A DNA stretch of 34,613 bases from Nocardioidaceae bacterium (GTDB lineage: Bacteria > Actinomycetota > Actinomycetes > Propionibacteriales > Nocardioidaceae): the NCBI GenBank assembly GCA_025934895.1, contig JAICWH010000027.1, forward strand, positions 1 through 34,613, in the 5' to 3' direction. The notes below the pieces were generated by a model that did not search any database, was not told where the DNA came from, and saw only the letters and a list, made by a program, of their open reading frames with translations. Both the position numbers and the translations under genes were made by a program. Shown piece after piece: positions 1-34,613 of the stretch. The number at the start of each line of letters is the position of its first letter. Positions within the stretch are counted from its first letter, which is position 1.

Positions 1-514
1 GACCCATCACCCACAGGTCGCCACCGGCGCCGGGGCTGCGGACCCCGTCCGAGAGCGGGGTGTAGGCGGTCCAGCCGAAGTCGGCGGCACCCTGCGGGGT
101 GAGGAAGCCGGAGGCGGCGATCAGCCCACCGAGCAGGAACAACCAGTAGCTGAACATGTTGAGCCGCGGGAACGCCACGTCGGGCGAGCCGATCTGCAGC
201 GGCATCACCACGTTGCCGAACCCGAAGAACAGCGGTGTCGCGAACAGCAGCAGCATGATCGTGCCGTGCATGGTGAACAGCTGGTTGTAGAGCTCGTCGT
301 TGACGATCTGCTGACCCGGGAACGCCAGCTCGGAGCGGATCACCATCGCCATCAGGCCGGCGATCAGGAACCACGCGAAGGAGGTGCCCAGGTAGAGCTT
401 GCCGATCACCTTGTGGTCCGTGGTGGTGAGGACCTTGACGATCTTCTGCCCGAGCGTGTTGGGGCGGGCCACCGTGGCAGCGGTGCGGTAGGCACCTTCA
501 GCAGTAGCACTCAC
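1..514 (-). CDS. ctaD: Cytochrome c oxidase subunit I, N-terminal part (cut by window edge)
   Basis: Reading the minus strand from a GTG at 514 gives an open frame to the window edge (about 171 residues). It contains a histidine in a TTDHKVIG-type N-terminus, a first membrane segment after KLYLGTSF, and the helix-2 motif [16 protein letters not shown], whose His is a low-spin haem ligand in this family. The next helices ([33 protein letters not shown]) are also classic subunit I. It is the core catalytic subunit of the aa3 terminal oxidase in the plasma membrane. The start overlaps the ctaC stop by one base (TAGTG), so the two are co-transcribed and translationally coupled. The copper B and haem a3 ligands lie outside the window. 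Confidence 0.95.
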
Positions 515-1401
515 TAGGAGGCTCCCGTCGACGAGTTGTTCTTCTGGACTTCGTTGATGAGACCGTTCTGCTGGTCGATCTCGGAGCCGCCGAGCGCTGG
601 GCCGATGTTCCCCTGGCTCCTCAGGCCCTTGAGGTAGGTGGCGTAGTCGCTCTCGCTGACCACCTTGACGTTGAACAGCATCCGGCTGTGGTAGGTCCCG
701 CACAGCTCGGCGCATCGGCCGACGAAGGTGCCCGTGCGGTCCGGCGTGAAGCTGAAGTGGTTGACCTTGCCGGCGATGACGTCCATCTTGAACAGGAACG
801 CGGGCACCCAGAACGAGTGGTTGACGTCGGCCGAGCGCAGCTTGATGTCCACGCTCTTGTTGACCGGCAGTTCCAGCGTGGGCCGGTTGGCAGGGGTGCC
901 GGCCTCGAAGACCGTGGTCTTGCCGTCCAGGGCCGGATCCTTGTCGTAGTTGAACGTCCACGACCACTGCTGTCCCACGACGGTGACGGTGTGATCGGCC
1001 TTGCCGCTCGGGCTGGCGGCCGCGAGCGTGTCGTTCTGGGTGACGATCGTGAAGTAGAAGAGGACCAGTACCACGATCACCGGGGCCACCGTGTAGAGGA
1101 TCTCCAGCGGCAGGTGGTAACGCGTCTGGACCGGGATCTCGTCGTCGCGTCGACGGCGGAAGGCGATGCAGGCATAGATGATCAGGCCCCAGACCAGGAC
1201 GCCCACGAGCATGGCGGCGAGCCAGGAGCCCATCCACAGGCTGTGGATGGCGTCGGTGCGGTCGGTCGCGCCGACCGGCTGCGCCAGCCTCTCGATCGAC
1301 GTCTTCTCCGCCGAGTCACAGCCACCCAGCAGAAGCGCGCCCACGGCCGCGAGGGCCACCGGGCCGACCCTGCGCCGACGCGGAGGGAGATGCTGACGCA
1401 A
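514..1401 (-). CDS. ctaC: Cytochrome c oxidase subunit II (CuA subunit), lipoprotein
   Basis: 295 residues. The N-terminus carries a signal with an LLLGGC lipobox (Cys28), so the mature protein is probably lipid-anchored. Two membrane helices follow at about residues 56-80 and 98-120. The C-terminal cupredoxin domain has the aromatic electron-entry patch (QQWSWTFNY, about 144-152) and the complete CuA ligand set: His195, Cys230, Glu232, Cys234, His238 and Met241. It accepts electrons from cytochrome c and passes them to subunit I. The start is a TTG with an AGAGG-type ribosome site upstream; no in-frame ATG lies before the signal sequence. Gene order adoK-ctaC-ctaD resembles the Rv2200c region of M. 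tuberculosis. Confidence 0.96.
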
Positions 1402-1556
1402 CGTTGGAGCCTCTCTGGACGAAGCGTAGGAAAGCGGCGGTCAACCAGAAGGCTACTACTGCGTCCAGCAGGTTCGACGGGTAGGTGGCGGTCGGCAACG
1501 GGCACGCGATCGACCGAGTGCTCGAGTGGCTCGAGGTCGCCTGCGGAGAGGCCGAG

Positions 1557-2543
1557 TCAGGCGTTCGGGGTGCGGACGTGGGCGCCCACCTCGGCGGCGG
1601 CCTCCTCGCCGTACGCCTCGGCGAAGCGGCGCAGGAACGGACCCTGGTGCAGGGTGTACTCCTGGGTGCCGACCTTCTCCACCACGTGCACCGCCAGCAG
1701 GCAGCCGAGCTGGGCGGCCCGCTCCAGGGACAGGTCCCACTCCAGGGCGGCGAGGAACCCGGCGCGGAACGCGTCGCCGACACCGGTCGGCTCGACGACC
1801 GAGACCGGGCGGGCCGCCGCGACGACGATCGGCTCCCGTCCCGAGCGCTCGACCCGGACTCCGCTGGCGCCGAGCGTGACCACCTGGATGCCGACCCGGT
1901 CGAGCACCTCGTCGGCCGACCAGCCGGTCTTCTTCTCGATCAGCGCCGACTCGTACTCGTTGCTGAACAGGATCGAGGCACCGTCGATGAGCTGTCGGAT
2001 CATCTGGCCGTCGCCGAAGGCGAGCTGCTGGCTCGGGTCGGCGATGAAGTCATAGCCCCGCGTGCGGCACTCCTCGGTATGCCGGAGCATCCCCTGCGGG
2101 TCGTTCGGGCCGATCAGGACGTACGTCGCCCCGCCGACCCGGTCCACGATCGGCGACAGCTCGATGTCGCGGGCCTCACTCATCGCGCCCGCGTAGAAGG
2201 ACGCGATCTGCGCCATCGTGGAGTCGTTGGTGCACACGAACCGCGCCGTGTGCTTGGTCGCCGAGACGCGCACCGAGTCGCAGTCCACGTTGTGCCGGAC
2301 CAGCCAGGACCGGTAGTCGACGAAGTCCTCCCCCACGGCGCCGACGAGCACCGGGCGCAGGCCGAGGTTGCCGAGGCCGAAGCAGATGTTGGCCGCACAG
2401 CCGCCGCGCCGCACCTCGAGGTCGTCGACGAGGAAGGAGAGGGCGATCTTGTCGAGCTGGTCGACGACCAGCGAGTCGGCGAACCGCCCTGGGAACGACA
2501 TCAGGTGGTCGGTGGCGATCGAGCCGGTCACGAGCAACGACAC
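1557..2543 (-). CDS. adoK: PfkB-family sugar kinase, probable adenosine kinase
   Basis: 328 residues, a full-length ribokinase/PfkB fold. The N-terminal TGSIATDHLMSFPGRF and the SFLVDDLEVRRGG stretch closely resemble mycobacterial adenosine kinase (Rv2202c), which phosphorylates adenosine to AMP. The anion-hole and catalytic-base signature EPTGVGDAFRAGF lies at 251-263, with the catalytic Asp at 257. The start is GTG at 2543, preceded by GAGGA. The product is cytosolic and serves purine salvage. It sits upstream of ctaC on the same strand after a 155-bp gap, so separate transcription is possible. Substrate assignment rests on family resemblance and position; another nucleoside or sugar is possible. 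Confidence 0.85.
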   Translation of the reverse strand: MSLLVTGSIATDHLMSFPGRFADSLVVDQLDKIALSFLVDDLEVRRGGCAANICFGLGNLGLRPVLVGAVGEDFVDYRSWLVRHNVDCDSVRVSATKHTARFVCTNDSTMAQIASFYAGAMSEARDIELSPIVDRVGGATYVLIGPNDPQGMLRHTEECRTRGYDFIADPSQQLAFGDGQMIRQLIDGASILFSNEYESALIEKKTGWSADEVLDRVGIQVVTLGASGVRVERSGREPIVVAAARPVSVVEPTGVGDAFRAGFLAALEWDLSLERAAQLGCLLAVHVVEKVGTQEYTLHQGPFLRRFAEAYGEEAAAEVGAHVRTPNA

Positions 2544-2664
2544 AGGCGGGTCCTCACGGTCGGGTCACCCCCGAAACAGGCGTGCTCACCGGGTCGACCC
2601 AGTGGGCGGCCCAGTAGGCGTGACCGGTTAGGCGGGCCCGGGGGGCAGGCTCGGGCGGCGTGGC

Positions 2665-3033
2665 TCAGTGGAAGGAGTCGCCGCAGGCGCAGGAGCCGCC
2701 GGCGTTCGGGTTGTCGATCGTGAAGCCCTGCTTCTCGATGGTGTCCACGAAGTCGATGAGCGCCCCGTTGAGGTAAGGCAGGCTCATCCGGTCGACGACC
2801 ACGGAGACCCCGTCGAAGTCGCTGACCTGGTCACCGTCGAGGGTGCGCTCGTCGAAGAAGAGCTGGTAGCGCAGCCCCGAGCAGCCACCGGGCTGCACCG
2901 CGATCCGCAGCTGAAGGTCGTCGCGGCCCTCCTGCTCGAGCAGGGTGCGCACCTTGCTGGCGGCGGCGTCGCTGACGTTGATGCCGTCCGGCCGGACCTG
3001 GGGTGCGATGGTGGTGTCGACCTGCTCGGTCAT
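2665..3033 (-). CDS. erpA: Iron-sulfur cluster insertion protein, A-type carrier (ErpA/HesB family)
   Basis: 122 residues from the ATG at 3033. I prefer this to an in-frame TTG at 3045 because GGGAG lies six bases ahead of the ATG. The fold core ends in the A-type carrier motif with three conserved cysteines: Cys51 in PGGCSGLRY, and Cys115 and Cys117 in GGSCACGDSF. These bind a transient [2Fe-2S] or [4Fe-4S] cluster that is handed to apo-enzymes in the cytosol. Its place between adenosine kinase and glycerate kinase matches Rv2204c, the mycobacterial ErpA-like gene. Whether it serves respiratory or lipoate enzymes specifically cannot be seen here. Confidence 0.93.
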   Translation of the reverse strand: MTEQVDTTIAPQVRPDGINVSDAAASKVRTLLEQEGRDDLQLRIAVQPGGCSGLRYQLFFDERTLDGDQVSDFDGVSVVVDRMSLPYLNGALIDFVDTIEKQGFTIDNPNAGGSCACGDSFH

Positions 3034-3155
3034 GGCTGCTCCCAACTCGAAGTGCGGATGTCCTGCGCCGGAGCCCGAGAACAGGCGTCCAGACAGTTCA
3101 ATGGTCGCACATCCTCACGCATTCCCAAGCGTCGCCCGAACGGTTGTCGGGGCGG

Positions 3156-4253
3156 TCACCGCGACCAGGTGCGCGCGGTCCGCTCCGCGAGAGCTGCGAG
3201 GCTCCCCGCCGGGTCGGCGAAGCTCGCCCGGTCGCCGACCAGGTCCACCGTCGAGTAGGCCGACTCGACCCCGAGCGCTCGCATCTCCCGGGAGCCGACG
3301 AGCACCTGCCCGGCCAGAGCGATGCACGGTCGGAGGGCCCGCGCAGCCACCCGGGCCACGCCGTAGGGCACCTTGCCCGACGAGGAGGAGAAGTCGAACG
3401 CGCCCTCACCGGTGATCACCAGGTCGGCGCGGCCGGCCCGCTCGGCGAGTCCGACCGCGTCGGTCACCACCTCGATCCCGGACCTCCTCGTGGCGCCGAG
3501 CAGCAGCAGCGCGAAGCCGAGCCCACCCGCTGCCCCCGCACCGCGGGTGAGCGCCAGCCGCCGGTCGGTCACTGCGGCCAGACGCTCGAGCATCAGGTCG
3601 ACGGTCTGCAGCCGGTCGGCGGCGATCCCCTTGTGGGGCCCGCGGACGTTGGTGGCGCCGATCAGCCCGAGGAGCGGGTTGTCCTCGTCGTCGGCAGCCA
3701 CCAGCCGGACGGCTGCCACCCGACTGCGGGCGCCCGTCAGGTCGACACCGGTCAGCGTCGTCAGGCCGACCGGCCCCTGGTCGAGCGTTCCCCGGGGGGT
3801 GGGGACGGCCCCGAGCGCGGCGAGCAGGCCGGCGCCCCCGTCGTTGGTGCCCGAGCCTCCCAGCCCGACGTACACCTCCCGCGCACCGGCGCCGACCGCG
3901 GCGGTGACCAGCTCGCCGACGCCGTAGCTGCTGGCCTGCTCTGGCCGCCGGTCCGCCTCCGGGGTGAGGTGCAGGCCGCACGCCTGGGCGCTCTCGACGT
4001 ACGCCGTGTCGCCGTTGAGCAGGACCGAGCCCGGCACCTGCTCGCCGTAGGGCCCGCGCACCGCGACGGCGAGCAGCTCGCCGCCGAGGGACGCGTGCAG
4101 GACGTCGACGAACCCGGGGCCTCCGTCGGCCATCGGCACCAGGTCCAGCTCGTCGTCGGGCGACCGCCGGCGCCAGCCCTCCGCGATGGCGGCGGCCGCC
4201 TCCACGGCAGTCAGTGTCCCTGCGAACCTGTCCGGGGCGATCAGCACACGCAT
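3156..4253 (-). CDS. Glycerate kinase (class I, GarK/GlxK type)
   Basis: 365 residues, about the usual length for glycerate 2- or 3-kinase. It starts MRVLIAPDRFAGTLTA, the family's N-terminal signature. It carries MADGGPG (41-47), where many homologues have ADGGEG, and the long glycine-rich motif GLGGSGTNDGG (130-140). It phosphorylates D-glycerate with ATP, feeding glycerate from serine or glyoxylate breakdown into glycolysis. GAGGA precedes the ATG. It is divergent from the GNAT gene across 44 bp. Its place beside erpA matches Rv2205c. The phosphorylated position (2 or 3) cannot be told from sequence alone. Confidence 0.9.
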   Translation of the reverse strand: MRVLIAPDRFAGTLTAVEAAAAIAEGWRRRSPDDELDLVPMADGGPGFVDVLHASLGGELLAVAVRGPYGEQVPGSVLLNGDTAYVESAQACGLHLTPEADRRPEQASSYGVGELVTAAVGAGAREVYVGLGGSGTNDGGAGLLAALGAVPTPRGTLDQGPVGLTTLTGVDLTGARSRVAAVRLVAADDEDNPLLGLIGATNVRGPHKGIAADRLQTVDLMLERLAAVTDRRLALTRGAGAAGGLGFALLLLGATRRSGIEVVTDAVGLAERAGRADLVITGEGAFDFSSSSGKVPYGVARVAARALRPCIALAGQVLVGSREMRALGVESAYSTVDLVGDRASFADPAGSLAALAERTARTWSR

Positions 4254-4297
4254 GCGGCCATCCTCGCCGAGCCCACCGGCCCCGCGGTCGTGATGGG

Positions 4298-5197
4298 ATG
4301 ACCCGCGTGGCCAGCGACTACTTCATCCGCCCCATGACGCGTGCGGACGTGCACGCGGTGGAGCGGCTCAGCGATGAGGCGTTCCTGGACCTGGAGGTCC
4401 GCACGCACCGCGCCGGCTGGCCGGAGCCGGTCCGGCGCACCCCGCGCGCGTCGGCGACCTGGCGCGGGCGGCTGACGCACCTCCTCGCCAGCGATGCGCG
4501 CGGGTGCTGGGTCGCCGAGGACTCCTCCGGGCTGCTGGGTGCTGCGGTCGGCGTGCGGCGGGACTTGACCTGGGTGCTGGCGACGTACGTCGTGCGTCCC
4601 GACCGGCAGGGGCGTGGGGTCGGTCGGCAGCTGCTGGACGCGGCGCTCGTGCACGGCGCCGGGTCGCTGCGCGCGATGGTCGCGTCCTCCGACGACCCGG
4701 TCGCCGCGCGCCGCTACCGGCTCGCCGGCTTCACGCTGCATCCCACGATGCTGCTGCACGGCGTCGTGCCCCGCACGGCCCTGCCGGTCGTGGAGCGGGT
4801 GCGTGAGGGGTCGGCGGCCGACATCGACCTGTTGAACTCGGTCGACCGGCAGGTCCGCGGCGCGGCCCACGGCACCGACCACGAGTGGCTGACGGGGGCC
4901 ATGCGGCTGGTGGTGGTGGACCGGCCGACCGGCTCGGGCTACGCCTACGTACGACCCGACGGGGCGGCGTACCTGTTGGCGGCAACCAGCCGGCGGGCCG
5001 CCACCGACCTGCTGTGGGAGACGCTCGCGGCCTCGTCCCCGGACGAGCCGGTGAGCGTCTCGCACGTCACGTCCGTCAACGAGTGGGCGCTGGACGTGGG
5101 GATGGCCTGCCGGCTGCAGCTGTGGACCAGCGGCTACCTCGGCCTGCGGGGCATGAAGCCGCCGATGCCCTACCTGCACAGCGGCGCCTTCTTGTGA
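4298..5197 (+). CDS. GNAT-family N-acetyltransferase
   Basis: 299 residues when started at the ATG at 4298; the open frame extends upstream to 4214, but that would run into glycerate kinase. The first half is a standard GNAT domain with the acetyl-CoA motif VRPDRQGRGVGRQLL (R-x-x-G-x-G) near residues 96-110 and a following ARRYRLAGF block. The C-terminal half (about 150-299) resembles the second, degenerate acetyltransferase-like lobe found in two-domain GNATs, and lacks a clear second acetyl-CoA motif. Substrate unknown. It ends 9 bp before the convergent pspAB gene, with an inverted repeat spanning both stop codons. Confidence 0.85.
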   Translation: MTRVASDYFIRPMTRADVHAVERLSDEAFLDLEVRTHRAGWPEPVRRTPRASATWRGRLTHLLASDARGCWVAEDSSGLLGAAVGVRRDLTWVLATYVVRPDRQGRGVGRQLLDAALVHGAGSLRAMVASSDDPVAARRYRLAGFTLHPTMLLHGVVPRTALPVVERVREGSAADIDLLNSVDRQVRGAAHGTDHEWLTGAMRLVVVDRPTGSGYAYVRPDGAAYLLAATSRRAATDLLWETLAASSPDEPVSVSHVTSVNEWALDVGMACRLQLWTSGYLGLRGMKPPMPYLHSGAFL

Positions 5198-5211
5198 CTT
5201 CCCCGGTCACA
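5193..5211. terminator. Inverted repeat between convergent stops (possible bidirectional terminator)
   Basis: TGTGAC (5193-5198) and GTCACA (5206-5211) form a perfect 6-bp stem around a 7-base loop. The repeat contains the stop codons of both convergent genes. There is no T tract, so termination is an inference from position. Confidence 0.35.
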
Positions 5212-5776
5212 GCCCGGGGGCGCCCCACAGCGGCATCCACCGGCTCAGCTGCGGCTCGATGGGCAGGTCGTCCTTGAGCAGGTCCCGGACCTGGAGCTCC
5301 AGCAGGTTGTCGCGCCGCTGGGGGCCCTGCGGCGCGAACGGGTAGAAGGTGCCCTGCTTGTAGAGGTAGACGAGGCCGAGCCGGCGACCGGAGGGGTCGG
5401 TGAACCCGACCAGCGAGCACAGCAGGCTCGGGCCGAAGCCCTGCGCCTCCAACGACGTGTTGACCGTGTGCAGGTCGGTCACGAGCGCGGAGAGGTCGTC
5501 CGGGGACTGCCGGGCCAGCAGCCAGGTGAAGCCGAACGAGTCGGTGCTGCGCTCCACATCGGGATCGTCGTCATTGTCGAGCAGGGTCACCACGTCCTGT
5601 TGGGCCTGCGCGAACGCCGCCCCCTCGGCGGCGCGGTAGCAGACCGAGCCGATGCCGGTAGCGGTGAACGCGGCGGCGGTCTGCAGGGTGATGGCCGCCG
5701 ACGGCAGCGAGAACAGCGCGTCGAGGTTGGCGCGCACCGGCTTGCTTCGCCCGGTCAGCGCGTCCCAGATGCCCAT
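5207..5776 (-). CDS. pspAB: PspA-associated protein PspAB
   Basis: 189 residues. The start MGIWDALTGRSKPVRANLDALFSLPSAA is characteristic of the PspAB family, a soluble actinobacterial protein encoded next to PspA and HtpX. There are no membrane segments or catalytic motifs I can name. It is the last gene of the run pspA-pspAA-htpX-pspAB, 36 bp after htpX, so it is probably co-transcribed with it. Molecular function is not established; its neighbours imply a role in membrane-stress sensing or PspA regulation. The family name is from memory and supported by the neighbouring genes. Confidence 0.82.
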   Translation of the reverse strand: MGIWDALTGRSKPVRANLDALFSLPSAAITLQTAAAFTATGIGSVCYRAAEGAAFAQAQQDVVTLLDNDDDPDVERSTDSFGFTWLLARQSPDDLSALVTDLHTVNTSLEAQGFGPSLLCSLVGFTDPSGRRLGLVYLYKQGTFYPFAPQGPQRRDNLLELQVRDLLKDDLPIEPQLSRWMPLWGAPGL

Positions 5777-5812
5777 CCCGTCCTGACCCGTCCTCGCTCG
5801 GCCGCCGGCCGC

Positions 5813-6781
5813 TCAGCGGCCGAAGCCGGGGGCCGAGAAGCCACCGTCCATCGGCTTGCCGAGCTCGGCGGACACCCTGGCGAGCTGCTCGAGCCGCTGT
5901 TCGAGGGACGGGTGCGTGGAGGTCAGCGTCCGCAGGCCCATGCCGCTGATCGCTGGGGTGATGAAGAAGGCGTTCATGGACTGGACCTCGCGCAGGTCCT
6001 TGGTGGGGATCGAGGCGACGTCACCGCTGATCTTCGTCAGCGCACTCGCCAGGGCGCCCGGCTTCTGGGTGAGGAAGGCTCCGGACCGGTCGGCGCACAG
6101 CTCGCGGTAGCGGGACAGCAGCCTGGTCAGGAAGAAGCTCACGGCATAGACGACCAGGCTGACCACCAGGGCGATCAGCCAGAACGGCGGGCCACTGTTG
6201 TTGTTGTTGTCGCGTCGTCCTCCACCGCCGCCGAACAGCATGCCGTACTGCGCGCCACGGGTCAGCAGACCGGCGGCGATGCCGGCAGACGCCGCAAGGG
6301 TCATCACCAGGACGTCGCGGTGCGCGACATGGGACAGCTCGTGCGCTAGCACCCCCTCGAGCTCCTCGGCGGTGAGCCGGTCCAGGATCCCGGTGGTGAC
6401 GCACACCGCCGAGTGGCTCGGTGAGCGGCCGGTCGCGAACGCGTTGGGCATGTCGGTGTAGGCGATGGCCACCCGCGGCTTGGGCATGTCGGCCAGGGCG
6501 CACAGCCGGTCGATCATGCCATGCAGCTCGGGAGCCTGCTCGGGGGTGACGTCCACGGCGCGCATCGCCCGCAGCGCCAGCTTGTCGGAGTTGTACCACT
6601 GCCACCAGGCGACGCCCAGACCCGCGAGGCCGATGACGAGGGCCAGCCTGCTGCCGCCGTACCGGCCGCCGGCGTACATCAGGACCACGACGAGCGCCAC
6701 GAACAGCGCCCCCAGGAGGAACATGACCAGCGTCATCCGGGCGGTCAGCCCCCGGTCGTTGATGAAGCGTGTGCGTGCCAT
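5813..6781 (-). CDS. htpX: Membrane zinc metalloprotease HtpX-like (peptidase family M48)
   Basis: 322 residues. Two hydrophobic segments near residues 15-38 and 45-60 precede the protease domain. The zinc motif HELSH is at 147-151 and the third ligand is probably Glu227 in SRYRELCADR. Two more hydrophobic stretches (about 158-175 and 199-217) flank a Gly/Asn-rich loop (GGGGGRRDNNNNSG, about 184-197). The family degrades misfolded membrane proteins from the cytoplasmic side. Its ATG overlaps the pspAA stop (TGATG), giving tight coupling. Its location between two PspA-associated genes supports a function in envelope stress. Confidence 0.93.
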   Translation of the reverse strand: MARTRFINDRGLTARMTLVMFLLGALFVALVVVLMYAGGRYGGSRLALVIGLAGLGVAWWQWYNSDKLALRAMRAVDVTPEQAPELHGMIDRLCALADMPKPRVAIAYTDMPNAFATGRSPSHSAVCVTTGILDRLTAEELEGVLAHELSHVAHRDVLVMTLAASAGIAAGLLTRGAQYGMLFGGGGGRRDNNNNSGPPFWLIALVVSLVVYAVSFFLTRLLSRYRELCADRSGAFLTQKPGALASALTKISGDVASIPTKDLREVQSMNAFFITPAISGMGLRTLTSTHPSLEQRLEQLARVSAELGKPMDGGFSAPGFGR

Positions 6782-7059
6782 CAGCCCGGGATCAGCCCGT
6801 CGTCGCCGAGCAGCTCCCGCACCTCCTCGATCGTTGCGTCAGCGGGTGGAAGGATCAGCTTGGAGTCCTGCAGCGCGTCGACGGGCAACGGGTCACCTTC
6901 CGTGCGTACGGCGTGCAGCAGCGCGCCCAGCGTCTGCGAGAACGCCGTGTCGTCACCGGCCTCGACGGCCTTCTCCAGCGCGGAGTCCAGCTCGTTGAGC
7001 CGGTCGAGCCGGTCCTCGTGGACGTCCCACTGGCCCTCGGCCAGGATCCGCACGATCAC
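6781..7059 (-). CDS. pspAA: PspA-associated protein PspAA
   Basis: 92 residues, starting at a GTG that overlaps the pspA stop in a GTGA. The start MIVRILAEGQWDV and the end LPPADATIEEVRELLGDDGLIPG are hallmark PspAA sequences, a small domain almost always encoded directly after pspA in actinobacteria. The protein is acidic, without membrane segments, and probably cytosolic. It is thought to be a partner of PspA; the mechanism is not known. The 1-base overlap with htpX downstream places it inside the operon. Confidence 0.88.
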   Translation of the reverse strand: MIVRILAEGQWDVHEDRLDRLNELDSALEKAVEAGDDTAFSQTLGALLHAVRTEGDPLPVDALQDSKLILPPADATIEEVRELLGDDGLIPG

Positions 7060-7898
7060 GGCTGCTCACCCTCCCGGTGCGGCTCGGCGACCGGGGTGGC
7101 CCGCCTCTGACCGGCCTCGCCCTGACCCGGCTGACCCGGACCGGCCTCGATCTGGGCCGGCGGCGTCGTCTCGCCGGATTGCAGTGTCGGGGTGCCACCA
7201 GAGGTGCCGGCCTTGAGGGCCGCCAGCTCGGACTCCACGTCGGAGCCCGAGGACAGGGCGTCGAGCTCGCGCGAGATGTCGTCACCCCGGTTGATCGCCG
7301 ACACGTCGTCGAGGGCCCCCGAGGCGATCAGCTCGTCGATCGCGCCGGAGCGGGCCTGCATCTGGGCCGTCTTGTCCTCGGCCCGCTGCACGGCCATCCC
7401 GACGTCGCCCATCTCCTCGGAGATGCCGGAGAACGCCTCGTTGATCTTGGTGGAGGCCTCGGCGGCGGTGTACTTGGCCTTGATGGTCTCCTTCTGGGTG
7501 CGGAAGGACTCCACCTTGGCCTGCAGCCGCTGGGAGGCCATCACCAGCTTGTCCTCCTCGGCCTGCAGCTGGCTGCGCTGCTGCTCGAGGTCGGTGAGCT
7601 GAGAGCCGAGCGCAGACTTCCGGGTGAGCGCCTCGCGCGCCAGGTCCTCGCGGTTCATCGACAGTGCCTTCTGGGCCTGCTGGGTGAGCTTGTCGGCCTG
7701 CTGCTGCAGCTGGTTGACCTGGAGCTCGACCCGCTTGCGGCTCGTCGCGACGTCGGCCACGCCCCGACGTACCTTGGTCAGCAGGTCGAGCTGACGCTTG
7801 TAGCTGTAGTCGAGGGTTTCGCGGGGGTCCTCGGCACGATCCAGCGCCTTGTCCGCCTTGGCCCGGAAGATCAGGCTGATGCGCTGCATGATGGTCAT
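7056..7898 (-). CDS. pspA: Phage shock protein A (PspA/IM30 family)
   Basis: 280 residues. Residues 1 to about 220 form the long alpha-helical coiled-coil hairpin of PspA/Vipp1 proteins, with the amphipathic N-terminus MTIMQRISLIFRAKADKAL that binds membranes. The last 60 residues are Gly/Pro/Glu-rich and probably disordered. The family is ESCRT-III-like and polymerises on damaged inner membranes to limit proton leakage. A second in-frame ATG three codons in (MQRISL) could be the true start; no strong ribosome site separates the two. An ECF-sigma-type promoter lies about 60 bp upstream (7960-7985). It is the first gene of pspA-pspAA-htpX-pspAB. Confidence 0.95.
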   Translation of the reverse strand: MTIMQRISLIFRAKADKALDRAEDPRETLDYSYKRQLDLLTKVRRGVADVATSRKRVELQVNQLQQQADKLTQQAQKALSMNREDLAREALTRKSALGSQLTDLEQQRSQLQAEEDKLVMASQRLQAKVESFRTQKETIKAKYTAAEASTKINEAFSGISEEMGDVGMAVQRAEDKTAQMQARSGAIDELIASGALDDVSAINRGDDISRELDALSSGSDVESELAALKAGTSGGTPTLQSGETTPPAQIEAGPGQPGQGEAGQRRATPVAEPHREGEQP

Positions 7899-7946
7899 GG
7901 AGGCCGGCCTCGTTTCTTTCCTCGGTGATGCAGTCGGTGGACTGCC

Positions 7947-7952
7947 AGCCTA
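7947..7952 (-). promoter_or_regulatory. Possible housekeeping -10 (TAGGCT) for pspA
   Basis: TAGGCT on the minus strand fits the actinobacterial TANNNT -10 form and lies about 50 bases before pspA, just downstream of the ECF-type element. No TTGACA-like -35 is seen. It may give basal expression or be a chance match. Confidence 0.3.
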
Positions 7953-7959
7953 CGGGGGA

Positions 7960-7985
7960 AACGGGCGGGGGCAGTAGGAGGTTCC
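7960..7985 (-). promoter_or_regulatory. ECF-sigma (SigE-like) promoter for the psp operon
   Basis: On the minus strand GGAAC (7985-7981) is followed by exactly 17 bases and CGTT (7963-7960). This matches the GGAAC-N(16-18)-CGTT form used by SigE-type extracytoplasmic-function sigma factors. Transcription would begin near 7952, giving a leader of roughly 50 bases. SigE control of pspA is established in mycobacteria; here it is an inference from the motif and its position. Confidence 0.65.
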
Positions 7986-8156
7986 CCCTCGTCAGCGCCC
8001 GGTCAGGTGCCGGAGCTGGTCAGCCGGACCTGTCAGCCGGAGCTCTCTGCCGGGGAGCTCGTGGCCCCTTGTCGGTCGGCAGGTCGGGCTGGCACCGTTA
8101 TCGTGGGCAGACCACCGAGTCCCCAGTGCTTGGTCCCCTTCGAGGAAGACACCCCC

Positions 8157-8723
8157 GTGTTCCGTCGCAAGACCGCGCAGGCCCCCGCCCCGTCCGTCCC
8201 TGTCAAGGAGGGCGGCAAGGGTCGGCCCACGCCCACCCGGGCGGAGGCCCAGGCGGCCGCGAAGGCGCGGGCCAAGGGCCCGCAGGACAAGAAGGCGGCC
8301 GCCCGGCTGCAGCGCGAGCGTCGCAGTGAGGCCGCCGCGAAGACCCGTGAGGGCATGCGGACCGGGGACGACCGCTACCTGCCGGCCCGCGACAAGGGGC
8401 CGGTGCGGCGCTTCGTGCGGGACTACGTCGACGCCCGGCTGTGCATGGCCGAGCTGCTGCTGCCGCTGCTCCTGCTGATCATGGTGAGCCAGGCGTTCGC
8501 CCGGGCGGTCAGCAACGGGCTGTGGACGGCGACGATCGTGCTGGTCATCCTGGACACCCTGCTGCTCGTCTTCCGGCTGCGGCGCCAGCTGGCCCGCCGG
8601 TTCGCCGGCCAGGTGACGAAGGGCGCCGTCGGCTACGGCATCCTGCGCTCGATGCAGCTGAGGTTCATCCGGATGCCCAAGACCCAGGTCAAGCTGGGGT
8701 CGAAGCTGCCCGACCGCTACTGA
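8157..8723 (+). CDS. DUF3043 family two-helix membrane protein
   Basis: 188 residues from a GTG at 8157, preceded by GAGGA at about ten bases. An upstream in-frame start at 8007 would add 50 residues of low-complexity sequence, which I reject. The N-terminal 90 residues are very basic and Ala/Lys/Arg-rich (probably cytoplasmic). Two membrane helices follow (about 98-114 and 122-140), then a basic tail ending KLGSKLPDRY. This layout is typical of DUF3043, including Rv2206 next to glycerate kinase in mycobacteria. Function unknown. The 258-bp gap before it holds the divergent pspA promoter; I see a TATCGT -10-like site near 8099 but no matching -35. Confidence 0.85.
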   Translation: MFRRKTAQAPAPSVPVKEGGKGRPTPTRAEAQAAAKARAKGPQDKKAAARLQRERRSEAAAKTREGMRTGDDRYLPARDKGPVRRFVRDYVDARLCMAELLLPLLLLIMVSQAFARAVSNGLWTATIVLVILDTLLLVFRLRRQLARRFAGQVTKGAVGYGILRSMQLRFIRMPKTQVKLGSKLPDRY

Positions 8724-8738
8724 CCCGTCCGGCTGTTC

Positions 8739-8744
8739 TAGGGT
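8739..8744 (+). promoter_or_regulatory. Leaderless-type -10 (TAGGGT) for the aldo/keto reductase
   Basis: TAGGGT ends six bases before the ATG at 8751 and no Shine-Dalgarno lies between. This is the arrangement of actinobacterial leaderless transcripts. Confidence 0.5.
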
Positions 8745-8750
8745 CGGCGC

Positions 8751-9758
8751 ATGGAGATACGCAACCTCGGCTCGAGCGGTCTGAAGATCTCGGCGATCGC
8801 CTACGGCAACTGGCTCACCCACGGGTCGCAGGTCGAGGAGGACGCTGCCGTCGCGTGCGTGCGGCAGGCGCTCGACGAGGGCATCACCACGTTCGACACG
8901 GCCGACGTGTACGCCAACACCAAGGCGGAGACGGTGCTCGGCAAGGCCCTGCAGGGCGAGCGGCGCGAGAGCCTGGAGATCTTCACGAAGGTCTACTGGC
9001 CCACCGGCCCTGGAAGGCACAACGACCACGGCCTGTCGCGCAAGCACATCCTGGAGTCGATCAACGGCTCGCTGGAGCGGCTCGGCACCGACCACGTCGA
9101 CGTCTACCAGGCGCACCGCTACGACCACGAGACGCCGCTGGAGGAGACCATGGCGGCCTTCGCCGACGTCGTGCACTCCGGCAAGGCGCACTACATCGGG
9201 GTCTCGGAGTGGCGCGCGGAGGAGATCCGCGAGGGGCACCGGCTGGCCCGTGAGCTGCGGATCCCGCTCGCCTCGAACCAGCCGCAGTACAACATGCTGT
9301 GGCGCGTCGTCGAGTCCGAGGTGGTGCCCACCTGCGAGGAGCTCGGCATCGGCCAGGTGGTGTTCTCACCCATCGCGCAGGGCGTGCTGACCGGCAAGTA
9401 CAAGCCGGGCGAGGACTACCCGGCCGGCTCGCGGGCGACGGACGAGAAGGGCGGCGCGGACATGATCTCGCGCTGGCTGAAGGACGACGTGCTCGGCCGG
9501 GTGCAGCGGCTGCGGCCGCTCGCGGACGAGGCGGGGCTGTCCCTCGCCACGCTGGCCGTCGCCTGGGTGCTGCAGAACCCGAATGTGTCCGCCGCCATCA
9601 TCGGCGCGTCCCGCCCCGAGCAGGTCACCGAGAACGTGAAGGCGGCCGGGGTGAAGCTGGACGCCGACCTGCTGACCCGGATCGACGAGGTGCTCGGCGA
9701 CGCGGTCGAGCGGGACCCGGGCAGGACGGTCTCACCGGCGAAGCGGGACTTCGGCTGA
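8751..9758 (+). CDS. Aldo/keto reductase
   Basis: 335 residues, a full TIM-barrel NADPH-dependent oxidoreductase. The catalytic tetrad is visible: Asp49 and Tyr54 in FDTADVY, Lys80 in IFTKVYW and His122 in VYQAHRYD. The N-terminus RNLGSSGLKISAIAYGNWL and the C-terminal cofactor segment IIGASRPEQVTENVKA fit the AKR6/AKR14 (Kv-beta/YghZ-like) group, which reduces aldehydes such as methylglyoxal. Substrate unknown. It follows DUF3043 after 27 bp but appears to have its own leaderless promoter. It is convergent with the 92-residue hypothetical gene. Confidence 0.92.
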   Translation: MEIRNLGSSGLKISAIAYGNWLTHGSQVEEDAAVACVRQALDEGITTFDTADVYANTKAETVLGKALQGERRESLEIFTKVYWPTGPGRHNDHGLSRKHILESINGSLERLGTDHVDVYQAHRYDHETPLEETMAAFADVVHSGKAHYIGVSEWRAEEIREGHRLARELRIPLASNQPQYNMLWRVVESEVVPTCEELGIGQVVFSPIAQGVLTGKYKPGEDYPAGSRATDEKGGADMISRWLKDDVLGRVQRLRPLADEAGLSLATLAVAWVLQNPNVSAAIIGASRPEQVTENVKAAGVKLDADLLTRIDEVLGDAVERDPGRTVSPAKRDFG

Positions 9759-9763
9759 GGCGG

Positions 9764-9780
9764 CCCCGACACCGGCGGGG
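9764..9780. terminator. Short GC hairpin between convergent genes
   Basis: CCCCG (9764-9768) and CGGGG (9776-9780) enclose a 7-base loop between two convergent stop codons. There is no T tract; a terminator role is only suggested by position. Confidence 0.3.
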
Positions 9781-9781
9781 G

Positions 9782-10060
9782 TCACCCCTGGGTGTGCAGG
9801 CTCATCGGCCCGTAGACCTCCCGGTCCGCCTCGAACAGCGTCACCTGGTCGACGCCGTCCTCGAGGAGGTCCTGCCAGACCTCACCGACCCAGGACTCGG
9901 CGTCGCTCTGGGAGGGGAAGCTGCCGATCCCTCCGGTCGCGCCGTCCTCGGGCAGCTGGACCTCGGCTCCCGACGCGTCCTCGAAACGCCACCGCCAGGT
10001 CGCCTTCACCACCGGCTCGCTGGCGCTGAAGGACGAGGATGGCTCGAGAGAGTTCGTCAT
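9782..10060 (-). CDS. Conserved small hypothetical protein (92 aa)
   Basis: 92 residues with no signal or membrane segment. It is acidic and Trp-rich, with a compact alpha/beta look: WRWRFEDASGAEV, then FPSQSDAESWVGEVWQDLLEDGVDQVTLFEADREVYGPMSL. I recall similar small proteins across actinobacteria but know no function. A TAGGCT -10 ends six bases before the ATG, which supports it as a real, leaderless gene. It is divergent from the cobalamin riboswitch operon. Confidence 0.7.
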   Translation of the reverse strand: MTNSLEPSSSFSASEPVVKATWRWRFEDASGAEVQLPEDGATGGIGSFPSQSDAESWVGEVWQDLLEDGVDQVTLFEADREVYGPMSLHTQG

Positions 10061-10066
10061 CCGGGC

Positions 10067-10072
10067 AGCCTA
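10067..10072 (-). promoter_or_regulatory. Leaderless-type -10 (TAGGCT) for the 92-aa gene
   Basis: On the minus strand TAGGCT is followed by six bases and the ATG at 10060, with no ribosome site between. Confidence 0.5.
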
Positions 10073-10104
10073 TCCGGGACCGGCGACAACCAGGAGGGCC
10101 CGGG

Positions 10105-10280
10105 TCGAGCCCCGCTTTGACGCCGCCCGAAGCGCGTGGGACCGTGTTGCTCATCTGTCCCACGTCGGGAAAGCCGGACCCCAGCCGGCGCTGACCCGCA
10201 GCCGTAGGCCGAGCACCTCGGGCGCCCCTCCAGCGTCCGTCGGGCCGGCGAGCCGGATGACCGGCGGAGACAGCGGCTCC
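10105..10280 (+). promoter_or_regulatory. Cobalamin riboswitch (B12 aptamer)
   Basis: This untranslated region of 325 bp (10061-10385) holds a recognisable adenosylcobalamin/cobalamin aptamer. The core GGGAAAGCCGG (10167-10177) is followed by CCGGCGCTGACCCGCAGCCGTA (10185-10206), the conserved L5/P6 region. The 3' B12 box GAGCCGGATGACCGGCGG lies at 10250-10267. A CCGCC near 10122 can pair with GGCGG at about 10263 to close P1. An upstream stem GTGGGAC/GTCCCAC is at about 10136-10163. It leads six genes for corrinoid uptake and salvage, so cobalamin should repress them. Ends are approximate. Confidence 0.9.
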
Positions 10281-10313
10281 ACATCCACCGTCGAGGAACG
10301 CGGGGACGGAGCC

Positions 10314-10347
10314 GGACCAGCACCCCTGCCAGGGGTGCCGGCGGTCC
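10314..10347 (+). promoter_or_regulatory. Hairpin in the riboswitch expression platform
   Basis: GCACCCCT (10320-10327) and AGGGGTGC (10331-10338) form a perfect 8-bp stem with a 3-base loop, extended by GGACC (10314-10318) and GGTCC (10343-10347). It lies between the aptamer and the ribosome site (AGAGAAAGG, about 10371-10379). There is no U tract, so it might be a sequestering or anti-sequestering helix or a Rho-linked structure. Confidence 0.55.
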
Positions 10348-10385
10348 GGCGCTGGCCTGTGCACCGCCGCAGAGAAAGGCCCCTG

Positions 10386-11102
10386 ATGGCCCTCGCTCAC
10401 CGCCGCACCCAGCGAGCGCTCGCCCTGCTCGCCGCCGGGCTGCTGACCACCCTGCTGCTGGTCGCCGGGGCCGGTACGGCGGACGCGGCCGACGGCTACC
10501 GCTACTGGAACTACTTCCACGTCGTCGGCGGCACGTACGTGTTCGCGCAGACCGGTCCCGGCTCCTACAAGCCCAAGGACGGTGCCGTGGAGGCCTTCCG
10601 ATACGGCCTCTCCACCGCCGCGGACGGCATCAAGCCCCGCACGCCGGCGACGACGTACCCGATCGAGGACATCTGCGGCACCCGGAAGGCGCCGGCCGGA
10701 CAGAAGCGGGTCGGGGTGCTGATCGACTACGGCACCGCGCAGGACTCCGGCGGGAACGACACGCCGCCGAAGCCCCGCGCGGCGTGCGCGATCGTCCCGG
10801 CCGGAGCCACCGGGCAGCAGGTCCTGGAGAAGGTGGCCAAGGTGCGGGTCGAGAAGCAGCTGACCTGCGGCATCGACGGCTACCCGACAAGCGGCTGCTC
10901 GGTGACCGTCAAGAACGCCCCGCGCGTCGCACCGGAGAAGAGCGTGACGTTCTCCCTGCCGTCCCACGCCAAGGACGCCACGCCGGCCTCCTCCGGGTCG
11001 CCCAGCAGCGGCCTCTCCCTGCCGGCCGTCGGGGTCGGCGTCGCGGTCGTGGTCCTGGCGGTCGGGGCCTTCCTGCTCTCGCGCCGCAACCGGGACGCCT
11101 GA
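10386..11102 (+). CDS. SCO2322-like secreted, C-terminally membrane-anchored protein
   Basis: 238 residues from the ATG at 10386 (AGAGAAAGG upstream). A signal peptide (1 to about 34, ending ADA) is followed by an extracellular domain (about 35-195). It starts DGYRYWNYFHVVGGTYVF and has DGAVEAFRYG at 65-74. Four cysteines (97, 134, 161, 171) could make two disulfides. A Ser/Gly/Pro spacer (195-212) leads to a C-terminal membrane helix (213-232) and RRNRDA. I recall this family as SCO2322-like, found beside actinobacterial ECF transporters. It is the first gene of the B12-riboswitch operon, 18 bp before the T component. A role as an extracellular corrinoid-binding or docking accessory is inference; function is not established. 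Confidence 0.75.
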   Translation: MALAHRRTQRALALLAAGLLTTLLLVAGAGTADAADGYRYWNYFHVVGGTYVFAQTGPGSYKPKDGAVEAFRYGLSTAADGIKPRTPATTYPIEDICGTRKAPAGQKRVGVLIDYGTAQDSGGNDTPPKPRAACAIVPAGATGQQVLEKVAKVRVEKQLTCGIDGYPTSGCSVTVKNAPRVAPEKSVTFSLPSHAKDATPASSGSPSSGLSLPAVGVGVAVVVLAVGAFLLSRRNRDA

Positions 11103-11120
11103 GGCGACGGCCGCCCCCTC

Positions 11121-12260
11121 ATGCGCGCCGAGCACCTGGTCACCTATCCCCGCAACCTGCACCCGGGGGCGTGGTGGCTGTGGGCGGTCGCGCTCGCGGC
11201 GGCGGCCAGCCGCACGGCGAACCCGGTCCCGCTGCTGCTCATCCTCGTGGTCACCGCGTTCGTCGTCGCGGCGCGCCGGAGCAGCGCCCCCTGGGCGAGC
11301 TCCTACGTCGCGTTCCTCAAGCTGTCCCTGGTCGTCGTCGTGGTCCGGATCCTGTTGCAGGCGCTGCTCTCGACCGGCGCCCAGGGCCCCACGGTGCTGT
11401 TCACGCTGCCGGCCCTGCCGATGCCGGCGAACAGCGGCCTCAAGCTGGGCGGAGTGGTGAGCCTCGAGGCCGTGCTGCAGGCGCTCTACGAAGGCCTCCA
11501 GCTGGCCACCATCTTGTGCTGCGTCGGTGCTGCCAACGCGCTCGGCAGCGCCCGGCGGCTGCTGCGCTACGTGCCCGGCGCGCTGTACGAGATCGGCGTC
11601 GCCTGCGTCATCGCCCTCACCTTCGCCCCCCAGCTGGTCACCGACGCGGCCCGGGTCCGCGCCGCCCACCGGCTCCGTGGCCGCAACGGAGGCCTGGGCA
11701 GCTTGCGCCGACTGGCGATGCCTGTCCTCGAGGGGGCCCTCGAGCGGTCCGTGGACCTGGCAGCGGCGATGGACGCGCGCGGATACGGGCGTACGACGGA
11801 CGCCGACCGGGTCTCGCGGCGGGTCACCGCCCTGCTGGTCTTCGGGGGCCTGCTCGGCGTCTGCATCGGCGTCTACGGGCTGCTCGACGGTACCGCCTCG
11901 ACGTGGATGGGTGCACCGATGCTCGCCAGCGGGGTGGTCCTCGGCGCCGTGGGGCTGCACGTCGGGGGCCGCCGCACCGGCCGCACGAGGTACCGCCCCG
12001 ACCCGTGGGCTCTGCCCGAGTGGCTCGTCGCCGGCTCCGGGACGGTCGCCGCTGTGACCGTGTTCGTCGACGTGCACCTCTCCCCCGCGGACTTCGTGCT
12101 GGCCGGCGTGACCGACGCACCCCCGGTGCCGCTGCTGGCCTGCCTGGGGATCTTCGTCGGGCTGCTCCCTGCCCTGCTCGCTCCGCCACAGCCGGGCCCG
12201 GCCATCCCCCGCGGACCGACCGGCAGCCACCGCTCCGACCGGGTCGAGGTGGTCGCGTGA
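11121..12260 (+). CDS. ECF transporter T component (CbiQ/EcfT family)
   Basis: 379 residues with several membrane helices (about 18-50, 63-84, 118-142, 155-175, then more hydrophobic segments after 234). Between them lie the cytoplasmic coupling helices with the two EcfT signatures: VRAAHRLRG (179-187) and LAAAMDARGYG (213-223). These contact the two ATPases and transmit ATP hydrolysis to the S component. It is longer than most EcfT proteins (about 260), with extra helices at the C-terminus. It ends in a GTGA overlap with the ATPase gene. In this operon it is the shared membrane scaffold for corrinoid-related uptake. Confidence 0.9.
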   Translation: MRAEHLVTYPRNLHPGAWWLWAVALAAAASRTANPVPLLLILVVTAFVVAARRSSAPWASSYVAFLKLSLVVVVVRILLQALLSTGAQGPTVLFTLPALPMPANSGLKLGGVVSLEAVLQALYEGLQLATILCCVGAANALGSARRLLRYVPGALYEIGVACVIALTFAPQLVTDAARVRAAHRLRGRNGGLGSLRRLAMPVLEGALERSVDLAAAMDARGYGRTTDADRVSRRVTALLVFGGLLGVCIGVYGLLDGTASTWMGAPMLASGVVLGAVGLHVGGRRTGRTRYRPDPWALPEWLVAGSGTVAAVTVFVDVHLSPADFVLAGVTDAPPVPLLACLGIFVGLLPALLAPPQPGPAIPRGPTGSHRSDRVEVVA

Positions 12261-13903
12261 TCGAGATGCACGGGGTCGGGGTGACCTATGCGGACGCGGA
12301 TGCACCGGTGCTCTCCGGGGTCGACCTGGCGATCGGCGAGGGCGAGCTGGCCCTGGTCGTCGGCCGGACGGGGTCGGGGAAGAGCACGCTCCTGCGCACC
12401 CTCAACGGGCTCGTGCCGCACTTCTCGGGCGGCACGCTGCACGGCCGGGTCGTCGTCGACGGCCGCGACACCCGCACGCACCGCCCCCGCGACCTCGCCG
12501 ACGTGGTCGGCTACGTGGGACAGGACCCGCTCTCGGGGTTCGTGACCGATGCCGTCGAGGACGAGCTGGCCTACGGCATGGAGTCGCTGGGGCTGCCGGC
12601 TGACACGATGCGCAAGAGGGTCGAGGAGACGCTCGACCTGCTCGGGCTCGCCGAGGTCCGCGGCCGCCCCGTCGCCGACCTGTCCGCCGGCCAGCAGCAG
12701 CGGGTGGCGATCGGCGCGGTGCTCACCACCCATCCGCGGGTCCTGGTCCTCGACGAGCCGACGTCCGCGCTGGACCCGCTCGCCGCCGAGGAGGTGCTGG
12801 CCACCCTGCAGCGACTGGTGCACGACCTCGGGCTCACCGTCGTGCTCGCCGAGCACCGTCTCGAGCGCGTCGTGCAGTACGCCGACCGCGTCGTCCTGGT
12901 CCCCGGCGACGGCCGGCCGGTCGTGGACGGCACCCCGGTCGAGGTGCTCAGCGACTCCCCCGTCGCGCCGCCGGTGGTCGAGCTCGGCCGGGTCGCCGGC
13001 TGGCGTCCGGTGCCGCTCTCGGTCCGCGACGCCCGTCGACTGGCCGGCCCGCTGCGCAGCCGGCTCGCGCACGCCGACCCGTCGTCTCGACGCGCGAGGG
13101 AGGGCGCGAGGGAGGGCACGTCGGAGGGGCGGACCGTGGCAGCCTGCGCCGACCTGGTGGTGTCCTACCGGCGGGTGCCGGCCGTCCGAGGCGTCTCCGC
13201 GCGGTTGTCCGCCGGGAAGGTGGTGGCGCTGATGGGCCGCAACGGTGCCGGCAAGTCCACGCTGCTGAAGGCGCTCGTCGGGATGGTGAAGCCGGCCAGC
13301 GGGACGGTCGAGGTGGACGGCCTGGTCCCCTCGCGGCTGCGGCCCGGGGCGCTGCTGCGGCACGTCGCGATGGTGCCGCAGGTGCCCGCGGACCTGTTGT
13401 ACGCCCCCTCGGTGGGCCTCGAGTGCGAGCACGCGGACCGGGACGCCCGCGTCCGGCCCGGCACCACCCTGGCGGTGTTCCGGCGGCTGTCCCCGGCGGT
13501 GCCGCTCGAGCAGCACCCCCGGGACCTCTCGGAGGGACAGCGGCTCAGTCTGGCGCTGTCCATCGTGCTCGCCGCCCGGCCTCCGCTGCTGCTCCTCGAC
13601 GAGCCCACCCGCGGGCTCGACTACACGGCGAAGCACCGGCTGGTCGAGATCCTCAGGGACCTCGCCGAGCAGGGCCACGCCGTGCTGCTCGCCACCCACG
13701 ACGTCGAGCTGGTCGCGGAGGTGGCCGCCCGTGTGCTGGTGATGGCCGAGGGCGAGATCGTGGCCGACGGCCGCACGGCCGATGTCGTGGTGTCCTCCCC
13801 GGCGTTCGCCCCGCAGGTCGCAAAGGTGCTCGCCCCCCAGCACTGGCTGACCCCGACCGAGGTCGCGCTCGCGCTGGCCGACACCTCGGCGGTGACCCCG
13901 TGA
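12257..13903 (+). CDS. ECF transporter ATPase, two ABC domains fused (A1-A2)
   Basis: 548 residues from a GTG overlapping the T-component stop. The open frame runs far upstream, but that part is antisense-like shadow. Domain 1 has Walker A GRTGSGKS (36-43), signature LSAGQ (142-146) and Walker B VLVLDEP (161-167). Domain 2 has GRNGAGKS (327-334), LSEGQ (424-428) and LLLLDEP (about 444-450). Both sites look intact. The linker (about 270-295) is Arg/Glu/Gly-rich and repetitive. It powers the ECF transporter from the cytoplasmic side. Fusion of EcfA1 and EcfA2 is common in actinobacteria. It ends in a GTGA overlap with the S component. Confidence 0.95.
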   Translation: MIEMHGVGVTYADADAPVLSGVDLAIGEGELALVVGRTGSGKSTLLRTLNGLVPHFSGGTLHGRVVVDGRDTRTHRPRDLADVVGYVGQDPLSGFVTDAVEDELAYGMESLGLPADTMRKRVEETLDLLGLAEVRGRPVADLSAGQQQRVAIGAVLTTHPRVLVLDEPTSALDPLAAEEVLATLQRLVHDLGLTVVLAEHRLERVVQYADRVVLVPGDGRPVVDGTPVEVLSDSPVAPPVVELGRVAGWRPVPLSVRDARRLAGPLRSRLAHADPSSRRAREGAREGTSEGRTVAACADLVVSYRRVPAVRGVSARLSAGKVVALMGRNGAGKSTLLKALVGMVKPASGTVEVDGLVPSRLRPGALLRHVAMVPQVPADLLYAPSVGLECEHADRDARVRPGTTLAVFRRLSPAVPLEQHPRDLSEGQRLSLALSIVLAARPPLLLLDEPTRGLDYTAKHRLVEILRDLAEQGHAVLLATHDVELVAEVAARVLVMAEGEIVADGRTADVVVSSPAFAPQVAKVLAPQHWLTPTEVALALADTSAVTP

Positions 13904-14751
13904 GGGGGCTTCCGCCCGGCCAGGTCGACGCCGCGCACCTGGTGCCGGTCCGGCTCCGCTCCGGGCTGGCCCTCACCGCGGCGTTCGCGGTAGGGGTCGT
14001 CGCGTTCGGCTGGCCGTTCCTCGTGCGGCCCGGCGCGGCGCTGGACACCTCGCACTCCGGTGACGCTCCCCTGGTCTTCGTGCTCATCCTCCCGCTGCTG
14101 GCCGCCGTGGTGCTCGCCGAGCTGACCGCCGGCGGGATGGACGCCAAGGCGGTCGCCATGCTCGGCATGCTGACCGCGGTCGGAGGAGCGCTGCGCGCCC
14201 TCGGACCGGGGACCGCCGGCCTGGAGCCCAGCTTCGCGGTCATCATCGTGGGCGGCCGGGTCTTCGGCCGCGGATTCGGCTTCGTGCTGGGCGCGCTGAC
14301 CCTGTTCACCGGTGCCCTGCTCACCGGAGGCGTGGGCCCCTGGCTCCCGTTCCAGATGGTGGCGGCCGGCTGGGTCGGCTTCTTCGCCGGCTGCCTGCCA
14401 GCCTCTCGCGGGCGGCTCGAGGTGCTCTGCCTGGCCGCCTACGCGTTCGTGGTCGGGCTGGTCTACGGGATGGTGATGAACCTGTGGTTCTGGCCGTTCG
14501 CGTCCTACGGACCCGAGACGTCGTTCGTGGCCGGTGACCCGTTCGGTGCCAACCTGTCCCGCTACGCGCTGTTCTACCTCACCACGTCCCTGCCCTGGGA
14601 CCTCGGGCGGTCGGTGCTCTCGGCCCTGGTGCTGTTGCTGGCCGGGCGCGCTCTGCTGCGGGCGCTGCGGCGGGCCGCGAGGCGGGCGGCGTTCGACGCG
14701 GTGGCCGTCTTCGAGGAGCCGCCCGGAGAGCCGTGGGTGGGCACCCGGTGA
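13900..14751 (+). CDS. ECF transporter S component, predicted corrinoid-related substrate
   Basis: 283 residues, about six membrane helices, starting at a GTG inside the ATPase stop. The glycine-rich stretch VFGRGFGFVLGALTLFTGALLTGGVGPWLPFQMVAAGW is typical of ECF substrate-binding subunits of the vitamin-transport superfamily. Substrate is not readable from sequence. The B12 riboswitch and the neighbouring CobU and CobS suggest cobalamin, cobinamide or alpha-ribazole (CbrT/CblT-like roles). The C-terminus is a basic helix then an acidic tail. It is followed by the MBL-CobU gene in another GTGA overlap. Confidence 0.85.
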   Translation: MRGLPPGQVDAAHLVPVRLRSGLALTAAFAVGVVAFGWPFLVRPGAALDTSHSGDAPLVFVLILPLLAAVVLAELTAGGMDAKAVAMLGMLTAVGGALRALGPGTAGLEPSFAVIIVGGRVFGRGFGFVLGALTLFTGALLTGGVGPWLPFQMVAAGWVGFFAGCLPASRGRLEVLCLAAYAFVVGLVYGMVMNLWFWPFASYGPETSFVAGDPFGANLSRYALFYLTTSLPWDLGRSVLSALVLLLAGRALLRALRRAARRAAFDAVAVFEEPPGEPWVGTR

Positions 14752-16088
14752 ACCTCACGGTCCTCGGCTCCGGGTCCGCGGACGGCTGGCCGAACCCGCA
14801 CTGCCGCTGCGCCTCCTGCGCTTCGGCTCGCACCTCCGGGACGCTGCGCGGGCAGACCGCCGCGCTGCTCGACGAGGTGCTGCTCCTGGACTGCGGGCCC
14901 GAGACGCCGCACGCGGCGCAACGGGCCGGCCTGGACCTCACGCGGCTGCGGCACGTGCTGGTCACCCACGCGCACCCCGACCACTGCGCCCCGGCCTTCC
15001 TGCTGTTCCGCTCCTGGGTCGACGGCAGCCCCCCGCTGGACGTCGTCGGCCCACCCGAGGTCCTCGAACAGGCCCGGATGTGGGTCGCCCCCGACTCGCC
15101 GGTCCGGTTCCGGGCGGTCACCGCCGGGGACCGCCTCACCCTCGGGGCGTACGACGTCCGGGTGCTCGGCGCGCTGCACGGGAAGCCCGGCGCGGGGGTG
15201 CTCTTCGACGTGACCGCACCCGCCGGGCGGCTGCTCTACGCCACTGACACCGGGCCGCTGCCCGACCCCACCGTCGAGGCCGTCCGCGGCGCGGGGTTCG
15301 ACGTGGTGCTGATGGAGGAGACCTTCGGGGACCACACCGGCCACGGCACCGACCACCTCGACCTGGTCACGTTCCCCGAGCAGCTGCGCCGACTCAGGGC
15401 GGTGGGCGCGGTCACGTCCGGCACCGACACGGTCGCCGTACATCTGTCGCACCACAACCCGGCGACCTCCGAGCTCTCCCGGCGGCTGGCACCCTGGGGT
15501 GCTCGGGTGGTGCCGGACGGGACGACGCTCGGTGCCCGACCCGCGCCGGTGCAGGCAGGCCGCACGCTCGTGGTCGGCGGCGCCCGCTCGGGCAAGTCCC
15601 GCGAGGCCGAGCGGCTGCTGGCGGCGGAGGCCGAGGTGACCTACGTGGCGACCGCCTACCCCGCACAGCACGACGACGAGTGGGCCGAGCGGGTGCGGCT
15701 GCACCGCTCCCGGCGACCGGCGCACTGGACGACGCTCGAGACGACCGACCTGCTGTCGCTGCTCGGCATCGACGGCGGCCCGCTGCTGGTGGACTGCCTG
15801 ACGCTGTGGCTGACCCGGGTGCTGGACGCGCACGACGCCTGGGACGACGCCACCTGGTCGGGCACCGGCGAGAAGGCCGTGCACGCCGAGATGGACGCGC
15901 TGGCCGCCGCGTGGCGCACCACCAGTCGCCGGGTCGTCGCCGTGACCAACGAGGTCGGCCAGGGCGTCGTGCCGGACAGCGCGGCCGGGCGACGGTTCCG
16001 CGACCTGATGGGCCGGCTCAACACGCGGCTGGCCGCCGAGACCGAGGACGTCAGGTGGTGCGTGGCCGGCCGGGTGATGGCGCTGTGA
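14748..16088 (+). CDS. cobU: Fusion: PhnP-like metallo-beta-lactamase domain + CobU (adenosylcobinamide kinase/guanylyltransferase)
   Basis: 446 residues. Residues 1 to about 262 are an MBL-fold hydrolase: GSGSADGWPNPHCRCASC carries Cys19, Cys21 and Cys24, like the structural zinc site of PhnP. The metal motif is HAHPDH (74-79), with His144, Asp167 (YATDTG) and the late VHLSHHNP (231-238). Residues about 270-446 are CobU: P-loop GGARSGKS (277-284) and the guanylylated His319 in HRSRRPAHW. CobU phosphorylates adenosylcobinamide and transfers GMP to give AdoCbi-GDP, the substrate of CobS. The MBL domain's substrate is unknown; a cyclic or mono-phosphodiester of the nucleotide loop is a guess. 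GTGA overlaps link it to both neighbours. Confidence 0.92.
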   Translation: MNLTVLGSGSADGWPNPHCRCASCASARTSGTLRGQTAALLDEVLLLDCGPETPHAAQRAGLDLTRLRHVLVTHAHPDHCAPAFLLFRSWVDGSPPLDVVGPPEVLEQARMWVAPDSPVRFRAVTAGDRLTLGAYDVRVLGALHGKPGAGVLFDVTAPAGRLLYATDTGPLPDPTVEAVRGAGFDVVLMEETFGDHTGHGTDHLDLVTFPEQLRRLRAVGAVTSGTDTVAVHLSHHNPATSELSRRLAPWGARVVPDGTTLGARPAPVQAGRTLVVGGARSGKSREAERLLAAEAEVTYVATAYPAQHDDEWAERVRLHRSRRPAHWTTLETTDLLSLLGIDGGPLLVDCLTLWLTRVLDAHDAWDDATWSGTGEKAVHAEMDALAAAWRTTSRRVVAVTNEVGQGVVPDSAAGRRFRDLMGRLNTRLAAETEDVRWCVAGRVMAL

Positions 16089-16876
16089 GGGACGCGTGGC
16101 GGCTGGCGCTCGGGACGCTCAGCGTGGCGCCCGTGCGGCCCCCCACGCAGGTGGACCGGCGCACGGCCGGCCGGGCGATGGTCCTGGCACCGGTGGTCGG
16201 CCTGCTGCTGGCCGCCGTGCTGGTCGGGCTGCTCTGGCTGTGCCGCGGCCTGCCACCGCTGCTGGCGGCGACGCTCGCCATCGCCCTGCTCACCGTGCTC
16301 ACGCGCGGAATCCATCTCGACGGCCTCGCCGACACCGCCGACGGACTCGGCTCCGGCAGGTCCCGCGACGAGGCGCTGCTGCTGATGCGCCGGGGCGACG
16401 TCGGCCCGTTCGGGGTCGTCACGCTCGTCCTGGTGGTGCTGCTCCAGGTGACCGCGCTGGCGGGGCTGCTGCCCGCCGGCCCCACCCCGCTGGTGCTGGC
16501 CCTGGTCACCAGCCGGCTCGCCCTGCCGCTGGTGTGCTCGAGCGGCATCCCGGCTGCCCGTCCCCAGGGGCTCGGCAGCACCGTCGCCGGCAGCGTGTCC
16601 CGAGCGGGGCTGCTGCTCGCCGTGCTGCTGGCGGCCGCGATCACGTCCGTGACCTGGCTGACGCAGGGGCTGGCGCTGCGGACCGGGCCCCACCCGGGTG
16701 CACCGGGCGGGCTCCCGACCGTCCTCGCGGTCGCCGTCCCCCTGCTGCTGGCGTGGCTGCTGGCGGTCCGGTGCGTGCGACGGCTCGGTGGCGTGACCGG
16801 GGACGTGCTGGGTGCCTGCGTCGAGGTCGCGTTCGCGGCCTCCCTGCTGGTGCTGACGGTGCTGTCCGGCCGCTGA
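16085..16876 (+). CDS. cobS: Adenosylcobinamide-GDP ribazoletransferase (cobalamin synthase)
   Basis: 263 residues, an integral membrane enzyme with several helices. The family signature HLDGLADTADGLG is at 77-89 and a downstream MRRGDVGPFGV is at 101-111. The C-terminal GGVTGDVLGACVE is the other conserved block. It joins AdoCbi-GDP with alpha-ribazole (or its phosphate) to give adenosylcobalamin (phosphate), the last major step of nucleotide-loop assembly. It starts at a GTG inside the cobU stop and closes the riboswitch operon. No cobT or cobC is in this window. Position next to DUF3043 and gcvT echoes Rv2208. Confidence 0.95.
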   Translation: MRDAWRLALGTLSVAPVRPPTQVDRRTAGRAMVLAPVVGLLLAAVLVGLLWLCRGLPPLLAATLAIALLTVLTRGIHLDGLADTADGLGSGRSRDEALLLMRRGDVGPFGVVTLVLVVLLQVTALAGLLPAGPTPLVLALVTSRLALPLVCSSGIPAARPQGLGSTVAGSVSRAGLLLAVLLAAAITSVTWLTQGLALRTGPHPGAPGGLPTVLAVAVPLLLAWLLAVRCVRRLGGVTGDVLGACVEVAFAASLLVLTVLSGR

Positions 16877-16877
16877 G

Positions 16878-16891
16878 GGCTGAGGTCAGCC
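16878..16891. terminator. Small inverted repeat between convergent cobS and gcvT
   Basis: GGCTGA (16878-16883) and TCAGCC (16886-16891) are perfectly inverted around two bases, covering the gcvT stop. With such a short loop and no T tract, a terminator role is weakly supported. Confidence 0.25.
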
Positions 16892-17995
16892 GCGCACGTG
16901 GGCTGCCACGAAGGGTGGACGGGTCACGGTGAAGACCTCGCGGCGGCCGCGCACGTCGACGGAGACCTCAGCGCCCTCGGTGACCATGGCGGCGACCAGC
17001 GCCAGCCCGACACCCGTGCGCAGGGTCGGTGAGAACGTGCCCGAGGTGACCTCCCCGATCGGCACGTCGGCGGCCAGCAGCACCCGCATCCCGGGACGGG
17101 GAATGCCGCGGCCGGTGGCGACCAGCCCGCGCAGCACCCGGACGGGACCCTCCGCCCTCTCCGCGAGCAGGGCGTCCTTGCCCCAGAACGCGTCCTTGGC
17201 CCAGCCCACCGCCCAGCCGAGCCGCGCCTGCACCGCGGTGACGTCGAGGGTGAGGTCCTGGCCGTGCAGCGGGTAGCCCATCTCGGTGCGCAGGGTGTCC
17301 CGTGCCCCGAGGCCACAAGGCAGCAGCCCGAACGGCTCCCCGGCCGCCATCAGCGCGTCCCACAGCCCGGGCGCGGCCTCGTTCTCGCAGACCAGCTCGT
17401 AGCCGCGTTCACCGGTGTAGCCGGTGCGGCAGACGACGACGGTCGAACCGCCGAGCTCGCCCTCGACGAAGGACATGTAGCCGTGCCCGTTCGGCACTCC
17501 GACCGCGTCCAGGACCTCGTCGCAGCGCGGCCCCTGCACCGCGAGCACCGCCAGGGACCGGTGCTGGTCGAGGACCTCGACGCCGTCCGGCGCCTCGGCC
17601 GAGAGCCGGGCCAGCACCTCCGACGTGTTCGCTGCGTTCGGCACCAGGAAGACGTGGTCCTCGCCGTAGAGGTAGGCGATCAGGTCGTCCACGATGCCCC
17701 CGGTCGCGGCGTCGCAGCACAGGGTGTACTGGGCCTGACCGGGCCCGATCCGCCCGAGGTCGTTGCTCAGTGTGGCGTTGACGAACGCCGCCGCGCCCGG
17801 ACCCCGGACGACCGCCTTGCCGAGGTGGCTGACGTCGAACATCCCGACCGCCTCACGCACGGCGTTGTGCTCCTTGACGACCCCTGAACCGGCGTACTCC
17901 AGGGGCATCGACCACCCGCCGAACCCGGCGAGCTTGGCACCGAGGGCGACGTGCCGCTCGTGCAGGGGCGAAGTGAGCAGGGCGTCGGGGCTCAT
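16886..17995 (-). CDS. gcvT: Aminomethyltransferase, glycine cleavage T protein
   Basis: 369 residues, the family's usual length. Conserved blocks include [24 protein letters not shown] at the start, [10 protein letters not shown] (about 51-60), the folate-domain [27 protein letters not shown], and the C-terminal barrel domain with [12 protein letters not shown]. It transfers the methylene group from H-protein-bound aminomethyl-lipoate to tetrahydrofolate and releases ammonia. gcvP and gcvH are not nearby. The ATG is preceded by a leaderless-type -10. No glycine riboswitch is visible in the 115 bp upstream. Order gcvT-pepB matches Rv2211c-Rv2213. Confidence 0.96.
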
Positions 17996-18003
17996 GGGGC
18001 ACG

Positions 18004-18009
18004 AACCTA
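18004..18009 (-). promoter_or_regulatory. Leaderless-type -10 (TAGGTT) for gcvT
   Basis: On the minus strand TAGGTT is followed by eight bases and the gcvT ATG at 17995, with no ribosome site. Confidence 0.5.
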
Positions 18010-18050
18010 CCCGACCTCGGCTGCGTCCCCGGGCGCTGCGCCCTCGCGGC

Positions 18051-18056
18051 TAGAGT
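18051..18056 (+). promoter_or_regulatory. -10 (TAGAGT) for the leucyl aminopeptidase gene
   Basis: TAGAGT fits TANNNT and lies 54 bases before the GTG at 18111, leaving room for a leader that holds GAGGAG. It shares a 115-bp divergent region with gcvT. No clear -35. Confidence 0.4.
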
Positions 18057-18110
18057 GTTCCAGCCTGGCCCCCGGGCCTCATCACCCACAGCTTCCGAGG
18101 AGTCCGGTCA

Positions 18111-19613
18111 GTGACCAGCTACACGCTGCGCAAGGGCGCTGCCGAGAAGACCAGAGCAGACGTCGTGGTCGTCGGCGTGCACCGCACTCCTCAGGGGCCG
18201 CAGGCCGCGCCGGGCGGGGAGGGCGTCATGGCCGCCTACGGCCGCAGGCTGGTGCCCCTGCTCTCCACGCTCGGCTTCTCGGGCCGCCTCGACGAGGTCG
18301 CCAAGGTCCCGACCGGCGGCGCCATCAGGTCGCCCCTCCTGGTCCTGGTCGGCCTGGGCGAGCAGCGCGAGCTCGACCCCTCCGCCGTACGACGGGCCGC
18401 GGGCGTCGCGATCCGCAGCGTCGACAACGCCGCCTCGGTGGTCCTGGCCCTTCCGGCGACCGACGACCGTCAGGTCCGCGCGGTCGTCGAGGGAGCCATC
18501 CTCGGCAGCTACGCCTTCGCGACGTACAAGTCGGGGTCCACGCCGGCCGGACCCGGCGAGGTCGTCGTGCTCAGCGACGGGGCGCGCGGCGCCGGCGCTC
18601 GGCGCGCACTGGAGGTGGCGCGGGTCGTCGGCGAGATGACCGCCCTGGCCCGCGACTGGGTGAACACGCCGGCCGCCGACCTGACGCCGGAGATCTTCGC
18701 GGACGCTGTCGTCGCCGAGCACCGCACCCGCAAGCCCGGGAAGCTGAAGGTTGCGGTGACCGACGACGCAGCACTGCGGGCCCAGGGGTTCGGAGGCATC
18801 GTCGGCGTCGGGCAGGGGTCTGCCCACCCGCCGCGGCTGGTCCGGCTGACCTACGCCCCCAAGGGCGCGGCAACCCATCTCGCGCTGGTCGGCAAGGGCA
18901 TCACGTTCGACTCCGGCGGCCTCTCGATCAAGACCGCGGGCGCGATGACGACGATGAAGTGCGACATGGCGGGAGCTGCCGCCGTCGTCGCTGCCACCTT
19001 CGCGATCGCCGAGCTCGGGCTGCCTGTCCAGGTCACGACGCTGGCCCCGCTGGCCGAGAACATGGTGTCCGGGGAGGCGTCGCGTCCTGGGGACGTGCTC
19101 ACGATGTACGGCGGCCGCACCGTCGAGGTGCTGAACACCGACGCCGAGGGGCGGCTGGTGCTCGCCGACGGGTTGGTGCTGGCGGGTGAGGCCGAGCCGG
19201 ACCTGCTCATCGACGTGGCGACCCTGACCGGGGCCTGCGTCACCGCGCTCGGGGACCGCGTGGCGGGCGTGCTCGGCAACGACGACGACCTGGCCGCCCG
19301 CGCGGTGGCGGCCGGCGAGCGGGCCGGTGAGGCGCTGTGGCAGCTGCCGATCACGCCGGAGATCGTGGACAAGGTGCGGAACAGCAGCACGGTCGCCGAC
19401 CTGATGCAGCACAACGTCGACGGGGTCGGTGGCGCGATCTACGCGGCAGCGTTCCTGCAGGAGTTCGTGGGCACCCATCGCTGGGCGCACCTCGACATCG
19501 CGGGTCCTGCGTTCAACACCCGCGCCGGCTACGGCCACGTGCCGAGCGGGGGCACCGGGTTCGGCGTGGGGACGCTCGTCGAGCTGGCGACGGAGCTGGC
19601 CGGACGGCGCTGA
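18111..19613 (+). CDS. pepA: Leucyl (cytosol) aminopeptidase, family M17
   Basis: 500 residues from a GTG with GAGGAG upstream. The N-terminal macro-like domain (about 1-165) is more variable. The catalytic domain has the M17 signature NTDAEGRL at 342-349. The dimetal and catalytic residues are in place: Lys262 and Asp267 in GKGITFDSGG, Lys274, Asp285 in MKCDMAG, and Asp344, Glu346 and Arg348. It removes N-terminal residues from peptides in the cytosol as a hexamer. It is the counterpart of mycobacterial pepB (Rv2213). A 13-bp tandem repeat array begins 10 bases after the stop. Confidence 0.96.
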   Translation: MTSYTLRKGAAEKTRADVVVVGVHRTPQGPQAAPGGEGVMAAYGRRLVPLLSTLGFSGRLDEVAKVPTGGAIRSPLLVLVGLGEQRELDPSAVRRAAGVAIRSVDNAASVVLALPATDDRQVRAVVEGAILGSYAFATYKSGSTPAGPGEVVVLSDGARGAGARRALEVARVVGEMTALARDWVNTPAADLTPEIFADAVVAEHRTRKPGKLKVAVTDDAALRAQGFGGIVGVGQGSAHPPRLVRLTYAPKGAATHLALVGKGITFDSGGLSIKTAGAMTTMKCDMAGAAAVVAATFAIAELGLPVQVTTLAPLAENMVSGEASRPGDVLTMYGGRTVEVLNTDAEGRLVLADGLVLAGEAEPDLLIDVATLTGACVTALGDRVAGVLGNDDDLAARAVAAGERAGEALWQLPITPEIVDKVRNSSTVADLMQHNVDGVGGAIYAAAFLQEFVGTHRWAHLDIAGPAFNTRAGYGHVPSGGTGFGVGTLVELATELAGRR

Positions 19614-19623
19614 GCCGGGGTTG

Positions 19624-19742
19624 CCCAGCCGGGGTAGCCCAACCGGGTAGCCCAACCGGGTAGCCCAACCGGGTAGCCCAACCGGGTAGCCCAACCGGGT
19701 AGCTCAACCGGGTAGCCCAGCCGGGTAGCCCAGCCGGGGTAG
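19624..19742. repeat. Tandem array of a 13-bp unit (CCCAACCGGGTAG), nine copies
   Basis: Nine head-to-tail copies. Five central copies (19638-19702) are identical, CCCAACCGGGTAG. The edges read CCCAGCCGGGGTAG (14 bp, both ends), CTCAACCGGGTAG and CCCAGCCGGGTAG. A degenerate tenth unit abuts the pepA stop. Each unit can form short GGGTAGCCC or CCCAACCGGG hairpins. The array fills the 139-bp gap between two convergent stops. It has no spacers, so it is not CRISPR. Confidence 0.95.
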
Positions 19743-19752
19743 GCCGGTCCTC

Positions 19753-20112
19753 CTACAGGTCGCCGCGCTGCTTGCGGCGGCGGTTGTACTCGCGCATCCG
19801 CTCCGGGTAGCCGACCACGGCCGCGTCGTAGGACGGGACGCCGAGCCGGTTGGCGAACCGGTGCGCCCACTCCACCGACGGCACCCGGCGACGGGTCCAC
19901 TCCCCGTCGTGCGCCACCAGGATGAGGGTGACGTCGCTGACCGCCGTACGCGGCTCCACGAAGCCCTCCACGCCGCGCCGGGTGGTGGTGAACTCGGTGA
20001 GGTGCCGCTCGTCGGCCGCGTCCGAGGCACGCACCGTCGTCGCCGCACCGGAACGACCCGGGCGACGCATCCGGGGACGGCCACCTCTGCGGAGCCGATC
20101 TCTCCACGCCAT
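19753..20112 (-). CDS. Conserved hypothetical protein (119 aa)
   Basis: 119 residues from the ATG at 20112 (MAWRDRLRRGG); a longer open frame to 20772 is shadow of lpdA. The N-terminus is very basic (RLRRGGRPRMRRPGRSG). The middle has an acidic, beta-rich domain (SDVTLILVAHDGEWTRRRVPS), then WAHRFANRLGVPSYDAAVVGYPERMREYNRRRK. No signal, membrane segment or catalytic motif. I recall similar actinobacterial proteins beside pepA and lpdA, without a function. It is divergent from lpdA across 162 bp. A CACACT six bases before the ATG is a poor -10 but keeps the A2/T6 positions. Confidence 0.7.
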   Translation of the reverse strand: MAWRDRLRRGGRPRMRRPGRSGAATTVRASDAADERHLTEFTTTRRGVEGFVEPRTAVSDVTLILVAHDGEWTRRRVPSVEWAHRFANRLGVPSYDAAVVGYPERMREYNRRRKQRGDL

Positions 20113-20138
20113 TGCACCAGTGTGCCGGTCCGGACTGA

Positions 20139-20151
20139 GGTTTCCCTGAAA
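20139..20151. promoter_or_regulatory. Small inverted repeat in the lpdA divergent region
   Basis: GTTTC-CCT-GAAAC is a perfect 5-bp inverted repeat in the 162-bp region between the 119-aa gene and lpdA. It could be an operator half-site pair; nothing identifies a regulator. Confidence 0.2.
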
Positions 20152-20274
20152 CTCCTCCGAACCGGCTCGGCGGTCTCCCCCGGACGCCGGGTGGACATGG
20201 GAGGTTTTGGTGCGAGGATGACTGGTCACGAGACCAGGGCAGCCCTCGCGAGGGCAGGATCCGGAGGGCGACGG

Positions 20275-21651
20275 GTGGCGGACAGCTTCGACGTGGTGGT
20301 GCTGGGGGCGGGCAGCGGCGGCTACGCGTGCGCCCTGCGCGCCGCACAGCTCGGGCTCTCCGTCGCGCTCGTGGAGAAGGGGAGGCTCGGCGGCACCTGC
20401 CTGCACGTGGGATGCATCCCCACCAAGGCGCTGCTGCACGCGGCCGAGGTTGCGGACGCGGCACGGGACTCCGAGCAGTTCGGGGTCAACGCGACGTTCG
20501 AGAGCATCGACATGGGCGGGGTCAACAAGTACAAGGACGCCGTCGTCACCAAGCTGTTCAAGGGGTTGACCGGCCTGATCCGCGGCCGCGGCATCACCGT
20601 CGTCGAGGGCGACGGCAAGCTGGCAGGACCGCACACGGTCGAGGTCAACGGCCGCCGCTACGACGGTCGCTCGGTCGTCCTGGCCTCGGGCTCGTACTCC
20701 CGGTCGCTGCCCGGTCTCGAGGTCGACGGCCACCGGGTGATCACCTCGGAGCACGCGCTGGCCCTCGACCACGTGCCGGCGTCGGTCGTCGTGCTCGGCG
20801 GCGGCGTGATCGGCTGCGAGTTCGCCAGCGTCTGGCGCTCCTTCGGTGCCGAGGTGACGATCGTGGAGGCCCTCCCCCGGCTGGTCGCCGGCGAGGACGC
20901 GGCGGTCTCGCGGAGCCTCGAGCGCGCGTTCCGCAAGCGCGGGATCGGCCTGCGCGTCGGCACCTCGTTCGAGTCGGTCTCACCGGTGCAGGACGGGGTG
21001 CAGGTCAGCCTCAGCGGAGGCGACCCGGTCGACGCCGAGGTGCTGCTGGTCGCGGTCGGGCGCGGGCCCTCCACGGCGGGCCTCGGGCTCGAGGAGCAGG
21101 GGGTCGCGACGGAGCGGGGCTACCTGGTCACCGATGGGCGGCTGCGCACCAGCGTCGAGGGCGTCTACGCCGTCGGCGACATCGTGCCGGGTCTCCAGCT
21201 GGCGCACCGCGGGTTCGCGCAGGGCATCTTCGTCGCGGAGGAGATCGCCGGGCTCGACCCGGTGCCGATCGACGAGGCGGGCATCCCGCGGGTGACCTAC
21301 TGCGACCCCGAGATCGCGTCCGTCGGGCTGAGCGAGGCGGCGGCCCGGTCGACGTACGGCGAGAGTGAGGTGGAGTCCCTGACCTACGACCTCAGTGGCA
21401 ACGGCCGCAGCCAGATCCTGCGCACCCAGGGCTTCGTCAAGCTGGTGCGCCGCAGGGACGGGCCCGTCGTCGGCATCCACATCATCGGGGCCCGTGCCGG
21501 CGAGCTGGTCGGCGAGGCCCAGCTGACCATCGGGTGGCAGGCGTTCCCCGAGGACGTCGCACCGCTCGTGCACGCCCACCCCACCCAGACCGAGGCCCTC
21601 GGCGAGGCGCACCTGGCGCTCGCCGGAAAGCCGCTGCACGCCCACTCATAG
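20275..21651 (+). CDS. lpdA: Dihydrolipoyl dehydrogenase (E3)
   Basis: 458 residues from a GTG at 20275 with GGAGG seven to eight bases ahead; the open frame upstream (from 19861) is rejected. The FAD motif GAGSGGYACA is at 11-20 and the redox-active disulfide Cys42-Cys47 in GGTCLHVGCIPTK. The NAD motif is VLGGGVIGCEFA, and the C-terminal catalytic dyad His435/Glu440 lies in HAHPTQTE. It reoxidises dihydrolipoamide on E2 and on the glycine-cleavage H protein using NAD+. It stands 61 bp before the E2 gene and is probably expressed with it. It is a flavoprotein homodimer in the cytosol. Confidence 0.97.
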   Translation: MADSFDVVVLGAGSGGYACALRAAQLGLSVALVEKGRLGGTCLHVGCIPTKALLHAAEVADAARDSEQFGVNATFESIDMGGVNKYKDAVVTKLFKGLTGLIRGRGITVVEGDGKLAGPHTVEVNGRRYDGRSVVLASGSYSRSLPGLEVDGHRVITSEHALALDHVPASVVVLGGGVIGCEFASVWRSFGAEVTIVEALPRLVAGEDAAVSRSLERAFRKRGIGLRVGTSFESVSPVQDGVQVSLSGGDPVDAEVLLVAVGRGPSTAGLGLEEQGVATERGYLVTDGRLRTSVEGVYAVGDIVPGLQLAHRGFAQGIFVAEEIAGLDPVPIDEAGIPRVTYCDPEIASVGLSEAAARSTYGESEVESLTYDLSGNGRSQILRTQGFVKLVRRRDGPVVGIHIIGARAGELVGEAQLTIGWQAFPEDVAPLVHAHPTQTEALGEAHLALAGKPLHAHS

Positions 21652-21712
21652 ACTCCGACCCGACTCCCTCACAGCCCCATCACCTCTCCATCACTAGGAG
21701 CGAAGAGACACC

Positions 21713-23644
21713 ATGGCGACCTCAGTCACCCTTCCCGCACTCGGCGAGTCCGTCACCGAAGGCACCGTCACCCGATGGCTCAAGCAGCCCGGGGATGCGG
21801 TGGCCGTCGACGAGGCGCTCCTCGAGGTCTCCACCGACAAGGTGGACACCGAGATCCCCTCACCGGTCGCCGGCACCCTGCTGGAGATCAAGGCCGACGA
21901 GGACGAGACCATCGAGGTCGGCGCCGAGCTGTGCACGATCGGCGACGAGGGCGAGTCTGCCGGCTCCGACGACTCCTCGGCCGGTGCGCAGGACTCGGAC
22001 GACGGCGCGCAGGACTCGGACGACGGCGCGCAGGAGGCTGCCGCGCCGGTGGCCGAGGAGGAGAGCCCCGAGCCCGCCCAGGCCTCCACCGGTGGCGGGT
22101 CCACGGACGGCTCCGGACCCTCCGGCGGCGGCTCCGGCACGTCGGTGACGCTCCCGGCGCTCGGAGAGTCCGTCACCGAGGGGACCGTGACCCGGTGGCT
22201 GAAGCAGGTCGGGGACGAGGTCGCGGTCGACGAGCCGCTGCTGGAGGTGTCCACGGACAAGGTCGACACCGAGATCCCCTCACCGGTCGCCGGCACCCTG
22301 CTGGAGATCAAGGCCGAGGAGGACGAGACGGTCGAGGTGGGCGGCGAGCTGGCGGTGATCGGCTCGGGGGACGCCGGCTCGGGCGGCTCCGCCAGCGCCC
22401 CACAGGCCGAGGACGCCGAGGACGCGACGAGCAGCGACGCTGACGCTCCCGAGGCGGCGAGCCAGGAGCCGACGCCGGACCCGACCCCGCCGGCGGCACA
22501 GCAGACCTCGGCGCAGAAGACGTCCGAGCCGGCGGAGAAGGAGTCGGCGGCGGCGAACGGACGGGACGCCCGGACCGCCCCGAAGTCCGAGGGGAAGCAG
22601 CCCGACGCGCAGCGGGAGCCGGTGCCGAGTGAGGAGCCGACGCCGGGCCAGCAGCGCTCGTCCGACACCTCGTCGATGAGCGGCGGCCAGGACGGGACCC
22701 CCTCGTCCGGAGACGGGCCCTACGTGACCCCGCTGGTGCGCAAGATGGCCGCCGAGCACGGCGTCGACCTCTCCTCGCTCGAGGGGAGCGGGGTCGGCGG
22801 CCGGATCCGCAAGCAGGACGTGCTCGACGCGGCTGCCGCGGCGACGGAGAAGCCGCAGGAGCCCTCCGCACCGTCCCAGGCACCCGCGGCTGCGGAGCAG
22901 CCGGCGGCCTCGGCACCGGTCACCCCGAGCCCGCTGCGCGGCAAGACCGAGAAGATGACGCGCCTGCGCAAGGTGATCGCCAAGCGGATGGTCGAGTCGC
23001 TCCAGGTCTCCGCCCAGCTCACCACGGTCGTCGAGGTGGACATCACCAGGATCGCCCGGTTGCGCGACCAGGTGAAGGCCGACTTCGCGACCCGCGAAGG
23101 CGTGAAGCTGTCATTCCTGCCGTTCTTCGCGAAGGCTGCGATCGACGCGCTCAAGGCCCACCCGTCCCTGAACGCCTCGATCGACACCGAGAAGGGTGAG
23201 GTGACCTACTTCGACCACGAGAACCTGTCGGTCGCCGTGGACACCGAGAAGGGCCTGCTCACACCCGTCATCAAGGATGCGGGTGACCTCTCGATCGCCG
23301 GCCTGGCCCGCAAGATCGCGGACGTCGCCGAGCGGACCCGGACCAACAAGATCGGTCCCGACGAGCTGGCGGGCGGCACGTTCACGCTGACCAACACCGG
23401 CAGCCGCGGCGCCCTGTTCGACACCCCGATCATCAACCAGCCGCAGGTCGCGATCCTCGGCACCGGGACGGTGGTGAAACGGCCGGTGGTGATCGACGAC
23501 CCGAACCTCGGGGAGACGATCGCGGTGCGCCGGATGGTCTACCTCGCGCTGACCTACGACCACCGGATCGTGGACGGCGCCGACGCGGCCCGCTTCCTCA
23601 CCGACGTCAAGCAGCGTCTGGAAGCCGGTCAGTTCGAGGTCTGA
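21713..23644 (+). CDS. sucB: Dihydrolipoamide acyltransferase (E2) of 2-oxoacid dehydrogenase, two lipoyl domains
   Basis: 643 residues with GGAG upstream. Lipoyl domain 1 (about 3-78) carries Lys43 and lipoyl domain 2 (about 143-218) carries Lys183, both in STDKVDTEI. Acidic and Ala/Pro-rich linkers follow (79-140, 220-333). The peripheral-subunit-binding domain is at about 337-375 ([17 protein letters not shown]...GRIRKQDV). The C-terminal catalytic domain has HRIVDG (His617, Asp621). It passes acyl groups from E1 to CoA. In actinobacteria such an E2 (DlaT, Rv2215) can serve pyruvate dehydrogenase and be annotated SucB, so pyruvate versus 2-oxoglutarate specificity is open. It follows lpdA. 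Confidence 0.95.
21845..21897 (+). repeat. 53-bp perfect repeat, copy 1 (lipoyl domain 1)
   Basis: The 53 bases from GACACCGAG to AAGGCCGA recur unchanged 420 bases downstream. Flanking lipoyl-domain codons differ at many synonymous positions, so the identical tract looks like recent gene conversion. Confidence 0.85.
21986..22027 (+). repeat. 21-bp tandem repeat in the first E2 linker
   Basis: Two exact copies of a 7-codon unit encoding AQDSDDG, followed by a partial third (GCGCAGGA). It lengthens the acidic interdomain linker and keeps frame. Confidence 0.8.
22265..22317 (+). repeat. 53-bp perfect repeat, copy 2 (lipoyl domain 2)
   Basis: Second copy of the identical tract, in phase with the first (420 bases = 140 codons), matching the lipoyl-domain spacing Lys43-Lys183. 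Confidence 0.85.
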
Positions 23645-23700
23645 CGCCCGATCGGCGCGGCCTGGCGCACCCCTGACCGATTACCAGGGGATGCAGGATG

Positions 23701-23742
23701 TCTGGCGCTCCCCATGGCATGTGACCCATGGGGAGTGCCAGA
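23701..23742. repeat. Long near-perfect hairpin downstream of sucB
   Basis: Left arm 23701-23717 (TCTGGCGCTCCCCATGG) and right arm 23726-23742 (CCATGGGGAGTGCCAGA) pair over 17 positions with one G-U. The loop is 8 bases (CATGTGAC). It lies 56 bp after the sucB stop and 94 bp before the epimerase ATG. It may terminate or stabilise the sucB mRNA, though no T tract follows. The right-arm core recurs nearby at 23745-23760 and, diverged, at 23777-23791. Confidence 0.85.
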
Positions 23743-23744
23743 TC

Positions 23745-23760
23745 GCCATGGGGAGTCGCC
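23745..23760 (+). repeat. Repeat of the hairpin arm core (GCCATGGGGAGTCGCC)
   Basis: Direct copy of the hairpin right-arm core CATGGGGAGT, three bases after the hairpin. A weaker copy (GCCATGCGGAGTCGC) is at 23777-23791. Confidence 0.7.
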
Positions 23761-23822
23761 GCACGAGGGCCATCGGCCATGCGGAGTCGCAGCACTCTGG
23801 CCACCCGGGCGGAGGCCCGACG

Positions 23823-23828
23823 TACATT
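23823..23828 (+). promoter_or_regulatory. Leaderless-type -10 (TACATT) for the TIGR01777 gene
   Basis: TACATT is followed by seven bases and the ATG at 23836; no ribosome site between. It is the best TANNNT match in this gap. Confidence 0.5.
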
Positions 23829-23835
23829 CGGGGAC

Positions 23836-24726
23836 ATGAAGCTCGTTCTGGCCGGCGGGTCCGGATTCCTCGGCACGGCCTGGCGCGACCACCTCGCGCG
23901 ACAGGGACATGACGTGGTGCGGCTGGTGCGCGGCGAGGTCCTGTCCGGGAGCGAGTCGCACTGGGACCCGTACGCGGGGCAGGTGGACCGCTCCCTGGTG
24001 GAGAGCGCCGACGTGGTCGCCAACCTGGCCGGGGCACCGCTGGCGCACTGGCCATGGACCGCGTCCTACAGACGCACCTTCACCGACAGCCGGGTGGCCA
24101 CCACCCGCACCCTCGCCGAGGCCATCGCCTCCTCCGACCGCAAGCCGGCGTTCCTCGCCCAGAGCGGGGTGGCCGGGTACGGCGACCAGGGTGACCGGTT
24201 GCTGAGCGAGGACGCCCCCGTGGACGCGGACACGTTCATGGGCTCCGTCGTACGCCAGTGGGAGGCAGCGAGCCAGCCCGCGGCGGACGCCGGCGCTCGG
24301 GTCGCGGTGCTGCGCACCGGGGTGATCCTGGACCGGCGCGGCGGCGCGCTGAAGCCGTTGCTGCTGGTGTTCCGGGCCGGGCTCGGCGGGCCGATCGGCT
24401 CGGGAAGGCAGTACCTCTCGACGATGTCGCTGGTGGACTGGGTCCGCGCCGCCACCCATCTCGCGGAGCACGACGGCTCGCGCGGCGCCTACAACCTGTC
24501 CGGCCCGAACCCCACGACCAACGCGGAGTTCGGCAGGGAGCTCGGGCGGATGCTGCACCGGCCCTCCGTCGTGCCCGTGCCCGCCGTCGTGCTGCGCACC
24601 CTTGCCGGCACGGTGGCCTCCGAGCTGCTGAACTCGACGCGCGTGGAGCCGGCGCGGCTGCTGGCCGAGGGGTTCCTCTTCGAGCACCCGAGTCTGAACT
24701 CGCAGCTCGCCGCGGCCCTCACCTAG
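23836..24726 (+). CDS. TIGR01777-family NAD-dependent epimerase/oxidoreductase
   Basis: 296 residues from the ATG at 23836 (an upstream frame to 23728 crosses the repeats and is rejected). The Rossmann motif GGSGFLG is at 7-13. Family blocks follow: VVANLAGAPL, SRVATTRTLAEAI, SGVAGYGDQGD, LRTGVILDRRGGALKPLL, and the C-terminal DUF1731 part with EFGRELGRMLHRP. It is an atypical short-chain dehydrogenase of unknown substrate, the counterpart of Rv2216 downstream of dlaT. I do not see the classical YxxxK. It overlaps the convergent 24719-25297 gene by 8 bp. Confidence 0.9.
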   Translation: MKLVLAGGSGFLGTAWRDHLARQGHDVVRLVRGEVLSGSESHWDPYAGQVDRSLVESADVVANLAGAPLAHWPWTASYRRTFTDSRVATTRTLAEAIASSDRKPAFLAQSGVAGYGDQGDRLLSEDAPVDADTFMGSVVRQWEAASQPAADAGARVAVLRTGVILDRRGGALKPLLLVFRAGLGGPIGSGRQYLSTMSLVDWVRAATHLAEHDGSRGAYNLSGPNPTTNAEFGRELGRMLHRPSVVPVPAVVLRTLAGTVASELLNSTRVEPARLLAEGFLFEHPSLNSQLAAALT

Positions 24727-25297
24727 CCGCTGCCTCGACGCCGGCGACTCGCCATCGACCTGCCGCGGACCGGACCAGCGTCAGCAGGTGGATGCTGCTG
24801 GTGTCATGGGGCAGCGCGGTCCGCTGGTCGCCGTGCACCGCCACCGCGCCGTCCAGCCGGTCGGTGACCCGGACAGTCCAGCGGGCGGGATGCCGTTCGA
24901 GGACCGCGACGCTGAGCAGCTGGGTCCGCATGCCGACCACGCGGAGCCCCCGGCTGCGGTAGGCCCGCAGCATCCGCAGGTCGGCGGTTCCCGCCCGGGG
25001 GACGTAGAGGTCCCGCAGCCGGTCCGTCGACCCGGCCGCGTAGGCGTCCGCCCGTCGGTCGTCCCAGTCCCGCAGCACCAGCAGCGCCTCCGTGGTCGCC
25101 GACCCGGGCTCCGCTCGCGGACTTCTCGTGGGTGTCCCACGAGTCGCCACCGCCCCCAGCCGCAGCGCCACCAGCGCCAGCGATGCCACGAGTGCCACCA
25201 GTGCCACCAGGGCCACCAGCACGACGAGGACGCAACGGGGTCGGTTCACGCACCCCAGCCTGACCGAGATCGCCGATCGGCGCCGTTCGTTGTCCAC
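24719..25297 (-). CDS. Membrane-anchored hypothetical protein (192 aa)
   Basis: 192 residues from a GTG at 25297. An in-frame GTG at 25249 would start just before the hydrophobic segment and is equally plausible. One membrane helix (about 22-46) is made of repeated Val-Ala-Leu. A Thr/Pro/Arg-rich spacer follows, then an extracytoplasmic domain (about 70-192) with WDDRRADAYAAGSTDRLRDLYVP, RWTVRVTDRLDG and WRVAGVEAA. That shape recalls NTF2-like or Mce-associated folds, but I cannot assign it. Its 3' end overlaps the epimerase gene by 8 bp. It lies at the join between two blocks separated in mycobacteria. Confidence 0.65.
   Translation of the reverse strand: MDNERRRSAISVRLGCVNRPRCVLVVLVALVALVALVASLALVALRLGAVATRGTPTRSPRAEPGSATTEALLVLRDWDDRRADAYAAGSTDRLRDLYVPRAGTADLRMLRAYRSRGLRVVGMRTQLLSVAVLERHPARWTVRVTDRLDGAVAVHGDQRTALPHDTSSIHLLTLVRSAAGRWRVAGVEAAAR
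25166..25219. repeat. Six 9-bp tandem units in a membrane-helix codon run
   Basis: Six in-frame 9-bp units close to GCCACCAGN on the plus strand encode the Val-Ala-Leu repeats of the membrane helix of the 24719-25297 gene. Copies at 25193-25219 differ only in the last base. Confidence 0.75.
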
Positions 25298-25336
25298 AGG
25301 GCCCCCTCGGGCCGCTACCCATGCCCCGGCCCCGGG

Positions 25337-26095
25337 TCAGAGCAGGTAGCTGCTGCCCGTGACGGCCAGCTCGGAGGGTCCGGCGAACGTCTCACGGGCC
25401 TCAGCCAGGCAGACCCCCGGGTCGTGCCACGGCGGGATGTGGGTCAGCACCAGGCGTCGTACGCCGGCCTCGGCCGCCGCCGCCCCGGCCTGCCTGCCGG
25501 TCAGGTGCAGGTCGACGGGGTTGTCCCCGCCCTCCACGAACGCCGACTCGGCGAGCAGCAGGTCCGCGCCCGACGCGAGCTCCACGAGCTGCCGACAGGG
25601 GCCGGTGTCCCCGGAGTAGGCGACCACGCGTCCTCGGGACTCGACCCGGATCCCGTAGGCCGTCACGGGATGCACGACCCGCGTCACCCGGACGGTGAAC
25701 GGACCCAGCCGGATCGGCTGGTCGTCGTACTCGTGGAAGTCGAACTCGGCGGACATGCCCGGCTCCTTGCGCAGACCGTAGGCGCGGGCCGACTGGCGAG
25801 CGACCCCCTTGGGCCCGAAGATCGGGATCGGGCGGCGCGGCCCGTCGGGGTGGTAGCGCCACAGCACGTACAGGCCGCTGATGTCGAAGTAGTGGTCCGG
25901 GTGCAGGTGGCTGAGCAGCACGGCGTCGATGCTCAGCGGGTCGACGAACCGCTGCAGGGACCCGAGCGCTCCGCTGCCGAGGTCCAGCAGCACCCGCCAG
26001 GCACGCCCCTCCTGCTCGCCCTCGAGCAGGTAGCAGCTGGCCGCGGAGTCCGGTCCGGCGAACGACCCGGAGCACCCGATGACGGTGAGCCTCAC
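25337..26095 (-). CDS. MBL-fold hydrolase, probable cAMP phosphodiesterase (Rv1339-like)
   Basis: 252 residues. The metallo-beta-lactamase motif HLHPDH is at 63-68, with a later SGDTG metal Asp and the conserved [10 protein letters not shown]. The N-terminus [25 protein letters not shown] and [17 protein letters not shown] closely follow Rv1339, reported as an atypical class II cyclic-AMP phosphodiesterase in mycobacteria. It is cytosolic and binds two metals. The ATG overlaps the murI stop (ATGA), the same pairing as Rv1338-Rv1339. The cAMP activity is carried over from the homologue, not seen directly; an RNase Z-like activity is the alternative. Confidence 0.88.
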
Positions 26096-26910
26096 ACCTG
26101 CATCCAGGAGGTGGCCCGGGCGAGCTGGTGCACCGACTCGAGCTCGGGGCCGAGGAAGCGCCGGCCGATGGTCGCGAACTCCTCGGGCTGCCCGGTGGTC
26201 AGGAACCGGTGGACGGGCGGCGGCAGCGCGGGGTCGCGCTCCAGGCCGTGCTGGACGAGCAGCCGGTAGACGTCCTTGGCGGTCTCCTCCGCGGAGGACA
26301 CCAGCGTCACCTGGTCGCCCATCACGTAGGACACCACGCCGGTCAGGAGCGGGTAGTGGGTGCAGCCGAGGATCAGGGTGTCGATCCCGGCCGAGGTCAG
26401 CGGGTCGAGGTACTCGTGCGCCACGGCCAGCAGCTCCGGGCCGCTGGTCACCCCGGCCTCGACGAGCTCCACGAACCGCGGGCAGGCCCGGGTGTGGAGT
26501 ACGACGTGCGGAGCGGCCGTGAACGCGTCGTCATAGGCCATCGACTCGGCGGTGGCCCGGGTGCAGATCACCCCGATCCGACCGGTCCGCGACGCGGCGA
26601 CCGCTCGACGCGTCGCGGGGTGGATCACCTCGACGACCGGAACCGGGTAGCGCTGCCGGGCGTCCCGCAGGACAGCCGCGCTCGCGGAGTTGCACGCGAT
26701 CACCAGCGCCTTGACCCCCTCGTCGACCAGGTGGTCCAGGCACTCGAGCGCGAACTCCCGCACCTCGCCGATCGGCTTGGGACCGTAGGGCTGACGGGCG
26801 GTGTCACCGAGGTAGAGCACCGGCTCGTGCGGCAGCTGGTCGAGGACCGCCCGGGCGACGGTGAGCCCACCGAAGCCTGAGTCGAAGATGCCGATCGGTG
26901 CGTCTGCCAC
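26092..26910 (-). CDS. murI: Glutamate racemase
   Basis: 272 residues from a GTG. Both catalytic cysteines are present: Cys73 in IACNSAS and Cys183 in LGCTHYPLL. The N-terminal [16 protein letters not shown] and [12 protein letters not shown] (about 32-43) are family hallmarks. It makes D-glutamate for peptidoglycan in the cytosol. A TAGCCT -10 ends six bases before the GTG, so the transcript is probably leaderless and begins the murI-phosphodiesterase unit. Confidence 0.97.
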
Positions 26911-26916
26911 GGGTCC

Positions 26917-26922
26917 AGGCTA
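26917..26922 (-). promoter_or_regulatory. Leaderless-type -10 (TAGCCT) for murI
   Basis: On the minus strand TAGCCT is followed by six bases and the murI GTG at 26910. Confidence 0.55.
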
Positions 26923-26999
26923 AGGGCAGGCACCGACGAGCACCTGCACGCGCGACGGACGTCACGTGCGACCCCGGTCACCTCCGTGCGGAGGGCCGC

Positions 27000-27677
27000 T
27001 CACTCCGGCGTCGGCTCGGCGGGCCGCTCGTTGTAGACGCCGGCCCGTTCCTGCCCCGAGAGCTCCGCGATCGCGTCCATCACCACGTCGGTCACCTGGC
27101 GTCGAGCCCGACCGAGCGGCACCCCGGTGTAGACGCTGCCGAAGGTCAGCGGCTGGCCGAACCGCACCGTGACCTCCGCGAGCCTGGGCACCGTCGTGCC
27201 GACCGGCTGGATGTGCTCGGTGCCGATCAGCCCGACGGGTACGACGGGCGCGCCGGAGGTCAGTGCCAGGTGACCGACTCCGGTCCGGCCCCGGTAGAGA
27301 CGACCGTCACGCGACCGGGTGCCCTCGGGATAGATCCCGAAGGCCTCCCCTCGCGCCAGGATCTCCAGGGCGATCTCGAGCGAGGCGACCGCGGCCTTGG
27401 TGTCGTCCCGGTCGACCGGCACCATGCCGATGCCCTCGAACCAGGCGCGGACCAGGGTGCCCTTGACCCCGGTGCCCGTGAAGTAGTCCTCCTTGGCGAG
27501 GAAGGCGACCTTGCGGGGGGTGACGAACGGGATCACCATGCTGTCCGCGAAAGACAGGTGGTTGCTGGCGACGATCACCGGCCCGGTCCGCGGGATGTTG
27601 TCCAGACCCTCGACGACGGGCCGCCACAGGGCCTTCCACACCGGCGGCACCACCGCATGCACGACCTCGTACAACAT
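27000..27677 (-). CDS. Lysophospholipid (1-acyl-glycerol-3-phosphate) acyltransferase
   Basis: 225 residues. The PlsC motifs are clear: NHLSFADS with His40 and Asp45 (H-x4-D), the substrate-binding block GMVPVDRDD (84-92), and YPEGTRSRDG (116-125). A late PVVPVGLIGTE stretch completes the family pattern. It transfers an acyl chain to lysophosphatidate or a related lipid at the inner membrane. The ATG at 27677 has a GGAGG-type ribosome site. Several plsC paralogues usually exist in actinobacteria, so the exact lipid is unknown. Confidence 0.92.
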   Translation of the reverse strand: MLYEVVHAVVPPVWKALWRPVVEGLDNIPRTGPVIVASNHLSFADSMVIPFVTPRKVAFLAKEDYFTGTGVKGTLVRAWFEGIGMVPVDRDDTKAAVASLEIALEILARGEAFGIYPEGTRSRDGRLYRGRTGVGHLALTSGAPVVPVGLIGTEHIQPVGTTVPRLAEVTVRFGQPLTFGSVYTGVPLGRARRQVTDVVMDAIAELSGQERAGVYNERPAEPTPE

Positions 27678-27777
27678 CGCCCGTCCCTCCCGCCTGTGCC
27701 CGAGGTCACCAGCCTGCCAGGTGGGAGCTCACAACCGGCACCCGACCGCCGTACCCGTGGGTAGCGCGCCGCCGTGC

Positions 27778-28761
27778 TCAGTCGTCGAACGGGAGCTTGG
27801 GCTGCGGCGGGCCGAGCGTCGGGTCGACCCCGTCGAACAGGCTGCTGACCGACTCCCCCGCATGCACCCGGGAGATGGCCTCCGCGAACAGCTCGGCGAC
27901 CGAGCGGACCTTGAGCTCGGGCCAGTCCACCGGCGCCGGCACCGTGTCGGTGGTGACCACCTCGGAGATCATCGGGTGCCCGCGGAGCCGGTCGACGGCC
28001 TTGCCGACGAAGAGCCCGTGCGTGCAGGCGACCGAGGCGCCCGTGCAGCCCAGCGCCTCGAGCTTGTCGAGCAGCTCGAGGATCGAGCCGCCGGTGGCGA
28101 TCTCGTCATCCAGGACGATCGCGTGCTTGCCAGCCACGTCACCCACGATCGCGTCGATGACCACTCGGTCGTCGGCGAGCCGCTGCTTGCTGCCCGCCGC
28201 CACCGGCAGCCCCAGCAGCCGGGAGAAGTGGGTCGCGGTCTTCGCGTTCCCGAGGTCCGGTGAGACGACGACCGCGTGGTCGAGGTCCGTGTCGCGGTAG
28301 TGCTCGGCCAGCACCGCCAGGGCGGTGAGGTGGTCGACCGGCACCGAGAAGAAGCCGTGCACCTGAGGGGCGTGCAGTGTCATCGTCAGCACCCGGCTGA
28401 CGCCCGCCGTGACCAGCAGGTCGGCGACCAGCCGGCCGCCGAGCGAGATCCGGGAGGCGTCCTTCTTGTCCGAGCGCGCGTAGGCGTAGTGCGGGATGAC
28501 CGCCGTGATCTGCGCGGCCGAGGCGCCCTTGGCGGCATCCACCATCAGCAACAGCTCCATCAGGTGCTCCTGTGTCGGCGGCACCAGCGGCTGCACGATG
28601 TACACGTCGCGCTGGCGACAGTTCGCCTGCAGCTGGGCCTGCAGGCAGTCGTTGCTGAACCGACTGATCTCGACCGAGGAGAGCCCGACCCCCAGGGAGT
28701 CGCAGATGGACTTGGCCAGCGGCCGATGAGCGCTGCCGCTGAAGACGACGATCTCACGCAC
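27778..28761 (-). CDS. prs: Ribose-phosphate pyrophosphokinase (PRPP synthetase), divergent paralogue
   Basis: 327 residues from a GTG with GGGAG seven bases ahead; the frame upstream to 29127 is shadow of cysM. The two Prs domains are visible: LMELLLMVDAAKGASAAQITAVIPHYAYARSDKKD (68-101), TLHAPQVHGFFSVPVDHL (128-145) and the PRPP loop VLDDEIATGGS (216-226). It differs from housekeeping Prs: FSNDCLQAQLQAN instead of FADGE, SPDLGNAKTA instead of SPDxGGxxRA, and SKQR instead of KRR. It makes PRPP from ribose-5-phosphate and ATP. It may be a second, differently regulated enzyme. A strong G-quadruplex motif lies 12 bp upstream. Confidence 0.9.
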   Translation of the reverse strand: MREIVVFSGSAHRPLAKSICDSLGVGLSSVEISRFSNDCLQAQLQANCRQRDVYIVQPLVPPTQEHLMELLLMVDAAKGASAAQITAVIPHYAYARSDKKDASRISLGGRLVADLLVTAGVSRVLTMTLHAPQVHGFFSVPVDHLTALAVLAEHYRDTDLDHAVVVSPDLGNAKTATHFSRLLGLPVAAGSKQRLADDRVVIDAIVGDVAGKHAIVLDDEIATGGSILELLDKLEALGCTGASVACTHGLFVGKAVDRLRGHPMISEVVTTDTVPAPVDWPELKVRSVAELFAEAISRVHAGESVSSLFDGVDPTLGPPQPKLPFDD

Positions 28762-28772
28762 CAGGCGCTCCC

Positions 28773-28791
28773 GGGGTGGGGGTGGGGTGGG
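28773..28791 (+). other. G-quadruplex motif in front of prs
   Basis: Four G-runs (4, 5, 4 and 3 Gs) are separated by single T loops, the most stable class of G4 sequence. It lies on the template strand of prs, 12 bases before its start; the prs leader RNA is the C-rich complement. No other run of this quality was noticed in the window. Confidence 0.7.
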
Positions 28792-28864
28792 CTGAGGTGG
28801 CCCTGCCGAACGCGCGCCACGATACAGCTCACAACGGCGGGACGCGCCCCTTCGCGGCGGCCGC

Positions 28865-30108
<1,244 letters not shown>

Positions 30109-30155
30109 CAGCGCGGACTCCTCGGCTGCTCGTGGGTGCGGTGTGCGTCGTTCGG

Positions 30156-30593
30156 CTAGACGCCGGTCTGGTTCGCGGCCTCGACGACGACGTCTTCCTC
30201 GGTCACCACGCCGTCGACGATCCTGTAGGACCTCAACTCCACCGGCCCGTCGCTATTCCCGTGCTCCCGTGTGCTGACCAGCACATAGTGCGCAAGCGGC
30301 TCCATGGCCAGGTTGACGTCGGTGCGGGACGGGTAGGCCTCGGTGGCCGTGTGTGAGTGGTAGACCACTACCGGCTCCTCGCCGCGGTCGTCCATCTCCC
30401 GGTAGAGCCGCAGCAGGTCGGTCGGGTCGAACTCGTAGAACGTCGGGGAGCTCGCCGCGTTCAGCATCGGCACGAAGCGCTCGGGGCGGTCGGACCCCTC
30501 CGGTCCAGCCACCACGCCGCATGCCTCGTCGGGGTGGTCCCGCTTCGCGTGCGCGACCATCGCGTCCACGACTTCCCGGGGGATCCTCAGCAC
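30156..30593 (-). CDS. mec: Mec metalloprotease (JAMM, releases cysteine from CysO)
   Basis: 145 residues from a GTG at 30593. The frame continues upstream to 30704 with a basic, unconserved stretch, so I use the shorter start, which matches the homologue's core. The JAMM motif is complete: Glu23 in DEACG, His79 and His81 in YHSHT, Ser89 and Asp92 in SRTD. It hydrolyses the CysO-cysteine adduct made by CysM and frees cysteine. It is the first gene of mec-cysO-cysM and lies 123 bp after DUF2017. Confidence 0.93.
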   Translation of the reverse strand: MLRIPREVVDAMVAHAKRDHPDEACGVVAGPEGSDRPERFVPMLNAASSPTFYEFDPTDLLRLYREMDDRGEEPVVVYHSHTATEAYPSRTDVNLAMEPLAHYVLVSTREHGNSDGPVELRSYRIVDGVVTEEDVVVEAANQTGV

Positions 30594-30716
30594 GTGAGCC
30601 AGGGTAGGAGCCGGTCGATGAGCGGCGCGCCGTACGCCGGTCGGGTCCGAATCCTGAGATCCGGTGGGGACCGCGGTCGCGAGGTCGGCATCCAGCCGTC
30701 TCACGCGTGAGCGGCC

Positions 30717-31304
30717 TCAGCGAGGCGAGACCGCGGCCACCAGGGTCTCCTGGAGGTAGCCGACCCACTGGTAGATGTCGTAGACGTGCGCGCGGGGGTC
30801 CTCGTCGGGCAGCGCCAGCCAGTAGTCCTCGTCCCCCTCCTCGACCCCGAGCCGCGTGGCCAGCGCGAGCCGGATGTCGGTGAACGACCTCAGCCAGGTG
30901 AGCGCGTCCGGCGGCCCGAGCTCGATGTCGACGACCAGCCCCTCCTGGCCACCCTCGGGCGGCAGCCCCCCCGCCTCGAGGGTCTCGATCACCAGCGCGG
31001 CCGCCTGCGCCTTGCTGTCGCGCAGAGCGCCCTCGGTGAACCGGCGGAACTCACCGGCCGCCTCCTCGTCCTCGGGGTAGGCGGTCGGGAACAGCCGCGC
31101 CAGGACCGGGTCGTCGGGCGCAGCGGTGGGCCCGGAGAAGTCCAGCAGCGACTCGAGCGGGTCGTCCCCGGTGGCCGGGGCGGCGGCCTCGTTGCGCAGT
31201 AGCTCGACCAGCTGGGAGGCCAGGGACCGCAGCAGGTCCGCCTCGAAGCCGGTGAAGGTGGCCACGGCGCCGCCCTTGCGCCGCCGGTGGAAGCCCTCGC
31301 TCAT
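30717..31304 (-). CDS. DUF2017 family protein
   Basis: 195 residues from the ATG at 31304, which overlaps the clpS stop (ATGA). The N-terminus [36 protein letters not shown] is characteristic, followed by an acidic middle (EDEEAAGEF), [36 protein letters not shown] and [15 protein letters not shown]. All-helical, cytosolic, no catalytic motif. Function unknown; strict pairing with clpS in actinobacteria suggests a link to N-degron proteolysis. A role as a regulator has been proposed in old annotations without visible evidence here. Confidence 0.88.
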
Positions 31305-31606
31305 CCTTCGGCCTTCTCCAGGGTGGCCCACAGGCCGTACTCGTGCATCGCCTGCACGTCGCGCTCCATCTCCTCGCGCGACCCGTTGGACACCACGGAC
31401 TTGCCGTCGTTGTGCACCTCGAGCATCAGCTTCTCGGCCTTCTTCTTGCCGTAGCCGAAGTAGGTGCGGAACACGAAGGTGACGTAGCTCATCAGGTTGA
31501 CCGGGTCGTTCCACACGATGGTCACCCAGGGCCGGTCCAGGAAGGTGGTCTCTGCGACCTCCGGCTGATCGAGCTCGACGGGCGTGGGAGCGGACACAGC
31601 GGTCAT
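31301..31606 (-). CDS. clpS: ClpS adaptor for ClpAP/ClpCP proteolysis
   Basis: 101 residues. A flexible N-terminus (1-24) leads to the ClpS core, with [16 protein letters not shown] (about 31-46), [30 protein letters not shown] and [10 protein letters not shown]. The Asn-Asp pair and Met contribute to the N-degron pocket and the helix binds the Clp ATPase N-domain. It delivers proteins with destabilising N-terminal residues to Clp. It is divergent from pncB with 14 bp between the starts, and overlaps the DUF2017 gene. Confidence 0.94.
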
Positions 31607-31608
31607 CC

Positions 31609-31614
31609 TAGGCT
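31609..31614 (+). promoter_or_regulatory. Leaderless-type -10 (TAGGCT) for pncB
   Basis: TAGGCT is followed directly by GTGCGC and a GTG at 31621. A start at 31621 would be six bases after the -10, fitting a leaderless transcript. No ribosome site is present for either GTG. Confidence 0.45.
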
Positions 31615-31620
31615 GTGCGC

Positions 31621-32928
31621 GTGCCCCCTCACCTGACTGGCCGACCCACAGCGCTGCTGACCGACCACTACGAGCTGACCATGATCCAGGCGGCCCTGGC
31701 CAGCGGCACGGCGCACCGGCAGGCCGTCTTCGAGCTGTTCCCCCGACGACTCCCCGAGGGCCGGCGGTACGGCGTGGTGGCCGGTGTCGGGCGCGCCCTC
31801 GACGCGATCGAGGACTTCAGGTTCGACAGCGACGCCGTCGACCTGCTGCGCGAGCACGGGGTCGTCGACGAGCCCACCCTCGAATGGCTCGCGGACTACC
31901 GGTTCCTCGGTGACGTGTGGGGCTACGCCGAGGGCGACACGTTCTTCCCCTACTCCCCGCTGCTCCGAGTCGAGGCGACGTTCGCGGAGGCGGTGGTCCT
32001 GGAGACCGTCCTGCTCTCGGTCTACAACCACGACTGCGCGATCGCCTCCGCGGCGTCCCGGATGACCTGGGCCGCCGGGGACCGGCCCTGCATCGAGATG
32101 GGCTCGCGCCGCACGCACGAGGAAGCGGCGGTGGCGGCCGCCCGCGCGGCGTACGTCGCCGGCTTCACCTCCACCTCGAACCTCGCCGCCGGGCAGCGCT
32201 ACGGCGTGCCGACCGCCGGCACCAGCGCGCACAGCTTCACGCTGCTGCACGACAGCGAGCGGGACGCGTTCACGGCGCAGGTGAGCTCCCTGGGCAAGGG
32301 CACGACGCTGCTGGTGGACACCTACGACGTGGCGGAGGCGGTGCGGATGGGCGTCGACATCGCCGGCCCCGACCTGGGCGCCGTACGCCTCGACAGCGGG
32401 GACCTCGGTGTGCTCGCCCAGCAGGTGCGGACCGAGCTCGACAGCCTGGGCGCCACGAACACCCGGATCGTGGTCACCTCGGACCTCGACGAGTACGCCA
32501 TCGCCGGGCTCGCATCCGCACCCGTGGACGGGTACGGCGTCGGGACCTCACTGGTCACCGGGAGCGGCCACCCGACCTGCGGGTTCGTCTACAAGCTGGT
32601 CGCGCGCGCCGACGACGACGGCACGTTGGTCGGCGTCGCGAAGAAGAGCAAGGACAAGATCTCGATCGGCGGCCGCAAGTACGCCATGCGCCGGCTCTCC
32701 CGCGACGGCGTCGCGGAGGCCGAGGTGGTCGGGATCGGCACGCCACCCAAGAACGACGGCAACGACCGCTCGCTCCTCGTCCACCTGGTCGAGGGCGGCG
32801 AGATGGTCGGCCGAGAGCCGCTGGAGACGGCCCGCGACCGGCACAAGGCGGCGCGAGCCGAGCTGCCGCCTCAGGCCCACCAGCTGTCCAAGGGCGAGCC
32901 GGTCATCGATACCGAGCACGTGGGCTGA
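31621..32928 (+). CDS. pncB: Nicotinate phosphoribosyltransferase
   Basis: 435 residues from the GTG at 31621; another GTG two codons earlier is the only alternative. Conserved blocks include [13 protein letters not shown] near the start, [11 protein letters not shown], the phosphate loop [30 protein letters not shown] with the phosphorylatable His in [15 protein letters not shown], and GYGVGTSLV. It makes nicotinate mononucleotide from nicotinate, PRPP and ATP in the Preiss-Handler pathway. With pncA downstream it forms an NAD salvage pair. The Rv1330c-Rv1331 arrangement with clpS is conserved. Confidence 0.96.
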
Positions 32929-32934
32929 GGGCGG

Positions 32935-33702
32935 ATGGCTCTCCTGCGCTGCGACTTCTTCTCCGACGTGCTCGAGATGGGCACCTCGATGACCGTGCTG
33001 CTGCCTCAGGCGAGCCAGGAGCAGATCGGGGTGGTCGAGGCGGCGCCCGGTGCGGACGGGAGTTTCCCGGTGCTGTACCTCCTGCACGGGCTCAGCGACG
33101 ACGCCACCGCCTGGTCCCGCTTCACCAGCATCGAGCGGTACGCCGCCGAGCTCGGCCTCGCCGTCGTGATGCCGCAGGTGGGCCGCAGCTTCTACGCCGA
33201 CGAGGTGCACGGCGGCCGCTACTGGACGTTCCTGTCCGAGGAGCTGCCCGCCGTGGTCCACTCGTTCTTCAACCTCTCCGGGCGGCGCGAGGACACGTTC
33301 GTCGCCGGCCTGTCGATGGGCGGCTACGGCGCGGTCAAGTGGGCGCTGCGCCAGCCCGAGCGGTTCGCCGCGGTGGCCAGCCTGTCCGGTGCGCTCGACG
33401 CCGTCGCGCTGACCGCGGACCCACGGCGCGGTGAGCTGTTCGAGCGGGTCTTCGACGGCCGGGTCGGCCCGCACGACGACCTGTTCGGGCTGCTCGCCGA
33501 GGCCGAGGTCGAGGCGCTCCCGTCCTTCTACGTCGGCTGCGGCACCGAGGACCAGCTGTTCACCGGCAATGTCCGCTTCGTCGACGAGGCGACGGCCGCT
33601 GGTCTCGACCTGCACGTCGACTTCCGACCCGGTGAGCACGAGTGGGGACTATGGGACACGACCATCCGAGACGTGCTCGCCTGGCTGCCGCTGCAGCGCT
33701 GA
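32935..33702 (+). CDS. Alpha/beta-hydrolase esterase (EstA/FGH-like)
   Basis: 255 residues. The catalytic triad is readable: Ser127 in GLSMGGYG, Asp206 in GCGTEDQLF and His235 in GEHEWGLWD. The oxyanion segment is LYLLHGLSDD (47-56). The shape matches the esterase D / tributyrin-esterase family (S-formylglutathione-hydrolase-like). No signal peptide, so cytosolic. It begins 6 bp after pncB, so co-transcribed; a role tied to NAD salvage is not evident. Substrate unknown. Confidence 0.92.
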   Translation: MALLRCDFFSDVLEMGTSMTVLLPQASQEQIGVVEAAPGADGSFPVLYLLHGLSDDATAWSRFTSIERYAAELGLAVVMPQVGRSFYADEVHGGRYWTFLSEELPAVVHSFFNLSGRREDTFVAGLSMGGYGAVKWALRQPERFAAVASLSGALDAVALTADPRRGELFERVFDGRVGPHDDLFGLLAEAEVEALPSFYVGCGTEDQLFTGNVRFVDEATAAGLDLHVDFRPGEHEWGLWDTTIRDVLAWLPLQR

Positions 33703-33739
33703 GCGCCCTCGGGCGTCGGTGTCCGGGTCGGGCTTCGGC

Positions 33740-33745
33740 TAGCCT
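33740..33745 (+). promoter_or_regulatory. Leaderless-type -10 (TAGCCT) for pncA
   Basis: TAGCCT is followed by eight bases and the ATG at 33754, without a ribosome site. Confidence 0.5.
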
Positions 33746-33753
33746 CGGGTGCC

Positions 33754-34329
33754 ATGAAACGCGCACTGATCGTGGTCGACGTACAGAACGACTTCTGTGA
33801 GGGCGGCAGCCTGGCCGTCCACGGCGGCGCCGAGGTGGCGTTCCGGATCGGGCAGCTGCTGCACCACTGGTCGAACCAGGACCCGAAGGCGCCGGACTAC
33901 GATCTGGCGGTCGCCACCCGAGACCACCACGTCGACCCGGGCGACCACTTCAGCGACCGGCCCGACTTCGACACGTCGTGGCCGGTGCACTGCGTCGTCG
34001 GCACCGACGGCGAGGCGTTCCACCCGAACCTCGACCCGCAGCCGTTCGACGCGGTCTTCCTCAAGGGGGAGAACGCGGCGGCGTACTCCGGCTTCGAGGG
34101 ACGCTCGGGAGACGGTACGACGCTGGCGGACTGGCTCCGGGAGCACGACGTGACCGATGTCGACGTGTGCGGCATCGCCACCGACTACTGCGTGCGCGCG
34201 ACCGCCCTGGACGCGGTGAGGAACGGGTTCGACACACGCCTGCTGCCCAGCCTGTGCGCGGGGGTGGCACCGGCGTCCACCTACTCGGCGATCCAGGAGA
34301 TGGAGCGCGCCGGGGTGCGGGTGACCTGA
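33754..34329 (+). CDS. pncA: Nicotinamidase (isochorismatase fold)
   Basis: 191 residues. The catalytic triad is Asp9 (VDVQNDF), Lys104 (FLKGEN) and Cys146 (GIATDYCVRAT). Metal-site residues are suggested by Asp57, His59 and His65 in TRDHHVDPGDHF and His79 in WPVHCVVGT. It deamidates nicotinamide to nicotinate, which PncB then uses, so the pair recycles NAD breakdown products. In mycobacteria this enzyme activates pyrazinamide. It sits 51 bp after the esterase gene and seems to have its own leaderless promoter. Confidence 0.95.
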   Translation: MKRALIVVDVQNDFCEGGSLAVHGGAEVAFRIGQLLHHWSNQDPKAPDYDLAVATRDHHVDPGDHFSDRPDFDTSWPVHCVVGTDGEAFHPNLDPQPFDAVFLKGENAAAYSGFEGRSGDGTTLADWLREHDVTDVDVCGIATDYCVRATALDAVRNGFDTRLLPSLCAGVAPASTYSAIQEMERAGVRVT

Positions 34330-34440
34330 GCGCCGGCAGCCGGGCCACGTCCGACTCACCCCAGCAGGTCGGTGCCCGCGGCGGTCAGGGCCTGGAGGTG
34401 ACCCCTTGTCCGGCGAGGCCCGGACGAGCACGCTGGCGAC

Positions 34441-34613
34441 ATGAGTGAACAGGACGTCGACATCCTCCACCGCATCGAGGGGCTCGTCGAGGAGGAGCAC
34501 GCGATGCGCAGCGGCGGCAGCGAGGTCGACCCCGGACGCCTGCGGCACGTCGAGGAGCAGCTCGACCAGTGCTGGGACCTGCTTCGCCAGCGCCGGGCCC
34601 GGCGCGAGTTCGA
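34441..34613 (+). CDS. DUF2630 family small protein (truncated by window edge)
   Basis: An open frame starts at ATG 34441 and runs off the window after about 57 codons. It reads MSEQDVDILHRIEGLVEEEH and later LDQCWDLLRQRRARREF, the hallmark of DUF2630, a helical protein of about 80-90 residues found across actinobacteria. Function unknown. No ribosome site lies close; a CACGCT six bases upstream keeps only the A2/T6 positions of a -10. About 25-30 residues are missing. Confidence 0.85.
   Translation, partial: MSEQDVDILHRIEGLVEEEHAMRSGGSEVDPGRLRHVEEQLDQCWDLLRQRRARREF

Follow-up and report, generated by a model that had tools for sequence, protein, structure and literature searches.

A circularly permuted transcobalamin-like beta domain as the probable tethered corrinoid receptor of a riboswitch-controlled actinobacterial operon

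The window, by which we mean the whole stretch of 34,613 nucleotides analysed from a Nocardioidaceae bacterium, carries what is probably a riboswitch-controlled operon for corrinoid uptake and salvage. Its first product is, with the same good confidence, the permuted and membrane-tethered beta domain of a receptor of the transcobalamin and intrinsic factor type. The basis is computational and consists of riboswitch homology, the operon, family membership, both permutations, the predicted fold, the neighbourhood in relatives and the absence of a detected toroid. From these we infer corrinoid binding, hand-over to the S component and regulation by B12.

The riboswitch is followed by six genes in the order of a secreted membrane-anchored protein, ECF T, fused ECF ATPases, ECF S, MBL-CobU and CobS. 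The features, all on the forward strand, are as follows.

10143 to 10319, +: cobalamin riboswitch, comprising the aptamer and a conserved hairpin that follows it (covariance model of relatives)
10373 to 10379, +: AGAAAGG, which probably serves the first gene as ribosome binding site (from sequence)
10386 to 11102, +: SCO2322-family protein of 238 aa, with signal peptide, permuted transcobalamin-like beta domain and C-terminal membrane anchor (NCBIfam NF040672)
10494 to 10673, +: W half of the domain, residues 37-96, N-terminal here and C-terminal in unpermuted relatives (rotation scan)
10674 to 10904, +: C half of the domain, residues 97-173, N-terminal in unpermuted relatives (rotation scan)
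11019 to 11081, +: membrane-spanning anchor at the C-terminus, residues about 212-232 (mean hydropathy peaks at 2.57 for stretches of 19 residues)
11121 to 12260, +: ECF T subunit (Pfam CbiQ, 29.2 bits against a cut-off of 25)
12257 to 13903, +: fused ECF ATPases A1-A2 (Pfam ABC_tran, two stretches)
13900 to 14751, +: ECF S component (Pfam ECF_trnsprt, 34.7 bits against a cut-off of 30.7)
14748 to 16088, +: MBL-fold domain fused to CobU (Pfam Lactamase_B_2 62.3 bits, CobU 176.2 bits)
16085 to 16876, +: CobS (Pfam CobS, 152.2 bits)

The first-pass annotation had read the last five genes as joined by four GTGA overlaps, and these are indeed present at 12257, 13900, 14748 and 16085. A complete ECF set of T, A1, A2 and S is in one place by Pfam (CbiQ, ABC_tran twice and ECF_trnsprt). 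In NCBIfam, A1-A2 reaches 296–300 bits with the ECF ATPase models, under their cut-offs of 315 and 330, MBL-CobU 158.7 bits with PRK05800, slightly below the cut-off of 161, and the cobS models score CobS under their cut-offs. The riboswitch, CobU and CobS suggest that the ECF unit is a corrinoid transporter. Against an uptake role, the genome also retains CbiC, given which the organism may synthesize corrinoids of its own.

The leader was annotated as a cobalamin riboswitch from the start, and this is borne out. A covariance model, R1, trained on the leaders of 20 relatives without the window, matches 10143–10319 with 86 bits and an E-value of 2e-19. Its next matches in the window, at 20537–20630 (17.6 bits, E 0.0037) and 30502–30584 (14.3 bits, E 0.024), were taken as chance; the E-values are rough. 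The suggested Rfam search found the right position but not the score; RF00174 has no match at its gathering threshold in the whole window, and its sub-threshold match at 10144–10283 gives 17.5 bits against the 31.5 of gathering (E 0.032 for 601 bases searched).

Some relatives, L036 and L039/L058, do pass the RF00174 gathering score, and the window leader is called a cobalamin riboswitch by its homology to such leaders. Changes kept on both sides are seen in 11 of the 26 consensus pairs among the relatives' leaders; this alignment leaves out L110, whose motif is inside the operon, and others that were redundant or hard to align. R1 matches directly upstream of the operon's first gene in 78 of 80 related loci, a count that includes the 20 training loci, while L101 and L108 have no match at E 0.1. 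The T gene is likewise found in 78 of the 80 named loci, and the exceptions, L159 and L167, lie on contigs that stop within about 360 bases.

The first gene was also considered as an orphan, which was dropped on its membership in NCBIfam SCO2322_fam (NF040672), where residues 34–176 align with positions 2–144 of the 144-position profile and score 145 bits, above the cut-off of 85. Its earlier description as uncharacterised holds for function, none being stated in NCBIfam for SCO2322_fam or SCO2321_fam (NF053823), but not for classification. Our literature search found no paper naming SCO2322 and, for SCO2321 and SCO2323–SCO2325, a single paper, which in its accessible part concerns a transdermal peptide. 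None of these genes is named in the accessible text of PMC4991794 and PMC2667541, and the string SCO232 is absent from that of the former.

The signal peptide, four cysteines and C-terminal anchor noticed at first are all seen in the sequence. The N-terminus is hydrophobic at residues about 11–29, the four cysteines are in the ectodomain, RRNRDA follows the C-terminal hydrophobic stretch, and no sortase motif was seen in the protein. The cysteines, at 97, 134, 161 and 171 of the C half, are invariant across the family alignments and present in 66/66 parsed SCO2322 proteins; the other 14 of 80 were not parsed automatically and are outside alignment A2 and this count. An AlphaFold2 model of residues 34–200 (pLDDT 94.5, pTM 0.90) has, in order, three strands, a helix, two strands, a helix, three strands and a helix.

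Profile comparison identifies SCO2322 as a circularly permuted form of the transcobalamin-type beta-grasp (SLBB/DUF4430) domain. Sub-cut-off homologues alone occur in 41 genomes, and the sequences compared from 17 of them (L015–L031) all have the two halves in reverse order relative to the set of 22 permuted sequences. The two profiles score 104.4 over 64 columns (E 1.2e-17) in natural order and 172.3 over 118–119 columns (E 8.5e-30) when rotated at the linker. The scan for this pair moved by every third column, and the other scans by every fifth or tenth. The native strand order, S1-S2-H-insert-S3-S4-S5, is not present in the window protein, and the linker is its best rotation.

Permuted and unpermuted forms occupy the same operon context. 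T, A and S accompany the unpermuted form in 14/14 fetched loci and the toroid does in 11/14. A tree of both forms, after rotation, needs two label changes, with a single change in 6% of 200 bootstrap trees. In it the f53 pair L015/L017 is placed weakly among the permuted rows, so these sequences neither show nor rule out a single origin of the permutation. Among the literature matches listed, by titles and abstract starts with few subscription papers covered, none describes a permuted SLBB domain; the permuted beta-grasp described in the accessible text of PMC1949818 belongs to the E1 UFD domain and has no part in SLBB.

The tie to DUF4430 (Pfam PF14478) is visible between profiles. Read in natural order, the window protein is not reported by this model at E 0.1, and its own genome has no DUF4430 at E 0.001; hence it is classed here as a derived permutant and is not counted among the DUF4430 members. 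Ten proteins from unpermuted loci, of which nine are beta-domain proteins, likewise gave no DUF4430 in Pfam. The unpermuted family matches DUF4430 in native order with a score of 25.7 (E 7.7e-4, 89/97 columns). Joined with rotated SCO2322, it reaches 38.7 in hhalign (probability 90, E 1.5e-6, 91/97 columns), and 200 column shuffles of the joint set average 11.2 with a maximum of 22. Rotated SCO2322 alone gives 25.7 over 73 columns, with shuffles of at most 23.9.

Structure comparison, as proposed in the first-pass annotation, gave a partial answer. Among 117 chains re-aligned to the window model, only 4zrp_B has Z of 2 or more, a weak match of Z 2.5 and rmsd 3.3 over 60 residues with 17% identity in one half only, but Foldseek against the PDB returned nothing at E 0.001, an absence that does not show different folds. 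The entry 4zrp is a transcobalamin-CD320 complex, whose chain B is read as human transcobalamin given a length of 399, and residues 308–378 of the chain pair with model residues 70–140 (protein 103–173, in the C half). Such a one-half match is expected of a sequential aligner on a permuted domain, but could also arise by chance. Pfam misses the relationship because of the permutation, and ordinary fold searches probably do as well.

Sequence searches of the PDB add little, as the unpermuted family found no transcobalamin, DUF4430 ranked transcobalamin-1 below unrelated chains, at no better than E 0.51, and a stretch of the L048 fusion found nothing useful. An isolated human beta-domain construct starting at Q307 binds CNCbl and cobinamide in crystals, according to the accessible text of PMC5599065. 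In the accessible texts of PMC1796856 and PMC1949818, the helix is followed by a beta-hairpin insert whose aromatic residue stacks on the B12 base. The window model has strands 120–123 and 126–130 after helix 110–117, which may or may not correspond to this insert. Profile, structure and neighbourhood evidence agree with the earlier idea of a transcobalamin/DUF4430-type surface accessory that would bind corrinoids.

In Streptomyces, the gene upstream of SCO2322 is SCO2321, an alpha/alpha toroid with a fold match of Z 23.6. Rotation raises its score from 172.8 to 257.9, so by this measure SCO2321 is circularly permuted too, although the internal repeats of toroids could be behind part of the gain. 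PDB sequence searches with SCO2321 return terpene cyclases and prenyltransferases, not transcobalamin, and the structure search has terpene cyclases as the closest, with transcobalamin absent from the best 50 rows. DxDDTA is the terpene cyclase motif with the catalytic aspartate. An active cyclase was considered and dropped, as alignment A3 has D-S/T-N-x-T at the cyclase-like site with the usual catalytic aspartate replaced.

A toroid was detected in 24 of the 80 named loci; 23 of these are titled Streptomyces and the remaining one Wenjunlia. In L048 and L049 a single chain carries the toroid together with beta domain(s) and CWB2 repeats, with family scores under the curated cut-offs. The window genome has no toroid by NF053823 at E 0.001 or by alignment A3 at E 1, the latter search having been run without a positive control. 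The first-pass annotation had missed the circular permutation and the toroid partner, which occurs in Streptomyces and other lineages and is undetected in this genome.

Most likely, the first protein sits on the membrane's outer face, and its ligand in the wall space is cobalamin or cobinamide. The bound corrinoid would then be handed to the S component of the neighbouring ECF set, whose T and A1-A2 would power the uptake, and CobU and CobS would rebuild the nucleotide loop. Plentiful adenosylcobalamin would turn the operon down through the riboswitch. In Streptomyces, the SCO2321 toroid probably closes over the corrinoid like the transcobalamin alpha domain, while in the window organism the beta domain appears to act by itself.

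More broadly, and with somewhat better than even confidence, we favour that actinobacteria have a split, doubly permuted intrinsic factor/transcobalamin system, in which SCO2322 and SCO2321 act at the surface and feed an ECF importer. In the window lineage the toroid would be gone and the beta domain left as a minimal tethered corrinoid receptor, perhaps tuned to cobinamide that is completed by CobU/CobS.

Could the permuted SLBB protein do without corrinoids, as a structural subunit that anchors or stabilizes the ECF complex, or as a binder of a nearby wall polymer? The SLBB relatives ComEA and the polysaccharide export proteins are suggested polymer binders in PMC1796856 (main text), S components bind their substrates unaided (PMC5997447, main text), and the toroid, undetected in the window genome, supplies much of the transcobalamin B12 pocket. 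The near-constant pairing with a cobalamin riboswitch (78/80) and ECF genes makes this unlikely, as does corrinoid binding by the human transcobalamin beta domain alone (PMC5599065, accessible text). We give still less credence to a different ligand, such as a cobalt complex or a lower-ligand precursor, with the ECF unit as the cobalt or precursor importer. CobU and CobS in the operon indicate cobinamide salvage and the beta domain is related to B12 carriers, even though T is assigned only as CbiQ-type, S only as generic ECF_trnsprt with no PDB sequence relative at E 1, and cobalamin riboswitches are also upstream of cobalt transporter genes such as cbiM of S. lividans (PMC8079986, accessible text).

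A reading in which the reversed halves reflect convergence or a faulty alignment, with SCO2322 an unrelated secreted protein, is strongly disfavoured and hardly credible. Each set alone does match DUF4430 only modestly, at 25.7, and Pfam does not report the window protein. However, the sets match over 118 columns with E about 1e-29 only when rotated at the linker, and both forms occur in the same operon.

If the tethered corrinoid receptor is real, these ECF importers gain an extracellular capture stage, which would revise the common picture of the S component as the sole contact of the substrate. Two families of Streptomyces and its relatives to which no function is assigned would acquire one open to testing, that of B12 receptors sharing ancestry with the human carriers, whose two halves would become separable for study in a natural system. 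The natural beta-only form raises the question of whether a single domain is enough to supply an ECF importer, and the operon is a simple test bed for corrinoid specificity.

The surface lipoprotein that captures B12 in Bacteroides is presumably BtuG, of beta-propeller fold. The window protein resembles the gut Bacteroides surface lipoproteins as a surface protein that would catch B12 for an importer, but the Bacteroides capturer is an outer-membrane lipoprotein of a Gram-negative (PMC6143338, accessible text). ECF-CbrT of L. delbrueckii, the characterised ECF importer for cobalamin and cobinamide, is likewise an ECF set assigned to corrinoids, but consists of S plus the ECF module, unlike the window operon; the words accessory and solute-binding protein are absent from the main text (PMC5997447).

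A surface accessory to an ECF-type B12 importer is not the new idea it was first held to be. Burroughs et al. 2007 (PMC1796856, main text) described secreted or wall-anchored SLBB proteins, often with a toroid, in CbiO/CbiQ operons and predicted them to be B12 scavengers. The window protein shares their surface location, CbiO/CbiQ gene link and proposed scavenging. In its accessible text the paper assigns their clade to low-GC Gram-positives, planctomycetes, euryarchaea and animals, and neither permut nor Streptomyces appears in that main text. New relative to the 2007 prediction are the permuted, split and beta-only forms, of which we found no description.

Transcobalamin, intrinsic factor and haptocorrin are similarly secreted and made of a beta-grasp beta domain and an alpha/alpha toroid, and relatives of the window protein adjoin or fuse both, alpha then beta. 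The window differs from these carriers in that its beta domain is permuted and anchored in the membrane, and no toroid was detected to go with it. In Streptomyces, unlike in the animal B12 carriers, the toroid and the beta domain are separate genes, both permuted.

The operon at the centre of this work consists of a first gene for a secreted, anchored protein, the ECF T subunit, fused A1-A2, S, MBL-CobU and CobS, and is headed by a riboswitch. The genome (3.9 Mb in 247 contigs, this one being C203) has a completeness of 99.9%, and its nearest named relatives, judged by the first-gene protein, are Nocardioidaceae. Reading of the window sequence bears out the gene coordinates, products and four GTGA overlaps of the first-pass annotation, as well as the hydrophobic N-terminal stretch, four-cysteine ectodomain and C-terminal membrane stretch that it assigned to the first gene (10386-11102).

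At 14748-16088, a PhnP-like metallo-beta-lactamase domain (PhnP 53 bits, far below the cut-off) is fused ahead of CobU. A similar or larger frame is present in several Nocardioidaceae loci, whereas four Kribbella loci (L101, L108, L119 and L122) have frames of 591-597 bases only. Joined to CobU, a phosphodiesterase might serve to open the nucleotide loop of cobamides so that they can be remodelled. A minus-strand frame of 92 residues that ends in EVYGPMSLHTQG (9782-10060) adjoins the riboswitch, and short frames resembling it lie close to the operon in three related loci (L042, L056 and L058).

The Rfam search of the whole window at gathering gave no match. With the cobalamin model RF00174 alone, the aptamer read by eye is matched at 10144-10283 but with 17.5 bits, under the gathering score of 31.5. 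The leaders of some relatives do reach it: L036 (36.7 bits), L039 and L058, which lie in one and the same genome (32.4 each), and L060 of family f3 (31.6). Nine of ten loci scanned (L032-L037, L039, L040 and L051, not L038) have a Cobalamin match at E up to 0.05. A leader covariance model built from 20 relatives, the window excluded, places the riboswitch at 10143-10319 (86 bits, E 2e-19) and thus upholds it.

This leader model matches 78 of the 80 named loci, with a lowest score of 30.2 bits (L157), each time directly ahead of the operon's first gene, which is SCO2322 in most loci and the toroid gene in Streptomyces. Both exceptions, Kribbella L101 and L108, give no match at E 0.1 though the operon is detected. 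Changes on both sides are kept in 11 of the 26 consensus pairs, and the conserved hairpin behind the aptamer is likely the expression platform:

About 10275-10313 of the window: hairpin 3' of the aptamer, GGCTCC...CCGTCGAGG...GGAGCC, kept in most aligned leaders

Elsewhere, one ECF locus (L059) is surrounded by two toroid genes and by four matches to the cobalamin riboswitch.

The first-gene protein belongs to SCO2322_fam (NF040672) with 145 bits against a cut-off of 85. The family states no function, and no publication on it was found in the literature searched. Among 396 genomes of the phylum sample, 54 match it at E 0.001 and 13 exceed the cut-off; a search of 30 genomes with the window protein itself found matches in 19, one of them its own genome. 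The four cysteines occur in all 66 parsed relatives and are invariant across their alignment.

Because of the sub-cut-off matches in the phylum sample, swapped halves were suspected, and all 17 of those read have the half order opposite to SCO2322. Their unpermuted order is a VVxD-type strand, a cysteine strand, a helix and a 'CxxxGxP..C'-like stretch, then a 'YWxYW...W.Y...DGxVxGWxF'-like stretch, the W half; in SCO2322 the W half comes first, followed by 'KRVxxxxDxG ... CxxxGYP..GC'. By hhalign, the two forms align over 64 columns in natural order (score 104.4), and over 118-119 columns (score 172.3, E 8.5e-30) once the rotation scan cuts at the inter-half linker. The W half of several unpermuted sequences (families f9 and f15) ends in 'PPxxxxxVC'-like letters, as in the SCO2322 linker. 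One polypeptide of 942 residues (L048:4454-7279) contains a toroid, a tandem pair of unpermuted beta domains and cell-wall-binding repeats; its tandem domains possibly picture a duplication intermediate from which the permutation could arise.

In 24 of the 80 named loci (23 with a Streptomyces title and one with a Wenjunlia title), SCO2322 is preceded by a gene that matches the L041 protein, itself a 592-bit match to SCO2321_fam (NF053823, cut-off 300). No toroid partner was detected in the remaining 56, some with a short upstream contig. The modelled L118 protein is an alpha/alpha toroid (pLDDT 92.1), and its closest solved structure among the matches listed is squalene-hopene cyclase (Z 23.6). 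Compared with ten toroids of unpermuted loci, SCO2321 aligns over 173 columns in its natural order (score 172.8); rotation with the cut at column 210 extends this to 277 columns and lifts the score to 257.9, a gain to be read with caution as toroids are repetitive. The SCO2321-like toroids in alignment A3 (L118:8898-9902 and 22 other Streptomyces or Wenjunlia loci) are circularly permuted too, relative to toroids of other lineages.

The 14 fetched loci with unpermuted beta domains all have T, A and S, and 11 have a toroid, none being detected in L045, L046 and L055 of family f44. In L048 and L049 the toroid is fused with the beta domain(s) and CWB2 wall-binding repeats, in L054 it is accompanied by S-layer repeats, and one L059 toroid has an LPXTG-anchor match slightly below the cut-off. 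Genome searches found no SCO2321 match in the window's genome; none of 30 genomes, its own included, reaches the SCO2321_fam cut-off, and 10 have weak partial matches.

A Pfam search did not link SCO2322 to DUF4430 (PF14478), the transcobalamin-type SLBB beta-grasp. In profile comparison with 30 DUF4430 domains of the phylum, the unpermuted family aligns at E 7.7e-4 (89/97 columns), and together with rotated SCO2322 it scores 38.7 (probability 90, E 1.5e-6, 91 columns), against 22 at most in 200 column shuffles. The predicted fold of the window ectodomain is confident (pLDDT 94.5, pTM 0.90), and Foldseek found nothing in PDB at E 0.001. Of 117 chains re-aligned to it, one reaches Z 2, 4zrp_B of a transcobalamin-CD320 entry (residues 308-378, Z 2.5), over the half contiguous in both; weak alone, this match is telling only in combination with the other evidence.

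The genome retains CbiC and has seven B12-binding domain matches, and therefore uses corrinoids and may make them. Imported cobinamide can be completed by CobU and CobS. Our conclusion is that the first-gene product acts as a putative surface corrinoid receptor that would bind corrinoids and hand them over to the ECF importer.

The literature searched held no assignment of SCO2321/SCO2322 to an SLBB/toroid B12-scavenging system, nor any account of permutation in both or of a beta-only operon, so these three points appear new. The human transcobalamin beta-domain construct begins at Q307 and binds cyanocobalamin and cobinamide unaided, and assembly of alpha and beta requires cobalamin (PMC5599065). 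The transcobalamin alpha domain is likewise an alpha/alpha toroid, and the surface-scavenger idea itself has been known since 2007, when Burroughs et al. predicted that cell-surface proteins with SLBB domains and toroids, encoded in CbiO/CbiQ operons, scavenge B12 (PMC1796856).
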